Shown piece after piece: positions 1 through 64,000 of a stretch of DNA of 64,000 bases. A model generated the notes under the pieces. That model ran no database searches, was not told the DNA's origin, and saw only the letters and a program-made list of their open reading frames with translations. The position numbers were made by a program, and so were the translations under genes. The DNA is from Psychrobacillus psychrodurans (GTDB lineage Bacteria > Bacillota > Bacilli > Bacillales_A > Planococcaceae). Each line of letters opens with the position of its first letter. Position 1 is the stretch's first letter. Where the stretch lies: contig FOUN01000011.1 in NCBI GenBank assembly GCA_900114885.1, positions 62,001 to 126,000 on the forward strand, given 5' to 3'.

Positions 1-32
1 CGCTGCATTGTAAAAAGTTTGTGTAAATTCAT
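1..32 (-). CDS. Start of a truncated gene, possibly dUTP diphosphatase
   Basis: Only the first ten codons are inside the window, reading MNLHKLFTMQ on the minus strand. A GGAGG (38-42) lies five bases before the ATG at 30-32; a second in-frame ATG at 33-35 is too close to it to be the likelier start. The N-terminus resembles that of the all-alpha dUTPase (DUTPase_2/MazG-like) family of Bacillales, which typically begins MNLxKLFxMQ and converts dUTP to dUMP. That comparison is from memory of the family and rests on ten residues. It is divergent from ysdB. Confidence 0.4.
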   Translation of the reverse strand, partial: MNLHKLFTMQ

Positions 33-60
33 CATTTCCTCCAAATATTTTAATTTATTT

Positions 61-87
61 TGAAACCAAACTACCTCTTCTATCGTA
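61..87 (+). promoter_or_regulatory. SigW-type promoter of ysdB
   Basis: TGAAAC at 61-66 and CGTA at 84-87 are separated by 17 bp, which matches the published SigW consensus TGAAAC-N16/17-CGTA. The start of transcription would fall about 30 bp upstream of the chosen ysdB start codon. In B. subtilis ysdB belongs to the SigW regulon, so the match fits the gene. The same motif occurs ahead of hflK and sppA in this window. Confidence 0.75.
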
Positions 88-125
88 TAGCAAGTACAAT
101 GTATTTTACAAGGAGGACATTTGAG

Positions 126-512
126 ATGTTCCATTTACTAAGACTGCTTATTTTGATACTTATCATATATGTTTTTTATAAAATTCTTCGCTACTTATTT
201 GATCCTAAGCGTAAACTGGATGAGGCATATGAAAAAGAACAGTATTATTATTATGATGAGGTAAAAAATGTTCGTAAAAACTTCTTTATCACGTATAAAG
301 GGATCCTATTTGAGGGAGAAAAATATTTAGGTACTACCGACCAAGCCTTCGAAGTCGTTTCTATCTTTATTTGGACAAAAGATCCAGCTAAATTACAGGG
401 CTTTACAAAAGAAGACTTACGTTTCTTACAAAATGAAATTAAAATGAATTACCCAAATGCCAAAATAAACTGGAAAAGCCCTATTGAGCAATTAATGCGG
501 GATGACCAGTGA
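126..512 (+). CDS. ysdB: YsdB-like SigW-pathway protein
   Basis: A 128-residue protein with one hydrophobic N-terminal helix (about residues 3-24) followed by a charged, Tyr-rich cytoplasmic-looking domain. Length and organization match B. subtilis YsdB (about 130 aa), named a sigma-W pathway protein with no known activity. The ATG at 126 is chosen because AAGGAGG lies just upstream. A longer reading from the TTG at 60 would place the promoter inside the gene. It sits divergent from and downstream of the infC-rpmI-rplT-ysdA cluster, as in Bacillus, and ends in a strong terminator. Its function is unknown; membrane attachment is inferred from the helix. Confidence 0.85.
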   Translation: MFHLLRLLILILIIYVFYKILRYLFDPKRKLDEAYEKEQYYYYDEVKNVRKNFFITYKGILFEGEKYLGTTDQAFEVVSIFIWTKDPAKLQGFTKEDLRFLQNEIKMNYPNAKINWKSPIEQLMRDDQ

Positions 513-522
513 AAATAAAAAA

Positions 523-554
523 CGGTTAGCCGAGAGTTTTCGGCTAACCTTTTT
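523..554 (+). terminator. Intrinsic terminator after ysdB
   Basis: GGTTAGCCGA (524-533) and TCGGCTAACC (540-549) form a perfect 10-bp stem followed by a T run. It starts 11 bp after the ysdB stop codon. Confidence 0.9.
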
Positions 555-1159
555 GTGATTGATCGATAAAAAATATCAAATATTTAACTATAGGAAACAC
601 CCTACATGAATGTTGAACTTTCCGCATGCTTCGCTTGTAACCTTCAAGGATGGATCGCGATCGCTATCTTTCGTCCCTTCACCCCTTTTGAAGTCTCATT
701 CTTTGCGCTCTTACGGCTCGTAATGCGCACATCCTAGGGACCACTGTGATGTAGAATTTTCTTTTTACAGATCATCCATCGGATAATTGAAGTATTGATG
801 GATATATTTTTCGTTCCGCAAGTAAATAAGCTTCTTAAGCAAGTAAACTAACAATCTGCACAAGTAATCTCTGAAGGATGACAAGTAAGTAAAATTCAAG
901 AGCAAGTAAATGGTTTTGTATATGTAATTTCTCTCTCTTAATTATACTAGTCAATAGCGACTCTTGTAGATACAGGTAGATATAATCGGATGACCTAGGC
1001 AAGCCAGTACAAGTATGGATTAGTATCATTTTGTTTATTATTTTGGCTATTGTTAAAGGCTATGTTTCACTTAAAATAACGGAGCAGTTTAGTGTAATAA
1101 GGGTTCTATTTAATCCACAAAATTAAAGCTAAGATAAAAATTTTTTTTGGGGGGATAAA
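555..1159. other. Gene-free stretch between ysdB and the DUF3953 gene
   Basis: No credible gene is visible on either strand. Positions 600-760 are less AT-rich than their surroundings and look like decayed repeat or coding DNA that I cannot assign. Positions 819-909 hold the 21-bp-period array listed separately. The reading frame across the array on the minus strand (835-1029) has no ribosome-binding site, and its apparent Leu-Leu heptads simply follow from the DNA period. Confidence 0.6.
819..909. repeat. Five CAAGTAA heptamers at exact 21-bp spacing
   Basis: CAAGTAA begins at 819, 840, 861, 882 and 903. The four intervals are all exactly 21 bp, and the 14-bp stretches between the heptamers are unrelated to each other. 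Two turns of B-DNA is about 21 bp, so all copies would face the same side of the helix. On the minus strand the heptamer reads TTACTTG. No flanking gene explains the array. The position just before the first copy and just after the last do not match. Confidence 0.9.
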
Positions 1160-1162
1160 TTG

Positions 1163-1396
1163 ATGAAAAAAACTAGAATTGTATTTGCAATAATTGCTTT
1201 TTCTTTATCTTGTTATAGTCTGATAAGTAGAGATTTTGATTTAATGCCGATTGTAATGATGTGCTTAGGGGCATTTATGTTAGCGTCAGGATTATACGAA
1301 CTTCAAAAAGACCGGAAAAGATTTGAAGGATATTTATTCATTATTGTCTCTTTATTTCTTTTCACTATTACCATAACGGGTTTGTTATTGAACTAA
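1163..1396 (+). CDS. Small membrane protein, DUF3953 (YczI-like)
   Basis: A 77-residue protein with three predicted membrane helices (about 6-22, 28-45 and 57-76) and a short charged cytoplasmic-looking loop (ELQKDRKRFEG) between the second and third. The pattern and length match the DUF3953/YczI family of Bacillales, which has no assigned function. A G-rich ribosome-binding site (1149-1154) precedes ATG at 1163; a TTG immediately upstream is the alternative start. The gene stands alone in a repeat-rich region, with no evident operon partner. Assignment is from recall of the family, so moderately sure. Confidence 0.7.
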   Translation: MKKTRIVFAIIAFSLSCYSLISRDFDLMPIVMMCLGAFMLASGLYELQKDRKRFEGYLFIIVSLFLFTITITGLLLN

Positions 1397-1800
1397 AGAA
1401 GCAGGTTAGCCAAATAAGCGGGTAGCATACATCACTAAAAATGCATTTTGAAAGAGGGATATTATGAACTACTACCAAATTGTAAAAGAAGTAGTGATAC
1501 ATGAGGTCTTGAATCAAAATGCTTTCGAGGAGTAGAGTACCTTCGTTTAATATTTGTTATCCAAGTGTCTTAAAAATATGGAACAAAATTTATAATAGTA
1601 AATTTCCAAATTCAAAAAAACGATATTAATCAAAAACAATATTATTAAACTCCCATGAAAATTTAAAAATGCAACAAATCTATAAAATGTACAAAAGGGA
1701 CTCAGAAATTGCTTTTTTAAAAAAGCTGATCCTTCAGAATGATTATATTAAGCTGAAAGTTAAATCAAGAACCAACTCCATACTTGTTAGGATAAAGGCA

Positions 1801-2016
1801 AGGCTGGTGCAATAACCAGAGTAGGATTATCTCCCATGAGTGCTTCCCCTAAGGGAGCGACAGTCTGTGATGCACCGTGGTCGCTGGAGTCAGACTAACA
1901 GATGGGCTCTTTGGCACCATAGTTCATCGACCTTCCTCTCCCAGCCGTAGAATCCTATACCCACGTTTTTACATTTTCATTCTCTGTGGTGTAGCGCTGA
2001 TTTTGCGCTACATGGA
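1801..2016. other. Structured non-coding block of unknown nature
   Basis: This block is more GC-rich than its flanks, has no open frame on either strand, and is dense in complementary segments. TAGGATT (1822-1828) pairs with AATCCTA (1951-1957). TGGTGC (1805-1810) pairs with GCACCA (1914-1919). AGCGAC (1856-1861) pairs with GTCGCT (1880-1885). AGTCTG (1862-1867) pairs with CAGACT (1891-1896), interleaved with the previous stem. TGTAGCGC and GCGCTACA near 1990-2013 form an 8-bp hairpin. It could be a relic of a mobile element with a structured non-coding RNA, such as an IS110-type end, or a free-standing RNA. I see no transposase nearby. Confidence 0.45.
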
Positions 2017-2152
2017 TGGCTAACGAGTGCTTTACATCAAGAAGAGGTAAAGCCTTATTTCTTTGTATTTGCCTTTATCTTTATTTTTAAACATGATTCA
2101 ATACAATTTTTAGCATCTGCTAAATCTCAAAGTTAATATCTACTCACTTAGT

Positions 2153-2340
2153 GATTACAGTGAAACACGGCAAATCCAGCGGAGAACAACAGAATGTTGG
2201 TCACGAAGGCAATGCCAAAACATGCTGAAGTTGTTCGAAGCCTTCGTTCCTTTGCAACACTCTATGGGATTATTTCTGGTTTTAGAATCCTCGCCTTGGA
2301 AAGCGACCGCGTTAACCGAAATCATGTCATTACTCAAAGC
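2153..2340 (+). repeat. Decayed copy of composite repeat family A
   Basis: The start resembles the TGATTGTAGTGAAA...CGACTCCAGCGG start of the arms at 6622 and 29790, and the end (GGAAAGCGACCGC..AACCGAAATCA) resembles their GGAAAGCGTCCGC..AACGGAAATCA end. The middle has diverged and shares a 17-base identity with the copy at 12391-12407. Confidence 0.6.
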
Positions 2341-2444
2341 ACACTCTTTGTCTTCAACGAGGCATCACTACTAGTATCTTGTGCCAATTTTCACAAAACA
2401 CAGGCACTTCCCCCGGAAATCAGAGCATACAAAAAAAGACACCC

Positions 2445-2729
2445 CTATGCAATGATAGAGCTGTCTGTTGTTAATATGTAGAATATTAAGAAAGCATATA
2501 AGATCATTAACATTAAAAATCCAACACGAAAGTTCGTATGCTTTGTTTTATGGCGAAACATTTGCATTCCAATATATGCCCCAATTCCTCCACCTAATAG
2601 CGCGAATGTCCAAAGTGTTCTTTCCGAAATACGTTGCCCCTGTTTTCTTGCTTGTGATTTGTCGTATCCCATTACAAAAAAAGCGATAATCGACATGATA
2701 AATATGAAAATAAGAATAACGTTTGTCAT
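2445..2729 (-). CDS. ysdA: YsdA-like membrane protein, DUF1294
   Basis: A 94-residue protein with an N-terminal helix (about 2-20), a central basic segment (DKSQARKQGQRISERTL) and further hydrophobic helices. The KxxAxxxxxRIxExTL motif with a following Gly-rich segment is the DUF1294 signature, also found in B. subtilis YsdA (89 aa). The ATG at 2729 lies 10 bases after AAGGAG; the overlapping ATG four bases earlier opens another frame. It lies downstream of rplT as in Bacillus but behind a terminator, so it depends on read-through or its own promoter. Its function is unknown. Confidence 0.88.
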   Translation of the reverse strand: MTNVILIFIFIMSIIAFFVMGYDKSQARKQGQRISERTLWTFALLGGGIGAYIGMQMFRHKTKHTNFRVGFLMLMILYAFLIFYILTTDSSIIA

Positions 2730-2750
2730 ACATATTAGGCTCCTTGTACA

Positions 2751-2784
2751 AAAAAAGCTGATAGAATCTCTATCAGCTTTTTTA
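2751..2784 (-). terminator. Terminator of the infC-rpmI-rplT operon
   Basis: A hairpin AAAAAAGCTGATAGA / TATCAGCTTTTTT with a short loop lies 8 bp after the rplT stop. It has T runs on both sides and could act in both directions. Confidence 0.88.
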
Positions 2785-2791
2785 TCTTAAA

Positions 2792-3151
2792 TTATTTTGC
2801 GATTGCTTTTTTTGCTGCATCTGCAAGTTGTGTAAATGCTTGAGAATCTGTTACTGCAAGATCCGCTAACATTTTACGGTTAACTTCGATTTCAGCTAAT
2901 TTTAATCCGTGCATTAAACGGCTATAAGAAAGTCCGTTCATACGTGCTGCCGCATTGATACGTGTAATCCATAGTCTACGGAAATCACGTTTTTTGTTGC
3001 GACGGTCACGGTATGCATACATGAATGATTTCATTACTTGTTGGTTAGCAACTTTGTATAATGTATGTTTAGAACCGTAATAACCTTTAGCTAATTTTAA
3101 TACTTTTTTACGACGACGTTTAGTTACTGGTGTGCTTTTTACGCGTGGCAT
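2792..3151 (-). CDS. rplT: Ribosomal protein bL20
   Basis: A 119-residue, highly basic protein that starts [20 protein letters not shown], the bL20 N-terminus. It binds 23S rRNA early in assembly of the large subunit, and in Bacillus it represses its own operon by binding the infC leader. The central segment ([20 protein letters not shown]) is the conserved globular-domain entry. It is the last gene of infC-rpmI-rplT, 46 bp after rpmI, and ends at a terminator. Length equals the family norm. Confidence 0.99.
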
Positions 3152-3197
3152 GATTCATTACCTCCTGCTATTCTTTCGAATGATTGAATTTCTGTTA

Positions 3198-3398
3198 TTA
3201 TTTCATGTAAGTTAATAAAGTTTTGATACGTTTGTAATCGCCTGAAGATGCTACTTTAGTTTTACGTAGTTTACGTTTTGCTTTAGTAGATTTGTTAGCG
3301 AATAAGTGGCTTCCAAAAGCACGGTCATGTTTTAATTTTCCAGTCCCGGTTTTTTTGAAACGCTTTGCAGCTCCACGGTGAGTTTTCATTTTCGGCAT
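3198..3398 (-). CDS. rpmI: Ribosomal protein bL35
   Basis: A 66-residue, Lys/Arg-rich protein beginning [20 protein letters not shown], diagnostic of bL35, a component of the large ribosomal subunit. AGGAGG lies just before the ATG. It is 30 bp downstream of infC and 46 bp upstream of rplT, the standard order of this three-gene operon across Bacteria. Expression is expected to follow the L20-controlled attenuator ahead of infC. Confidence 0.99.
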
Positions 3399-3428
3399 GT
3401 CGAATTCCTCCTAAACAATTGTACTCTA

Positions 3429-3950
3429 TTACTGTTTTTCGTTCTTTGGTGCAAGCACTAAGAACATACTACGGCCATCCATTTTCGGTTTTGACTCGAT
3501 AGTGGATACTTCCGTACAAGCTTCTGCAAATCTATCTAAAACTCGTTGTCCGATCTCTTTATGAGTGATGGCACGACCTTTAAAGCGAATAGATGCTTTC
3601 ACTTTATCTCCTTTTTCAAGGAACTTGATCGCGTTTTTCAATTTCGTTTGGAAATCATGCTCATCGATTGTTGGGCTCAAACGAACCTCTTTCATCACGA
3701 TGATTTTTTGATTTTTACGAACTTCACGATCTTTCTTTTGCTGCTCAAATTTGAATTTACCATAGTCCATGATACGAGCGACTGGTGGCTTGGCTTGAGG
3801 AGCCACAAGGACAAGATCCAAATTTACACGACCTGCTATTTCAAGTGCTTCGTTACGTGTTTTTAATCCTAATTGATCACCATTCTGATCAATAACTCGT
3901 AGTTCGCGAGCTCGAATGCCATCGTTTACATACATGTCTTTGCTAATAAT
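3429..3950 (-). CDS. infC: Translation initiation factor IF-3 (AUU start)
   Basis: A 173-residue protein. The N-domain contains [20 protein letters not shown], and the C-domain contains the conserved stretch around [22 protein letters not shown]-3 binds the 30S subunit, blocks premature 50S joining and proofreads the start codon. I place the start at an ATT (3948-3950) that follows GGAGGTG by 4 bases; a second ATT follows directly. IF-3 genes characteristically begin with AUU so that IF-3 represses its own translation. The 28 further in-frame codons up to an ATG at 4034 lie across the leader and are not family sequence. B. subtilis IF-3 has the same length. Confidence 0.96.
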
Positions 3951-4202
3951 GATCCACCTCCAAATAGTGTCGCGAATACATGGTTTGGGCATAAATTCCG
4001 TAGAAACGAATAAGTTACGCCGTTTTAGATCCATAAAAAAAGCGGACAGACATATAATATATGTCTGCCCGCCGATATGAGTACATGTAGTAACTACATG
4101 TTACAGTCGATCTTGTGCTTACCAGTCAACAACACTTGTAGGTGTCAAACAGGTGAGAAGCGGGCAGCCTCTTCTTATACCGCAAACTTGTATTCAATAA
4201 CC
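3951..4202 (-). promoter_or_regulatory. L20-type leader with transcription attenuator (infC operon)
   Basis: The 250-nt untranslated leader runs from the predicted transcription start near 4202 to the infC start. It ends in a strong hairpin (4042-4072, GCGGGCAGACAT / ATGTCTGTCCGC) followed by seven T residues, about 85 nt ahead of the start codon. In B. subtilis L20 binds the equivalent leader and favours the terminator. Position, operon and architecture match that L20 leader. Upstream complementary segments that would form the antiterminator are present around 4080-4170, but I did not fold them formally. Confidence 0.85.
4033..4072 (-). terminator. Attenuator terminator in the infC leader
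   Basis: A stem of about 13 bp with one mismatch (4042-4072) followed, in the direction of transcription, by a run of seven T residues. It lies inside the leader, so it acts as a conditional terminator. Confidence 0.9.
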
Positions 4203-4208
4203 TTATTA

Positions 4209-4237
4209 ACTATATCATGATGAAATAGGTATGTCAA
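4209..4237 (-). promoter_or_regulatory. SigA promoter of the infC operon
   Basis: TTGACA (4232-4237) and TATAGT (4209-4214) are separated by exactly 17 bp. This is the best SigA match I found in the window and fits a ribosomal operon. It begins just after the thrS stop codon. Confidence 0.85.
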
Positions 4238-4245
4238 CACTAAAT

Positions 4246-6174
4246 CTATTGGTGTGCTACTTCTTCTTTCAAACGTTCTAAGAACTCTCCAAAAGGAATG
4301 CTTTCTGATTTTTGTTCTCCGTATTTACGAACGTTGACATTACCTGCTTCTAGCTCTTTATCTCCTAGTACAAGCATGTATGGAACTTTTTGCATTTGTG
4401 CTTCACGAATCTTATAACCTAGTTTTTCTTCACGATCATCCATTTCAACACGGAAACCTGCCGCTACTAATTGCTCTTCTATTTGTTTAGCAAATTCAAA
4501 ATGCACTTCATTGGAAACTGGAATTATTTCAACTTGAACAGGTGCTAACCAAGTTGGGAATGCACCTTTATATTCTTCGATTAAGAATGCTACAAAGCGC
4601 TCCATCGTTGAAACAACCCCGCGATGGATAACAACAGGACGATGCTGCTTGCCATCTTCACCAACATAATTTAAGTCAAAGCGTTCAGGTAACAAGAAGT
4701 CTAGCTGAACAGTCGATAAAGTTTCTTCTTTGCCAATCGCTGTTTTCACTTGAACATCCAATTTTGGTCCGTAAAATGCCGCTTCATCTTCCGCTTCAAA
4801 GTAATCTAAACCAAGCTCGTCCATCGCTTCTTTTAACATGCTTTGTGCCTTTTCCCACATTTCATCGTTATCAAAATATTTTTCTTTGTTTTGAGGATCA
4901 CGATAAGAAAGACGGAAAGAATAGTCTTCTAAGTTAAAGTCTTTATAAACCGAAATGATTAATTCTACAACTTTTTGGAACTCGGATTTGATTTGGTCTG
5001 GACGTACAAATAAATGCGCATCATTTAAAGTCATTCCGCGAACACGTTGTAATCCTGATACTGCACCTGACATTTCATAACGATGCATTGTCCCTAACTC
5101 TGCAATACGTAACGGAAGGTTTCTATAAGAATGCATACCATTTTTGAACACCATCATATGATGTGGACAGTTCATTGGGCGTAGTACCAATGTTTCGTTG
5201 TCCATTTCCATTGGCGGGAACATAGAATCTTGATAGTGATCCCAGTGACCAGAAGTTTCATAAAGCTCTTTCGAACCTAATACTGGTGTATATACATGTT
5301 TGTAACCTAATTTAAGCTCTTTATCTACAATATAACGCTCAATAACACGACGGATTGTCGCTCCATTTGGTAACCAAAGCGGTAAACCTTGACCAACTTT
5401 TTGAGAAGTTGTAAATAAATCTAGCTCTTTCCCAATTTTACGGTGATCACGTTCTCTTGCTTCTTCTAACATATTTAAATGATGAGTAAGCTCTTCTTTT
5501 TTAAAGAATGCAGTACCGTAAATACGTTGAAGCATCTTGTTATCACTATTTCCACGCCAGTATGCACCAGCAATGCTTAATAGCTTGAACTCTTTAAGTT
5601 TCCCAGTAGATGGAACATGAACTCCACGACAAAGGTCAAAGAAATCTCCTTGCTCATAAATAGAAACTTGTTCACCTTCAGGGATTGCTTCTAATAATTC
5701 TACTTTGTATTCATCTTCTTTAAATTTATCAAAAGCAACTTGACGAGAAACATCGTGGCGAATGATTTCTATATTTTCATTAATTATTTTTTTCATTTCT
5801 TTTTCGATTAATGGTAAGTCTTCCGCAGTAATCGGCACTGGTGAGTCAATATCATAATAAAAACCATTTTCAATAACTGGTCCAATACCCAATTTAACAT
5901 CTTTGAAAAGGCGTTTAACTGCTTGCGCAAGTAAATGTGCCGAACTATGGCGCAAGATTTCTAGAGCCTCGTCAGATTCCGGAGTAATAATTGCGATATC
6001 TCCATCCTCAGTGATTGGTGTTTTAAGGTCAATTAATACTCCACTTAGTTTTCCAGCAAGTGCTTTTTTACGTAAGCCAGGACTTATCGATTGGGCAATT
6101 TCTTCTGTAGTTGTAGATACAGGGAATTCCTTTACTGCTCCATCTGGAAATTTCAATTTAATAATTTCTGCCAT
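4246..6174 (-). CDS. thrS: Threonyl-tRNA synthetase
   Basis: A 642-residue class II synthetase that attaches Thr to tRNA-Thr. In order: an N-terminal TGS domain (about 1-63); an editing domain with HSSAHLLAQ (around 77), which hydrolyzes mischarged Ser-tRNA; the catalytic core with the zinc-site segment RPMNCPHHM and class II motif 2 region; and a C-terminal anticodon-binding domain from about 545. The ATG at 6174 follows AAAAGGAGTG; an upstream in-frame extension has no ribosome-binding site. Length equals B. subtilis ThrS (643 aa). A Thr-specific T-box lies upstream but is separated from the gene by about 770 bp of repeats. Confidence 0.99.
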
Positions 6175-6195
6175 TTTGAACACTCCTTTTATAAT

Positions 6196-6224
6196 AAGAA
6201 AAACCGGGCAAAAAGACTCCCGGT
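6196..6224 (-). terminator. Terminator-like hairpin directly ahead of thrS
   Basis: ACCGGG (6219-6224 on the complementary strand) and CCCGGT (6203-6208) form a 6-bp GC-rich stem with a 10-nt loop, followed by five T residues, about 30 nt before the thrS start. The 5' arm could instead pair with a preceding CGGTTC segment, so two exclusive structures are possible. Whether it regulates is unknown. Confidence 0.45.
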
Positions 6225-6242
6225 CCTTTAAGAACCGAAACA

Positions 6243-6815
6243 TATATATGCCGTTGATTTCCGCTCCGGGCGGACGCTTTCCGTGGGCACGGCTTCAATC
6301 TCCTCGTCACTCCGTTCCTGCGGGGCTTTCAGCTCGCGCTATACCCACTGGAGTCGCCGCCCTGCGCTCCAATCAACCATGTCCACTTGAAGTAAAAGAA
6401 TAATTGAAGTCAATAGTACTTACTATTTCATAGTTTATTTGGAAATAAGTAATGTTGAAATGAACTCTAGTACAAAGAAATTTTACTGTCTACATCTATC
6501 ATTGAATAACAGCATTTCTAATTCAACAGCGATCACAGATGATGTTTTCACTAAATAAAATTGGACCAATCTTATCATCTAAGCGATAGGCTTTGCCAAA
6601 TCTTATAATGGAGTACTACACACTAGTTGATTGTAGTGAAATGTGGCGACTCCAGCGGGAATAGCGTTAGGCGAAGACCCCGCAGCACAGCGAGGAGGCT
6701 GAGGCAACGCCCGCGGAAAGCGTCCACATGTAACGGAAATCACAGGATTATTCATTCTAAAAATCTCAAGAACCCAGTGTTCACGGTACATTTTTATATA
6801 CTTTCTTATTCTTTT
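6243..6815. repeat. Composite repeat A between the T-box and thrS
   Basis: A GC-rich arm (about 6247-6384, reverse orientation) and a second arm (about 6622-6815, forward) flank about 230 bp of AT-rich DNA. Shared elements are ATTTCCGCTCC..GGCGGACGCTTTCCG on the left and GCGACTCCAGCGGGA, GACCCCGCAG, GAGGAGGCTG, CGCGGAAAGCGTCC and AACGGAAATCA on the right. The forward arm continues to AGTGTTCACGGTACATTTTTA. Copies of the arms, and in part the spacer, recur at 12050, 18955 and 29690. No reading frame in it looks like a protein. Confidence 0.85.
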
Positions 6816-6817
6816 AG

Positions 6818-6942
6818 AAAAGCACAAGCGCCTATTTTAGCCCCTACAAGCGCTGAAAGCCAAATTGAAAGCATTCTTTTCGCTTTCAACCAAGGGACTG
6901 AAGCGACCTCGAGGGACCGGGCGCTGGAGCTAGACATTTAAA
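6818..6942. repeat. Second repeat type (family B) ending GGCGCTGGAGCTAGACA
   Basis: The segment begins AAAAGCACAAGCGCC and ends GGGCGCTGGAGCTAGACA, so its ends are partly complementary (AGCGCC/GGCGCT). I recognise this start and end from intergenic repeats common in Bacillaceae genomes. It directly abuts the T-box terminator. I see no coding potential. Confidence 0.6.
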
Positions 6943-6949
6943 AAACAAT

Positions 6950-7211
6950 AAAAAAACCCCATCCCTAAAAAGGGACGAGGTTCAAGTCGTGGTTCCACCC
7001 TTCTTCTGTCTATCCAATAGAAATGAAATAGACGAAGCTTTGCATCGGCTAACGGGCCGGTGACCGGTAATTGCTATATTAATTCACAATTACTGCTCGG
7101 AGGTGGTAAATCGATTGCCGATACTTAAGAAGCTTACAGCCATGGCTTCTCTCTCTTCAAAGTCGTACAAACTGATTGTTGTCCTCTTCATTGCATTTAC
7201 TTATTCTTATG
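6950..7211 (-). promoter_or_regulatory. Threonine T-box riboswitch of thrS
   Basis: The T-box core GGGTGGAACCACG is at 6988-7000. It is followed by a terminator (6950-6980: CCTCGTCCCT / AGGGATGGGG, then seven T). Stem I starts near 7190 (GAAGAGGAC) and its 3' side reads CCTC at 7101-7104. The specifier ACC, a Thr codon, lies at 7105-7107 and is followed by A, as expected in the specifier loop. Uncharged tRNA-Thr would stabilize the antiterminator and allow transcription towards thrS. Unusually, the terminator is about 770 bp from the thrS start because repeats lie between. Confidence 0.93.
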
Positions 7212-7217
7212 GAAATG

Positions 7218-7246
7218 ATTATACGTCACTGAAAATCCATTTGCAA
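7218..7246 (-). promoter_or_regulatory. SigA promoter of the thrS T-box leader
   Basis: TTGCAA (7241-7246) and TATAAT (7218-7223) with a 17-bp spacer lie immediately upstream of stem I of the T-box. Transcription would start near 7211. Confidence 0.85.
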
Positions 7247-7286
7247 GTTGAAATTCATTTTTTTCGTGAAAGTTCTCTCTTATCCT

Positions 7287-8225
7287 TTAACTTTCCCTCC
7301 AGTTTTTCCCTTGTAGCGCAATTGGTGTCGTAAGAGCTCGAATTCGTTCCATGATTCGTCCAGCTTTTACAACTTCCTTTTCACCGCGCTGCGTAAAGGA
7401 TAAATGATGCTGCAACTCATCATAGTTGAAGTTAGAGGACATGAAAGTCGGTAGCTGCTCTGACATTCTATAATGCAAAATTGTCCCTAAAATTTCGTCC
7501 CTGGTCCAGCTAGACATAATTTCTGCCCCAATATCGTCTAGCATCAAAACCGGAGCACGTTTAACGAATTCAATCTTCTCTGCTAATGACTGATCTTGAA
7601 TTGCTTGTTTCATTTCCCTTAAAAATTCAGGTACATATACAACTACAGAATGAATATGTCTTGCCGCTAACTCATTTGCAAGAGCACCTAGCAAGTACGA
7701 CTTCCCTACTCCAAACTTGCCATGGATATATAAGCCTTTTACTGGAAGTACTTTTGTACGTTCCCATTCGTTAAGAAAGTCTTTAGCTGCACGTACTGCA
7801 ACAACTCTACTGCCATCCTCTAAATCTACTCCTGCAAGACTAGCTTCCATAACTTCTTTAGGCATATGAATACTGTCAATCATAGAAATAACTTTCTTAC
7901 GCTCGTCTTCAATAATACCCCGTTTGCAGCGAATAAAATCATTATCTATCAAGTTTCGATCAAGGACTAGTTTAGGCTCATACCCTTTCATGTAATTGTG
8001 ACATTGATCTAACGTTGGACAAGAGTCGCAATCATGTGATTGAGATATAAATTCATATAGCTTACTCAAACTACGATCGACTATCTCCTTATTGATGTCT
8101 GAGGCGTTTTCCTCAAGAAACTTCTGCACTCTAGGGTCTTCTAAGACTTCCTTTTTCATATCGTTTAGTCGAGTAGTAAATTCAGGCGATACAACTCTCT
8201 TGAGGGTTTCATTAATACGTTCCAT
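7287..8225 (-). CDS. dnaI: Primosomal protein DnaI (helicase loader)
   Basis: A 312-residue AAA+ ATPase that loads the replicative helicase DnaC together with DnaB and DnaD. The N-terminal helicase-interaction domain has zinc-ligand candidates C66, C69, H76 and C100. The ATPase domain has Walker A GKFGVGKS (169-176) and Walker B VLMLDDIGAE (about 226-235). I choose ATG at 8225, preceded by AGGTGA; a GTG nine bases earlier directly follows the dnaB stop and is too close to a ribosome-binding site. B. subtilis DnaI has 311 aa. It is co-transcribed with dnaB and nrdR. Confidence 0.96.
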   Translation of the reverse strand: MERINETLKRVVSPEFTTRLNDMKKEVLEDPRVQKFLEENASDINKEIVDRSLSKLYEFISQSHDCDSCPTLDQCHNYMKGYEPKLVLDRNLIDNDFIRCKRGIIEDERKKVISMIDSIHMPKEVMEASLAGVDLEDGSRVVAVRAAKDFLNEWERTKVLPVKGLYIHGKFGVGKSYLLGALANELAARHIHSVVVYVPEFLREMKQAIQDQSLAEKIEFVKRAPVLMLDDIGAEIMSSWTRDEILGTILHYRMSEQLPTFMSSNFNYDELQHHLSFTQRGEKEVVKAGRIMERIRALTTPIALQGKNWRES

Positions 8226-8234
8226 TCTTGTCAC

Positions 8235-9596
8235 CTACCTTTTCAACATGCCTAACTCTGCTAATAGTTTTTGACGTTCTTCATCGATATTTTGAATACC
8301 ATTAGTAGTTTTACCTGATGATTTCTTCGTTTCTCCATCTTTTTTATAAAACCAATCAGGCACTTTTTCCTCGCGTGTCGGCTTTTTTGTATATGTTTTT
8401 TGTGGAGAGCCTTCATTTTTCCATTTTACATACTGTTCGTGTTCGTTCCTAGCAAGCTCCATCGCTTCTTTGGCTGTTTTGACATCTTTCCGCATCCAAT
8501 GAGAAGCAATTTTCTCCGCATAATTTTTCGTGAGTTTCATGTCTGTACGCAATAATACATATTGTAACAAAACATTAACAACTCCGATCGGCATTTTGAA
8601 ATGAGTTACAAAATGATTAGCTAACTGAACATCCGCGAGAATTGGCTCTTTTCCGTTTGCGATATCCTTTAATACTGACACCGGTGGCGTTGTTTCTAAA
8701 TAATGGATTAACTCACCTTCCTTCGTTAGGGGTTGAGCGGATTCCAAAGATACCACTTGTTTTTCAATCTTCTCAATTACAGGCGCAACTTTGGAAACAG
8801 TAAGTTTGTAATAATCCGAACATGCTTTTTTTAATCTTGCTTCTGAAAGATGTAATTCATCATCTAACGCAAGAATAACTACTTTTTGCATTTCCACTGG
8901 ACTTAATTTATATAAAAAGGCGAGTTTTGCAATTACTTCTCTCGCTTCTATTGTCATCGCTGATTTAGGTACTAATTGCTCAGAAAGTCCCTCTTGAAGT
9001 AATGAAAAATCAAATTGATCATAATAAAATGGAACAGCTGATTTCCTTTCCTTCGATACGAAAGTGTCATCGTAAGATAGAGAATTATCCATTTTGGAGG
9101 ATGGTTTAAATACATCCATAAATGTTCTAGAAACGTCATTAAAGCCATCATTCCAATTGGAGTTTTGGATAAAACGATTACGTAAATGTTTGAAAGCATT
9201 TTCACCAACTTTATTTAGCAAAAACATGGAAAGTAATGGATCTTTTAAAAATGACTCTGCATCTAACGGTGCCGAAAGATCATAATGGAATATATTCCCT
9301 TCATCCATCGTTTTTTTCCATGTACGTAGAAGACCAATTGCCTCTAGAGCAAGACGAGCTTGAAAAACTTTACCTATAGGCATCCCGAGAACATTCATCA
9401 ATTGGTAATGTGACCATCGCTCACTGCTTTTTTGTTCTCCTTCTGCCCAAAGTGTTAAATACAAACTAATACTTTCTGCTCCAACTAACGGCTGATAAAA
9501 CAAAGTTAGCAATTGCCGATCATAATCAGATAAAGAATATGGTAAGCGAATCATATACAAATCTGCTGGCTGTAGCTCTTTATATAACATCGACAA
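8235..9596 (-). CDS. dnaB: Replication initiation and membrane attachment protein DnaB
   Basis: A 453-residue protein of the Firmicutes-specific DnaB/DnaD superfamily (unrelated to E. coli DnaB helicase). It acts in helicase loading at oriC and in membrane association of the origin. The N-terminal region (PYSLSDYDRQLLTLFYQPLV) is the winged-helix part; the C-terminal DnaB_2 domain includes PIGVVNVLLQYVLL near residue 340, followed by a charged linker. The TTG start at 9596 is 9 bases after GGGGAG; an ATG six bases later is the alternative. The order nrdR-dnaB-dnaI is that of Bacillus. Confidence 0.95.
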   Translation of the reverse strand: MSMLYKELQPADLYMIRLPYSLSDYDRQLLTLFYQPLVGAESISLYLTLWAEGEQKSSERWSHYQLMNVLGMPIGKVFQARLALEAIGLLRTWKKTMDEGNIFHYDLSAPLDAESFLKDPLLSMFLLNKVGENAFKHLRNRFIQNSNWNDGFNDVSRTFMDVFKPSSKMDNSLSYDDTFVSKERKSAVPFYYDQFDFSLLQEGLSEQLVPKSAMTIEAREVIAKLAFLYKLSPVEMQKVVILALDDELHLSEARLKKACSDYYKLTVSKVAPVIEKIEKQVVSLESAQPLTKEGELIHYLETTPPVSVLKDIANGKEPILADVQLANHFVTHFKMPIGVVNVLLQYVLLRTDMKLTKNYAEKIASHWMRKDVKTAKEAMELARNEHEQYVKWKNEGSPQKTYTKKPTREEKVPDWFYKKDGETKKSSGKTTNGIQNIDEERQKLLAELGMLKR

Positions 9597-9662
9597 TTGT
9601 ATCTACTCCCCTTTAGAATATATTAAAATATAGAACGCTGTTTCACAAAATAATACTTCAAT

Positions 9663-10127
9663 TTATAATGAAGGATTTTTCTTTAAAATTTCCTTTAACT
9701 CATCGATAAATACATTTATATCTTTAAATTGGCGGTAGACGGAAGCAAAGCGGACATAAGCTACCTCATCTACTTCTGCAAGTTTGTCCATTACAATTTC
9801 ACCGACGTCTTCTGATTTCACTTCTGCATTACCCATTCTTCGTAATTCTTTTTCAATAGAGAAAACAATATTTTCTAGTTGTTCTAATGCAACTGGTCTT
9901 TTTTCACATGCACGAATTAGCCCTCGTAACACTTTTTCACGACTAAACTCTTCTCTAGAACCATCTTTTTTTACAACGATTAATGGTGTCTCTTCTACTT
10001 TTTCAAACGTAGTAAAACGAAATCCACAATCTTCGCATTCTCTTCTTCTCCTGATTGCCTTATTGTCATCCACAGGACGAGAATCGACAACTTTTGTGCC
10101 ATTGTATTGACAAGTTGGGCATCTCAT
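9663..10127 (-). CDS. nrdR: Transcriptional repressor NrdR
   Basis: A 154-residue protein with a zinc ribbon (C3, C6, C31, C34) that binds NrdR boxes, and an ATP-cone domain (about 49-139) that senses ATP/dATP. It represses ribonucleotide reductase genes. Length equals the family norm (about 150 aa). It heads the nrdR-dnaB-dnaI cluster, 66 bp ahead of dnaB. An extended -10 promoter lies upstream. No nrd genes or obvious NrdR boxes are visible in this window. Confidence 0.98.
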
Positions 10128-10167
10128 ATAGATCTCTCCTAATTCTTCACAGTAGTTTTATGTATCT

Positions 10168-10176
10168 ATTATAACA
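10168..10176 (-). promoter_or_regulatory. Extended -10 promoter of nrdR
   Basis: TGTTATAAT, an extended -10 element (TGnTATAAT), lies about 40 bp ahead of nrdR. The -35 region is poor, which is common with extended -10 promoters. Confidence 0.55.
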
Positions 10177-10194
10177 ATATTTTCGGGTAAAATC

Positions 10195-10222
10195 GAAAAA
10201 GCAGAGGAATCTCTTCCTCTGC
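10195..10222 (-). terminator. Terminator of speD
   Basis: AGCAGAGGAA and TTCCTCTGCT form a 10-bp stem with a 4-nt loop followed by five T, 24 bp after the speD stop. Confidence 0.9.
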
Positions 10223-10245
10223 TCACTCAGTCAGGTATAAATCTA

Positions 10246-10629
10246 TTACGCTTGAACTGTCAATCGTGACGCAGGCTTTTTAACTGGTCCCATACCACGT
10301 GGCATTTCTAACGTTTCGCGTGTTCCAGCATTAAGAGCATCTGCTATATAGTTAGCTGCGATTGATGGATCTAAATCACCACATGTATACACATCAATGC
10401 TTGCATAACCGTGCTCTGGAAAGCTGTGAATCGTTAAATGCGATTCGGAAATAATAACGACTCCACTTACACCTTGTGGCGCAAATTTGTGAAATGCAAC
10501 TTCTCTGACTTCTGCACCAGATTTTAGTGCAGCATCAACAAATGTTTGCTCGATAAATTGCATATCGTTAAGTTTGTCGAAATCGCACTCCCATAGTTCT
10601 GCAATAATGTGACGTCCCATTGTTTCCAA
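10246..10629 (-). CDS. speD: S-adenosylmethionine decarboxylase proenzyme
   Basis: A 127-residue proenzyme that decarboxylates AdoMet to supply the aminopropyl group for spermidine. It self-cleaves between E62 and S63 in the motif [12 protein letters not shown], and S63 becomes the pyruvoyl cofactor. H68 and C83 are the conserved processing and catalytic residues. I place the start at TTG (10629), 9 bases after a GGGGG Shine-Dalgarno, which gives METMGRH as in B. subtilis SpeD. A longer frame would run into the leader hairpin. It is a single-gene unit with its own promoter and terminator. Confidence 0.97.
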
Positions 10630-10674
10630 TGTCCGTTTCCCCCTTTGATAAGTTTTATTTTTAACCTCAAAGTT

Positions 10675-10726
10675 GACTACCACGGGGGAAAGTTAGTCCA
10701 AAGAGGTCCTAACCCTTTAAGTAGTC
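10675..10726 (-). promoter_or_regulatory. Structured leader of speD
   Basis: Between the promoter and the TTG start lies a nested hairpin. GACTAC (10675-10680) pairs with GTAGTC (10721-10726), and inside it AAAGTTAG (10689-10696) pairs with CTAAC and CCTTT (10709-10718) around a bulge. It ends about 45 nt before the start codon. I do not recognise it as a named riboswitch. A role in polyamine or AdoMet control is only an inference from the gene. Confidence 0.5.
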
Positions 10727-10754
10727 GGTGTACAAGTAAAGTAACACGATTCTC

Positions 10755-10783
10755 ATTATATGTTGTTTTATTGAAATATGCAA
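10755..10783 (-). promoter_or_regulatory. SigA promoter of speD
   Basis: TTGCAT (10778-10783) and TATAAT (10755-10760) with 17 bp between them. The predicted start near 10748 gives a leader of about 120 nt. Confidence 0.85.
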
Positions 10784-10796
10784 GAAATAATTAACC

Positions 10797-10822
10797 TCTT
10801 TCTAATCGCTAGAAAGAGGTTT
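10797..10822 (-). terminator. Terminator-like hairpin after gapB
   Basis: CCTCTTTCTA and TAGAAAGAGG form a 10-bp stem with a 4-nt loop directly after gapB. The T run behind it is short. Confidence 0.7.
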
Positions 10823-10828
10823 GGATAA

Positions 10829-11833
10829 TTATAGAGATAAAGCTACTTTTTTAGTAAGGTCAACCACTCTAGCAGAGTAACCCCACTCATTATCATACCA
10901 AGCAAGAACTTTTACTTTACGGTCACCAATAACCATAGTAGTTAAACCATCCACCGTTGTAGATAGAGTTGTAGTGTTAAAGTCGATGGATACTAGAGGT
11001 TCCATCGTAATACCTAATATACCTTGCATTGTACCTTCAGATGCTTTAAGGAAAGCCTCATTAACTTCTTCTGAAGTAACATCTTTTTGCAAATCCACCA
11101 CTAAGTCTACTAAGGAGACATTTGGAGTTGGTACACGTAATGCCATACCATGAATCTTCCCTTGAAGCTCTGGCAATACAAGTGTAAGTGCTTTTGCAGC
11201 TCCTGTTGAGGTAGGAATGATTGATTGACCACAGGCACGTGCACGACGTAAATCCTTATGTGGATTATCTAGATTATTTTGATCGTTTGTATATGCATGA
11301 ACAGTTGTCATTAACCCATTTTCAATACCAAATGTGTCATTCAATACCTTCACTACAGGTGCTAAGCAGTTTGTTGTACAGCTTGCATTCGAAATTATAT
11401 GGTGAATCGATAAATCTAACTTATCATCGTTTACTCCCATAACTATAGTTGCATCTTCATTTTTTGCAGGAGCAGTTATTATCACTTTCTTTGCACCAGC
11501 TTCAATATGTGCTTTAGCTTTTTCACCATCATTAAATTTACCAGTGGATTCAATTACGATATCCACGTTTAGCTCTTTCCAAGGTAATTTTGCTGGATCA
11601 CGATCATCCACAATTTGAACACGTTGGCCATTTACAATTAGAGCGTTTTCTTCTAGTGAAATATCTCCAGTGAAAGTACCATGTGTTGAATCATATTTAA
11701 TAAGATGTGCCAATGTCTCTAACGGATATCTCGCGTTTATTGCTACCACATTCAAATCCTCTTGTGCTATTGCTTGACGAAAAACCATACGTCCAATACG
11801 TCCAAAACCATTAATCGCAATTGAAACTGCCAT
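10829..11833 (-). CDS. gapB: Glyceraldehyde-3-phosphate dehydrogenase, GapB type
   Basis: A 334-residue dehydrogenase with the N-terminal Rossmann motif INGFGRIGRM and the catalytic Cys152 in SNASCTTNCLAP. Local sequence (AHLIKYDSTHG, DNPHKDLRRARACG) and position between coaE and speD match B. subtilis GapB, the gluconeogenic, NADP-preferring isozyme, rather than glycolytic GapA. The ATG follows AGGAGG. In B. subtilis CcpN represses gapB during glycolysis; a dyad overlaps the promoter here. It is separated from coaE by about 790 bp of repeat DNA. Confidence 0.96.
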   Translation of the reverse strand: MAVSIAINGFGRIGRMVFRQAIAQEDLNVVAINARYPLETLAHLIKYDSTHGTFTGDISLEENALIVNGQRVQIVDDRDPAKLPWKELNVDIVIESTGKFNDGEKAKAHIEAGAKKVIITAPAKNEDATIVMGVNDDKLDLSIHHIISNASCTTNCLAPVVKVLNDTFGIENGLMTTVHAYTNDQNNLDNPHKDLRRARACGQSIIPTSTGAAKALTLVLPELQGKIHGMALRVPTPNVSLVDLVVDLQKDVTSEEVNEAFLKASEGTMQGILGITMEPLVSIDFNTTTLSTTVDGLTTMVIGDRKVKVLAWYDNEWGYSARVVDLTKKVALSL

Positions 11834-11886
11834 AAGAAAAGTCCTCCTGTAACTATGTGATACTTATTGTTTTTTAACCTTGAATT

Positions 11887-11915
11887 AGTATAACACATTT
11901 TATGTATTGTGTAGC
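11887..11915 (-). promoter_or_regulatory. gapB promoter with an overlapping dyad
   Basis: TATACT (11887-11892) is a good -10, while the -35 at 11910-11915 is weak. The spacer holds the dyad ACACA...TGTGT (11893-11912). A poor -35 plus a dyad inside the spacer fits a regulated promoter. The regulator is not visible here; CcpN is a guess from B. subtilis. Confidence 0.5.
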
Positions 11916-11929
11916 CCCAAATATACAGA

Positions 11930-12622
11930 ATAATAAAGTCGATATTTTCAAATAACTTTTCATTGGTTCAGTAGAGCTAAGGAACAAAGACAAAACCTGT
12001 TACTACCGATTTTAGGAAGCCTTTGGACATACAGTTATTCACTTAATTAAGACATAGATATGCCGTTGATTTCCGCTTTATATAATCGAATAATTGGATA
12101 TAAAACCATATAAATATACGTATTTTATCTTAAAATAAGTAGGGATGAAATGGACTCAGATAAAAGAAAGCCTACTTGCTTCTTTCATCATAAAATAGTA
12201 TGCACCTAATCGGCAGACGATTTTTTCCCTATAATAAATTTTGATAACTCTAATTATCTCAGCGATATGCTTGCTCTATCTCCGGAGTGGAAAACTACAC
12301 TCTATATTGATTGAAGTGTAAGGGGACGGCACAGTGGGATGAGTGATACAGATGAGATATCACATCGATCACCCCACGGAGGCTAACAGGATGTTGGTCA
12401 CGAAGGCGTTGCCACACGATGTGGCGCTCTTAGATTTGAACCCCACCTGAAACGGAAATCAGTGGGTTAACATTTCTTTTAAGTCCCATGAATCAAGTGT
12501 TCACAGGACATCTTTATATACTTTTAATCTTTTCAAAAAAGCACCAGAATATTTACCTTCTGGCGCTTCTCTTATACTTTATATATTAAATACTAACTAT
12601 TTGCGTTTAGTTTTCAGTTTTA
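11930..12622. other. Gene-free interval between gapB and coaE
   Basis: About 700 bp with no gene. Most of it is a composite repeat A copy (listed separately). A hairpin near 12533-12570 (AGCACCAGAA..TTCTGGCGCT) sits at its coaE side. Confidence 0.6.
12050..12530. repeat. Composite repeat A, left arm eroded
   Basis: The left arm is reduced to ATATGCCGTTGATTTCCGCT (12059-12078), identical to the start at 6247. The spacer shares words with the 6401-6610 spacer and, in reverse, with 19140-19310. The right arm (about 12300-12530) carries TTGATTGAAGTG, GATGTTGGTCACGAAGGC, CCACCTGAAACGGAAATCAG and the outer tail AGTGTTCACAGGACATCTTTATATAC. It is more diverged than the 6243 copy. Confidence 0.75.
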
Positions 12623-13210
12623 TTATTCCCAAATAGCTAATATTTTTATCAATTGTTGTTTAGTTTCTTCTATTGTTCCATTGTTATAAATAACCGCATC
12701 TGCCCCTTTTTCTTTTACTGATAAAGGTAATTGGGATTGAATACGTAATTTAGCTTCCTCCTGCGTAAACCCATTCCGGGATATCAATCTTTCCAATTGG
12801 GTTTGTTCAGTTACTGTCACAACAAGAATTTTATCCACAAAGGATTGCAATCTACTTTCAAAAAGTAACGGTATATCCATAATAATGACTGGATGTCCTT
12901 GTTGCACAAGATGCCCCTTTTGGGCTAACATTTCTGCACGGATAGCAGGATGTATAATATCATTTAATAACTTACGTTTAGAAGGGTTTGTGAAAATAAT
13001 TTCACCAAGTTCTTCCCGATTTAAGGATCCATCCTCTTGGATAACCCCCGAACCAAAAGTTTCTTTAATCTTTTCAAGCGTAGCAGTTCCTTTTTCAACT
13101 ACTATACGCGCGACAAGGTCTGCATCTATAATGGGAAAGCCCATTTCCTTTAACATATTTGCTACGGTGCTTTTCCCACTAGCGATACTTCCTGTTAATC
13201 CAATTATCAT
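12623..13210 (-). CDS. coaE: Dephospho-CoA kinase
   Basis: A 195-residue P-loop kinase that catalyzes the last step of coenzyme A synthesis, phosphorylating the 3'-OH of dephospho-CoA. The P-loop is GLTGSIASGKST (5-16), and the lid region follows DIPLLFES. Start: ATG at 13210 after AAGGGAG. It follows mutM by 12 bp, so polA-mutM-coaE form an operon. In B. subtilis ytaF lies between mutM and coaE and is absent here. Length is typical. Confidence 0.97.
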   Translation of the reverse strand: MIIGLTGSIASGKSTVANMLKEMGFPIIDADLVARIVVEKGTATLEKIKETFGSGVIQEDGSLNREELGEIIFTNPSKRKLLNDIIHPAIRAEMLAQKGHLVQQGHPVIIMDIPLLFESRLQSFVDKILVVTVTEQTQLERLISRNGFTQEEAKLRIQSQLPLSVKEKGADAVIYNNGTIEETKQQLIKILAIWE

Positions 13211-13222
13211 CTAGTTGCTCCC

Positions 13223-14095
13223 TTATTTTTGACATGTTGGACAGTAGGTAGAGGTACGACCACCGATTGTTTTCTGTTTCGTTTTCGTACCACAGACCCC
13301 ACATTCCTTTTTGCCATACATTTGAAGTCTATTTTGCATATTTCCTGCTCCACCGTTAATAGTGCGATAATCTGAAATCGTACTACCTCCGTTTTCAATA
13401 CTATCAAGCAAAACAATTACTATTTCTTGAAATAATTGAATTTTTCGCTCTCTACTAATTCGTTTTACTGTCCGTGCCGGATGTATTTTCATACGAAATA
13501 ACGCTTCAGTCGCATAAATATTTCCGCAGCCAGACACGACATGACCATCCATGATAAACTCTTTTATTGCTTTATTCTCATATTTGGGTAATGCGCTCAT
13601 ATGCAGAAAATGATCTAATGCATGTTGATCAAAAGGCTCAGGTGCCATTAATAATAAAGGAGGGTAGTCCGCTTCTGTTTCTATGAATCGCAATTCGCCA
13701 AATCTTCGGATATCCGCATAGACCAGCATGTCACCCTCTTCAAAGTAAAGAGTAACATGCGCATGCTTTCTAAATTTTTCTTCTGTAATCTCATGCAAAT
13801 TTTTCACAGAAAACCATGCTCCTGACATACCCAAATGCGATACTAGCATATAAGGGAGGCCATCCTTTAGAAGATGAAAATAAATATATTTGGACCTTCT
13901 TTCTAGATGGTCAATCTTTGTGCCAGGTAAAGCTAAACAAAACTGTTCTACATCTAACCCTTTAATAATAGCTTCTTTACCATTTGCTTTTGAATTATAA
14001 ATGGTTTCCGAAACATCAACTGACTTAATAGTCTTTCCACTTACAATTGGTTGAAGGGCGCGTAATACGCCCTCTACTTCTGGTAATTCTGGCAT
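13223..14095 (-). CDS. mutM: Formamidopyrimidine-DNA glycosylase
   Basis: A 290-residue bifunctional glycosylase/AP lyase that excises 8-oxoguanine and FapyG. The N-terminus MPELPEVE supplies catalytic Pro2 and Glu3. A helix-two-turn-helix precedes the C-terminal zinc finger with C-GVCG and YCPTC ligands and the conserved GGRTSTYC segment. The start ATG follows AGGGGG. It is 12 bp downstream of polA, matching the polA-mutM operon of Bacillus, a coupling of gap-filling synthesis with base excision repair. Confidence 0.98.
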   Translation of the reverse strand: MPELPEVEGVLRALQPIVSGKTIKSVDVSETIYNSKANGKEAIIKGLDVEQFCLALPGTKIDHLERRSKYIYFHLLKDGLPYMLVSHLGMSGAWFSVKNLHEITEEKFRKHAHVTLYFEEGDMLVYADIRRFGELRFIETEADYPPLLLMAPEPFDQHALDHFLHMSALPKYENKAIKEFIMDGHVVSGCGNIYATEALFRMKIHPARTVKRISRERKIQLFQEIVIVLLDSIENGGSTISDYRTINGGAGNMQNRLQMYGKKECGVCGTKTKQKTIGGRTSTYCPTCQK

Positions 14096-14107
14096 ACGAG
14101 TAACCCC

Positions 14108-16735
14108 CTACTTCGTGTCATACCACGATGAACCAAAGGCATAATCCACTTTTAGAGGTACAATCAGCTTAATAGCATTTTCCATTACTTCTGGTACTAT
14201 TTTTTCTAATAATGCAATCTCCTCAGGAGGTGCCTCGAAAATTAACTCATCATGTACTTGTAATAACATTTTAGTTTGCATATTTTCAACTTTTAATCGA
14301 GCAGCCATATCAATCATTGCTTTTTTAATAATATCTGCAGCACTCCCTTGAATTGGTGTATTCATCGCCGTTCGTTCTGCAAAGCTTCTTAGATTAAAAT
14401 TTGAACTCGTTATTTCCGGTAAATACCTTCTTCTATTAAGGATTGTAGTAACATATCCTGATTGTTTTGCATCATGAACAATATCGTCCATATATTCCTT
14501 TACTCCAGGGAAGCTATTTAAATAATTCTCGATAAATTTCGCTGCTTCTTTTCTAGTAATATCTAGATTTTGCGATAAACCATAATCACTAATACCATAC
14601 ACAATACCAAAGTTAACCGCCTTGGCAGCACGACGCATATCGGATGTCACATCTTCCTGATCCACATGGAAGACATCCATAGCCGTCTTAGTATGGATAT
14701 CTAAATCATTATTAAAAGCATCTACTAAGTTTTCATCCTTAGACATATGCGCAAGAACACGTAATTCAATCTGAGAGTAATCCGCAGCGAACATTACCCA
14801 TCCAGGTTGAGAAGGAACAAAGGCTTTTCGTATTTTTCTACCTTCCTCCAAACGTACTGGTATATTCTGCAGGTTTGGATTTATAGAACTCAAACGTCCT
14901 GTTGAAGTTAGCGCTTGTTGATAACGAGTATGAATTTTCCCATCATCTTTGTGAATCTCTTTTAACAATCCTTCAATATATGTCGAATTGAGCTTACCTA
15001 ATTGACGATATAGTAGAATTTGTTCAATTATTTCATGTTCATTTACTAGTTTTTCAAGAACATCCGCTGCGGTTGAATAACCTGTTTTAGTCTTTTTAAT
15101 AGGTGTAAGTCCAATTTTTTCAAATAATATTACGCCTAATTGTTTAGGAGAATTAATATTGAATGTTTCTCCCGCTAGTGTATAAATGTCTTGTTCAATC
15201 ACCTGTAATTTAATATTGAGTTCATGACCCATTTCTACAAGTATTTGTTTATCGACTAAAACACCATCGGACTCCATCGTGCCTAGGATAGATGCAAGAG
15301 GTAGCTCTATTTCTTTATACAACTCGTACTGTTCATTTTCTTCAAGCTTCACTTCTAACTTTTCTTTTAAGTCCCATATTGCATTTGCTTTTCTAACTGC
15401 ATGTTCTGCAATTTTCTCGATTTCAGGAGGAGTTTTTTTGGCACCTTTTCCGTAAACAGTATCGTTTGTCAACAAGTTAAAGTAACCAAATTCTTTCGCA
15501 ATAGCTGCAACATCCTCTGACGAAATAGCTGGATTTACTATATACGCTGCTAGGAGCAGGTCAAATTCAACCCCTTGAACATTAACATTGTGTTTTCTGC
15601 TCACTGCTTGTGTTGCTTTGGAATCTGCTAAATACTTTTTATTTGTATCATTCTCTAACCACGAACAAAAATCCTTAGATTGAAAAGCAACCTCTGCGGG
15701 AGCAAAGTAACCTTTTTCTCCATCCGATAATGCAATGCCTAATAATTCGCTTGTATGGTATTGAACATCATACATTTCTAAATGGACTGCCATCACTTTA
15801 TCTAATACAGTAGAGTCTATTTTTTCAACAATTTGGAATTCCACCTCTGTCGTTTCTGGCTCTTCAGAAACATATTCAGATTTCTCCAAAAGTGTTTTAA
15901 AGGATAGTTCCTTCCAAACTTCAATTACGTCTTCCATATTTGGACCATTATAAGAAATATCCTCAATTGAAACTTGGATTGGTGCTGCTATTTCTATCGT
16001 AGCTAGCGCCTTACTCATAATTGCCTGTTCTTCATTAGCAACAAGTTTTTCCTTTAGCTTAACACCACTCACTTTATCAAGTGCCTTATATAAATCCTCT
16101 ACCGAACCATGTTCTTTTAAAAGCTTAATAGCTGTCTTTTCTCCGACACCAGGAACTCCGGGTATATTATCGGAAGCATCCCCCATTAAGCCTTTCATAT
16201 CAATAATCTGTAAAGGACTTAAACCATACTTTTCTTGAATATGCTCAGGTGTGTATTTTTCAATATCGGTAATTCCTTTTCTCGTAATATATACTGTTGT
16301 ATTATCAGTAGCTAATTGTGTTAAATCTTTATCTCCAGAAACAATTACGACTTGTTGACCTTTTTCATCTGCTTGCTTACTTAAAGTACCAATAATGTCG
16401 TCCGCCTCGTACATTTCCAGTTCATAACGCTTAATACCATATGCATCGATCAACTTACGTATATATGGAAATTGTTCTGAAAGCTCTGGCGGAGTTTTTT
16501 GTCTTCCACCTTTATATTCGCCAAATGTAGAATGACGGAAAGTTGTTTTTCCGGCGTCAAAAGCCACTAACATATGAGTTGGATTTTCTTCTTCCATAAT
16601 TTTTTGTAGCATCATTGTAAAGCCATACGCTGCATTTGTATGTACACCATGTTCATTCGTTAATAGGGGTAGGGCAAAAAAAGCTCGGTAAGCCAAACTG
16701 TTGCCATCTAATAATAGGATTTTTTCGGTCGCCAA
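14108..16735 (-). CDS. polA: DNA polymerase I
   Basis: An 875-residue family A polymerase for gap filling and Okazaki-fragment processing. The 5'-nuclease domain (about 1-290) has VSGDKDLTQL. The middle 3'-exonuclease-like domain (about 300-470) lacks the DxE metal ligands, so proofreading is probably absent, as in other Bacillus Pol I. The polymerase domain has motif A DYSQIELR, motif B RRAAKAVNFGIVYG and motif C QVHDELIFE. I prefer the TTG at 16735, 8 bases after AAGGAG; an ATG two codons earlier is only 3 bases from it. It heads polA-mutM-coaE. Confidence 0.98.
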   Translation of the reverse strand: MATEKILLLDGNSLAYRAFFALPLLTNEHGVHTNAAYGFTMMLQKIMEEENPTHMLVAFDAGKTTFRHSTFGEYKGGRQKTPPELSEQFPYIRKLIDAYGIKRYELEMYEADDIIGTLSKQADEKGQQVVIVSGDKDLTQLATDNTTVYITRKGITDIEKYTPEHIQEKYGLSPLQIIDMKGLMGDASDNIPGVPGVGEKTAIKLLKEHGSVEDLYKALDKVSGVKLKEKLVANEEQAIMSKALATIEIAAPIQVSIEDISYNGPNMEDVIEVWKELSFKTLLEKSEYVSEEPETTEVEFQIVEKIDSTVLDKVMAVHLEMYDVQYHTSELLGIALSDGEKGYFAPAEVAFQSKDFCSWLENDTNKKYLADSKATQAVSRKHNVNVQGVEFDLLLAAYIVNPAISSEDVAAIAKEFGYFNLLTNDTVYGKGAKKTPPEIEKIAEHAVRKANAIWDLKEKLEVKLEENEQYELYKEIELPLASILGTMESDGVLVDKQILVEMGHELNIKLQVIEQDIYTLAGETFNINSPKQLGVILFEKIGLTPIKKTKTGYSTAADVLEKLVNEHEIIEQILLYRQLGKLNSTYIEGLLKEIHKDDGKIHTRYQQALTSTGRLSSINPNLQNIPVRLEEGRKIRKAFVPSQPGWVMFAADYSQIELRVLAHMSKDENLVDAFNNDLDIHTKTAMDVFHVDQEDVTSDMRRAAKAVNFGIVYGISDYGLSQNLDITRKEAAKFIENYLNSFPGVKEYMDDIVHDAKQSGYVTTILNRRRYLPEITSSNFNLRSFAERTAMNTPIQGSAADIIKKAMIDMAARLKVENMQTKMLLQVHDELIFEAPPEEIALLEKIVPEVMENAIKLIVPLKVDYAFGSSWYDTK

Positions 16736-16754
16736 ATACATTCACTCCTTAATA

Positions 16755-16804
16755 ATAAAAACCGTCATTCCCTATATCTTACCATGACAGTAAGGGGAAT
16801 GACG
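16755..16804 (-). terminator. Terminator between hflC and polA
   Basis: CGTCATTCCC (16763-16772) and GGGAATGACG (16795-16804) form a 10-bp stem, with an inner CTTAC/GTAAG helix in the loop and five T behind it. It separates hflKC from polA. Confidence 0.85.
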
Positions 16805-16813
16805 ATTCATATA

Positions 16814-17794
16814 CTATTCTAAGTAACCTGATAGAATATTCGCATACGGAGAATCTGACGGGATGATTATCATCGTTTCATCTCCAATTGTTTTCTTATA
16901 CGATTCTAAAGTTCTGTAAAGTGAATAGAACTCTGGATCCTTAGAAAAACTTTGGTTATAAATTTTTGCTGCCTCTGCATCCCCTTCAGCCGCTATAATA
17001 GATGCATCTTTATTGGCAGTTGCCAACATTTCACGAACTTCACGGTCTGTTTCAGCTTCAATTCTTCGTTTATCTGCATCACCGGTAGAAAGGAATTTTT
17101 GAGCAATACTTTGTCTTTCAGAAATCATCTCATTGTACACAGATTGCTCATTTTCTTGAGGAAGATCTGTCCGTTTAATACGAACGTCTAGTACTTCAAT
17201 ACCGTAATTATCTTTTTTCAATAATTCATTTACATGACTAGTTATTTGATCATTTAAGCTTCCTCTTGAGGAATTTTCATCGTTAATAATCTCATTATAA
17301 TTTAATTGACCAAGCTCAGAACGAACGACCGAATAGATAAATTCTTCCATACGAGAGCCTGCACCAACTAATGTACCTGCACTAGAAATCATTTCCTTAA
17401 CATTCACTACTCTCCACACTGCATAATTATCAATAATAATTCGACGTTTATCTTTTGTATTTATTTCTGCCTCAGATAATTTATAATTCATTTGATATTT
17501 AGGTACTGTAGTTACAGTCTGAACAAATGGTATTTTCATATGAATCCCAGGAGTATCTTTAACATCTTTGATTTCTCCGAACTGACGAATTACTTTAAAC
17601 TCTCCCTCTTTGACCACAAAGATATTCGCAAGAGCGATAATGAACAAGACAAAAACTAGGAAAATTGCGATAAATGGCTTTGTATATTTTTTGTAATCTA
17701 CAGGTTTTTTTTCTTTAGGGGCGTTACTTGCCTTGTTTTCAACTGTTTTAAATTTCGCTTCTAAATTGGAGAATGGATTTTTGTTTTCAGCCAT
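16814..17794 (-). CDS. hflC: HflC, SPFH-domain membrane protein
   Basis: A 326-residue protein with a cytoplasmic N-terminal tail (about 1-35), one membrane helix (about 37-59) and an SPFH/band 7 domain starting VVKEGEFKVIRQFGEIKDV, then a long Ala/Glu-rich helical region (about 220-280). In E. coli HflC pairs with HflK in a cage around the FtsH protease and modulates membrane protein turnover. Its ATG overlaps the hflK stop (TAATG), implying translational coupling. B. subtilis has no hflKC at this locus, so the pair distinguishes this lineage. Confidence 0.95.
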   Translation of the reverse strand: MAENKNPFSNLEAKFKTVENKASNAPKEKKPVDYKKYTKPFIAIFLVFVLFIIALANIFVVKEGEFKVIRQFGEIKDVKDTPGIHMKIPFVQTVTTVPKYQMNYKLSEAEINTKDKRRIIIDNYAVWRVVNVKEMISSAGTLVGAGSRMEEFIYSVVRSELGQLNYNEIINDENSSRGSLNDQITSHVNELLKKDNYGIEVLDVRIKRTDLPQENEQSVYNEMISERQSIAQKFLSTGDADKRRIEAETDREVREMLATANKDASIIAAEGDAEAAKIYNQSFSKDPEFYSLYRTLESYKKTIGDETMIIIPSDSPYANILSGYLE

Positions 17795-18789
17795 TATTTT
17801 CCGCTCCCTTCTTCTTTTTCTGCCTCTGTTTCAGTAGTCGTAGTTGCTGGTGGAGTCGGTTGTTTACTTGCTTCTAAAGATTGTAGAGGAAGATACTTCA
17901 TCGTTCCACCATCATCATTCATAATATATAAATTAGCATTTGGTAGTACGGCATCTAATGTTTCCATTACTAAACGCTGTTTAGTAATCTCTTTATTATT
18001 TTGGTATTCTGCATATAGCTTATCAAAAAGTGCTACGTCTCCTTTTGCCTGTTCTATACGAGCAGTTTTATACCCATTTGCATTTGAAATGATTGCATCC
18101 TTTTCACCAATTGCTTCACTTAACTTCTGATTTTTGTATTTTTCTGCCTGATTTACTTTTGTATTCTTAGTCTCCTCGGCATCCGTTACTGCAGTAAACG
18201 CAGATCTAACTTCTGCATTTGGAAGCTCTACATCTTGCAGCTTTACTGTTAATACAGTGATCCCTATATCATACTTCTCTATTAAAGAGCGTAATAGATC
18301 ATTTGTGTCACTCTCAATTTGTGCTTTTCCTGAAGTAAGGGCATCATCTATTTTGGAATTCCCAATAACGGAACGAATAGAAGCAGAAGTTGCATCATGA
18401 AGTAACTCTTGTGGGTTTTCAGCATTAAATAAATAAGATTTAGGGTCTGTTATTTTCCATTGAACGACTAAATCAGTTAACACAATATTGTCGTCCCCTG
18501 TAATCATTTTAGTATCCTTATCAAATGATTCGATTTCTCCATCTGCAGATTGGCTATAACCGAATTTCAGACTAAATGTTTCTTTGGAGAGTTTTTCTAC
18601 TGATTGAATTGGCCAAGGCATCTTAAATTTTAAACCCGAATCCACTATTGGTTCACTTGCTTCACCAAATGTGATGACGATTGCTTGTTCCGATTCATCT
18701 ACTGTATACCAAGATGTAAAAACAGCAGATATTAATATAATGCCAATTACACTCATGGCGATAATAGTTAGTAACCTTTTCGTACTCAT
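17794..18789 (-). CDS. hflK: HflK, SPFH-domain membrane protein
   Basis: A 331-residue partner of HflC, with one N-terminal membrane helix (about 7-26), an SPFH domain (WYTVDESEQAIVITFGEA onward), a helical stalk, and a low-complexity Thr/Glu-rich C-terminal tail. Start: ATG after AAAAAGGAGG. It is the first gene of the two-gene unit, directly behind a SigW-type promoter. In B. subtilis SigW controls other SPFH proteins (flotillins), so envelope-stress control of this pair is a reasonable inference. Confidence 0.95.
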   Translation of the reverse strand: MSTKRLLTIIAMSVIGIILISAVFTSWYTVDESEQAIVITFGEASEPIVDSGLKFKMPWPIQSVEKLSKETFSLKFGYSQSADGEIESFDKDTKMITGDDNIVLTDLVVQWKITDPKSYLFNAENPQELLHDATSASIRSVIGNSKIDDALTSGKAQIESDTNDLLRSLIEKYDIGITVLTVKLQDVELPNAEVRSAFTAVTDAEETKNTKVNQAEKYKNQKLSEAIGEKDAIISNANGYKTARIEQAKGDVALFDKLYAEYQNNKEITKQRLVMETLDAVLPNANLYIMNDDGGTMKYLPLQSLEASKQPTPPATTTTETEAEKEEGSGK

Positions 18790-18821
18790 ATTATTTCCTC
18801 CTTTTTATGTATACTTCCTTT

Positions 18822-18848
18822 TACGGTTTAACTTAGTAGTTGGTTTCA
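18822..18848 (-). promoter_or_regulatory. SigW-type promoter of hflK-hflC
   Basis: TGAAAC (18843-18848) and CGTA (18822-18825) are 17 bp apart, matching the SigW consensus. The first bases after TGAAAC (CAACTAC) are close to those of the ysdB promoter (CAAACTAC). Confidence 0.7.
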
Positions 18849-18954
18849 AAAATAATAGAATTGGTTATCTCATACATGTTTTCTATGAATAGCATGTTAA
18901 GTAAACTTTTAGGATTTAGTTGGAAAAATAGATACTTATACATCCTTGTTTTTG

Positions 18955-19470
18955 CTTGAAACAGTAATGTTGATTTTAGCCTCCTAGTCGCTGCGAAAAC
19001 ATATGCTCCTGCGGTTACTCGTCGCAAATACATTGGTCAAACAAAGTTCGACCAATGTATTTCCTGCGGGGTCTTCAGCACAAGCTATCCCGCCAGAGTC
19101 GACACCTTCCACTATAATCAACATAATGTGTAGTACTAAACTCTATGATTTGCCAAGGTGTATCGCTTAGCTTAGTGATAAAAACGTCTGACCGATTAGG
19201 TATACTATTTTATAATGAAAGAAGAAAGTGGATATTCTTTTATCTGAGTCTATTTTATTTGAAGATAAAACACGTATATTTAGAAGGTTTTATATACAAT
19301 TGTTCGTTTATATAAAGTGAAACTAGTTGATTGGAGCACAGCGGCGACTCGAGTGGGAACAGCGCGAGCTGAAGACCCTGGACTGAGCATCACGAGGGAA
19401 GCGGCTGAAGCCGTGCCCACGGAAAGCGTCCGCTCGTAGCGAATTTCAACGGTATATCTACATTTTGTTT
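18955..19470. repeat. Composite repeat A, reversed orientation
   Basis: A left arm (about 18965-19130) carries TGCGGGGTCTTC, TATCCCGCC, GAGTCGAC and ATAATCAA. The spacer includes GATTTGCCAAGGTGTATCGCTTAG, the reverse complement of spacer words at 6575-6603, so the whole element is inverted relative to the 6243 copy. The right arm (about 19325-19460) carries GCGGCGACTC, GAAGACCC, GCCCACGGAAAGCGTCCGC and TTTCAACGGTATAT. A 13-bp inverted repeat (19026-19038 with 19050-19062) is inserted in the left arm. Confidence 0.85.
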
Positions 19471-19524
19471 TTAGAGGATCGGGTATCTTTTACCCCGTTT
19501 TTTTATGTAAAGAGTAATTTCATC

Positions 19525-19620
19525 AAGCCCGCGGAATGCATCCACCTGAAACGGAAACCAGTAGTATTATTCGTTCTTAAATGTCCTGTAAACCCAGTAT
19601 TCATTTTGCATTCTCTCTAT
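19525..19620 (+). repeat. Isolated repeat A tail
   Basis: CCGCGGAATGCATCCACCTG, AACGGAAACCAGTAGTATTATTCG and an outer tail similar to 6745-6800 form the right end of a repeat A arm without the rest of the unit. Confidence 0.7.
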
Positions 19621-19627
19621 AATAAAT

Positions 19628-19656
19628 AAAAAAAGCTAGCAAATGCTAGCTTTTTT
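19628..19656. terminator. Bidirectional terminator after the ATP-grasp gene
   Basis: GCTAGCA (19635-19641) and TGCTAGC (19644-19650) extended by A and T runs on both sides. It would stop phoP-phoR-ligase transcription. Confidence 0.85.
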
Positions 19657-19737
19657 AGGTAAATCGTTTGGAAAAGGGGTCTAATTAAATATAACAAACA
19701 ATTGTAAATCTCCCGTTAATACTTTGTAAATATTTCC

Positions 19738-20952
19738 TTACCAATTATTGTTTTTGTATTTTTTATAATAATTAAACTGCCGAGCAATCAAAAATAATTT
19801 ACGAGTAAAATGCTTGTCCTTTTTGTAAAAGAGTGGATTTCCCCATTTACCGGATTTCAAAAGTCCACTTACTTCTTCTCGAATCTCATCATTTTCAACA
19901 AAGTTCCTTAGCACTATTTTAGGCACTACGGTAAACAAATAATGCTCATTCAATAGAGTAAGTGGTTTTTCCTTTTGATAAATAACATCATCTACAAAAT
20001 ATCTAGCCATATTATGTCCAAGTGCAGTTGTATAGTAACTAGATCTTCCCTGTCTAATGTTTACCTCAAATACTTTAAACTTCCCATCTCGCTCATCAAA
20101 CTTTAGGTCGAAGTTTGCAAAACCGACATAACCTACTGCTTCTAAAAAGTGTTGAAGTTTTTTCATTAACTCCTCATTATATCGAGTAATTAACGCAGTA
20201 TAGTTACCAATTGCAGTGACAGTATGCTCTTGAAGAACCACTTGTGCAAGTGTACTAAGTTGTGCTTGTCCCTTTGAATTCATATAAAATACTGAATCCC
20301 ACATATACGTATCATCCCCTGGAATATAATCCTGAATGATTAGGTCTTCTGTATATCCACTAGCATTTACTTTGTTAATAATATCATCAAGTTCAGCTTT
20401 AGACTCTACACGATAAACTTTTTGCTGACCTGGAAACTTGTTTTTGTAATACATAACACCATTGCTTGGTTTTATAATTAGAGGGAAAAGTACATCTTCG
20501 GTAAATGCTGCTTTTTTTGCACATGAATAATAATACGTCTTAGGTGCATCTATTCCATGCTCTTCACATAGCTTATAGAAATTTGATTTCACAAGTAGAT
20601 TGTTCATTAGTTCTTCTGACATATAGTTAAAAACATACATTTTCTTTAGTGCAACTGCATTTTCAATTATTAATCGTACATAAAAGTCATTTGTTCCTAT
20701 TAGAAGCAATTGTTTGTCTTGCGTTTTATATTTTTGTGCTACTTCAGAAAGAACTTGAACAAAAGAAGATTTATCCCATAAATTTGGTTGAATTTCTATA
20801 TGTTCAATCACGCTACTCCATTTGGTAAAGGACATTTCTTCTTTACCTACTAATATCGGCTTAATGTTGTATTCCTCATGAAAAGAAATCGCCATATTAT
20901 AAGCATTCATATCTGTCCCAATAATTATAGGGATAAAGGGTTGGTTATTCAT
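19738..20952 (-). CDS. ATP-grasp ligase, D-aspartate ligase-like
   Basis: A 404-residue ATP-grasp enzyme: a pre-ATP-grasp domain (IPIIIGTDMNAYNMAISFHEEY), a central lobe (PLIIKPSNGVMYY; IIQDYIPGDD) and a Mg-binding end (FEVNIRQGRSSYY). It resembles the Aslfm group, which adds D-Asp to the peptidoglycan precursor as an interpeptide bridge. Planococcaceae often have D-Asp or D-Glu bridges (A4alpha or A4beta), so a D-Asp or D-Glu ligase is likely; the substrate cannot be read from sequence. It starts 11 bp after phoR, behind GGAGG, so it looks like the last gene of phoP-phoR-ligase. Confidence 0.8.
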   Translation of the reverse strand: MNNQPFIPIIIGTDMNAYNMAISFHEEYNIKPILVGKEEMSFTKWSSVIEHIEIQPNLWDKSSFVQVLSEVAQKYKTQDKQLLLIGTNDFYVRLIIENAVALKKMYVFNYMSEELMNNLLVKSNFYKLCEEHGIDAPKTYYYSCAKKAAFTEDVLFPLIIKPSNGVMYYKNKFPGQQKVYRVESKAELDDIINKVNASGYTEDLIIQDYIPGDDTYMWDSVFYMNSKGQAQLSTLAQVVLQEHTVTAIGNYTALITRYNEELMKKLQHFLEAVGYVGFANFDLKFDERDGKFKVFEVNIRQGRSSYYTTALGHNMARYFVDDVIYQKEKPLTLLNEHYLFTVVPKIVLRNFVENDEIREEVSGLLKSGKWGNPLFYKKDKHFTRKLFLIARQFNYYKKYKNNNW

Positions 20953-20963
20953 AAAGACCTCCG

Positions 20964-22496
20964 TTAACTTTTAACAAGTGGAATCGATACAGTAAAGACA
21001 GTACCTTTTCCTACTTCACTTTCTACTTCTAACAAGCCGTGATGCGCTTCCACTAGATGTTTAACAATTGCTAGACCTAGACCGGTTCCTCCAGAGTTTC
21101 TACTTCTAGCTCTGTCCACTCGGTAAAAACGCTCAAATACTCGGTTAAGCTCTTCTTTTGCTATTCCTATCCCTTCATCTTGGATACGGAATATTCCACA
21201 TTTTTCGTTTTGACTGATAGATATAGTCACGGTTTTATTTTCAGTGGAGTAAGTTAGTGCATTCATCAATAAATTCATCGTTATTTGGATTAAACGATTT
21301 AAATCCCCTAATACAAAGACCGGTTCATCGTATATCGTCTCGAGACGCATATTCTTTTCCTCTACTATATGACTAGTCATTTCTTTACTTCGCTCAACAA
21401 CATCTAATAAGTTGACCTTTTGCAAGTCCACTTCATACCCAACCTGCTCCACTTTTGAAAGATCTAATAAATCATTGATCAGCATTTGAAGTCTATTACT
21501 TTCTTTGTGAATTATTTCAAGGAAAGAAAGTAAAGTTTCTTCGTTTTTATATGCGCCATATAATAATGTTTCTGAAAATCCTTTAATACTTGTAACAGGT
21601 GTTTTCAATTCATGAGATACATTTGCTACAAAATCTTTTCTGACCTGCTCCAATTTCACAAGCTCCGTAATCTCATGCATGACAACCACTATACCAAGCC
21701 ATTTTCCATGTTCACCGATAACTGGCGCACCGTAAGCATCCATGTAATAAGTATGTATGTTTTTCTTTACTGATATTTGTTCCCGATTAGATGCCTCTGT
21801 TAAAAATAATTGATCAATGAACATTTCAATCTTCTTTGGAAGACCAATTTTATTAAACAACTTTCCATCAACGTCTTTGAACGAAATATCAAGCTGTTTA
21901 AGAAAAGCACGATTCACAATGGTGATATACCCGTTACGATCAATCATAATAAGTGCACTGCCCATATTCTCGATTAACGTTTTCAAACGTTCTTTTTCAG
22001 TTTCTCTCATGACGGATATATCATGCAAATTTCGTGCAAGTATATTAATAGAGTTACTCAGCTTGGACATTCCAGAAAATTCATCTTCAAACGCACGAAT
22101 CCGATAATTACCTCTTGCTAATTCCATAGCGGTTTCTGTTAAATGTTCGATTGGCTGAGCAAACTTTTTGAAAATACTTGTCCCTAAAAAAAGTGCAACC
22201 AGAAATGTTATACCTAAAATGATGAATAAGAATAACCATAAGGAATGAGAATCAATCAAATCTGCTCGTGAAAAAGAAGAAGCTAGCTTGTCCCTAATAT
22301 CCCTCTGTTCATCTACTGTTAGTCCTGTTGCGGCTAAATCTTTAGATACTTCCTCTATCTGTGTGTTTATGACTTTTTCAGAAGAATTTTTGGCGTAAAT
22401 AGGAAAAAGCTGTCCAAGTATTAGTCCTAGACAAGCTAATATTAACCCTATCATAATAGAATAAGTTCTAAAAAGTTTGGAATGAAATGATTTCAT
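20964..22496 (-). CDS. phoR: Sensor histidine kinase PhoR
   Basis: A 510-residue membrane kinase of the phosphate-starvation system. Membrane helices are at about 11-34 and 86-106, followed by HAMP (about 108-160), PAS (about 170-280), HisKA with phospho-acceptor H295 in NVSHELKTPV, and HATPase_c (IQDEGIGIAKEEL, GGTGLGLAIVKHLVE). The external loop is only about 50 residues, much shorter than the PDC-type domain of B. subtilis PhoR (579 aa), so the external signal may differ. Its ATG overlaps the phoP stop. Confidence 0.95.
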   Translation of the reverse strand: MKSFHSKLFRTYSIMIGLILACLGLILGQLFPIYAKNSSEKVINTQIEEVSKDLAATGLTVDEQRDIRDKLASSFSRADLIDSHSLWLFLFIILGITFLVALFLGTSIFKKFAQPIEHLTETAMELARGNYRIRAFEDEFSGMSKLSNSINILARNLHDISVMRETEKERLKTLIENMGSALIMIDRNGYITIVNRAFLKQLDISFKDVDGKLFNKIGLPKKIEMFIDQLFLTEASNREQISVKKNIHTYYMDAYGAPVIGEHGKWLGIVVVMHEITELVKLEQVRKDFVANVSHELKTPVTSIKGFSETLLYGAYKNEETLLSFLEIIHKESNRLQMLINDLLDLSKVEQVGYEVDLQKVNLLDVVERSKEMTSHIVEEKNMRLETIYDEPVFVLGDLNRLIQITMNLLMNALTYSTENKTVTISISQNEKCGIFRIQDEGIGIAKEELNRVFERFYRVDRARSRNSGGTGLGLAIVKHLVEAHHGLLEVESEVGKGTVFTVSIPLVKS

Positions 22497-23203
22497 TAGC
22501 TCTTAGGCTCCTCAAACTTGTATCCTAATCCTCTAATTGTTTTGATGAAATTAGGCTTTCTACTATTCTCTTCAATTTTATCACGTAAATGACTAATGTG
22601 GACATCTACTATACGAGTATCTCCCGCAAAATCATAGTTCCATACAGCACTTAAAAGCTGATCGCGTGTTAACACTCTATTTTTGTTTTCTATTAAATAC
22701 ACAAGTAATTCAAATTCTTTTGGAGTAAACTCAATGACTTCATTGTTTAAAAGTACTTCAAAACGTTCTGGAAACACCTGTAACTGCCCAAAAGTATACA
22801 TCTCTTCTATGGTTTTTTCTTGCTTATGCTCTGTAGATAGACTTGAACGACGAATCATTGCTTTTACCCTTGCAGTTACCTCTCTCGGGCTAAAAGGCTT
22901 GGTCATATAATCATCTGCACCTAGTTCAAGTCCTAATACTTTATCGAATTCTTCATCTTTTGCAGTTAACATTATAATAGGTATTTGCACTTTCTTTAAA
23001 CGAAGTTCTTTACAGACTTCCATGCCATCCATATGCGGTAGCATCCAATCCAGTACAATAACCTCTGGCTTTTCTTCTAATGCTTTATTAAGCCCTTCTA
23101 AACCATCACTTGCTGTGATAACTTCAAAACCAGCTTCCTCAAGATTATATTTTAATAAAGTTACAATCGAGCTTTCATCATCCACAACTAATACTTTTCT
23201 CAT
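22496..23203 (-). CDS. phoP: Response regulator PhoP
   Basis: A 235-residue OmpR-family regulator. The receiver domain (1-120) has the acidic pair in VVDDE, the phospho-acceptor Asp in VLDWMLPHMDG, and MLTAK and DDYMTKPF. The C-terminal winged helix is at about 135-233. Phosphorylated by PhoR, it activates phosphate-scavenging and wall-remodelling genes. I choose ATG at 23203, behind TTGGAGG; upstream frame extension is not family sequence. The TAATG overlap with phoR shows coupling. Order mdh-(MaoC)-phoP-phoR follows Bacillus. Confidence 0.97.
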   Translation of the reverse strand: MRKVLVVDDESSIVTLLKYNLEEAGFEVITASDGLEGLNKALEEKPEVIVLDWMLPHMDGMEVCKELRLKKVQIPIIMLTAKDEEFDKVLGLELGADDYMTKPFSPREVTARVKAMIRRSSLSTEHKQEKTIEEMYTFGQLQVFPERFEVLLNNEVIEFTPKEFELLVYLIENKNRVLTRDQLLSAVWNYDFAGDTRIVDVHISHLRDKIEENSRKPNFIKTIRGLGYKFEEPKS

Positions 23204-23260
23204 TTTTTTGCCTCCAAGGTTGATTTGAAACCCCCATTCCAAATCCATTAAGCTATAATC

Positions 23261-23710
23261 TTATTGTTTCTCTAGAATAGGAGGCGTTACATGAAATTCG
23301 CCATCCACAATAATTTCATTTTGGTCATTTCGAGCTATTACTGAAATTACTATATTATTTGATTGTTCTATTATTTCCTTTATTTCAAATGTAAATTCTA
23401 GTATTGAGTAATGGTAAGTAGGTGTTGGAAAACTAATATATTGTTTTGTTATATGTGATCCCGGGCCCGGCAAGTATTTTGAGATAGCAGATGTTATAAT
23501 ACCCGTTAACATAATCGACGGTACGATAGGTTTTTCATATTGAGTCTTAGCCGCAAAATCATGTTGAATATATAAAGGATTGTTATCATTGGTTAGTCCA
23601 AGATATAGAAGCAAGTCTTTGTCCTCTATTTTTTCTGTAAGTGTTAATTTTTCACCTATCTCTATATCCCGTATATGTCTCCCTATTTTTCGAGTTTTCC
23701 CTAATAACAA
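23261..23710 (-). CDS. MaoC-like hotdog protein
   Basis: A 149-residue single hotdog-fold protein. The N-terminal RHIRDIEIGEKLTLTEKIEDKDL leads into the hydration motif-like LTNDNNPLYIQHDFA, with candidate catalytic D/N and H as in (R)-specific enoyl-CoA hydratases. The enzymatic substrate is unknown. TTG at 23710, 8 bases after AAGGGGG, gives MLLGKTRK; upstream residues look untranslated. B. cereus-group genomes carry a homologue between mdh and phoP, from memory. It lies 57 bp upstream of phoP and may be co-transcribed. Confidence 0.8.
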   Translation of the reverse strand: MLLGKTRKIGRHIRDIEIGEKLTLTEKIEDKDLLLYLGLTNDNNPLYIQHDFAAKTQYEKPIVPSIMLTGIITSAISKYLPGPGSHITKQYISFPTPTYHYSILEFTFEIKEIIEQSNNIVISVIARNDQNEIIVDGEFHVTPPILEKQ

Positions 23711-24112
23711 TAGCTGCTCCCCCTTACAAATAGCTAATTCTATATTAACAATAAACCTACACAAAGTGCAAGGTGATGATAGGACCTGTTCCTGTTGGGC
23801 TATCTTTTACCAACCTTAGGTAGCCCTTTTTTTCATAATAATAGCACTAGCAAAAGACATACACAGAAATTTAAGCTCATCACCAGTTTCCGTTGTTCTC
23901 TAAGGGCTTTGGACAAGCATTCCCTCTATGATAGAAAGGTGAGTTTTTAGTGTTATTAATTTTCTTACTATATTAACTAAAACTAATTCTATTATCCTAA
24001 CCTAACTATAAGCTATAGTCACAAAAAGGGGCAAAATTTATGTGCACCACATGGTTTGGTAACATCCTGTTTATCCAAGTGAATTGTAAGCTTTTAAGTA
24101 TTTTCTTATTAA
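23711..24112. other. Gene-free interval upstream of the MaoC-like gene
   Basis: It holds a plus-strand hairpin with a seven-T tail (about 23799-23833: GGGCTATC / GGTAGCCC) that has no plus-strand gene upstream, and at 23888-23925 a copy of one arm of the fold-back element found at 29336-29372. The remainder is AT-rich and uninformative. Confidence 0.55.
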
Positions 24113-24141
24113 AAAAATCGAGTAGGTTTCCCCACTCGATT
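24113..24141 (-). terminator. Terminator of mdh
   Basis: ATCGAGTGGGG and CCTACTCGAT form a stem followed by seven T residues, 17 bp after the mdh stop. Confidence 0.88.
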
Positions 24142-24157
24142 GATACCAGTATTATAG

Positions 24158-25096
24158 TTAAGCTAAAACTTTCATAACAGCTTTGACTGCATCTGCAGAT
24201 TTGTTTAATAATGCTTTTTCATCTTCTGTTAATTCAAGTTCGATAATCTTTTCGATACCACCAGCACCAAGCACTGTTGGAACACCAAGGTAAATTCCAT
24301 CCATACCATATTCGCCCTCTAAATATGCGATAGATGGTAATACACGTTTTTGGTCTTTCAGAATTGCTTCAGCCATTTCCACTAAAGAAGCAGCTGGAGC
24401 ATAGTAAGCAGAACCATTGCCTAAAAGGTTAACGATTTCCGCTCCACCTTTACGTGTACGATCTACAATTTCATCTAAACGAGCAGTGTCAATCAGATTT
24501 TCTAATGGAATTCCACCGGCATAAGAATATCTTACTAATGGAACCATATCGTCACCATGTCCTCCCAGAACAAAACCAGTTACATCTTTAACAGATAGGT
24601 TTAATTCTTTTGCAACAAACGTACGGAAACGTGCAGTATCTAGTACACCAGATTGGCCGATTACGCGTTCTTTTGGTAAGCCAGATTCTTTATAAACTGT
24701 ATAAGTCATCGCATCAACAGGGTTTGTTAATACTAATATTGTTGTATTCGGAGAATACTTAACGATTTCAGATGTAACAGATTTCATAACTTTTTGGTTC
24801 GTTTGAACTAAATCGTCACGGCTCATGCCAGGTTTACGTGCAATACCAGCAGTGATAATTACTAAATCCGAGTCTTTCGTATCTTCATAATTAGAAGTAC
24901 CAATGATATTAGCGTCAAAACCTTGAACTGGTCCGGCTTGCGACATATCCAAAGCCTTACCTTTTGTAGCATTTTCTGCCTGTGGAATGTCTACTAATAC
25001 AACATCACCAAGTTCTTTTTGAGCAAGTAGAAAAGCTGTTGTAGCACCTGTAAATCCGCCACCGATTACTGAAATTTTACTTCTTTTCAATGTCAT
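24158..25096 (-). CDS. mdh: Malate dehydrogenase
   Basis: A 312-residue NAD-dependent dehydrogenase of the LDH-like MDH group. The Rossmann motif is [10 protein letters not shown] (12-21) and the signature [12 protein letters not shown] holds the Asp/Arg pair; the catalytic His is in [11 protein letters not shown]. It oxidizes malate to oxaloacetate. ATG at 25096 follows AAAAGGAG. It lies downstream of icd and citZ as in Bacillus, but about 190 bp of intergenic DNA with a terminator and a repeat fragment separate it from icd. Confidence 0.98.
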
Positions 25097-25126
25097 TAGA
25101 AAACTCTCCTTTTATGTTTATTAGTA

Positions 25127-25240
25127 GAACCGGGCTAAAAAGGCCTGTTCTATTAAGCGCACACCTGGAACGGAAATCAGTAATATTATTCGAATCCCGT
25201 GTTCACGGTACATTTTTATATATTCTTGTCTATTAAAGAA
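25127..25240. repeat. Repeat A tail and hairpin between icd and mdh
   Basis: GCGCACACCTGGAACGGAAATCAGTAATATTATTCG (starting near 25157) and CGTGTTCACGGTACATTTTT match the outer end of repeat A. The adjacent hairpin GAACCGGGC/GGCCTGTTC (25127-25150) resembles the hairpin at the same place ahead of thrS (6203-6224). Confidence 0.7.
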
Positions 25241-25264
25241 AAGGAAGGGAAAATTCCCTTCCTT
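25241..25264 (-). terminator. Terminator of citZ-icd
   Basis: AAGGAAGGGAA and TTCCCTTCCTT form an 11-bp stem with a 2-nt loop, followed by a short T run, 24 bp after icd. Confidence 0.8.
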
Positions 25265-25287
25265 AAAAACCAAATCTCATTTTAATA

Positions 25288-26553
25288 TTACATGTTTTTA
25301 ATAAGTTCATCAGCGAACTCAGAACATTTAACTTCAGTCGCACCATCCATTAAACGAGCAAAATCATAAGTTACCACTTTAGAAGCAATAGATTTCTCCA
25401 TTGAATCCATGATAAGTTTCGCAGCCTCGTTCCAACCTAAATGCTCTAGCATTAAAACTCCTGAAAGGATAACAGAAGATGGGTTAACTTTGTCAAGACC
25501 AGCATATTTAGGAGCTGTACCATGAGTAGCTTCGAAAATAGCATGTCCAGTTACATAGTTAATATTAGCTCCTGGAGCAATACCAATACCACCAACTTGT
25601 GCAGCAAGTGCATCAGAAATGTAATCTCCATTAAGGTTCATTGTAGCAACTACATCAAACTCTTTTGGACGAGTTAAAATTTGTTGTAAGAAGATATCAG
25701 CAATTGAATCTTTTACAAGGATTTTACCAGCTGCAAGTGCATCAGCTTGTGCTTTGTCAGCAGCTTCTGTTCCTTGCTCTTCTTTAATTTTATCATATTG
25801 ATTCCAAGTGAATACTTTATCCCCAAATTCTTGTTCTGCTACTTCGTAGCCCCAAGTTTTGAAAGCACCTTCTGTGAATTTCATGATATTCCCTTTATGA
25901 ACTAATGTTAAAGAAGTACGACCTTCTTTGATAATATAGTTAATAGCAGCACGTACTAAACGTTTAGTACCTTCCTCAGAAATTGGTTTAATACCGATAC
26001 CTGAAGTTTCTGGGAAACGAATATTTGTCACTCCGAATTCAGTTTGTAAGAAATCGATTAGTTTTTTTGCATTATCTGTACCTTTTGCATACTCAATACC
26101 AGCGTATATATCTTCAGTGTTTTCACGGAAAATAACCATGTCAGTATCTTCTGGACGTTTAACTGGAGATGGAACACCAGTGAAATAACGAACTGGACGT
26201 AGGCAAGTATATAGATCAAGCTCTTGACGTAATGCTACGTTTAACGAACGAATTCCTCCACCGATTGGTGTAGTTAAAGGTCCTTTAATAGCAATTAGAT
26301 ACTCATTAATAACATCTAAAGTTTCTTGAGGTAACCACTCGCCAGTTTTATCGAATGCTTTTTGACCAGCAAGAACTTCTTTCCATTCAATTTTCTTTTC
26401 ACCATTATAAGCTTTTTCTACCGAAGCTTCTAATACACGTGATGCTGCAGCCCAAATATCTGGACCCGTTCCGTCTCCCTCAATGAAAGGAATTACCGCT
26501 GTGTTTGGTACGTTAAGTACGCCGTTTTCTACTGTAATTTTGCCTGTTGTCAT
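25288..26553 (-). CDS. icd: Isocitrate dehydrogenase (NADP)
   Basis: A 421-residue decarboxylating dehydrogenase converting isocitrate to 2-oxoglutarate. The substrate-binding segment [12 protein letters not shown] contains the phosphorylatable-type Ser and Asn/Arg ligands. NITRFRENTED-like [16 protein letters not shown] follows, and the metal/NADP end includes [23 protein letters not shown] and [12 protein letters not shown]. Length equals B. subtilis Icd (423 aa). ATG follows AGGAGG. It is 81 bp downstream of citZ, probably one unit. Confidence 0.98.
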
Positions 26554-26634
26554 TTGTTATTCCTCCTACTATCATAATCATAGGGCAGTAAACACAAATG
26601 TGTTTAAGCCCTATCTTATAAGATAATACTAATA

Positions 26635-27750
26635 CTATCTTTCTTCAATTGGAATATATTTTTGCATTCCAGGTCCTACATATTCTGCACGTGGACGGAT
26701 TAAACGATTATTTGCATATTGCTCAAGAATATGTGCGCTCCAACCAGATACACGTGATACTGCAAAGATTGGTGTAAATAAATCATGATCGATTTTTAAA
26801 GAATGGTATACAGACGCAGAATAGAAATCTACATTTGGAGGTAGATTCTTTTGTCCCGTAACTATTTCATCAATACGAATAGACATATCATATAATTTGG
26901 ATTCACCATTAAGTGTAGTCAATTTTTTAGACATTTCACGTAAATGCTTAGCACGCGGGTCTCCTTTTCTATAGACACGGTGACCAAATCCCATAATTTT
27001 TACTTTGTTTTCTAATTTTTCGTTAATATAAGCGTCAACATTATCAAGTGTATCAATTTCTGTTAACATTTTCATAACTTGCTCGTTTGCTCCACCATGA
27101 AGAGGTCCTTTTAAAGCTCCAATAGCTGCGACCACACCAGAATAGATGTCTGAAAGAGTTGCTACACATACGCGAGCAGTGAATGTCGAAGCATTCAATT
27201 CATGATCTGCGTGTAAAACAAGTGCTTTGTCAAACGCTTCTATTTCTATGTCTTGTGGTAATTTTCCATGTAGCATGTACAAGAAGTTAGCAGCATAACC
27301 TAGGTCTGTTTTAGGTGCTACAGGCTCTAGTCCTTTACGGACACGTGAGAAAGCTGTTACTAATGTCGGGATTTTTGCTTGTAATTTAATTGCTTTTAAG
27401 TAATTTGCCTCATCGGACATATCTTCTGCAGCATCATCATATAATGCAAGCATAGAAACTGTTGTTCTAAGGGCAGTCATTGGATGTACATCATTGATTG
27501 GGAATGTTTTGAAATGATTCAAAACTTCTTGTGGTACAGCCATGTTGTCAGCTAATTGTTGTTTCAATTCAGCTAGCTCAGCTGTGTTTGGAAGACGTTT
27601 ATGCCAAAGCAAGTAAACTACTTCTTCAAAGCTCGCATTGTTAGCTAAATCATCAATATCATATCCAACGTATGTAAGTGTATCATCGATGATTGAACTG
27701 ATGGACGTTTCTGCCGCTACAATTCCTTCTAAACCTTTAGTTGTTGTCAT
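26635..27750 (-). CDS. citZ: Citrate synthase
   Basis: A 371-residue hexamer-type citrate synthase, which condenses acetyl-CoA and oxaloacetate. Conserved catalytic segments are GALKGPLHGGANEQV (His), MGFGHRVYRKGDPRA (His) and NVDFYSASVYH (Asp). Length matches B. subtilis CitZ (372 aa). ATG at 27750 follows AAGGGGAG. It heads citZ-icd, with mdh downstream. Its promoter region carries a dyad and a partial cre-like word, consistent with carbon control known for citZ in Bacillus. Confidence 0.98.
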   Translation of the reverse strand: MTTTKGLEGIVAAETSISSIIDDTLTYVGYDIDDLANNASFEEVVYLLWHKRLPNTAELAELKQQLADNMAVPQEVLNHFKTFPINDVHPMTALRTTVSMLALYDDAAEDMSDEANYLKAIKLQAKIPTLVTAFSRVRKGLEPVAPKTDLGYAANFLYMLHGKLPQDIEIEAFDKALVLHADHELNASTFTARVCVATLSDIYSGVVAAIGALKGPLHGGANEQVMKMLTEIDTLDNVDAYINEKLENKVKIMGFGHRVYRKGDPRAKHLREMSKKLTTLNGESKLYDMSIRIDEIVTGQKNLPPNVDFYSASVYHSLKIDHDLFTPIFAVSRVSGWSAHILEQYANNRLIRPRAEYVGPGMQKYIPIEER

Positions 27751-27852
27751 ATCAAAGTCTCCCCTTCACAACATAAGACTTCTGACTAAATCTACACTAA
27801 ATCAGAAGAATTATATGTATATATTAATGTTTTTAGCATTGCTTACTTATAC

Positions 27853-27895
27853 AGTATAATCAATTTTGGCGTTTTTGTGAATGAAAACGCTTAAG
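27853..27895 (-). promoter_or_regulatory. citZ promoter with dyad and cre-like word
   Basis: TTCACA (27876-27881) and TATACT (27853-27858) have a 17-bp spacer. GCGTTTT (27869-27875) and AAAACGC (27884-27890) form a dyad around the -35. TGAAAACGCTTA (27882-27893) is close to the CcpA cre consensus but deviates at its end. Confidence 0.6.
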
Positions 27896-27942
27896 TTTAT
27901 TGAAAAATATCTTTAAATCTCCTAATTAATTGAAAAGATTGG

Positions 27943-28917
27943 ATGAATTTGATTACTCTACAATTAAATAAAAAAGATTTTTTATCACAATGGGTACCAT
28001 TTGGAATAATTATACTAATATCATTTGTTGCTTACCCCCTTACTTTAGCAATAATTGGAGGTTATTTTCTATTTCCTGTCACTAATTTTTTACATAAAAA
28101 ATTTAAAATTCCAGTATTTATAAGTGTCTTACTAACTGTAATTTTAATTTTATCGAGTTTTTTAATGATATTATTTTTTCTTATTCAAACATTAATTGAT
28201 TTAATTCCTTTCATCCATGAACATGTCGTTTTACTACCTGTAATGGAAATACAAAATCACCCCATTTTTACGATGTTTGAAGGTAAATTTCAAACATTAC
28301 TAAATAAGCTATTGAATGATTTATTACTAAATGTAACTCATTTACCCTCTTACTTTTTTGAGATATTCTTATTTAGTATTGGATTATTTTTTTCATTAAT
28401 CGAATCTATAAAGGATCGGGAATGGTTTCTAGTTTATTTCCCGAAAAAAATGCGAAACCTTTGCCATAGAGCATTACTTAAATCCTCAACAATTATAAAT
28501 CAGTTTATTCATGTAGAATTTAAGTTATTTATTTTAACGTTTATATTAATTTCTATTGGTTTCTCAATATTAGGTTTACATAATCCTATTAAATATGCGT
28601 TTCTAATTTCTTTAGTCGATAGTGTTCCTTTTTTAGGTACTGGCTTAATATTGATACCTTTGTGCATTTACTTTTTTTTAATGGAAATGCAGATGGTAGG
28701 TACAATTGTCTTACTTTTATACCTTTTCGTTCAATTGACAAGACATATCGTCGAATCTGTACTCTGGTCTTCTACGACACAAATAAAGGCTGTCCACGTC
28801 TTTTATTTGAGCGCGGCAGCCATTTTAATCTTTGGATTTATAGGAATTTTGTTTAGTCCATTTATTTATCTATTTGCCCATAAATGGGAAAGTTTCACGA
28901 AGACTTCATCACAATAA
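27943..28917 (+). CDS. ytvI: YtvI-like AI-2E family membrane protein
   Basis: A 324-residue polytopic protein with six to eight hydrophobic segments (for example 17-40, 55-80, 140-155, 200-222, 228-250, 285-312). The PFLGTGLILIPLCIY region is the conserved part of the AI-2E/PerM transporter family (PF01594). B. subtilis YtvI occupies the same position next to citZ and fxsA. The transported substrate is unknown; family members include sodium/proton exporters and the autoinducer exporter TqsA. The ribosome-binding site is weak. Its 3' end overlaps fxsA, convergent, by 23 bp. Confidence 0.9.
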   Translation: MNLITLQLNKKDFLSQWVPFGIIILISFVAYPLTLAIIGGYFLFPVTNFLHKKFKIPVFISVLLTVILILSSFLMILFFLIQTLIDLIPFIHEHVVLLPVMEIQNHPIFTMFEGKFQTLLNKLLNDLLLNVTHLPSYFFEIFLFSIGLFFSLIESIKDREWFLVYFPKKMRNLCHRALLKSSTIINQFIHVEFKLFILTFILISIGFSILGLHNPIKYAFLISLVDSVPFLGTGLILIPLCIYFFLMEMQMVGTIVLLLYLFVQLTRHIVESVLWSSTTQIKAVHVFYLSAAAILIFGFIGILFSPFIYLFAHKWESFTKTSSQ

Positions 28918-29290
28918 CTTGGCCGTTTTTCATTTTTTTGCGTATCCATCTATAAACAAGTGGTTTAAATAAGTTTCTAGTTGGGGCAAATAAAAGCATG
29001 AAGCCAAAAATATCTGAGATAAATCCTGGGAGAACTACTAGGATAGCTCCCATAAATATACTAATACCATTAATCGCAGCTTCGCCTGGCGCTTGATAGT
29101 TTTTGACGCTCTCTGATACTTCTCTAAACGCTTTAAGGCCCTGTCTTTTTGCCAAATAGCCACCAATTATACCACTTGCGATGATCAATAAAAATGTATT
29201 TCCTACTCCAATAGTTTTACCCGATAGCATAAGAATATATAATTCAACCGCTGGGATTAAAATAAACAAACCAATAATCCATTTCATCAT
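28895..29290 (-). CDS. fxsA: FxsA family membrane protein
   Basis: A 131-residue protein with membrane helices at about 3-20, 26-46 and 77-103 and a basic C-terminal tail (RWIRKKMKNGQ). The motif ISGIIGGYLAKRQGLKAF-like segment (ASGIIGGYLAKRQGLKAF) and the LLVLPGFISDIFG-type helix are the FxsA signature. E. coli FxsA relieves F-plasmid exclusion of phage T7; its cellular role is unknown. ATG at 29290 (or the following ATG) is behind AAGGTGA. It overlaps ytvI at its 3' end, as a convergent pair. Confidence 0.93.
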   Translation of the reverse strand: MMKWIIGLFILIPAVELYILMLSGKTIGVGNTFLLIIASGIIGGYLAKRQGLKAFREVSESVKNYQAPGEAAINGISIFMGAILVVLPGFISDIFGFMLLFAPTRNLFKPLVYRWIRKKMKNGQVIVMKSS

Positions 29291-29318
29291 TTCACCTTCC
29301 TATAATAAATGCGCAGGG

Positions 29319-29538
29319 CATCTTTTAAGTTCAAAACCTGTTTCTATCGTTTTCGAAGCGCATTGGACAGACGTGTTGCTATATTATTACCGAGCGAATT
29401 TTTAGTGATGCTGGTTGTGACGTCCGTCACAACCAGCATCACTTTTTTCGGTAATCTTATTTCTTCTGTCTGTCCATCACCCTCCTACAACTCTTAGAAA
29501 CAGGTAAGTGCGTTTTTGGATAACTAGAGAAAAGATGC
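29319..29538. repeat. Nested fold-back element of about 220 bp
   Basis: Five complementary pairs nest around one centre: GCATCTTTT/AAAAGATGC (29319-29327, 29530-29538); ACCTGTTTCTA/TAGAAACAGGT (29336-29346, 29495-29505); GGACAGAC/GTCTGTCC (29365-29372, 29468-29475); ATTACCGA/TCGGTAAT (29386-29393, 29448-29455); and a perfect 19-bp core (29404-29422, 29425-29443). No protein is encoded. The core with its T run can act as a terminator. The overall form suggests a MITE-like element or a structured RNA. Confidence 0.85.
29404..29449 (+). terminator. Long palindromic terminator-like core
   Basis: A 19-bp perfect stem with a 2-nt loop followed by six T on the plus strand. No plus-strand gene lies directly upstream other than ytvI, about 490 bp away. 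Confidence 0.55.
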
Positions 29539-29960
29539 TTTCCGATTCATAGAGGAAGCGCACGAAGATACAATTTCGTTCGCTATTTCGCTTCTTATTG
29601 GAGAAACACTTACTATTTTTCTTTTTTTCCACTAGTATAAAAAAAAATCTATTTTCTTCATCCTTCATTACGGAATAGTATCACTTAGTTAACATACAGT
29701 TTTATCACTATATTAACTTTGACTATTATTATCATCCATGCGATAGGCTATGCAAAATCTTATTGTTAGATACTACTCTCTTAATTGATTGTAGTGAAAG
29801 GCGGCGACTCCAGCGGGATAAGCGAGAAAGTCGAGACCCCGCAGGTAGCGTAGCGAACGAGGAGGCTCGGCCTCGCCAGCGGAAAGCGTCCGCCTGAAAC
29901 GGAAATCAGTAGTATTTTTGGATAGATCTTAATACACTTATACCTGATTTTCATTCAATA
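29539..29960. other. Remainder of the fxsA-pyk interval
   Basis: No gene is visible. Positions 29690-29920 are a single arm plus half of the spacer of repeat A. The rest is AT-rich. Confidence 0.6.
29690..29920 (+). repeat. Half copy of repeat A (spacer plus forward arm)
   Basis: The spacer words ATGCGATAGGCTATGCAAAATCTTAT correspond to 6580-6606. The arm is well preserved: GGCGGCGACTCCAGCGGGAT, GAGACCCCGCAGG, GAGGAGGCTCGGCC, GCGGAAAGCGTCCGCCTG and AACGGAAATCAGTAGTAT. Inside it, segments can pair with each other, for example GCGGCGACTC/GGAAAGCGTCCGC ends. It ends about 45 bp before the pyk terminator. Confidence 0.88.
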
Positions 29961-29985
29961 AAAGCCCCACCTTTTAAGGTGAGGC
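29961..29985 (-). terminator. Terminator of pfkA-pyk
   Basis: GCCTCACCTT and AAGGTGGGGC form a 10-bp stem followed by TTTT, just after the pyk stop. Confidence 0.85.
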
Positions 29986-29991
29986 ATTCTA

Positions 29992-31752
29992 TTAAATAAT
30001 ACTAGCGTGTCCATGATAGATAAAACCACTTTCGGCATCTATCGTTAGTTCTTGACCATTTTTTATAAGTGTTGTTGCATCTTTAACACCTACAATAACC
30101 GGCACTCCTAAGCTAAGTCCAACTACTGCAGCATGGCTAGTTAAACCACCCTCTTCGGTGATTAAACCTCTGCATTTTTCAATACTCGGGACCATATCTC
30201 GGTCAGACCCTAAAGTTACAATAATGCTATCCGTTGTATCTTGTCCGGCTAATTCTTCCGCATTATTTACAACTATTGCTTTTCCGAATGCAGTATTCTT
30301 ACCAATACCTTGTCCTCTTGCAACTAAGTCTCCAATAATATGAACCTTCATCAAGTTTGTTGTGCCCGCTTCTCCAACAGGTACACCAGCTGTAATCACA
30401 ACTAAATCACCATGAGTTACGTAGTGGTGAAGAATACTTTCCTCCACAGCTACTTCCAAAATTTCATCTGTTGAGTGAGCTTTTTTGCCAACAATTGGAT
30501 ATACTCCCCAAACTAATGTTAGTTTTCTAGATGGGGTAGCAGATGAAGTCACAGCAATAATCGGAACACCAGGTCTAAATTTAGCAATCATTTTTGCAGT
30601 ATATCCACTTTCAGTAGGTGCAATAACTGCTTTTACCTTTAAGTTAATCGCTGTATGAGCAACAGCTTGACCAATAGCATCAGTTAAGTTCACATCACGT
30701 GCTTTACTAATCTTCGTTACATTTTCACGATAATCGACTGCATTTTCTGTACGACGAGCAATTTTATCCATCGTTTGAACAGCCTCTAACGGATAAAGTC
30801 CTGCAGCTGTTTCTCCAGAAAGCATAATGGCATCTGTACCATCAAATATAGCATTTGCGACGTCACTTGCTTCTGCGCGAGTAGGTCTAGGATTACGTTG
30901 CATAGAATCGAGCATTTGAGTAGCTGTAATAACAGGTTTTCCAGCTTCGTTGCATTTAGTAATTAGTTTCTTTTGAACTAAAGGTACCTCTTCTGCTGGA
31001 ATTTCTACGCCTAAATCACCCCGAGCAACCATTAGACCGTCAGATACTTGAATAATTTCATCAATATTATCTACGCCTTCTTGGTTTTCGATTTTAGGAA
31101 TAATTTGAATATGTTCACCATTATTTTCTTCTAATAGTTTACGGATTTCTAACACATCTGAAGCTCGGCGAACGAAAGATGCAGCAACAAAATCTATGTC
31201 CTGCTTAATACCAAAAAGGATATCCTGAGCATCTTTTTCTGTCATGCCAGGTAATTGCACTGATACTCCTGGTACATTTACACCTTTATTGTTCTTTAAC
31301 GTTCCTGCATTTTGAATATAAGTGGAAATAATTTCATTTTCTTTATCAATTTTTTTAACGATTAACTCAATTAGTCCATCATCCAATAAAATAACAGAAC
31401 CTTCGTGAACATCTTCAATTAGTTTGTCATAGGAAATAGAGAAGCGTTCTAATGTACCTAACACTTCTGTCATCGAAATTTCAATTGTCTGACCAGATTG
31501 AAGCTCAATAGCACCATTTTCCATTTTATGTGTGCGAATTTCCGGGCCTTTTGTATCCAATAAAATCCCAACAACTTTACCTATTTTTTTAGAAACTTTA
31601 CGGATTGTTTGAATTCTTGCAGCATGTTCTTCGTGATTTCCATGTGAGAAATTCAATCTGGCAACATTCATACCAGCATTAATTAATTTCTCTAACATTT
31701 CTTCCGATTCACTTGCGGGTCCAATTGTACAAACTATTTTAGTTTTTCTCAT
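29992..31752 (-). CDS. pyk: Pyruvate kinase
   Basis: A 586-residue enzyme converting PEP and ADP to pyruvate and ATP. It has a TIM barrel with [16 protein letters not shown] (substrate and Mg site) and TATQMLDSM, an alpha/beta allosteric domain, and the extra C-terminal PEP-utilizing-like domain ([21 protein letters not shown]) typical of Bacillales Pyk (585 aa in B. subtilis). ATG at 31752, [13 protein letters not shown], is 7 bases after AAAGGA; upstream extension is not family sequence. It follows pfkA by 37 bp, one operon. Confidence 0.98.
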
Positions 31753-31789
31753 AGTACATTCCTTTCTATAATGGGAAGATATTACCTCA

Positions 31790-32749
<960 letters not shown>

Positions 32750-32803
32750 CTATTTCTCCTCCATACAATGAATTTCATAATGTAAGCTTATCATGAAATG
32801 AAC

Positions 32804-32834
32804 TAAAAAAAAATGCGCCATTATTGACGCATTT
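32804..32834 (-). terminator. Terminator of the accD-accA unit
   Basis: AAATGCG and CGCATTT, extended by a CA/TG pair, form a hairpin at the accA stop, followed by a long T run. Confidence 0.85.
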
Positions 32835-33787
32835 TATTCATTGAATTCCCCTATATTTTTAAATTTTGAATATCGGTTTTCAATTAGCTCTTCTGGTGTT
32901 AAATTCACTAATTCTTTCAATGAAGTAATGAGTGTCTCCCTCATATAATTAGCCTGTGCCTCTATATTTTTATGAGCTCCTCCGTAAACTTCTTTGATGA
33001 CAGTATCAATTATACCCATTTTCTTTAAATCAGGTGCAGTAATTTTCATTGCTTCGGCAGCTTGTTTTGCCAAGGATGCATCCTTCCAAAGAATAGATGC
33101 CGCTCCTTCCGGTGAAATAACCGAATACGTAGAGTTTTCTAACATATGAATATGATTAGCTACACCTATTGCTAATGCTCCTCCACTTCCACCTTCTCCA
33201 ATAACAACACTTATTACTGGCACTTTCAATCCAGCCATTTCAACTAAGTTTCTGGCAATGGCCTCACTTTGGCCACGTTCCTCCGCAGCTTTTCCTGGAT
33301 AAGCACCTTTTGTATCAATCATACAAATAATAGGACGATTAAACTTTTCTGCTTGTTTCATTAATCGCAATGCTTTTCGGTACCCCTCTGGATGAGGACT
33401 ACCAAAATTACGTTTAATATTCTCTTTTGTATTTAACCCTCTTTGATGGCCAATAATTGTTATTGGTTTCCCTTCAAACAAAGCTATCCCACTTATAATT
33501 GCTGCATCGTCTCCATAAAATCTATCACCATGGAGTTCAATAAATTCTGTACATAAAAACTCTATATAATCCCTTGTTGTGGGACGACTAGGATGACGAG
33601 CAACCTGAACACGGTCCCAAGGTTCCATATTTTCATATATCTCTTGCTCTAATTTTTCTAGTCTTGCTTCTAAATTGACGATTTCTACTGACATATCTAC
33701 GTCAGCACTTTCTGTATACGCTTTTAATTCTTCTATTTTTGTTTTTAATTGTACAATTGGTTCTTCAAAAGGTAGTACTTTTACCAT
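32834..33787 (-). CDS. accA: Acetyl-CoA carboxylase, carboxyltransferase subunit alpha
   Basis: A 317-residue subunit that, with AccD, transfers carboxyl from biotin to acetyl-CoA to make malonyl-CoA. The crotonase-fold core includes [23 protein letters not shown] and [16 protein letters not shown] (oxyanion and biotin sites). The N-terminal helix region starts at [13 protein letters not shown]. Its ATG overlaps the accD end by 7 bp, which implies coupled translation of the two subunits. Confidence 0.98.
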
Positions 33788-34653
33788 TTTGCACCCTCCT
33801 TAGTCGTATGAAGATGAACGATGGAAGCTACTTTTTCCCGCATTTCTTTGCGATGAATAATGGCATCTAACTGGCCATGATTCAATAGAAACTCAGCAGT
33901 TTGAAAATCTTCTGGAAGTTTTTCTCGCACAGTCTGTTCAATGACTCTTCTACCAGCAAAGCCGATTAAAGCTTTAGGCTCTGCAATATTAATATCTCCT
34001 ACGGATGCAAAGCTCGCAGAAACTCCACCCGTCGTGGGATGAGTAAGAATAGAAATATACAATAGACCATGGTCACTATGTCTTCTTAAAGCAACAGACG
34101 TTTTAGCCATTTGCATTAAGGAAAGAACACCTTCTTGCATTCTTGCCCCTCCACTTGCAGTATAAATAATAAAAGGAATGCCAAGTTCCGTAGCTTTCTC
34201 AATAGCTCGCGTAATTTTCTCGCCTACTACTGAACCCATAGACCCCATTCTAAAATGTGAATCCATAATTGCTACTACGACTTGTTGCCCTTCCAGCTTT
34301 CCAATTCCAGTAAGTACGGCTTCGTTCAACCCCGTCTTTTGTGCGTCAGCCTTTATTTTTTCCGTATAACTTGGGAAATTCAAAGGATTTACTGTTTCTA
34401 AATGATCATCCATAGACTCAAATGTATTTTCATCTAGAAAAATTTCTACACGCTCCCAGGCTGTCATTTTCATATGGTGATCACATGTAGGACATACTTT
34501 AAAATTCTTCATCAAGTCTTTTGTAAATACATTTTTTTTACACTCTGGACATTTCATCATAATGCCTTCTGGTACATCATTTTTTGCTTTTTCCGTCGGT
34601 ATTGTAGCATATTTTTTCTTTTGATTTTTTCTAAATATATCTCGAATGCTCAT
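33781..34653 (-). CDS. accD: Acetyl-CoA carboxylase, carboxyltransferase subunit beta
   Basis: A 290-residue partner of AccA. A four-Cys zinc ribbon near residues 34-56 (CPECKK...CPTC) precedes the crotonase-fold domain with SGGARMQEG and the [17 protein letters not shown] region that binds the acyl-CoA. The ATG directly follows the stop of the GntR gene (TAAATG), with the ribosome-binding site AGAGGAG inside that gene. The gene order GntR-accD-accA suggests co-transcription. Confidence 0.98.
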
Positions 34654-35298
34654 TTATACATCTCCTCTATTAATTAACAAAAGCCATTCATTATATAGAG
34701 ATAACGCTTGTTGTTCTTCTCCATTTTGCATAGCAATAAGAAGCTGAATCCAAAGGGACTTCTCTTCCAGTTTCATATTTTCTTTGTAAGGCTCTCCTGC
34801 AAACTGCTTTAACAAAAACCATATTTTTAAACCCAATCGATTATTGGAAATGATAATAATTTCACGAATTATATCTTCTCGTAACATATCTTCTACAATT
34901 AGTTTTTCTTTAAATGCATCCCAAATATGTAGTGTATAAAGTCTCTTTGACATACAAATCGTATAAATTGCATCTCTCTCCAATGCTGCTCTCGTTATAT
35001 GTACATCTTCCTTCGACTTAGACTCTTGAAGGATAAATGTAGACAGCAGCTCGACTAGCCGATGCTTTCGATAATCCGATAGAAAAGTACCTTCTCCTCG
35101 ACGTGTTTCTATTAAACCGAGTAACTCTAAACTCCTTAGTGCTTCCCTAACAGTTGATCTACCTACTTGAAGTCGCTCTGCTAGCTCCCTTTCAGATGGC
35201 AATTTTCCACCAACAGTAACATTTTCATCGGTAATGATTTGTCTCAACTGCTTTACAATTTCTAGAAACATTTTTTTAGGATTATTCGTTTGCTCCAT
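34654..35298 (-). CDS. GntR-family regulator (FadR-like)
   Basis: A 214-residue regulator. The N-terminal winged helix (about 10-75) contains GGKLPSERELAERLQVGRSTVREALRSLELLGLIETRRGEGTF-type residues, the GntR signature; the helical C-terminal domain (about 90-214) is likely a poor FCD-type effector domain. It ends immediately before accD, so it probably belongs to the same transcript. A palindrome TGGTCTGACCA that matches the TGGTNNNACCA operator class lies over its own predicted start of transcription. The effector is unknown; fatty-acid-related control is inferred from position. Confidence 0.88.
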   Translation of the reverse strand: MEQTNNPKKMFLEIVKQLRQIITDENVTVGGKLPSERELAERLQVGRSTVREALRSLELLGLIETRRGEGTFLSDYRKHRLVELLSTFILQESKSKEDVHITRAALERDAIYTICMSKRLYTLHIWDAFKEKLIVEDMLREDIIREIIIISNNRLGLKIWFLLKQFAGEPYKENMKLEEKSLWIQLLIAMQNGEEQQALSLYNEWLLLINRGDV

Positions 35299-35325
35299 TA
35301 CGCCTCACTCTTCCATAAATTACAA

Positions 35326-35372
35326 AGTGGTCTGACCACTAATAATTATTAGTCTACAAAAGATTTGTTCAA
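35326..35372 (-). promoter_or_regulatory. Promoter and operator of the GntR-accD-accA unit
   Basis: TTGAAC (35367-35372) and AATAAT (35345-35350) are 16 bp apart. The palindrome AGTGGTCTGACCACT (35326-35340) covers the predicted transcription start. Binding of the GntR protein here would block initiation. The half-sites TGGT and ACCA fit the GntR/FadR class. Confidence 0.7.
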
Positions 35373-35380
35373 ACGTAAAG

Positions 35381-35408
35381 AAAAAACTGCATCTTAAATA
35401 TGCAGTTT
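35381..35408 (-). terminator. Terminator of nrnA-dnaE
   Basis: AAACTGCAT and ATGCAGTTT form a 9-bp stem with a short loop that begins at the dnaE stop codon, then TTTTTT. Confidence 0.85.
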
Positions 35409-38400
35409 ATTTTTCCATATATTTTGTAATGATTTGAGAGCGACCATTTCTACGCTCTGACTTTCCAGTAATAACAAGCATTTCCTGTTCTTTTAATAAC
35501 AAATTGTACTTTGCGTATTCCTCCGGAAAAAGTGTTACGGACAAGCTACCTGTATCATCCTGTACAGTTAGAAAAGCCATTGCTTCACCTTTTTTTGTAC
35601 GAATTCGTTTTATATCCTGTATTAGCCCTACTATCTTCACAGGCATATCTCTTGTTGACTGCAAAATATCCCAGATATTAATGAATTTATCCTCTAACGT
35701 TTTCTTTTTGGATACTGTAGGATGCTCTGAAAAATATTGTCCCAAGACTTCTTTTTCAAATTGAAGCTTTACCATAATCGGAAGTGGATCTGATAGTATA
35801 TACTTTGACTTCCCAAAGTGAGAAGCATCTCCACCAAACAAGTCTGATTCCTCTGTAGGGCTTATTAATTCAGCATATTTAATAGCTGCATCTAGAGTAG
35901 CTAACAGACTCGACCTTTCGAAACCAAATTCATCTAGAGCACCTGCCTTTATCAATGGCTCTACATTTTTTCTTGTAAAATGAACAGCTGACAAATCAGA
36001 TGCCAGATCAAATACATCTTCCCACTTGGTTTCTCGTTCCATACGTTTCTGTATTAATTTTTGTATAAAATTATGGGAGACTCCTTTTATAGCTTGTAAA
36101 CCAAATCGCACTCTTCCGTTTTCAACTGTGAAGAATCGTTGACTACGAAAAATAGATGGAGCGAGAATCGCCATATCTTTTTGCTTCATTTCCATCATTA
36201 GCTCATTTATCTTCGCTTGGTTTCCTGTAGCTATGCTCAATAATGCACTATAAAAAGCAACTGGGAAATGCGCTTTTAAATATGCCATTTGAAAAGAAAT
36301 AACACTATATGCTACAGCATGGCTTTTAGGAAAACCATAGTCAGCAAATCGGACGATTAAATCATAAACAGCTGAAGCAGACTGTTCAGAGTGTCCCTTT
36401 TGAATAGCTTTTTGAACAAAATGTACACGTTCACTTTGTAAAACTTCGCGATTTTTTTTGCTCACAGCTCTACGTAACAAATCTGCTTCCCCGAATGTAA
36501 AACCTGCCATTTTTGAGGCAATTTGCATAATCTGCTCCTGGTATACAATTATACCGTATGTTTCTTTCAATATTGGCTCTAGTATTGGATGTTCATAGGT
36601 TACCGGTGCTTGGCCAGCTTTTCGCTGAGCATAAAGAGGTATGCTTTCCATTGGACCTGGGCGGAATAAGGCATTTACTGCAACTACATCTTCAAATTTT
36701 GTTGGATTGATTTGTTTGAGAGCTTGTCGCATTCCTGCCGATTCCAACTGAAATACCCCTGTGGTATCCCCTTGCTGTAATAACTGAAAGGTCTGTTCAT
36801 CGTGAAGCGGAATTTCTGTTAACTTAAATGGGTTGGATTGTTTATAATTAATGATCTTCAAAATTCTTTCAATAATCGTCAAATTTCGTAACCCTAAAAA
36901 GTCCATTTTAAGTAATCCTACTTGTTCTACTTCCTTCATCGGCCATTGTGTTAGATAAATATCGTCATGTCCACTTTGAATAGGTATAACATCTACTAAA
37001 GAAACTGGTGATAATACTACACCTGCTGCGTGTGTGGAAGCATTCCTAGGTAAACCCTCTAAAGCAAGTGCTACCTGAAACCATTTTTTTCGAATTTCTT
37101 CGGTTTGGATAAACTCTCGTAATTTTTCGGACATTGAATATGCTTCTTTTAACGTAATACCTGGCTTTGAAGGTATAAAAGATGAAATAGCTTCCAAAGT
37201 AGTCGATTCAAACCCAAAAACTCTAGCAACTTCTCTTGCTGCTGCTTTTGCGGACAATGTACCAAAAGTAATTATTTGGGAAGCATAGTTTTTTCCATAC
37301 TTATCTACGACATATTGAATAACTTCCATTCTTCTCGAATCAGCAAAATCGATATCAATATCCGGCATTGTAATTCGTTCTGGATTTAAAAATCGCTCAA
37401 ATAGTAAACCAAATCGAAGAGGATCAACGTCAGTGATATTCAAAGAAAATGCTACAAGCGAACTTGCGGAAGATCCACGACCCGGACCAGTTAGTATATC
37501 TTGCTGTTTAGCAAATTTCATAAAATCCTGAACGATTAAAAAATAGTCCTCGTAGTTCATTTGGCTAATAATGGACAATTCATAATTTAGACGCTCTATA
37601 TAAGGCTGAGTAACTTCCTTTATCCGTTTACTCAATCCATCTTCACAAAGTTCTCTTAAGAAATCCCTAGAATTCTTAGCTGCTGGTAATGGATACTTTG
37701 GCATAATAGAAGCTGATTTTTCGATAGATACGTTACAGCTATTTAGCATAAACTCTGTGTTTTCTATCCAGGATGGAACATCTGAAAACCATTCACCCCA
37801 TTCTTCACTAGAAAGTAAGTGAAGAGAGTTGATAGAGGGTTTTAAGCGGGCATGATCATTCATTTTTAGCGATTGATCCATCGCATTTAATACTTCATAC
37901 GCAAAAGCATCTTCTTTTTCTATGTATCGACTCATATGGAAGACAGTAACTGGTATAGATAGTTGTTTACTGAAATCGATGATTAATTCTTCATGTTCTA
38001 ACTTTTCACCATTCGGTCGCTCAATTGCTAAGTAGAAATTAAGTTCTCCAAATATCTTTTGTAATTCGGTCAGCTGCATAAGTGAAGTGGAAGACTCTCC
38101 TTTATATACGGCGATCAATCCTTTGTTATATGCTTCTAACCATCTTTTAGGTAGAACTGTAATTTCTCTTGTTTCTATACTACTAGATATTTTCAACAAA
38201 TTTTCATATCCATTATGATCTTTTGCATATAGCACTAATCCTACAATATCTGACTCTAGTTGGACATTGACAGTGAGTCCGAGTACAGGTTTAATCTGTT
38301 GTGCATGTAATGCATGCCAAAAAGGCAGTAATCCATACAATTTACTATTTGTAATGGCAGCTGCCTGTGCATTATTTTGTTTTAACTTTTGAGTAAGTTG

Positions 38401-38466
38401 TTCCAATTGTATTGTGCTTTTCAGCATATCCGCCGATGTCACAATTTGTGGATATACTGTTTTCAT
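35407..38466 (-). CDS. dnaE: DNA polymerase III subunit alpha, DnaE type
   Basis: A 1019-residue family C polymerase, in Firmicutes used with PolC to extend lagging-strand primers. The palm motif MPDIDIDFADSRR holds the catalytic aspartates, GPGRGSSASSLVAF and YPFGKSHAVAYS-like DYGFPKSHAVAYS are conserved, and an OB fold ends the protein. It is about 100 residues shorter than B. subtilis DnaE (1115). The N-terminal PHP domain lacks the usual metal-ligand motifs (no HxH at the start, AITNSKLYG in place of the AlTDH type), so it is likely inactive. nrnA is upstream, 14 bp away. Confidence 0.97.
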   Translation of the reverse strand: MKTVYPQIVTSADMLKSTIQLEQLTQKLKQNNAQAAAITNSKLYGLLPFWHALHAQQIKPVLGLTVNVQLESDIVGLVLYAKDHNGYENLLKISSSIETREITVLPKRWLEAYNKGLIAVYKGESSTSLMQLTELQKIFGELNFYLAIERPNGEKLEHEELIIDFSKQLSIPVTVFHMSRYIEKEDAFAYEVLNAMDQSLKMNDHARLKPSINSLHLLSSEEWGEWFSDVPSWIENTEFMLNSCNVSIEKSASIMPKYPLPAAKNSRDFLRELCEDGLSKRIKEVTQPYIERLNYELSIISQMNYEDYFLIVQDFMKFAKQQDILTGPGRGSSASSLVAFSLNITDVDPLRFGLLFERFLNPERITMPDIDIDFADSRRMEVIQYVVDKYGKNYASQIITFGTLSAKAAAREVARVFGFESTTLEAISSFIPSKPGITLKEAYSMSEKLREFIQTEEIRKKWFQVALALEGLPRNASTHAAGVVLSPVSLVDVIPIQSGHDDIYLTQWPMKEVEQVGLLKMDFLGLRNLTIIERILKIINYKQSNPFKLTEIPLHDEQTFQLLQQGDTTGVFQLESAGMRQALKQINPTKFEDVVAVNALFRPGPMESIPLYAQRKAGQAPVTYEHPILEPILKETYGIIVYQEQIMQIASKMAGFTFGEADLLRRAVSKKNREVLQSERVHFVQKAIQKGHSEQSASAVYDLIVRFADYGFPKSHAVAYSVISFQMAYLKAHFPVAFYSALLSIATGNQAKINELMMEMKQKDMAILAPSIFRSQRFFTVENGRVRFGLQAIKGVSHNFIQKLIQKRMERETKWEDVFDLASDLSAVHFTRKNVEPLIKAGALDEFGFERSSLLATLDAAIKYAELISPTEESDLFGGDASHFGKSKYILSDPLPIMVKLQFEKEVLGQYFSEHPTVSKKKTLEDKFINIWDILQSTRDMPVKIVGLIQDIKRIRTKKGEAMAFLTVQDDTGSLSVTLFPEEYAKYNLLLKEQEMLVITGKSERRNGRSQIITKYMEK

Positions 38467-38480
38467 GTAAACACCTCAAT

Positions 38481-39410
38481 TTACAGCATTTTTAAATCTT
38501 TTATCACCAAAGCGGCTTCTTCCCATGACTTTACAGCAGCTCCCGAAGCAAGTGGATGTCCCCCACCACCATATTTTTTAGCTATTCCATTGATAACTGG
38601 ACCTTTGGAACGTAGACGGACTCGAATTTCTGAGGAATCTTCTATAAAAAACACCCAACACTTCATACCTTTTACATCAGCTAAGGCACTTACTAGCAGA
38701 GAAGCTTCTGATTGATCAACTTGATATTCTTGGAGAATTTCTTTCGTTAGTTTAACATGCCCTATACCAGTTTCATCCATTTCAAAGTTTGCATATATAT
38801 ACCCTTTTAGTTGAAGAAGATTTCGTTCGACTTCATACATTCCATTAAACAAAGTTGTACTATCAAAACCATATGTAAGCAACTCACCTGCAAAATCCAT
38901 TGTCTGCTTAGTTGTACTTTGGAACATAAATCTACCGGTATCTCCTACAATTCCTGCAAATAATAACCGAGCGATGGATGCATCCATTTTCCATTGTTTA
39001 TATTTTTTTGCTTCTTCGAATAGTTCACAGATCATTTCACTTACCGAACTTGCTTCTGTATTTACCCATAGTAAATCGCCGTATGCATCATCATTTGGAT
39101 GATGATCTATTTTTACAAGGAAACTTCCTAACTTATAACGTTCATCATCAATTCTTTCCGTATTAGCTGTATCTGTAACAATGATTAAAGCATCTTTAAA
39201 GTCTTCATCGGAAACCTTATCTGGATGTGCAAGGAAATTTAATGTATCATCATGAGTCCCAGTAGCTAAAACTTTTTTTGATGGGTAATTTAGTACAATG
39301 AGCTCTTTTAGCCCTATTTGCGAACCATATGCATCTGGATCAGGTCTAACGTGGCGATGCAAAATAATCTTGTCATACTTTTCGATTGTGTCTATGATTT
39401 GTCTTTTCAT
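38481..39410 (-). CDS. nrnA: Oligoribonuclease / pAp phosphatase NrnA
   Basis: A 309-residue DHH/DHHA1 phosphoesterase that degrades nanoRNA (2-5 nt) and removes 3'-phosphate from pAp. The DHH domain shows HRHVRPDPDAYGSQ, IVTDTANTERID and DHHPNDDAYGD; the DHHA1 domain has the substrate-binding GGGGHPLASGA near the C-terminus. It matches B. subtilis YtqI (313 aa) and lies upstream of dnaE, 14 bp apart, as there. The ATG is behind GAGG. Confidence 0.97.
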   Translation of the reverse strand: MKRQIIDTIEKYDKIILHRHVRPDPDAYGSQIGLKELIVLNYPSKKVLATGTHDDTLNFLAHPDKVSDEDFKDALIIVTDTANTERIDDERYKLGSFLVKIDHHPNDDAYGDLLWVNTEASSVSEMICELFEEAKKYKQWKMDASIARLLFAGIVGDTGRFMFQSTTKQTMDFAGELLTYGFDSTTLFNGMYEVERNLLQLKGYIYANFEMDETGIGHVKLTKEILQEYQVDQSEASLLVSALADVKGMKCWVFFIEDSSEIRVRLRSKGPVINGIAKKYGGGGHPLASGAAVKSWEEAALVIKDLKML

Positions 39411-39505
39411 CTGGAATTACCTCACTTGTCTGGTTTTACTATTCGCATTTTTTAAAATTTCCCTTTACAATAGATAGAAGGTTAACTTTTTACTGGAGGT
39501 TCATT

Positions 39506-39811
39506 ATGATTAATATTATATTAGTAGCTGCAATAGTGATTACATTTGTTTGGTATTTTTATTTTAAAACGAAACAATTCCGCACACCATTACCAATTCG
39601 CAAAAAATGGTTCGGTGCAAAAGCATCTGTATGTCTTGGTTCTTTTTTGTTATTTTTCGGTATAAACTTTTTAATCATTTATCAATCTTCTATAACGTAT
39701 GTTGTTGCAGGTCTGTTTATCTTATTGGGAGGTTATTTTACGTATCACAATGTAAAAGTAGCCAAGCATTACGGTCAATTTGTAGAAGAAGAATTATCTA
39801 TAAATCAATGA
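39506..39811 (+). CDS. ytpI: YtpI-like membrane protein
   Basis: A 101-residue protein with three membrane helices (about 2-19, 42-62, 66-84) and the motif YFKTKQFRTPLPIRKKW after the first helix, characteristic of the YtpI family (PF14007) of Bacillales. The function is unknown. CTGGAGG precedes the ATG. It is one of the few plus-strand genes here, between nrnA and ytoI as in B. subtilis, and ends at a terminator that overlaps its stop codon. Confidence 0.88.
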   Translation: MINIILVAAIVITFVWYFYFKTKQFRTPLPIRKKWFGAKASVCLGSFLLFFGINFLIIYQSSITYVVAGLFILLGGYFTYHNVKVAKHYGQFVEEELSINQ

Positions 39812-39840
39812 TGCAGCTAAACTAGCTGCATCATTTTTTT
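39808..39840 (+). terminator. Terminator of ytpI
   Basis: ATGATGCAGCTA and TAGCTGCATCAT form a perfect 12-bp stem with a 3-nt loop and seven T. The stop codon TGA lies in the 5' arm. Confidence 0.93.
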
Positions 39841-39854
39841 CTTTAGATTACATA

Positions 39855-39960
39855 AATAACACTGTGAAATTCCGTTGCATCGTACTTTCATGTTTCGAAG
39901 CTAGCGTAGCGATGCAGAAATAGTCGGACGCTTTCCGAGCAAGTTCGGCAATCCTCCGCT
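39855..39960 (-). repeat. Remnant of a repeat A arm downstream of ytoI
   Basis: CGGACGCTTTCCGAGCAAGTTCGGCAATCCTCCGCT resembles the CGGACGCTTTCCGTGGGCACGG...TCCTCG part of the arm at 6270. It ends at the ytoI stop codon, and the rest of the arm is not recognizable. Confidence 0.55.
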
Positions 39961-39964
39961 ATTT

Positions 39965-41272
39965 TTATCTCTCCAATAGCTGATACGTTACCATAGCTTT
40001 TCCAACTAAAAGTTTGTCATTAAAGATTTCAATATCCATCTTAGCTACTTTTCTGCTCAGTTCTAGTACTCTAGCTTGAATGCGTAGAATACTTTCTAGC
40101 TGAATCGGTTTCGTATAGTAAATGGTCATATTCTCTACTACACTTTCTCCACGCTTACGAATTTTCAAGGTTTGTGCCCCTGTTTCCGTAACTAATATCG
40201 TAAAAGCTCCGTTGGACATAGCGCCATAATGATCTGTCATTTGTGGTGTAACTACAAATTCAAAAATATAGTCTTCAGTTGAAATGATTTTTATTTGCTG
40301 CTTTACAATATCATCAATCGTTTCACCGTTTTGAGGTTGTCTAGCAGCTGCTTGCAAAGCTTTTAATACATCCTGTCTACTAATGACACCCTCTAAATAA
40401 TTCGTATCCCGAACCACTGGCAACAGGTCTACACCTTCCCAAATCATTCGATGACTAGCAGAAGATACACTTGTTTTCATCGTGACAGAAATAGGATTTT
40501 TCGTCATAACTTTTTCAATCGGTTCATTGTTGGATTTGCCGATAACATCTCTTGCAGTTATAATTCCTACTAATTTCTTCGATGCATCTACTACTGGGAA
40601 AACACCATGCGTCGTAATGTCATTTAGTACACGATACTGTTTGACCTGATCTGTAGCATACAGATACGACGTCTCTTGGAGCGGAACATAAATATCTTCG
40701 ATTAACAATACATCTTTTTTTATGAGTTGGTCGTCAATCGCACGATTAATCATCGTTGCTACAGTGAATGTATCATAACTAGTGGATATAACAGGAAGTT
40801 CTAGTTCATCCGCTAGCCTTTTTGTACTCTCTGTAACATCAACCCCCCCAGTAACTAATACTGCTGCACCGGCTTGTAAAGCAGTTTCATGAACTTTCAA
40901 TCGATTTCCTGCTATTAAAAGATTGCTCGGTTCTACATATCGCATCATGTCTTCTAGTTGCATTGCACCAATTACAAATTTATTTAAAGTTTTATGCAAT
41001 CCAGTTTTACCACCTAAAACTTGTCCATCCACTATATTTACTACTTCTGCATAGGTTAAACGCTCGAAATGCTCTTTTTTCTTTAACTCGATCCGAATAG
41101 TTCCTACCCGTTCAATTGTACTAACTAATCTTCTTGTTTCTGCTTCTTTAATCGCACGATAGGCTGTCCCCTCACTGACAGTCAAATCCTTGGCAATTTG
41201 TCTAACAGATATTTTATCGCCAACTGGAAGTTTTTCAATGTAAGCTAAAATCTGTTCATGTTTTGTTGTCAT
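39965..41272 (-). CDS. ytoI: YtoI-like CBS/DRTGG/hotdog regulator-type protein
   Basis: A 435-residue four-part protein: an N-terminal winged helix (about 1-60, VSEGTAYRAIKEAE), a DRTGG domain (about 65-185), two CBS domains (about 190-310, GVFPVVDASKKLVGIITARDVIG) that bind adenosyl nucleotides, and a C-terminal hotdog/MaoC-like domain (about 325-435). B. subtilis YtoI has the same organization. The combination suggests a nucleotide-sensing transcription factor, but no target is known. It lies between ytpI and ytkL as in Bacillus. Confidence 0.92.
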   Translation of the reverse strand: MTTKHEQILAYIEKLPVGDKISVRQIAKDLTVSEGTAYRAIKEAETRRLVSTIERVGTIRIELKKKEHFERLTYAEVVNIVDGQVLGGKTGLHKTLNKFVIGAMQLEDMMRYVEPSNLLIAGNRLKVHETALQAGAAVLVTGGVDVTESTKRLADELELPVISTSYDTFTVATMINRAIDDQLIKKDVLLIEDIYVPLQETSYLYATDQVKQYRVLNDITTHGVFPVVDASKKLVGIITARDVIGKSNNEPIEKVMTKNPISVTMKTSVSSASHRMIWEGVDLLPVVRDTNYLEGVISRQDVLKALQAAARQPQNGETIDDIVKQQIKIISTEDYIFEFVVTPQMTDHYGAMSNGAFTILVTETGAQTLKIRKRGESVVENMTIYYTKPIQLESILRIQARVLELSRKVAKMDIEIFNDKLLVGKAMVTYQLLER

Positions 41273-41327
41273 GTAGTCACATCCAAACGATTATTATACG
41301 TTTATTGTACCACATAAGCATCATTTC

Positions 41328-42017
41328 CTAGTCACGATTCCACTGAACAGAGTCTCCGGCTTTCAACACTTGAACTTCTGCAGTGTCAACAAGATTCTTA
41401 AATATTTGAGGATCCTGTTTTATCGGAGGAAATGTATTGTAATGTACAGGCACTACAATTTGCGGTTTTAATAGCTGTACAGCATAAGCTGCATCCTCCG
41501 GTCCCATTGTGAAATTATCTCCGATTGGGAGAAATGCAACATCAATATCATTTCGGTCCCCTATTAGTTTCATATCTCCAAATAAGGCTGTATCCCCCGC
41601 GTGATAGATTGTTTTGTCTTGTAATGTTAGCAGTACTCCCGCTGGCATTCCACCGCAAATAATTTCTCCACTCTCTGTTGTATAGGAATTGCTATGGAAT
41701 GCTTGTGTGAACTTCACTCTTCCAAACTCAAAATCATACGCTCCCCCTATACCCATTGCATGCACATTAATGCCAAATGATTCGATATAATTGGCAAGTT
41801 CGAAAGTTGCGATCACCGTGGCGCTATTTCTTTTTGCAAGGTCTACTGTATCCCCTAAGTGATCATTATGACCATGCGTCAATAAAATAATATCTACTTT
41901 TTCTTCGGATGCAACTAAATCAGTTTGTCCATTTCCTGTAATAAAAGGATCAATTAAGATCGTGTGCGCGTTTGTTTGTATTTTCACAACTGAATGACCG
42001 TGATAGCTGATTTGCAT
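41328..42017 (-). CDS. ytkL: Metal-dependent hydrolase YtkL (UPF0173)
   Basis: A 229-residue metallo-beta-lactamase-fold hydrolase. [11 protein letters not shown] begins it and [12 protein letters not shown] is the HxHxDH zinc motif; later ligands are [12 protein letters not shown] and VPVHYNTFP. The family is UPF0173; the substrate is unknown. ATG follows AAAGGAG. It is divergent from the Xaa-Pro peptidase gene (125 bp between starts) and downstream of nothing on its own strand, so it starts a unit with ytoI. Confidence 0.94.
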
Positions 42018-42142
42018 GATGTATTCTCTCCTTTTTGAAAGTTATTTTAAAAGTATTACTTATTATAATTCATTCAACGTAGATGTCAGAAATCCTCTAT
42101 TCTGGTATGCTTAAAGTATTAAATTTAAAAAGAGGTGCCCTT

Positions 42143-43234
42143 ATGAAACAAACAGAAAAAATACAATCATATCTACAAGAACATCAAATTGATGCTGCAT
42201 TTATCACAACTCCAGATAACGTTTTTTACTTTACTGGATTCAGAAGTAATCCACATGAGCGTCTGCTAGGTGTAGCAATTTTCAAAGACTCAGCACCATT
42301 TATAATTTGTCCTAAAATGGAAATTCCAGATGCTAAAGCAGCAGGATGGGATGGAGAAATAATCGGACATGAGGATACCGATAATGCATGGGACATCCTC
42401 GCACAAAAAATCCAAAGTACAGCTGGTAATATCCAAAGCCTTGCCGTTGAGAAATCACATATGACGGTGGAAAGATTAGAAGCTCTCGATGAAAGAATAA
42501 CTGACCTTCAAGTATCTAGAATCGATGAAAAAATCAATGACCTTCGTGTTATTAAATCGGAAGCAGAACTAGTGAATATGCGCAAGGCAGCTGAGCTTGC
42601 AGACTATGCAATTGAAGTAGGTTGCAAGGAAATTGCAGAAGGTAAAACGGAGCTTGAGATTTTAAATGCTATTGAACTGGCTGTAAAAGAAAAAGGAGCT
42701 GCACAGATGTCATTTGACACAATGGTACTTAGCGGACCTAAAACTGCTTCTCCTCACGGAACTCCTGGAGATCGTAAAATTCAAAAAGGAGACTTCGTCC
42801 TATTCGACTTAGGGGTAGTTTATAACGGCTATTGCTCAGACATCACTCGTACAGTTGCATTCGGAGAACCTTCTCCAGACAAACGTGAAATTTATGAAAC
42901 TGTTCGTAAAGCTGAAGAAGCAGCAGTTGAAGCAGTGAAACCAGGTATTACTGCTATGGCTCTTGATAAAATTGCAAGAGATATTATTACAGCCGCTGGT
43001 TACGGAGATTATTTTACACATCGTTTAGGCCATGGACTAGGAATATCAGTTCACGAATTCCCATCAATTACTGGTGTTAACGATATGAAACTTGAAACAG
43101 GAATGGTATTTACAATTGAACCAGGTATCTATCACCCTGAAATTACAGGCGTTCGTATTGAGGATGATGTAGTGGTGACAGATAATGGTGTAGAAGTGTT
43201 AACGAAGTTCCCAAAAGAATTACAAGTTTTATAA
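42143..43234 (+). CDS. Xaa-Pro dipeptidase, YkvY type
   Basis: A 363-residue M24 metallopeptidase that cleaves dipeptides with C-terminal proline. The N-terminal creatinase-like domain (about 1-125) is followed by a pita-bread domain with the five metal ligands in VLFDLGVVYNGYCSDITRT (two Asp), HRLGHGLGISVHEFP (His), FTIEPGIY (Glu) and GVRIEDDVVVT (Glu). ATG at 42143 follows AGAGGTG; upstream codons are not conserved. Length equals B. subtilis YkvY (363 aa). It is a single gene with a terminator. Confidence 0.94.
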   Translation: MKQTEKIQSYLQEHQIDAAFITTPDNVFYFTGFRSNPHERLLGVAIFKDSAPFIICPKMEIPDAKAAGWDGEIIGHEDTDNAWDILAQKIQSTAGNIQSLAVEKSHMTVERLEALDERITDLQVSRIDEKINDLRVIKSEAELVNMRKAAELADYAIEVGCKEIAEGKTELEILNAIELAVKEKGAAQMSFDTMVLSGPKTASPHGTPGDRKIQKGDFVLFDLGVVYNGYCSDITRTVAFGEPSPDKREIYETVRKAEEAAVEAVKPGITAMALDKIARDIITAAGYGDYFTHRLGHGLGISVHEFPSITGVNDMKLETGMVFTIEPGIYHPEITGVRIEDDVVVTDNGVEVLTKFPKELQVL

Positions 43235-43270
43235 TAGATTTTATAAAGCACTGTGGATGGTCTGGAACTG

Positions 43271-43315
43271 CACCCCAAATGTTAGAGTTATTAATCTAAC
43301 TTTCGGGGTGTTTTT
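43271..43315 (+). terminator. Terminator after the peptidase gene
   Basis: CACCCC and GGGGTG, with an inner TTAGA/TCTAA helix, form a branched hairpin followed by five T. It also meets the end of the convergent DUF2071 gene. Confidence 0.85.
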
Positions 43316-44075
43316 AGTCTTCAAACGCTTTTACAAGCGGCCACATTCTTACCTCGATTATTTTGGAATAATGAAAAATTGCACTGTCATTCTCTACCAC
43401 AATTCCTTGACTACTAAGCATTGTGTTTTCTTTTATTTCGGATTCTGCCTGTTGTAACAGCCAAGGATGATGTAATATATCACATCGTAATGGAACACCT
43501 TTTGAATTTAAAGTATACAGACAATAACGTTCCACTAACCACTCTTCAAAAGAGCCTTTCTCCGCAAAATAAGGCTTTGAAACTGGACGATAATCTGCTA
43601 CGAACCGTGCATCCCCCTTCACTCTTTTACTCTCATATTTAATCAGATCTGCATGCTTTTGTACTTTTATATGTGCATGCACATATGGTAAGTGATAGAA
43701 CGTTCTAGCAACTTTTACAGCAAGAAGATTCGTTGCATCTAGACTAAAAAAGTATACTCCTGGTTTTCCATCAATAATTACGTATGTCCGAACATTCAGC
43801 TCGGGAAATTTATCAGTTCCTGGTACAGGAGGTAAACCACGCAATCGAATATCAGTCATATGAAATGGTACTACTCCAACCCAACACTTACCATCATATG
43901 TATCTAAAGGTAGTACTTCAGGTACTAGTTTACGTAAAACTTCATATTTAACCGGAAAATGAGCAAAAAGTAAATCATTCCACGTTTGCTTCATTACCCA
44001 TGGCAAGTTAGGTAGTGGCCATAATCTGTGGCCAGCATCCCAATTCGTTTTATTAGGTTTTTGATAGTCTTTCAA
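43314..44075 (-). CDS. YqjF-like DUF2071 protein
   Basis: A 253-residue soluble protein of the DUF2071/YqjF family (acetoacetate decarboxylase-like fold). Typical segments are WNDLLFAHFPV, LRKLVPEVLPLDTYDGKCWVGVVPFHM and GVYFFSLDATNLLAVKVART. No catalytic function is established for YqjF. The TTG start at 44075 lies 10 bases after AAGGAG; the first ATG would cut off the conserved start. It is monocistronic, convergent with the peptidase gene and sharing its terminator region. Confidence 0.88.
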   Translation of the reverse strand: MKDYQKPNKTNWDAGHRLWPLPNLPWVMKQTWNDLLFAHFPVKYEVLRKLVPEVLPLDTYDGKCWVGVVPFHMTDIRLRGLPPVPGTDKFPELNVRTYVIIDGKPGVYFFSLDATNLLAVKVARTFYHLPYVHAHIKVQKHADLIKYESKRVKGDARFVADYRPVSKPYFAEKGSFEEWLVERYCLYTLNSKGVPLRCDILHHPWLLQQAESEIKENTMLSSQGIVVENDSAIFHYSKIIEVRMWPLVKAFED

Positions 44076-44148
44076 AATTTCTTAGCTCCTTCTCACTTAA
44101 ATCAAATAATACGCACTCAAGATGCCTTTTTCAAAATTGTTTCTAACT

Positions 44149-44490
44149 CTAGAATACCAAGTATCCAACATAGGCAACAGCAAATCCTCCCGTATAAGTA
44201 GAAAGGAAATATATCAGCCATAATTTAGGATGCTTTTGCAAGGAATATAGTTCTTTATTTAATGTAGAGAAAGTGGTCAGGGAGCCTAGTAATCCTATAC
44301 CAATTAGTAGCAGATAAATTTCTCCTGCTTGTGCACCTACCAATAAACCAAGTAAAAGACCGCCAACAAGATTAACTGAAAGGGTTCCAAATGGAAAAGC
44401 ACCACTTGTGTTTTTATTCAGCTTTTCAGAAATGATAAATCGAATATTTGCTCCTATAAATCCTGCAATACCCACTAAGATGAAACTCAT
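44149..44490 (-). CDS. crcB: Fluoride channel CrcB/FluC, second subunit
   Basis: A 113-residue membrane protein with four helices. The pore signature GGLLLGLLVG and GLLGSLTTFSTLNKEL (the Na+-site and Phe-box Thr/Phe) identify it as FluC, which exports fluoride. It overlaps the upstream paralog by 4 bp. Two tandem, unequal FluC genes usually form a heterodimer with opposite membrane orientation. No fluoride riboswitch is visible ahead of the pair. Confidence 0.95.
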   Translation of the reverse strand: MSFILVGIAGFIGANIRFIISEKLNKNTSGAFPFGTLSVNLVGGLLLGLLVGAQAGEIYLLLIGIGLLGSLTTFSTLNKELYSLQKHPKLWLIYFLSTYTGGFAVAYVGYLVF

Positions 44491-44843
44491 TTACTCACCT
44501 CGTTTTTCCAACCAAAATTACTCATTAAAATTCCACCTAGAATACTAAGTATTATATAAAGTACTGCTAGATAAACTTGTCCATCCTCTATCATCGTTAT
44601 CGTTTCCACACTAAATGTAGAAAAGGTAGTAAAAGATCCAAGGAAACCTGTCCCAATAGCAACCTTTAGTTTACTAGAAATCGGTAATGCTCTGGACGTT
44701 ATATATGCCAATGCATAACATCCAATCAGGTTAACTAGTAAAGTAGAGAATGGAAATCCTGAGTCATATACCATAAAAATATTAACCAAATACCTTGTAA
44801 TTGCGCCTAAAGCACCTGCTATTCCTATGTACATATACACCAT
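44487..44843 (-). CDS. crcB: Fluoride channel CrcB/FluC, first subunit
   Basis: A 118-residue four-helix FluC protein with NLIGCYALAYI and GTGFLGSFTTFSTFSVET, the Phe-box segment. It lies upstream of the second crcB with a 4-bp overlap, so the two are translated together. ATG follows GAGGTGATC. The ald terminator lies just upstream. Fluoride resistance is the family role; subunit pairing is inferred from the tandem arrangement. Confidence 0.95.
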   Translation of the reverse strand: MVYMYIGIAGALGAITRYLVNIFMVYDSGFPFSTLLVNLIGCYALAYITSRALPISSKLKVAIGTGFLGSFTTFSTFSVETITMIEDGQVYLAVLYIILSILGGILMSNFGWKNEVSK

Positions 44844-44864
44844 AAAAGATCACCTCATTAACTA

Positions 44865-44897
44865 GAAATCACTCAAAGCATTATTGCCTTGAGTGAC
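44865..44897 (-). terminator. Terminator of ald
   Basis: TCACTCAAGGC and GCTTTGAGTGA form a stem of 10 of 11 pairs with a 6-nt loop; the T run is short. Confidence 0.65.
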
Positions 44898-44910
44898 TAA
44901 TTTTAAAATA

Positions 44911-46026
44911 TTAGTTTAAAAGTGTTGCTACGTCTACATATGGTAGGCCTTGCGCCTCTGCAACTGCTTTAAAAGTAACATGACCATCTAATGTATTAAG
45001 CCCTTTTTGTAAAGAAAGGTTATCTAAACAAGCTTGTTTATAGCCTTTATTGGCAATTTGTAAAGCATACGGTATTGTCGCATTTATAAGCGCCATAGTA
45101 GAAGTTCTTGGTACTGCACCTGGCATATTAGCAACAGCGTAATGTACAACACCATGCTTTTCATATGTTGGGTTATCATGTGTTGTAATGCGATCAGAAG
45201 TTTCAAAGATCCCACCTTGGTCGATTGCAATATCAATAACAACAGAACCTGGAGACATCGTTTTAATCATTTCTTCCGTTACCAGTTTCGGAGCTTTTGC
45301 ACCAGGTATTAATACACAACCAATAACTAAATCCGCTTCTTTAACTGCTTCTGCAATATTATACGGGCTAGAAATTAATGTTTGAATGGTTGATCCAAAG
45401 ATATCCTCTAATTGGCGAAGACGATCCGGGTTTAGATCGATGATGGTAACCTGTGCTCCCATTCCAATTGCAACGCGAGCGGCATTTGCACCAGCGATTC
45501 CTCCCCCTATTATTGCTACTTTTGCACGTGGGACTCCAGGAACTCCTCCAAGTAATATCCCTTTTCCTCCGTTAATTTGCTCTAGATACTGTGCGCCAAT
45601 TTGGGTTGCCATACGACCTGCAACCTCACTCATCGGAGACAATAAAGGTAATGTATTATTAGGAAGTTGAACTGTTTCATATGCAATTGCAGTAACTTTT
45701 TTGTCTAATAATACTTTTGTTAAATCTGCTTCAGGTGCTAAATGTAAATATGTGAAAAGAATCGACTCTTCACGTATTAAGTCAAATTCAGCACGAGTAG
45801 GTTCTTTTACTTTCATAACCATTTCTTGATTCCATGCTTCTTTAGCCGTTGATACAATTTTTGCTCCTGCAGCTATATAGTCTTCATCGGTAAAGCTTGA
45901 CCCAAGACCAGCACCAGTTTCAATAAAAACTTCATGTTTAAAATGCGTTAAACTTACTACACCAGCCGGTGTCATTGCAACGCGATTTTCATTGTTTTTT
46001 GTTTCCTTTGGAATCCCAATACGCAT
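44911..46026 (-). CDS. ald: Alanine dehydrogenase
   Basis: A 371-residue NAD-dependent enzyme interconverting L-alanine with pyruvate and ammonia, important in sporulating Bacillus. [22 protein letters not shown] is the family N-terminus, including the substrate-binding Arg and Lys. The Rossmann motif is [14 protein letters not shown]. The ATG at 46026 is 9 bases after AGGAGG; a nearer ATG at 46035 is too close, and longer frames lack conserved residues. Length is close to B. subtilis Ald (378 aa). It is a single gene, divergent from uspA. Confidence 0.97.
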
Positions 46027-46190
46027 ATTTCGCATCCTCCTATGTAAACCATGTTGTTGTGAAAATGACACATTATTTTCTTGCATCATTTCATACAAAT
46101 CCATTCTATCATTTATATATTTAAAATACCGCAACAATTTAATTTTCTGTTACAAGTATTCACAAATACGACTTAATAAAAATGAATAAT

Positions 46191-46221
46191 AAGGAGGAAT
46201 ATGTCTAACAATCTCGAATAA
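46191..46221 (+). other. Six-codon leader reading frame ahead of uspA
   Basis: AAGGAGG is followed three bases later by ATG TCT AAC AAT CTC GAA TAA. It stops 31 bp before the uspA start, which has its own AAGGAGG. A translated leader is possible but may be chance. Confidence 0.35.
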
Positions 46222-46252
46222 TATATATATAACCAACAAGGAGGTTTTTAAA

Positions 46253-46708
46253 ATGACATTAAAATATAATCAAATTTTAGTTGCTGTCGATGGATCCAAA
46301 GAAGCAGAATATGCATTTAAAAAATCTGTTTCTATTGCTGCACGTAACAATGCAACATTAAATCTTATCAATATTATTGATACTCGTTCATTTGCAGCGA
46401 TTGAGGCTTATGACCGTTCTATCGCTGAAAGAGCTCAAACGTTTGCAGAGGATTTACTAGGTGGATATAAAAAAGAAGCGCTTGCCGCTGGAGTACAAAA
46501 TGTGAATGTCGTAGTTGATTACGGCTCGCCAAAAACAATGATCTCTAAGGATATTGCTAAAAAAGTAGAAGCAGATTTAATTATCTGTGGTGCAACTGGT
46601 CTAAATGCAATGGAAAGATTTTTAATTGGTAGCGTATCCGAATATATCGTACGTTCTGCTACTTGCGATGTACTAGTAGTTCGTACTGATGAACCACTAG
46701 AAGCGTAG
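46253..46708 (+). CDS. Universal stress protein (UspA family)
   Basis: A 151-residue UspA-domain protein. The ATP-binding motif is GATGLNAMERFLIGSVSEYIVRSATCDVLVVR (G-2x-G-9x-G(S/T) type), and the N-terminus has ILVAVDGSKEAEYAF. Such dimeric proteins help survival under starvation or membrane stress; the specific role is unknown. ATG follows AAGGAGG. It is a single gene on the plus strand, divergent from ald, with a strong terminator after it. Confidence 0.94.
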   Translation: MTLKYNQILVAVDGSKEAEYAFKKSVSIAARNNATLNLINIIDTRSFAAIEAYDRSIAERAQTFAEDLLGGYKKEALAAGVQNVNVVVDYGSPKTMISKDIAKKVEADLIICGATGLNAMERFLIGSVSEYIVRSATCDVLVVRTDEPLEA

Positions 46709-46721
46709 TATATAAAACAAT

Positions 46722-46765
46722 AAAAATGGTTGGTCGTGAAACTTTTCACAACTAACCATTTTTTT
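46722..46765 (+). terminator. Terminator of the uspA gene
   Basis: AAAATGGTT and AACCATTTT extended by GTCGTGAA/TTCACAAC form a long stem with a T run. Confidence 0.88.
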
Positions 46766-46846
46766 GTTTAAGATAGAATTGCCTAGCTTCTCATATTCTA
46801 TTCAAGTGTTATTATGATTACCTACACCTATTGATATACTCTTCTC

Positions 46847-47380
46847 TTACTTACATCTTTTAATCCTATCACATATAATATTCACAATCTCCAAAACTGG
46901 CAAAGTCCCATCTACACTTATGTCAGAATCGGGTTTAATCGTCTTTAACATCTCAAGATAGCCCCTTCTTCCACGCGAAACATAGTTATCCAGATCCTGC
47001 AAAATAATTCGATTGGTATCATTTTGAAAATCGCGAGTTAACCTACGCGCAAGAGCAACATCTAAAGGGGTATCAATAAATACAGTAAAATCTATGAATC
47101 CACGTATCATGGAATGCTTATATGCAAATGGATAATCTAATATTATAAAGTTCAGTTGTTCTGAAAGTAGTATTTCTAAGTCCTTTAAGAGAGGAGATAA
47201 ATTCCAATCGTCATAAATAGCACCGCTATCTACCCAATTTATAATGTCGTCCGGCCCTTCAAAATCATAGTTATCAAAGAAGAGTGATTTAGAATTATGT
47301 AATTTTTCGCTTAGCTGTCTTACTATAGTTGTTTTCCCACCACCAGACACGGCAGCTATCGAAATGACAAATGGTCGCAT
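46847..47380 (-). CDS. P-loop kinase, uridine kinase-like
   Basis: A 177-residue P-loop NTPase of the uridine kinase/nucleoside kinase superfamily. The Walker A motif is AAVSGGGKTT (10-19), and the Walker B-like ILDYPFAY is near residue 88; FIDTPLDVALARRLTRDF is the lid helix. The substrate is not determined. ATG at 47380 is 5 bases after AGGGGGG; the longer frame lacks a ribosome-binding site. It stands alone between uspA and the GGGTGT repeat. Confidence 0.8.
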   Translation of the reverse strand: MRPFVISIAAVSGGGKTTIVRQLSEKLHNSKSLFFDNYDFEGPDDIINWVDSGAIYDDWNLSPLLKDLEILLSEQLNFIILDYPFAYKHSMIRGFIDFTVFIDTPLDVALARRLTRDFQNDTNRIILQDLDNYVSRGRRGYLEMLKTIKPDSDISVDGTLPVLEIVNIICDRIKRCK

Positions 47381-47562
47381 TTTATCCCCCCTATAAAAAT
47401 TCAAAAATCTCAGTTCTTCCTTTTCAAGTGGAACGACAGAAAGTTTAAGTTGTTCCCTCCTTTTGTTAATCTATTTAAGTAATATTATTCTTTTTGATAT
47501 TTGAAAAGATAAAGATTTCCATTACCAAATAGAGCATACTTAATGCTATTTAAGTATCTGTA

Positions 47563-47604
47563 GGGTGTGGGTGTGGGTGTGGGTGTGGGTGTGGGTGTGG
47601 GTGT
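47563..47604 (+). repeat. Seven perfect GGGTGT tandem units
   Basis: Seven uninterrupted copies of GGGTGT (42 bp) in an otherwise AT-rich interval. Seven GGG runs spaced by TGT could fold into a two- or three-layer G-quadruplex on the plus strand. The tract is a likely slippage site. Confidence 0.97.
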
Positions 47605-47677
47605 TATACTTCTTCTACTCCCATCCTCTCTTCTGGTATTCTATAAAATCTTCCATATCTCCTGCCTTTCTTATTAA

Positions 47678-47709
47678 CAAAAAAGGACATAGAGTATTCT
47701 CTACGTCCT
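47678..47709 (-). terminator. Terminator after ackA
   Basis: AGGACGTAGAG and CTCTATGTCCT pair with one mismatch around a 4-nt loop, followed by six T. It lies about 120 bp after the ackA stop. Confidence 0.75.
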
Positions 47710-47832
47710 ACTTAATAGTACATTTTACACATGTGTTTTTTACATCTAATGGGAACAAGAATTGCATATTATTCTCAATAGTTTTCGTTTAGCCAGTGGT
47801 CCATAGAACTTCTTTATGTCACCTGATACCTC

Positions 47833-49023
47833 TTACAGCTTTGCAATCCTCACCGTATCTCTAGCTATCATAATTTCTTCATTTGTTGGAATTACAATTA
47901 CTTTCACGGGAGAGTGTGGATAATTGATGAAAGTTTCTTTCCCGTTTATTTTATTTAAATCTGGATCCATATAAACACCCATAAACTGGAGTCCCTTTAA
48001 TACTTTTTCCCTTATTACTTCACTATTCTCTCCGATACCAGCTGTAAAAATAATGGCATCTACGCCATTCATACGTGCAGCATAGGATCCCATGTATTTA
48101 TGAATTCGATCGGCAAAAACGTCAAGTGCCAGCTGCGCACGATCATTTCCTTTAGAAGCTTCTCCAACAATATCTCGTAAATCACTAGAGAATCCTGAAA
48201 CACCTAGCATTCCAGATTTTTTATTAAGAATATCTAGGATACCCTCTGCATCTTTACCTGTTTTCTCCATCAAATAAGGGATTAAAGCAGGATCAATATT
48301 ACCAGATCTTGTTCCCATTGTTACACCCGCAAGCGGCGTAAAACCCATGGATGTATCGATTGATTTACCATGTTGAATAGCTGCAATACTTGCCCCATTT
48401 CCAAGGTGACAGGATATAAATCTAGTTGTTTCCAACGGTCTATTTAAGAGGACTGCAGCTCTTTGCGATACGTACTTATGTGAAGTCCCGTGGAAACCAT
48501 ATTTTCTTATACCGTATTTTTCGTAATAGTCATAAGGAATTGAGTACAGATAAGAGCTTTCTGGCATCGTTTGATGAAAAGCAGTATCAAAAACTGCTAC
48601 TGCTGGAACATTTGGAAGCTCCTTTTTAAATACTCTTATTCCAGTAATATTCGCTGGATTATGAAGTGGTGCTAATTCCGATAATTCTTCTAGCGTATCT
48701 AGTACCTCTGCAGTTATTAAAACAGAATCACTATAAACCTCACCACCATGTACTACTCGATGCCCAATTCCTTGAATATCATTTAACGAATGAATCACAT
48801 TCTTTTCTATCAGCATACTCATCAATAATTTTACCGCTTGTTCATGATTGTCCACCTGTTCAATAATATTAATACGTTCATCATTTGTCGACATTGTAAA
48901 AATAGGATTTCCTAGACCAATTCTTTCTATTAGTCCTTTAGCAATTACCTGTTCGTCTAACATTTCAAAAACTTGGAACTTTAATGAAGAGCTTCCTGCA
49001 TTTATTGCTAAAATTATTGGCAT
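47833..49023 (-). CDS. ackA: Acetate kinase
   Basis: A 396-residue enzyme of the ASKHA superfamily that makes ATP and acetate from acetyl phosphate. [14 protein letters not shown] (N-terminal phosphate motif), [22 protein letters not shown]-like [20 protein letters not shown] and [13 protein letters not shown] are the family signatures. ATG at 49023. It lies downstream of ytxK and tpx as in Bacillus; its ribosome-binding site sits inside the terminator hairpin of ytxK. Confidence 0.98.
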
Positions 49024-49024
49024 A

Positions 49025-49079
49025 AAAAACGCTCCTTCGTTGAACTAGTACTTTAATTGTACCGTTCAAAGAAGGAGCT
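49025..49079 (-). terminator. ytxK terminator that contains the ackA ribosome-binding site
   Basis: GCTCCTTCTTTGAAC and GTTCAACGAAGGAGC form a 15-bp stem with one mismatch. The loop can fold again (GTAC/GTAC). Six T follow and end at the ackA ATG. The 3' arm holds AAGGAG, the ackA Shine-Dalgarno, so the same hairpin can end transcription and hide the ribosome site. Confidence 0.8.
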
Positions 49080-49085
49080 AGCAAC

Positions 49086-50030
49086 TCACTTGGTATTCTG
49101 TTCTTGCCAAATTTCGATCTTTTTCAAAAATAATTCCATAGCTTCTTTGTTCATCATATTCGGAACCTTCGCTAATAGTACCTCTCTTGGAGCTTTCAAA
49201 TCATTACTCTTCTTTTGTAATATCAAAAGACTTTTCTCTTGTCCCTTTGTTTTGAAAATGGAATTTGGGAATTGAATAACAGCTTGAATCCAACCATTTT
49301 CCTTGATGAATTCATGAAGTTTCGGTGCTTGTTTAGATTCAAATATAGTATCTGGCACTAAAAAGAATAGATAGCCACCCGGTTTTACATGCTTCATCGA
49401 CTGCTCCATAAATAAATGATGAGCATACGACATTTCTTCTGTACTGTGGAGGAAGTAGTCCTGTGAAGTTTCTGTATCTGGATAATATCCAACAGGTAGA
49501 TCGCTTACGACAATATCCACAGGGTCAATTAAAAGAGGCTTTAAAGCATCTTGCCTAAATAATCGTATGTCATGCGTAAGGAGTTCACCTGTCTGCGCTG
49601 CTAATTGAATTAGTAATTCATCAATTTCTACACCAAATGCATGGTTTTCTGTCGGCAATGCATTCATAATAGTATAAAGCAAATTGCCAGTTCCTAATGC
49701 AGGGTCTAGAATTGACAATTCCTTTCTATCTTTCGTCATCTCTTTTACAAAATAACTTACTAATAATCCAATTGCATCCGGTGTCATCTGATGATTAACC
49801 TGAGCAGACTTCTTCATGCCTTTTAATATAGCTAATTGTATAGCTTTTCGAATTTCTTCTTTGCCTGCGTCTATTATAGATGGCCTTTTTTTATCAGATA
49901 ACCAAAGTTCGAGTGCATATACGACACCTTCTAAATACGTTGCAGAAGCTTCGTTCTCGATGTAACTACTCTCTTGATCAATATAAGTAAAAATTTGTTC
50001 AACATGTGTGTGCATAGTATTATCCCTCAT
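49086..50030 (-). CDS. ytxK: YtxK-like class I SAM-dependent methyltransferase
   Basis: A 314-residue protein with an N6-adenine DNA methylase-like fold. The SAM-binding motif LDPALGTGNLLYTIMNAL is around residue 120, and VVSDLPVGYYPDT replaces the usual NPPY catalytic motif, with DLPV in its place. B. subtilis YtxK occupies the same position, and no substrate is proven. The ATG at 50030 lies 11 bases after AAGGAG; a GTG at 50042 is too near. The Shine-Dalgarno is inside the tpx terminator. Confidence 0.9.
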   Translation of the reverse strand: MRDNTMHTHVEQIFTYIDQESSYIENEASATYLEGVVYALELWLSDKKRPSIIDAGKEEIRKAIQLAILKGMKKSAQVNHQMTPDAIGLLVSYFVKEMTKDRKELSILDPALGTGNLLYTIMNALPTENHAFGVEIDELLIQLAAQTGELLTHDIRLFRQDALKPLLIDPVDIVVSDLPVGYYPDTETSQDYFLHSTEEMSYAHHLFMEQSMKHVKPGGYLFFLVPDTIFESKQAPKLHEFIKENGWIQAVIQFPNSIFKTKGQEKSLLILQKKSNDLKAPREVLLAKVPNMMNKEAMELFLKKIEIWQEQNTK

Positions 50031-50033
50031 AGT

Positions 50034-50061
50034 AAAACCCACTCCTTACTTCAGAGTGGGC
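50034..50061 (-). terminator. tpx terminator that contains the ytxK ribosome-binding site
   Basis: CCCACTC (50054-50060) and GAGTGGG (50038-50044) form the stem, followed by TTTT. The ytxK Shine-Dalgarno AAGGAG (50042-50047) overlaps loop and 3' arm, the same arrangement as at ytxK-ackA. Confidence 0.75.
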
Positions 50062-50079
50062 TTGCATTATTTTAGTTAA

Positions 50080-50586
50080 TTAATTCGTTAAGGCTTTTAC
50101 TGCTTCTAATGCTTTTTCATAGTTTGGATGATCTGTTCCTTCTCCAACATATTCAGCATAAGTTACAACATCGTTTTTATCTACTACAAACACAGAACGT
50201 GCTAATAAGCGTAATTCTTGCATTAGTACTCCGTATGCTTCTCCAAATGATGCATCACGGTGGTCAGATAAAGTTTGGATTGCTTCAGCAGCATTAGCAC
50301 CACACCAACGTTTTTGAGCGAAAGGTAAGTCCATTGAAACAGTTAAAATTACAACATCGTCACCTAAACTAGCAGCCTCTGAGTTAAATTTGTTAGTTTG
50401 TGTAGAACAAACTCCAGTATCAAGGGAAGGTACTACACTGATTAAACGAATTTTACCAGTTGAATCTTGTAAAGTCACGGGTGATAAATCATTTGCTAGC
50501 ACTGAAAAGTTAGGTGCCTTTTCTCCAACTACCACTTCTTTACCAACTAATGTTACAGGATTATTTTTGAATGTTACTTCTGCCAT
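50080..50586 (-). CDS. tpx: Thiol peroxidase
   Basis: A 168-residue atypical 2-Cys peroxiredoxin that reduces peroxides with thioredoxin. The peroxidatic Cys is in SLDTGVCSTQTNKFN, and the resolving Cys in RWCGANAAE. N-terminal TFKNNPVTLVGKEV is family-typical. It lies upstream of ytxK and ackA as in B. subtilis. ATG follows GGAGG. It ends at the hairpin that carries the ytxK ribosome-binding site. Confidence 0.98.
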   Translation of the reverse strand: MAEVTFKNNPVTLVGKEVVVGEKAPNFSVLANDLSPVTLQDSTGKIRLISVVPSLDTGVCSTQTNKFNSEAASLGDDVVILTVSMDLPFAQKRWCGANAAEAIQTLSDHRDASFGEAYGVLMQELRLLARSVFVVDKNDVVTYAEYVGEGTDHPNYEKALEAVKALTN

Positions 50587-50620
50587 AATATGTAGCCTCC
50601 TTTTTCATACCTTCATCTTA

Positions 50621-51199
50621 CTAGAATACATTCGGCTCATGCAACTCTTTTGCAACAGCATTTTCATATGTTACTTTCTCTTTTAAATCATATACAGATT
50701 CATGTACAACTAATGTATCCGCGATAAAATCATGTACACCTTGTTTTTTAGGTGTGAAAGCTACAACTAAATAAGGGATATTCAACGGGATTATAGAAAT
50801 TAAACGACCAACCCACTCCCTAAATAATACAGTACCCCATTTTAGTTTTCCACCATCTTTAGATATAACACGAATGCCAAATACCATTTTTCCAACAGTC
50901 TGACTACAGAGCTTCGTCATCAACACAAAATACGCGTAGAAGATAACTGCTGTGATGACCGTAAAGGGTGCATACCACTCAGAATTATTTAACTCTAATG
51001 AGAACAAACGAAAAATAGGTTTGATCAATAACATTCCTATTGAAGCTAAAACGAGAATATCTACAGTATATGCCCAAAAACGAATCCAAAAGCCAGCAGC
51101 CTTCTGTTCATATTGTGCAGTTCGATGTACAATTACTTGCTGGGTTGCAGAGGTGTTCGCTTGCACATGCTGCTCTTCTGTTTGTACAAATTCACTCAT
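50621..51199 (-). CDS. RDD family membrane protein (YteJ-like)
   Basis: A 192-residue protein with an RDD domain: AGFWIRFWAYTVDILVLASIGMLL carries the Arg and Asp residues, and further helices are near 70-95 and 145-165. B. subtilis YteJ lies downstream of sppA (yteI); both belong to the SigW regulon and protect against lantibiotics. Here it is 12 bp after sppA, so it likely shares the SigW-type promoter. Its mechanism is unknown. Confidence 0.9.
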   Translation of the reverse strand: MSEFVQTEEQHVQANTSATQQVIVHRTAQYEQKAAGFWIRFWAYTVDILVLASIGMLLIKPIFRLFSLELNNSEWYAPFTVITAVIFYAYFVLMTKLCSQTVGKMVFGIRVISKDGGKLKWGTVLFREWVGRLISIIPLNIPYLVVAFTPKKQGVHDFIADTLVVHESVYDLKEKVTYENAVAKELHEPNVF

Positions 51200-51211
51200 C
51201 TAAAACCCTCC

Positions 51212-52225
51212 TTATTCATTCCCGTATAAATACATCATTTTTGGGGAGCTATTTTCTGTGATTAACTGTGCAATGAGCTTAGATTCCATGTCTAAACCTA
51301 AGAAAGATTGTGCTTTCACTGCAAACAACGAAGCGAAATTTTGTGAGTATCCATATTCAAATACTTCTGCTTTCTCTAAGTTATGGTCCGTTTTTATAGC
51401 TTGAACAACGTCCTCTAAAAAACCATAATCATCAGCTAATCCAGATTCGATTGCTTGACGGCCATTTAAAATTCTTCCGTCAGCAACTTTCTTAACATCC
51501 GCTTCCGTCATGTTTCTACCTTTTTCGATAATATCAACGAAGTCCTCATACGAGTCGTTTAACATTTCTTGTAGCATCGTTCTTTCTTCTTCTGTCATTT
51601 CTCTAGTAGGACTCATAATATCTTTGTATGGTCCTGATTTAATAGTTACAAATTCCACACCATATTTTTCTGCTAACTTACCATAGTTAACACTTTGCAT
51701 GATTACACCAATTGACCCTGTCATCGTTTCTTTATTTACAAATATTTTATCTGCAGGAGCCGAAATGTAATAACCTCCCGAGGCAGCCATACTACCCATT
51801 GAAACATATATTGGTTTTTCAGTTTCTTCTTGAATTTCAATAATTTCTTTATAAATTTGTGCCGATTCGACAACTCCACCACCAGGTGAATTTACTTGTA
51901 ATACAATTGCTTTTACCGTTTCATCAACTTTTGCTTGCTCTAACTGTTGTAAGAAAAATTGATGATTATACCCTTCTGCTGCAAAAAGTGAACTTGCACT
52001 CCCTGTATCTTGTATTGTCCCATCTACTGTTAGTAATGCAATTCGTTCGTTCATACTACCTTCTTCTACAACGGTTTCAAAGAATTCTGAGCTAGAAGCA
52101 GATGCAAATTCATCTAAATACGATGTCCAATCTGTTGAAAATGCTGTTGAAACGGTATTGACGAATATCGAAATAAGTAATAATAATGATGCTCCCAAAA
52201 TAGCAAACCAGCGTTTCATATTCAT
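51212..52225 (-). CDS. sppA: Signal peptide peptidase SppA
   Basis: A 337-residue membrane serine protease of family S49. An N-terminal membrane helix (about 5-25) anchors it. The catalytic Ser is in MGSMAASGGYYIS (around 147) and the general-base Lys in TIKSGPYKD (around 199). It removes leftover signal peptides. ATG at 52225 follows AAAGGAGG. With the RDD gene it forms a two-gene unit behind a SigW-type promoter, as in B. subtilis. Confidence 0.97.
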   Translation of the reverse strand: MNMKRWFAILGASLLLLISIFVNTVSTAFSTDWTSYLDEFASASSSEFFETVVEEGSMNERIALLTVDGTIQDTGSASSLFAAEGYNHQFFLQQLEQAKVDETVKAIVLQVNSPGGGVVESAQIYKEIIEIQEETEKPIYVSMGSMAASGGYYISAPADKIFVNKETMTGSIGVIMQSVNYGKLAEKYGVEFVTIKSGPYKDIMSPTREMTEEERTMLQEMLNDSYEDFVDIIEKGRNMTEADVKKVADGRILNGRQAIESGLADDYGFLEDVVQAIKTDHNLEKAEVFEYGYSQNFASLFAVKAQSFLGLDMESKLIAQLITENSSPKMMYLYGNE

Positions 52226-52259
52226 ATGTACAATTCCTCCTTTAATACTTCTCTTTACA

Positions 52260-52285
52260 TACGTAAAGAATATCTAAATGTTTCA
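52260..52285 (-). promoter_or_regulatory. SigW-type promoter of sppA
   Basis: TGAAAC (52280-52285) and CGTA (52260-52263) with 16 bp between them match the SigW consensus exactly. sppA-yteJ are known SigW targets in B. subtilis. Confidence 0.88.
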
Positions 52286-52329
52286 CGAAATGGTAAAATA
52301 AATATATACAATAGTAAAGGAGAATGTTT

Positions 52330-53130
52330 ATGGCCTCCAAAAACGCAATATATTTATATACTAAGAATGACACAAAATCTTTACAAAGAAAAGACAGAAT
52401 CGCCGAAGCAATACATAGTCATGGTTTTAAGGTTGTTGAAGACTCCGGGCTTGCTTCTATAATCGTCAGCATTGGTACGGATGGCTCCTTTCTACAAGCA
52501 GTTCGTAAAACTGGATTTAGACAGGATTGTTTGTATGCTGGTATTTCCACAACGGATACACTCAGTATGTACTGTGATTTTTTAGCAGATGATATAGATG
52601 CTATGGCTGAAGCAGTTCTTACTAAGAATATTCAAGTTCGGAAATATCCATTGCTAGAAGTTTCGGTAAATAATCACCCGAAATTTTTATGTCTAAATGA
52701 ATTTACGATTCGCTCAAACATTATTAAAGCATTTGTATTAGATTTAATTATTGACCAGAAGCATTTTGAATCCTTTAGAGGCGATGGCATAGTAATATCT
52801 ACTCCAACAGGTAGCTCAGGTTATAATAAATCATTGAATGGTGCTGTAGTTGACCCGCTTCTTCCATGTATTCAAGTTGCAGAAATTGCTTCTGTTAATA
52901 GTAACGAATATAGAACTCTAGGCTCATCCTTTATATTAAGTGGGGAAAGAACACTAGAGCTTCGCTTGCATAAGGACTGGAATGATTACCCTTCGATGAG
53001 CACTGACAACGAGGCACTTAGTATTCAGCATGTAGAAAGTGTCACAATTTGTTTGAGTGATAAAGTTATCAAAACTGTTAGACTGAAGAATAATAGTTAT
53101 TGGGAAAAAGTGAAAAGATCGTTTCTATAA
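52330..53130 (+). CDS. NAD kinase (second paralog)
   Basis: A 266-residue kinase that makes NADP from NAD. The GGDGT-type motif reads SIGTDGSFLQAV (around 54), followed by NEF and STPTGSSGYNKSLNGAVV, the conserved NE/D and TPTGSTAY-type loops. Length matches B. subtilis YtdI (267 aa), the second NAD kinase, with the same location next to sppA. I choose ATG at 52330, 8 bases after AAAGGAG; an ATG two codons earlier is too close. It is divergent from sppA. Confidence 0.95.
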   Translation: MASKNAIYLYTKNDTKSLQRKDRIAEAIHSHGFKVVEDSGLASIIVSIGTDGSFLQAVRKTGFRQDCLYAGISTTDTLSMYCDFLADDIDAMAEAVLTKNIQVRKYPLLEVSVNNHPKFLCLNEFTIRSNIIKAFVLDLIIDQKHFESFRGDGIVISTPTGSSGYNKSLNGAVVDPLLPCIQVAEIASVNSNEYRTLGSSFILSGERTLELRLHKDWNDYPSMSTDNEALSIQHVESVTICLSDKVIKTVRLKNNSYWEKVKRSFL

Positions 53131-53146
53131 TTTGAATCCGATGTGT

Positions 53147-53188
53147 AAAAACAGATAGTTCCGTTATACAACGGAACTATCTGTTTTT
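53147..53188. terminator. Bidirectional terminator between nadK2 and rarD
   Basis: AAAACAGATAGTTCCGTT and AACGGAACTATCTGTTTT form a perfect 18-bp stem with a 4-nt loop and T runs on both sides. Its minus-strand arm encodes the last residues of RarD. Confidence 0.95.
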
Positions 53189-54072
53189 CTTACTTGCATT
53201 ATCTTAGATATTGTAAACAATATTAGTGCAAGCCAAATACAAGAAAATGATAAAAATTCTATTTTGCTAAATGCTTCATCGTATAATAATATCCCAACTA
53301 GCAACATTATTGTCGGTGCTATGTATTGAAAAAATCCTGACATATATAGTGGCATTGTTTTCGTTCCCTTAGCAAATAATATTAATGGCACAGCAGTTGC
53401 AACACCAGTGAATATGAGTAGAATGACAGTACTTGCATTTGATGTAAAAAATACTGCTTTATCTGAAATCACAAGATAGACAAAATAGATTAACGCAACA
53501 GGTAAAACAAAAAAAGTTTCAATCGTTAATCCTCGTAGTGGATCAATTTTAATACTTTTCTTTATCAGACCGTATAAGGCAAATGTTATGGCAAGCGTAA
53601 ATGCTATCCATGGAACTTCGCCATAAGAAACAGTTAAAATAATTACACCAATAGCAGCAAGCAGTACGGAAAACTGTTGAGCTCTTGATAATCTCTCTTT
53701 TAAAAATATTATCCCCAGTAAAATGGAAAGTAGTGGATTTATATAATATCCTAAACTTGTCTGAACGATAAAACCAGCATTCACTGCATATATGTATGTA
53801 AACCAATTTCCTGTTACTAGATAGGAAGCTACAAATAGCCCCCAGAAAGATTTTTGGTTTGCCCATAAGTCTTTTAGATCTATTTTCAACTGTTTAAAAT
53901 TTCTACCTACCATTACTAACATTAGTGTAAATATAAATGACCAAATCACCCTACCTGAAAGTATTTCATCACTTGAAACATGCTCTAATAGCTTCCAGTA
54001 GATTGGCATGAACCCCCATAAAACATATGCCAATACTACAAATACAATTCCTTGTTTTTCTTCTGTACCCAT
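53164..54072 (-). CDS. rarD: RarD/EamA family transporter
   Basis: A 302-residue polytopic protein with about ten hydrophobic helices, the RarD group of the drug/metabolite transporter superfamily. KQGIVFVVLAYVLWGFMPIYWKLL and WFTYIYAVNAGFIVQTSLGYYINPLLSILLG are RarD-typical. The name comes from chloramphenicol resistance in Pseudomonas; the substrate here is unknown. ATG follows AAAGAGGTG. The last seven codons lie inside the terminator stem. Confidence 0.93.
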   Translation of the reverse strand: MGTEEKQGIVFVVLAYVLWGFMPIYWKLLEHVSSDEILSGRVIWSFIFTLMLVMVGRNFKQLKIDLKDLWANQKSFWGLFVASYLVTGNWFTYIYAVNAGFIVQTSLGYYINPLLSILLGIIFLKERLSRAQQFSVLLAAIGVIILTVSYGEVPWIAFTLAITFALYGLIKKSIKIDPLRGLTIETFFVLPVALIYFVYLVISDKAVFFTSNASTVILLIFTGVATAVPLILFAKGTKTMPLYMSGFFQYIAPTIMLLVGILLYDEAFSKIEFLSFSCIWLALILFTISKIMQVRKTDSSVV

Positions 54073-54145
54073 TTATGACACCTCTTTACTTTGTAACTCG
54101 AAATATTAAACCATTATATTGCTTTAAATTACTAAAGTAAATAAG

Positions 54146-54178
54146 AAAACACGGAGAGATAATTTCTCTCCGTGTTTT
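54146..54178 (-). terminator. Terminator of the acyl-CoA synthetase gene
   Basis: AAAACACGGAGAGA and TCTCTCCGTGTTTT form a 14-bp perfect stem with a 5-nt loop, directly after the gene. Confidence 0.93.
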
Positions 54179-54186
54179 CATATTAC

Positions 54187-55764
54187 TTACTGTTTACTCT
54201 GTTCTTTCTGTCGTAATTCCAATCTCCTAATTTTCCCAGAAGTTGTTTTCGGTAATTCTTCGATAAACTCAATTTCCCTTGGATATTTATATGGAGCAGT
54301 TATTTGTTTCACATGATTTTGTAGTTCTTGTATTAAATCTTCAGAACCCACTTTAGATGTATCACGTAATACAACAAACGCTTTAACAATGCTTCCTCTT
54401 TCAGGATGTGGTTTACCGACTACAGCGCACTCTTGTACTGCTGGATGTTTCGTCAATGCATCTTCTACTTCAAATGGACCAATCGTGTAGCCTGAGCTAA
54501 TAATAATATCGTCTCCACGACCTTCAAACCAGAAGAAACCTTCCTTATCTTTTTTCGCCCGATCGCCTGTAATATAGTAGTCCCCTCTGAACTGCATAGA
54601 GGTTCTTTCAGGATCTTTTAGGTATTCCTTAAATAATGCTGGTGTTTCTAGATGAACAGCTATATCTCCAACTTCTCCAGGCGGACAAATTTGACCTAGG
54701 TCATCGATAATTTCAACTGTATTTCCTGGTGTTGGTTTACCCATTGATCCAGGTCTTGCCTCCATGCCTTTCATCGTTCCAACAAGTAACGTATTTTCAG
54801 TTTGCCCATAGCCATCTCGCACTTCTAAACCAAATACTTTTTCGAAAGTTTCTATTACCTCTCTATATAATGGTTCCCCAGCAGAAACAGCACTATGGAG
54901 AGAAGACAGATTATAATTGTTTAATGTATCAACTTTCGCCATGATTCGGTACTCAGTAGGTGTACAACAAAGAACATTCACTTCCTTCTTTTCAATAATC
55001 CTCAAGTAGGTATTGGGTTCAAACTTGCCGTTATATACATAGCCGACTGCACCACTACCTAGTGTCGCTAAGAAGGGACTCCAAATCCACTTTTGCCAAC
55101 CTGGGCTTGCTGTTGCCCATACCACATCACCTTCTTGAATCGCTAACCAGTTTGGTCCTGAAGTACGTAAATGCGCAAAAGCCCATCCATGTGTATGCAC
55201 AACACCTTTTGGATTTCCAGTCGTACCACTTGTATAAGAAAGGAATGCCATGTCATCCTTTAACGTATCAATAGTTTGAAATTCATCTGATTCAGATTGT
55301 ATATCTTCCGTCAACGAAATCCACTTGTCTTTCTTATTACCGATTGCAAATAATAGTCGCTTATCTAAATTACGAACTTCCTTAAATTGATCAAGGAATG
55401 GCTCATAGGCAATAATTGCCTTTGCTTCACTATGTGTCAAACGGTATTCAATATCCTTTGCACGAAGCATTTCAGAACTTGGGATAACAACAAGACCAGC
55501 TTTCAATGCAGCTATATATATTTCATATGCTTCGATTAAACGTGGTACCATTATTAATACCACGTCCCCTTTTTGAAGACCTTTATGGGTGAACAAATTG
55601 GCAATTTTATTGGCTTTCTTTATTAAATTTTTGTATGTACTTTTTTTCTGCTGTCCATCTTCAGATTCCCATATTAACGCTAACTTTTCTTCATCTACTG
55701 CGTACTTTTCAAATTCTGTCACGAGGTTATAATGTGTAGGGGCAATTAAATCTTGTTTGTTCAT
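54187..55764 (-). CDS. Acyl-CoA synthetase (YtcI/MbcS-like)
   Basis: A 525-residue AMP-forming ligase of the ANL superfamily. Motif A3 is SYTSGTTGNPKGVVHTH, A5 YGQTEN, A8 ITGDRAKKDKEGFFWFEGRGDDII, and the C-terminal Lys motif TTSGKIRR. The group with MbcS of B. megaterium activates short and branched fatty acids (2-methylbutyrate, isovalerate) for membrane lipid adaptation; B. subtilis YtcI is the positional homologue. Substrate is inferred. ATG follows AAAAGGAGG. It is a single gene. Confidence 0.93.
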   Translation of the reverse strand: MNKQDLIAPTHYNLVTEFEKYAVDEEKLALIWESEDGQQKKSTYKNLIKKANKIANLFTHKGLQKGDVVLIMVPRLIEAYEIYIAALKAGLVVIPSSEMLRAKDIEYRLTHSEAKAIIAYEPFLDQFKEVRNLDKRLLFAIGNKKDKWISLTEDIQSESDEFQTIDTLKDDMAFLSYTSGTTGNPKGVVHTHGWAFAHLRTSGPNWLAIQEGDVVWATASPGWQKWIWSPFLATLGSGAVGYVYNGKFEPNTYLRIIEKKEVNVLCCTPTEYRIMAKVDTLNNYNLSSLHSAVSAGEPLYREVIETFEKVFGLEVRDGYGQTENTLLVGTMKGMEARPGSMGKPTPGNTVEIIDDLGQICPPGEVGDIAVHLETPALFKEYLKDPERTSMQFRGDYYITGDRAKKDKEGFFWFEGRGDDIIISSGYTIGPFEVEDALTKHPAVQECAVVGKPHPERGSIVKAFVVLRDTSKVGSEDLIQELQNHVKQITAPYKYPREIEFIEELPKTTSGKIRRLELRQKEQSKQ

Positions 55765-55982
55765 TAAATCTCCTCCTTTTACTAGTTAATTATAGAGGAA
55801 GATCAGCACTTTTGGTAAACAAAAGATAAAATTTTCAGATATTTTGTGCAAATCTAAATTAGACATTCACTTTTTAGAATGTAACTTAAATGTGCAAATG
55901 CGGATTTTCACAACCTTAAAGACTGTTTAGCAAATTTACTGTTTACACTAAATAGCTTTCCAATCTGAGTACAATCTAAATG

Positions 55983-56014
55983 AAAAACCGGTAGCAGAAG
56001 CTACCGGTTTTTTG
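55983..56014 (-). terminator. Terminator of the SASP gene
   Basis: AAACCGGTAGC and GCTACCGGTTT form an 11-bp perfect stem with a 4-nt loop, followed by TTTT. Confidence 0.93.
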
Positions 56015-56019
56015 TTTAA

Positions 56020-56223
56020 TTATTTTTGAAATCCATTCATTTGTTGTTGGGCTTGGGCAACCAATCGCTTCGTAATTTCTCCGCCTACGGATCCGTTGGC
56101 ACGCGATGATGCTTCACCACCAAGTTGTACTCCAAACTCTTGAGCGATCTCATATTTCATTTGATCTAATGCTTGTTGTACACCAGGTACTAGAAGTTGA
56201 TTTGAGTTATTATTGTTTGGCAT
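56020..56223 (-). CDS. Alpha/beta-type small acid-soluble spore protein
   Basis: A 67-residue DNA-binding spore protein that coats the chromosome and protects it from UV and heat. [38 protein letters not shown] carries the GPR protease recognition region (EIAQEFGV) and the GGxxxxR-SVGGE-TKRLV SASP signature. ATG at 56223 is preceded by AAGGAGGTG. It lies in the position of B. subtilis sspA, between ytcI and thiI. A SigG-type promoter is upstream. Its presence marks an endospore former. Confidence 0.97.
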
Positions 56224-56245
56224 GTTCCTCACCTCCTTGTGAAAT

Positions 56246-56274
56246 TAGATTGTTCATTTTCGTCTAATTCATAC
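56246..56274 (-). promoter_or_regulatory. SigG-type promoter of the SASP gene
   Basis: GTATG (56270-56274), a match to the SigG -35 consensus GHATR, and CAATCTA (56246-56252), close to the -10 consensus CATNHTA, are 17 bp apart. SASP genes are forespore-expressed from SigG. Confidence 0.55.
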
Positions 56275-56305
56275 ACAGGGAGGAAAAGGTATTTTTTACT
56301 AATTG

Positions 56306-57508
56306 TTAAAGAAGACTTGAAAATTCATTCGACTTTCTCATTGGGAATGAAAGAACTTCTCTATTTTGCACTGCTTCTGTTATTAATTCGTCAAAATCCT
56401 TAAAGCTTTCGTAATACTCAACCTTCTCAAGCTTTGGCTTTGTTTTGGGACAGGATGGTGTAAAAATAGTACAACAGTCTTCATAAGGCAAGATGGAAGT
56501 TTCATACGTCCCTATTTCCCGGGCAATATCAATAATATCTAGCTTATCCATAGAAATAAGTGGTCTGAAAATTGGTGTAGATGTTACAGCATTAATGGCA
56601 GTTAAGCTTTCTAATGTCTGGCTTGCAACCTGGCCTAAGCTCTCGCCAGTAACAATTCCTAATGCTCCTATTTCTGCACGGACTAGATCGGCAATTTTCA
56701 TCATCAGACGTCTAGTTGTAGTCATTGATACATTCTCAGGGATTTGAGCTTGTATACTTTGTTGGATATCTGTAAAAGGTATGACATGAAGTCTCACAGT
56801 TGCCCCAAAGTGACTTAACTGATTGGCCAAGTCCATTACTTTCTCTTTCGACCGTTCACTTGTGAATGGTGGACTATGAAAATGTATTGCATCGAGACGA
56901 ACCCCACGTTTTAAAAGCATATATCCAGCAACGGGGCTGTCTATTCCACCTGATAACATTAATAAGGAACGACCGTTCGAACCTAGAGGCATTCCACCCG
57001 CACCAGGAATTACCTGTGCCATCATATAGACAGCATCATTTAACACTTCAATTCGTAAATCTATTTCTGGCTTTTTCATTTGAACTTTTAAAGTAGGGTT
57101 TTGTCTTAATACATTACTCGCTACCACGCTTTGCAGCTCATAAGTGTCTAATGGAAAAAACTTATCAGTGCGTTTTACAGTAACCCGAAACGTTTTATCT
57201 TGGCTTTCTAAGCTATCCATTATTTTGAGTGCAGTTGCTTGAATATCATCTAAGTCTTTTGAACAAGAAGCTACTGGACTAAATGATTGAATTCCAAATA
57301 TTTTAGGCAAACGTTCGATTAAGGCATGAATTTCGGAATCATCTGATGATGTTAAAAACATGCGATCTCTTTCAGCTTGAATCTTAATATTAGGCAAATC
57401 TACAAATGAAAACCTTATATTATTGCGTAAATGTGATATAAATTGCTTCCTATTTTTACCTTTGGTAGATAATTCACCATATCGTACTAATATTTTTTCC
57501 CACTTCAT
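56306..57508 (-). CDS. thiI: tRNA sulfurtransferase ThiI
   Basis: A 400-residue enzyme that makes 4-thiouridine at position 8 of tRNA. The N-terminal ferredoxin-like and THUMP domains (about 1-165) bind tRNA; the PP-loop (SGGIDSPVAGYMLLKRG, around 184-200) adenylates it. It ends without the rhodanese domain that E. coli ThiI has, as normal for Bacillus. It is 5 bp after the cysteine desulfurase gene, the sulfur donor, so the two are an operon. Confidence 0.97.
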   Translation of the reverse strand: MKWEKILVRYGELSTKGKNRKQFISHLRNNIRFSFVDLPNIKIQAERDRMFLTSSDDSEIHALIERLPKIFGIQSFSPVASCSKDLDDIQATALKIMDSLESQDKTFRVTVKRTDKFFPLDTYELQSVVASNVLRQNPTLKVQMKKPEIDLRIEVLNDAVYMMAQVIPGAGGMPLGSNGRSLLMLSGGIDSPVAGYMLLKRGVRLDAIHFHSPPFTSERSKEKVMDLANQLSHFGATVRLHVIPFTDIQQSIQAQIPENVSMTTTRRLMMKIADLVRAEIGALGIVTGESLGQVASQTLESLTAINAVTSTPIFRPLISMDKLDIIDIAREIGTYETSILPYEDCCTIFTPSCPKTKPKLEKVEYYESFKDFDELITEAVQNREVLSFPMRKSNEFSSLL

Positions 57509-57513
57509 GCTTT

Positions 57514-58647
57514 TTAATCTCCTTTAATTACATTCATTACATGCTTGAATACATTTTTAAATTGGTCTACTTCTTGCTGGGTACTAATGGTGCTAAGACT
57601 TATTCTTAATACACCTTTAATATAATCGTCTGAAATGTGCATAGCTTTTAATACATGACTTGTTTTCGTTTGTCTAGATGAGCATGCACTACTAGTGGAA
57701 ACAATAACATCTTGTTGCTGTAACGCATTAATTAGTACTTCTCCCTTCATTTTTTTCACCGAAAATGAAATGATATGAGGGGCTTTCTTAGTTGGAGATA
57801 TTACTTTTATAAAAGAAAAAGACTGTAAAAATTCTATTAAATCATCCGACAGGGATTGTAATTTCACTGCTTTACTCCCCAGATTCTCCATAGCAAGCCT
57901 CATTGCTTTTGCTGTAGAGACCGCCAAAGGTACAGAAGTTGTACCACTGCGAATACCTGATTCCTGTCCACCACCGTACAATATCGGTTCTATTTCAATG
58001 AATTTTTTTAATGCAAGTAATCCCGAGCCTTTTAATCCGTGTATTTTATGAGAAGAGATGGTTATAGAATCTACATCTAGATCGATAAAATTAACTGGAA
58101 TTTTCCCGAAACTTTGAACTGCATCCATGTGAATAAGGGCTCTGCTTTTTTTCCTTACAATATTAGAAAGTTCTTCTATTGGTTGTATTGCCCCTGTTTC
58201 ATTATTCACATGCATAACACTCACCAATACGGTGTCATGTCGTATACTTTTTTTAACTGACTCCAACAAAATGATTCCTTCCGAGTCTACGGGAATCCAC
58301 TCAACTTCAAATCCTAGTTCATTCAATTTTTTAGCTGCTTCTATAATAGAAGGATGCTCAATTTCAGAAATTAGTACATGCTTACCTCGTTGCTTATATT
58401 TTTGAGCTAAACCAAATATCGCAAGGTTATTAGACTCTGTACCACCAGATGTAAAATACACTTTTTCACTCGAGGTTTTTAGTATCGCTGCAATTTGTTC
58501 TCTAGCAGATTGTAACAATTCATTTGTCTGATGTCCAAACGTATGAATGGATGCTGGATTTGCCCAAAATTTTTCGTTGACAGTCACGAATGTATTTAAT
58601 ACCTCTGGATGTACTTTAGTCGTTGCACTATTATCAAAATAAATCAT
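57514..58647 (-). CDS. nifZ: Cysteine desulfurase NifZ/IscS type
   Basis: A 377-residue PLP enzyme that takes sulfur from cysteine for ThiI. The PLP Lys is in SSHKIHGLKGSG and the active-site Cys in STSSACSSRQTK. MIYFDNSATTKVHPEV is the N-terminus. ATG at 58647 follows AAAAGGAGAG by about 10 bases. It is directly upstream of thiI as in B. subtilis nifZ-thiI (ytbJ). braB, between nifZ and ezrA in B. subtilis, is absent. Confidence 0.96.
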   Translation of the reverse strand: MIYFDNSATTKVHPEVLNTFVTVNEKFWANPASIHTFGHQTNELLQSAREQIAAILKTSSEKVYFTSGGTESNNLAIFGLAQKYKQRGKHVLISEIEHPSIIEAAKKLNELGFEVEWIPVDSEGIILLESVKKSIRHDTVLVSVMHVNNETGAIQPIEELSNIVRKKSRALIHMDAVQSFGKIPVNFIDLDVDSITISSHKIHGLKGSGLLALKKFIEIEPILYGGGQESGIRSGTTSVPLAVSTAKAMRLAMENLGSKAVKLQSLSDDLIEFLQSFSFIKVISPTKKAPHIISFSVKKMKGEVLINALQQQDVIVSTSSACSSRQTKTSHVLKAMHISDDYIKGVLRISLSTISTQQEVDQFKNVFKHVMNVIKGD

Positions 58648-58668
58648 TTTCAATATCTCTCCTTTTCG

Positions 58669-58700
58669 GAAAAAAACCACCGTCACATAGTGAGGTGGTT
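58669..58700 (-). terminator. Terminator of ezrA
   Basis: AACCACC (58694-58700) and GGTGGTT (58675-58681), with an inner TCAC/GTGA, form a hairpin followed by seven T. It lies between ezrA and nifZ. Confidence 0.85.
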
Positions 58701-58765
58701 CACGTTTGTATACAAAATGTGATTTTCAAACATCTACAAGTTCATACTGTTTTTAAATCGTATGA

Positions 58766-60466
58766 TTATGTACGCCAAGCGTCTTCTTTCACTAATGCAT
58801 CAATTTTCTTTAAAGCTCCCGGTTCTACCTCTTCGACTGCTGTTGCTGCATCTTCTAAAGCCTTAGAATAACGTAATTGTCTAAACGCTTCCTCTGCTTC
58901 TAGTAGTCGCGCATGAATTTCCGGATGACTTGCACGATAGCGGTTACCGTATTGAATAATTTTCTCTGTCAGTAACACATTTTCTAACATTTCTTTCGCT
59001 CTGTTATGTACTTCCTCCATACATGCCTCTGCTTTTTCTAAATAATTATCCACTAAAGACATATTTAGAGGCACTTCCTGGAGACTTTGCATTGCTACAT
59101 AAATATGCTCTTCCGCTTCTTCTAAACGAACGTCCATATCCTCTGGAATTCCAGGAATATTGGCTTTTTGTAACATGCGGTCGGTATCATGTAACATATC
59201 TTTAAGTTCATCTAGTTTTTCACGCGCACTATTTTCATCGATGCGAAGGTTTTTCAAGCGATTTGCAAATCGGTCCTGTTCTTCATATAGCCGATCAATT
59301 TCTTCAGCAATTTCATTTAGCTCTTCTTGTAGGCTTGAGTATGCAGATTGTTCTTCTTCTACCCGGCTAGAAAGCAATTCATACTTCTTCTCTAATTCCT
59401 CCAGCTCTTTTAAACAGCTTTGTGGAATTTCCGCTTCTTTTTCTGGTAGACGATAGCTCTGTTGTACATATGCAGCCTCTTCACTAACAGCACGAGTAAC
59501 AGATGTAACTTCACGTAAACGTGTGCCAGTTTGTTCTTTATATTGATCAACATATTTTTTCGCAAGTACTTCTTTTTCCAATAAATCATAGAAAGTGTCT
59601 AATTCGTCTTTTAACTCTTCTACTCTACTTATTGTTTTACCGACGTTCAGTTCAATGATTGCTTGTTTTAACTCTACAAGTTCTGCTTCTATAGAATCCA
59701 ATTTTTTATTCATTTCAAGATGCTGTAAGTAATAAGAACCTTCTTCCATTTCTTTTTGCCCATTACGTAATTCATGAATAATGGCTGGAATTTTATGTTG
59801 AATTTCGGATAGAACTGTAGGAATATCATGTAATTTTGGGAAGAACTTTTGGCCATCATCTTGAACAGTTATAACAAGTTCTCGTGCACTCAAATAATTT
59901 CCTGTATCCGTTAGTCTATCAAATTCCTCAAACTGCGGAATGAAGGATTCTAACTTTTGTTCCAAAGCCTTCACTGCTTCTCCAAAGGAATACTGATGTG
60001 CAAGAAGTGTTTTTCTAGCTGCACGATGCTGTTCCTTCAATTGTTCCATCTCGATACGGTTTTTTTCTTCACTACCGATTAGTTCCTCGAGTTCGGTTAA
60101 AATTTCAGACATTTTTTTATCACAAAGAGATATTAACGTTTGAATTTCTTTTTCAATTTTAGTCGCCTTTGGGAATATAAACCTATCTATACTTTCTTCA
60201 GCGTCAAATAATAGAACATCGATTTTGGGCATATGCACATCCATTACCTCTGTCCATGCATTTCTCCACCTTTCAAACATTTCCTCTGTTTGACCATTCA
60301 TATTCAGTTGTTTTACTTTTGTCATTTCTTCTAAAATCGGTTTGTTTTGAATTTGATGTTTCTCATGTTCTAATCTCTCTATTTCTGCGTTATGTTTTCG
60401 TCTTATGATAAATGCAAAAATTGCAATTACTAAAAGTATAATGACTGCTGGGATGATATACTTCAT
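58766..60466 (-). CDS. ezrA: Septation ring formation regulator EzrA
   Basis: A 566-residue membrane-anchored protein: a single N-terminal helix (about 2-21) with an external N-terminus, then a long array of spectrin-like coiled coils (rich in Leu/Glu/Lys heptads to about residue 540) in the cytoplasm. EzrA acts on FtsZ to control where and when Z-rings form and links to peptidoglycan synthesis. Length is close to B. subtilis EzrA (562 aa). ATG follows GGGGGC. Confidence 0.96.
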   Translation of the reverse strand: MKYIIPAVIILLVIAIFAFIIRRKHNAEIERLEHEKHQIQNKPILEEMTKVKQLNMNGQTEEMFERWRNAWTEVMDVHMPKIDVLLFDAEESIDRFIFPKATKIEKEIQTLISLCDKKMSEILTELEELIGSEEKNRIEMEQLKEQHRAARKTLLAHQYSFGEAVKALEQKLESFIPQFEEFDRLTDTGNYLSARELVITVQDDGQKFFPKLHDIPTVLSEIQHKIPAIIHELRNGQKEMEEGSYYLQHLEMNKKLDSIEAELVELKQAIIELNVGKTISRVEELKDELDTFYDLLEKEVLAKKYVDQYKEQTGTRLREVTSVTRAVSEEAAYVQQSYRLPEKEAEIPQSCLKELEELEKKYELLSSRVEEEQSAYSSLQEELNEIAEEIDRLYEEQDRFANRLKNLRIDENSAREKLDELKDMLHDTDRMLQKANIPGIPEDMDVRLEEAEEHIYVAMQSLQEVPLNMSLVDNYLEKAEACMEEVHNRAKEMLENVLLTEKIIQYGNRYRASHPEIHARLLEAEEAFRQLRYSKALEDAATAVEEVEPGALKKIDALVKEDAWRT

Positions 60467-60617
60467 CGTAAGCCCCCTGTTCCAAATTCAAAAAGTTCTA
60501 TTTCCAATGTTACTCTATATCTTACCATGCTTTTTATGTTATTGTTTCATAAAAGAAGAGAAAAGCAATTAATTCTTAAAAAAACTTATATTTCTATAAT
60601 TTGGAGGCTGATTTCTG

Positions 60618-61415
60618 TTGAAAAGGAATGGACATATCCACACACCTTATTGTCCACATGGGACAGAAGATTCCTTTCATTTGTATATTGAACAAGCAAT
60701 TCAAAGTGGCTTTGAGGCAATTACCTTTACTGAACATGCTCCCTTACCTTTAGGTTTTATAGACCCAACACCTAATAAGGACAGCGGGATGAGCTTGAAC
60801 CAATTGGAATTTTATATTTCCGAGTTACAAAAGTTGAAAAAAGAATATAACCAGGATATTGTTATTTCTACAGGTTTAGAAATCGATTTTATAGCTGGAT
60901 TTGAGCAAAATACTACATCTTTCTTAAATACATATGGGAAATACTTAGATGACTCTATTTTATCAGTTCATTTCCTAAAATATGAAGGTGACTATACTTG
61001 CATTGATTTCTCTAAATCTACATTTTTAAAATTCGTTGACCGACTTGGTACCCCAATGTCTGTGTATAAATTGTATTATAAAACACTAATGGATTCAATA
61101 ACGAGTAATCTAGGTCATTTTAAACCGAAGAGGATAGGACATATCACGTTAGTCCACAAATTCCAACATACCCTTACCGAAAGAGTGCAGGACCATGAAA
61201 ATATAGTAGCTATTTTGAATGAAATCAAACAACAGCGACTAGAACTTGATGTAAATACTGCTGGTTTAGCTAAGCCCCATTGTTTAGAGATATATCCACC
61301 TCTGCCTTATATAAAACTAGCGAAGGAACTCGAGATTCCTCTTGTATATGGATCTGATGCACACCAAGCAAAAGATTTACATCAGTTTTATAATGAAATA
61401 AGTAACTTACTATAG
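60618..61415 (+). CDS. hisK: Histidinol-phosphatase, PHP family
   Basis: A 265-residue PHP-domain phosphatase that converts histidinol phosphate to histidinol in histidine synthesis. Metal ligands are in HIHTPYCPHGTED (HxH), FTEHAPLP, GLEIDF, SVHFLKYEG and YGSDAHQ. TTG start at 60618, 12 bases after GGAGG; the first ATG inside would remove the HxH motif. It matches B. subtilis HisK/HisJ, located next to ezrA. The gene for MsrC follows after 16 bp. Confidence 0.95.
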   Translation: MKRNGHIHTPYCPHGTEDSFHLYIEQAIQSGFEAITFTEHAPLPLGFIDPTPNKDSGMSLNQLEFYISELQKLKKEYNQDIVISTGLEIDFIAGFEQNTTSFLNTYGKYLDDSILSVHFLKYEGDYTCIDFSKSTFLKFVDRLGTPMSVYKLYYKTLMDSITSNLGHFKPKRIGHITLVHKFQHTLTERVQDHENIVAILNEIKQQRLELDVNTAGLAKPHCLEIYPPLPYIKLAKELEIPLVYGSDAHQAKDLHQFYNEISNLL

Positions 61416-61431
61416 AATGGAGAATGTAAAT

Positions 61432-61911
61432 ATGTTCACAAAATCAATCTACTCTGAAGATTTAACAGCTAATTACACTATGCTTTCCAAACAATTAGAT
61501 GCTCTTTTAACTGGAGAAACAAATGCAATTGCAAATTTAAGCAATGCTTCTGCACTATTAAATCAATTTTTTGATCAGATTAATTGGGTTGGGTTTTATT
61601 TAATGGAAGATGGAGAACTTGTACTGGGACCATTCCAAGGGTTACCTGCATGTGTTAGAATTCCACTTAGTAGAGGTGTTTGTGGAGCAGCAGCTTCCAA
61701 ACAAGAAACAGTTATTGTCCCAGATGTACACGCTTATCCAGGCCATATTGCATGTGATGCAGCATCACAATCTGAAATTGTAGTTCCTATAGTTAAAAAT
61801 GGTGAACTGGTAGGGGTCCTAGATATCGATAGTCCTATTAAAGATCGATTCACCGAGCAGGATGCAGAAGGCTTGGAACAATTTATTAAAATATTGGTTA
61901 AGCATATATAA
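61432..61911 (+). CDS. Free methionine (R)-sulfoxide reductase, GAF type
   Basis: A 159-residue GAF-domain enzyme of the fRMsr family (B. subtilis YtsP). WVGFYL, GPFQGLPACVRI, GVCGAAASKQET, DVHAYPGHIACDAASQSEIVVP form the family pattern, with the three Cys of the disulfide relay. It reduces free Met-R-sulfoxide. ATG at 61432, 9 bases after GGAG; an ATG five codons earlier has the ribosome-binding site inside it. It follows hisK by 16 bp and ends at a terminator. Confidence 0.95.
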   Translation: MFTKSIYSEDLTANYTMLSKQLDALLTGETNAIANLSNASALLNQFFDQINWVGFYLMEDGELVLGPFQGLPACVRIPLSRGVCGAAASKQETVIVPDVHAYPGHIACDAASQSEIVVPIVKNGELVGVLDIDSPIKDRFTEQDAEGLEQFIKILVKHI

Positions 61912-61946
61912 ACAATGGCTGTGCCAATATATTGACATTAGAGGAG

Positions 61947-61978
61947 AAGTAGGACCGTTTAGAAGGTCCTACTTTTTT
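61947..61978 (+). terminator. Terminator of hisK-msrC
   Basis: AAGTAGGACC and GGTCCTACTT form a 10-bp stem with an 8-nt loop and six T. Confidence 0.92.
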
Positions 61979-62366
61979 CAATGCAAGACTGGCCTAAATA
62001 TTGTTAATCCACTTTCAGAATACCTTCTAGAAGATAAAGATGGACTATGCTACTCGCTATAAAGTAGAAAGCCAAGATATTTGAAAACCTAAGCTAAAGG
62101 ATGAATGGAAGCTATAACTTTTTTAAAATCAGGTGATGTAGTTGCATTCTCACTCAATTACGGGTCTTTACTATCAGCAATGACCTCCACAAGGTGATTA
62201 AAAGGAATTATATAAAATAAAGAGCACTTAACTATACGTTAGGTGCTCTTCCTCTTTGATTAAAACAACTGTTCGTCAAATAACAAACTATTATTGTTCA
62301 CTTGGATAACCTATTTCAACTTTAATAGAATTACAGTAGCTACTTCATCCCAAAATTTTACATTCT
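61979..62366. other. Gene-free interval before the beta-helix gene
   Basis: No gene is seen. A hairpin GAGCACCTAAC/GTTAAGTGCTC at 62221-62250, with a T-rich tail on the minus strand, is probably the terminator of the beta-helix gene. Confidence 0.6.
62221..62250 (-). terminator. Putative terminator of the beta-helix gene
   Basis: AGAGCACCTAAC and GTTAAGTGCTCT with one mismatch around a 6-nt loop, then TTTATTTT. It lies about 117 bp after the gene's stop. Confidence 0.65.
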
Positions 62367-64000
62367 TTATATGATAATTTCTATTTCCAAACCACCGTGA
62401 GTCATATTCTCAAAAGGAACATGATCTGATTCTTTTGTTTGTTTTATACCTATCGTAACAGTTGAATTCGAAACATGATGACTGTAAATATAATCTATTG
62501 AATGACTATCTGATGTTAGTCCATTCTCTCCTGTTTGAGAGAATTTTACCAATGGTACAATGCCGGGAGAGACATGTTGAAGCTTGACCACTAACCCCTT
62601 AGGATTGCTCTCAACTAAAGAAACATAAGGTTGCCCGCTCTTAAATTGAATGCTCCCATTTCCATTATTTGCTGCCAGGCTAAATACAATTGGCTGACTC
62701 TGAAGAGGCTGGAATACTGCATTACCGCCTACTAGTGTATTATGTCCAACTGACCCAGTTGTTTCTGCAGTGAGTGGTACTCCTTCATCCCCCATCTTAA
62801 TCGTATTTCCAACTACCCCTACATCCTTACAATTCCATATTCTTAACCCGTATTGAGTTAAAGGATTAGGTGTTTTAATCGTGTTGCCTTGGACCGATCC
62901 ATCCTGTAAATTTCGGACTAATATTCCTCCTGCTATTCTTGGATGATCTACATCTACTATATTATTGGTCACATTTCCACCAAAGTTTGGTTGAGTAGGA
63001 ATGGAATATCCAGCATAAATCACATATGGCTCAAAAATGGTATTTGCAATATCCAGCTCATCTGGAACTCCGTGAATGATATTCCCATCAACAATCAATC
63101 GATCAAAAGAACCTACAAAAATAACTCCGTCTGTACCAAAGCAATTTTCAACATGATTATTGGTCACTATTGCATTCGTCTCTTGATTGACTTTCGTTTG
63201 CCTTTGTACTCCTCCAATATAGATAGCTCCTAATGGATTTTTAGCATAACCACAATTTTCGATTTTATTGTTAGCTATAATACAGTCCTTTGCATATTGC
63301 TCTACATTAGTCCACTTATAATAGACCCCTCCAACCATGGAATCAGATATAAGATTATCTGTTGCTATTAAACCACCGCCAGCATGGCCATCTATAGCTT
63401 TACGTTTATTTCCCCTAAGCGTACACCCACTTATTAAAAGATCGTTGGCTTTAGAAAACAACGTACCCAGTGAATTGATCCCATAGCCAGGATCTACATA
63501 AGTATGATGTTTGGAGGCATGTGGATGCCCTGCCCTATCGCTTATACTATTAATTACCCGCGGTCTTTCTACTGCCGAGAATACATAATTGCTAGAATAA
63601 TTATCATGAGCATTACATTCTATAAAAGTTATGTTTGCATTATCTCCGTATTCTAAATCGGTTGGTAGATAGTCCCCTAAATGTCCTACCGAAAATCCTG
63701 AGTAATTAAATCCACTACTTTCACAAGCTCTGAAGATAATATTATTACAACCACGATGTACTAAAACTCCACTTCCTACATTCCCTATAAATCCTCCGCC
63801 AAATAATCCGAATGGTTGACCATCATTTCTAGCACGTGCACTCGTATCGAAGCTATTATTTTTTCTATAATTCCAAAATCCAGATGTTGGATAGCCCCCA
63901 GCAGAAGTACCTTTTTCCCCATAACCAGTTACAGGATCTATTTCAGGGAACTCACCATATCCCTCAAACTTGATACCTTCAATAATACAATCCTCACATA
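62367..64000 (-). CDS. Right-handed beta-helix repeat protein (5' end outside the window)
   Basis: The frame is open from the right edge to the stop at 62367, giving at least 543 residues; a TTG at 63461 is internal, not the start. The sequence is built of about 22-residue Asn/Gly-rich coils such as NNIIFRACESSGFNYSGFSVG, KDCIIANNKIENCGY and NIVDVDHPRIAGGIL, the pattern of NosD/pectate-lyase-like beta helices. The last ~100 residues (from about KSGQPYVSLVESN) form a different beta-sandwich-like end. Possible roles are polysaccharide lyase or epimerase, surface adhesin, or phage tailspike; nothing here decides. No signal peptide can be judged because the N-terminus is missing. Confidence 0.88.
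   Translation of the reverse strand, partial: CEDCIIEGIKFEGYGEFPEIDPVTGYGEKGTSAGGYPTSGFWNYRKNNSFDTSARARNDGQPFGLFGGGFIGNVGSGVLVHRGCNNIIFRACESSGFNYSGFSVGHLGDYLPTDLEYGDNANITFIECNAHDNYSSNYVFSAVERPRVINSISDRAGHPHASKHHTYVDPGYGINSLGTLFSKANDLLISGCTLRGNKRKAIDGHAGGGLIATDNLISDSMVGGVYYKWTNVEQYAKDCIIANNKIENCGYAKNPLGAIYIGGVQRQTKVNQETNAIVTNNHVENCFGTDGVIFVGSFDRLIVDGNIIHGVPDELDIANTIFEPYVIYAGYSIPTQPNFGGNVTNNIVDVDHPRIAGGILVRNLQDGSVQGNTIKTPNPLTQYGLRIWNCKDVGVVGNTIKMGDEGVPLTAETTGSVGHNTLVGGNAVFQPLQSQPIVFSLAANNGNGSIQFKSGQPYVSLVESNPKGLVVKLQHVSPGIVPLVKFSQTGENGLTSDSHSIDYIYSHHVSNSTVTIGIKQTKESDHVPFENMTHGGLEIEIII

Follow-up and report, generated by a model that had tools for sequence, protein, structure and literature searches.

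The 64,000-nucleotide stretch of the Psychrobacillus psychrodurans genome analysed here (the window) carries, near its start, five exact copies of the heptamer CAAGTAA on the plus strand (819..909), and the question is what kind of sequence such an evenly spaced series represents. The heptamers start at 819, 840, 861, 882 and 903 and are separated by 14-bp spacers, so that the sequence bears out the exact 21-bp steps on which the original prediction was built. A sixth heptamer in phase is absent, position 924 reading GTAATTT, and one 21-bp period ahead of the first heptamer lies a leader, ATGGATATATTTTTCGTTCCG (798..818, plus strand). In the whole window, CAAGTAA occurs 19 times against 13.75 expected from shuffles, with 14 scattered copies outside the array, so only the phasing is unusual. 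Tandem Repeats Finder reports no repeat at the array, which argues that it is not an ordinary tandem repeat.

Across the genome (4.0 Mb in 47 contigs), three CAAGTAA units in 21-bp phase were found 104 times and two units 234 times, against 0 and 1 for the respective reversed controls. These counts exclude chance genome-wide. Forty genome stretches that were fetched follow a common plan, in which a leader of about 21 bp is followed by heptamers in 21-bp phase, canonically six, over about 133 bp in all. The leader family has approximately the form TTGG(A/T)(A/T)AA(A/T)TTATCC.TTCCG and contains the imperfect palindrome GGATAAATTATCC. Six is the modal number of units (48 of the 67 phase runs in the genome, with up to two mismatches per unit tolerated), and in tandemly multiplied loci (for example L147, L151, L169 and L170) the repeat unit is mostly one entire six-unit element. 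Among the matches listed, homology between unlike subfamilies (L149/L150, L157/L149, L170/L158) spans roughly the interval from the start of the leader to the last heptamer; longer shared flanks are found in one subfamily. Profile R1, a sequence-only model of 133 positions built from 24 elements with the window copy left out, has at least 108 matches in this genome (150 candidates scored), and it matches the window at 799..916 on the plus strand with 63.6 bits and an E value of 9e-19 (profile positions 2-119). Among 172 distinct units of the genome, the block YGA[GC][AC]G-CAAGTAA-AY is semi-conserved, and unit spacings slip to 19, 20 and 22 bp. The array is thus one copy, with five units in place of the canonical six, of a genome-wide dispersed non-coding element. 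The leader, the six-unit plan and, as described below, the position behind genes and the species dialects come in addition to what had originally been noticed.

The window copy lies behind a gene at 126..512 on the plus strand (128 aa from the ATG at 126; a longer frame from the TTG at 60 gives 150 aa), the product of which is without a Pfam match at E 1e-8. Read by eye, an intrinsic terminator of this gene follows at 524..554 on the same strand, with a 10-bp stem GGTTAGCCGA/TCGGCTAACC and five T; it is co-stranded with the array and 243 bp from the leader. The next small ORF downstream (1160..1396, 78 aa) is also on the plus strand, which makes the element a sense copy in a co-directional gap. 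At the orthologous loci of 18 out of 18 relatives, each covered over 3.3-3.4 kb, no CAAGTAA array is present. In one of them, G009 (L188 near 2411, minus strand), a phased array of the CAACCAA/CAATCAA type occupies the opposite strand, which may mean that arrays of different dialects arise preferentially in this gap. Upstream of the array, at about 675-736 of the window, there is also a second dispersed repeat of about 62 bp, with 84-85% identity to stretches near the arrays L170 and L177.

Barring short or antisense ORFs over some arrays, the loci examined are gaps between crude ORFs. When gap classes were assigned from crude ORFs of at least 100 aa, 39 arrays of the genome fell between two called ORFs: 15 in convergent gaps, 17 in co-directional gaps in sense, 6 in antisense and 1 in a divergent gap, compared with 7 convergent, 25 co-directional and 11 divergent among array-free gaps. 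Hence 32 of the 39 placed elements stand behind a gene on their own strand; divergent gaps are avoided (p 0.004; convergent to divergent, p 0.001), and the sense orientation is preferred (17 of 23, p 0.035). In other Bacillales, where 24 of 30 loci were taken into the placement and terminator counts, 10 elements are in sense, none in antisense, 9 in convergent gaps and 1 in a divergent gap (sense, p 0.002; convergent to divergent, p 0.018), the avoidance of divergent gaps alone being non-significant in these 24 loci (p 0.15). The partly orthologous loci of the relatives G004, G007 and G008 comprise 13 sense, 6 antisense, 12 convergent and 2 divergent cases, with a non-significant sense bias (13 of 19, p 0.17). 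The elements often stand beyond the terminator of the upstream gene: a strict detector found a terminator upstream of the array at 15 of 42 loci in the own genome and at 12 of 24 in other Bacillales (13 of 25 before L040, a locus-end artefact, is dropped), against 22 of 200 random stretches. In 9 of the 12 cases from other Bacillales it lies within 30 bp of the leader. A sense terminator within 150 bp downstream of the array was detected in only 1 of 42 and 3 of 25 loci, respectively.

No shared neighbour gene was found: 20 of the 30 upstream proteins were scanned and proved varied and mostly housekeeping, among them proteins of the leucyl-tRNA synthetase, arginyl-tRNA synthetase, FtsZ, CTP synthase and GatB types, with two giving no match. 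Gathering at the chromosome terminus was rejected by eye, since arrays do not cluster opposite dnaA (2.198 Mb in G004, 2.144 Mb in G008); the terminus was judged from dnaA only, a dif-like pattern being found in G003, G012 and G015 and not in the own genome (G000), G004 or G008.

Comparison of orthologous arrays indicates which parts of the element are maintained. Ten pairwise alignments, not independent of one another, were used, namely nine comparisons with six own-genome loci and one between two relatives, the tandemly multiplied pairs L150, L151 and L153 being left out. Heptamers differ at 20 of 384 bases (5.2%), leaders at 40 of 210 (19%) and flanks at 337 of 1934 upstream and 430 of 2216 downstream (17-19%), and spacers differ at 160 of 572 (28%), a figure inflated by partial misalignment of L161 with the first array of L283 and of L168/L269. 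In the 121 interior units of the own genome, the central G and T are changed in two units each, positions 1-3 and 6 in one to three, and position 7 in ten. Within the genome, the two central bases are thus no more variable than positions 1-3 and 6, which suggests that the word is recognised at the level of single bases, despite its species-specific spelling. The loci themselves turn over: only 12 of the 33 array loci of G004, G007 and G008 have both flanks in common with one of the 40 own-genome array loci fetched, and the other 21 have no partner among these 40, so the elements come and go.

The spacers, for their part, carry a pattern of their own. A/T content oscillates at 10.5 bp beyond the contribution of the heptamer itself, an A/T patch lying roughly half a unit away from the heptamer, and in all ten groups the wave exceeds the mean of the spacer shuffles. 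It was reached by none of 500 spacer shuffles in eight of the ten groups, by 2 of 500 in Metabacillus and by 13 of 500 in G300, and is weaker in the own genome than in Fictibacillus, Ureibacillus and G006. The view that the heptamer is conserved and the intervals are not therefore needs amending: heptamer and phase are indeed better kept than the intervals, but the 14-bp spacers are not wholly free sequence.

The original prediction mentioned similar 21-bp arrays in other Bacillales, and such arrays do exist, for example in Fictibacillus and Metabacillus. Among the matches listed, named records with exact arrays belong to these two genera and to Ureibacillus, Planococcus, Psychrobacillus, Piscibacillus and others. 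Fictibacillus has a different leader, and 6 of 10 loci there likewise count six units, while the four Metabacillus loci have 5, 5, 5 and 7 units and never six. Counting the own genome in both sets, exact three-unit CAAGTAA arrays are found in 5 of 61 genomes and 3 of 398 Bacilli. Profile R1 (150 candidates scored per genome) matches 14 of 19 congeneric genomes, three of them once, and gives no match in the other 5; copy numbers among relatives range from at least 108 through 65, 58, 56 and 45 down to 0. So patchy a presence means that the element is not essential.

The spelling of the heptamer varies by species, forming dialects of the type CAANNAA. The Psychrobacillus relatives G006, G009 and G014 use CAACTAA or CAACCAA, in G006 partly behind a similar leader, GGATAAAATATCC; CAAACAA, CAAGCAA, CAAGGAA, CAATAAA and CAATTAA were met among the 398 Bacilli. 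CAANNAA occurs four times in phase in 20 of 61 genomes, of which G022, G035 and G043 have control counts close to the real ones, and in 33 of 398 Bacilli (19 of 145 genera), of which G080, G262, G043 and G035 have the same count as the reversed control. Fourteen of these 33 have at least four matches and at most one in the control, G278 and G299 among them resembling coding repeats by eye. After these caveats, clear multi-copy sets are present in about 12 genomes. Matches outside Bacillales (cyanobacteria, Bacteroidetes and others) were judged visually to be ordinary tandem repeats and excluded, since most of those listed have near-identical spacers or periods of 7 or 14 bp; much-alike spacers also occur in arrays of Kurthia, Neobacillus niacini, Bacillus sp. 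522_BSPC and Aquibacillus. The Neobacillus niacini array (L095:835-1063) has 12 CAAGTAA units, mostly at 20-bp spacing, and its much-alike spacers end in TATCCG, which recalls the Psychrobacillus leader. In G032, from another genus of the same family, CAAGTAA arrays lie on a single strand at C1:444366-445509, 472769-473395 and 1175304-1176154, the first of these sites containing a 103-bp higher-order repeat (4 x 21 + 19). In the viral collection, 26 stretches have a match. No report of such arrays was found in the literature searched, the coverage of which is partial, with subscription journals little represented.

The words are direct repeats without palindromic symmetry that share one helical face, they most often number six and are under constraint, and A/T content varies with a period of one turn. 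Together, these features point to a protein-bound DNA site, and the position behind genes suggests a role at borders. The explanation that we favour, and to which we give roughly an even chance of being right, is that the array, as a copy of the dispersed element, is a DNA site to which a protein attaches at the 3' margins of transcription units, by cooperative binding or by wrapping the DNA. Behind a short leader, the protein would make six base-specific contacts (CAAGTAA here, other CAANNAA words elsewhere) on one helix face, two turns apart. The second A/T patch, about half-way between contacts, gives the DNA a one-turn A/T wave over about 130 bp, which would make it easier to bend or wrap. 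The six sites would be occupied cooperatively, either by a protein that reads the sequence or by a DNA-wrapping complex that such a protein recruits. Once bound, the protein or complex would mark where transcription units end on their 3' side; the simplest ways of doing so would be to stop read-through or to deal with the supercoils accumulating behind genes. The original suggestion of a protein array is compatible with the two-turn phasing. A more specific version, which we put forward tentatively and consider possible though rather doubtful, is that of an undescribed chromatin element of Bacillales 3' borders, a six-site phased module of about 133 bp whose dialect would be read by a co-evolving DNA-wrapping protein and which would insulate neighbouring units from read-through or supercoils. 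High turnover, patchy presence, the lack of a common neighbour, the unit numbers in Metabacillus and the spacing slips speak against the favoured explanation.

Its main rival is a selfish, MITE-like mobile element without a host role, whose leader and heptamers would be recognised by a transposase acting in trans and whose copies would persist in harmless gaps. The dispersed copies with fairly sharp ends (among the matches listed), the large differences in copy number between relatives, the tandemly multiplied loci, the few shared loci and the absence of the window copy from 18 relatives are all consistent with mobility, and the species dialects resemble co-evolving pairs of transposase and repeat. 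However, an inert copy should decay evenly, whereas copies shared with G004, G007 or G008 retain their heptamers although the spacers and flanks around them have diverged. Terminal inverted repeats and target duplications were not noticed on unsystematic inspection, and the sense bias requires an additional assumption, so that we regard this explanation as unlikely, if the strongest of the alternatives.

The remaining alternatives place the signal in RNA, in DNA uptake or in a peptide. A read-through RNA with six GCAAGUAA words that binds an RNA-binding protein or a regulatory RNA would suit the sense orientation behind genes; yet terminators, where found, are far more frequent before the array than after it, and the 21-bp phase and the 10.5-bp A/T wave have no obvious meaning in RNA. 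Moreover, there are no consensus pairs over 24 element copies, the nine Psychrobacillus copies folded all have a positive z (on average poorer folding than shuffles), and the only Rfam matches in the window, a T-box and a Bacillaceae-1 RNA, lie away from the array; this reading is accordingly quite improbable. If the word marked DNA of the own species for uptake or for a comparable form of self-recognition, as the uptake sequences of Neisseriaceae do, dialects around a common core and sites near terminators would be accounted for, but uptake labels are typically scattered single words, and in the window the single word is not in excess outside the array (14 against 13.75 for the whole window). 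We also know of no sequence-specific DNA uptake in Bacillales, and we regard such a label as very improbable. The alternative raised originally, a coded heptad peptide with a Leu-Leu repeat on the minus strand, could draw on a 64-aa ORF over 835-1029 (minus strand) and on the equality of 21 bp and seven codons. Neither an open frame nor spacing in multiples of three is maintained: stops interrupt each minus frame in 19-34 of the 172 units and each plus frame in 49-172, and slips of 1-2 bp and other spacings (19, 20, 22, 41) break the frame, which refutes the peptide for the own genome. The central dinucleotide varies from one species to another and the bases on either side of it are fixed, which matches no codon pattern, and the idea has next to no credibility left.

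If the preferred reading, a protein-bound site at 3' borders, is placed among known systems, several partial likenesses emerge. Direct repeats about two helical turns apart are typical of cooperative binding, and plasmid iterons and centromere repeats of about 20-22 bp share this spacing; in contrast to them, the element has at least 108 profile matches, dispersed behind ordinary genes, with only about 7 bp per unit strictly conserved. Strictly speaking, the array is thus not iteron-like, as had been proposed: it occupies many loci and no replication origin, and the 20 upstream proteins scanned include no initiator. The bcr repeats of Bacillus cereus, like BOX and RUP, are short dispersed intergenic repeats of Firmicutes and resemble the element in this respect, although to our knowledge none of the three has a phased heptamer core. 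The pneumococcal interspersed repeats, BOX and RUP among them, are treated in PMC3049150. The DNA uptake dialects of Neisseriaceae (PMC3630211) have a common core with species-specific positions and are alike in this, but the word discussed here is a feature of phased arrays only, single words being unenriched in the window.

The BIME-2/REP sequences of enterobacteria and strong gyrase sites are likewise intergenic and present in many copies per genome. Part of PMC2817692 describes REP sequences as palindromes that alternate in orientation within BIMEs, whereas the Psychrobacillus element consists of direct, non-palindromic heptamers, canonically six, in 21-bp phase and without a conserved hairpin. 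It shares the intergenic location and a number of copies above 100 per genome (at least 108 profile matches), but it is not a member of the REP/BIME family because it has no palindromic unit: no consensus pair was found over 24 copies, the heptamer is not palindromic and the leader palindrome is imperfect. The excerpted account in PMC6379681 attributes to gyrase sites a phased G/C variation of about 10 bp and to Escherichia coli gyrase a preference for phased DNA; a comparable phased A/T-G/C variation over about 130 bp is present in 10 of 10 groups of arrays. Within the same account, the sites that gyrase cleaves are over-represented behind strongly transcribed operons, this enrichment is not hard-wired by the motif, and the BIME-2 signal is not reduced when transcription stops (PMC6379681). 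By analogy, gyrase-binding BIME-2 may be regarded as the nearest functional parallel, which does not imply family membership.

If the array is indeed a protein site at gene ends, about a hundred protein-binding modules would stand in such positions in this genome, with similar sets in other Bacillales, and would provide a genetically simple model for bacterial chromosome borders. Such elements are easily overlooked, since only about 7 of 21 bases are strictly conserved and the word depends on the species. We infer that protein and dialect would have co-evolved, and the dialects turn the search for the binding protein into a direct co-variation problem. Even if selfish, the element would stand out among dispersed repeats by its unusual selective signature.

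Elsewhere in the window, the T-box leader (RF00230, 6968-7200, minus strand, 93.9 bits) lies upstream of an ORF at 4246-6243 whose product reads like a threonyl-tRNA synthetase, and the Bacillaceae-1 RNA (RF01690) is at 12383-12449 on the minus strand with 43.4 bits. Seven perfect tandem copies of GGGTGT occupy 47563-47604.
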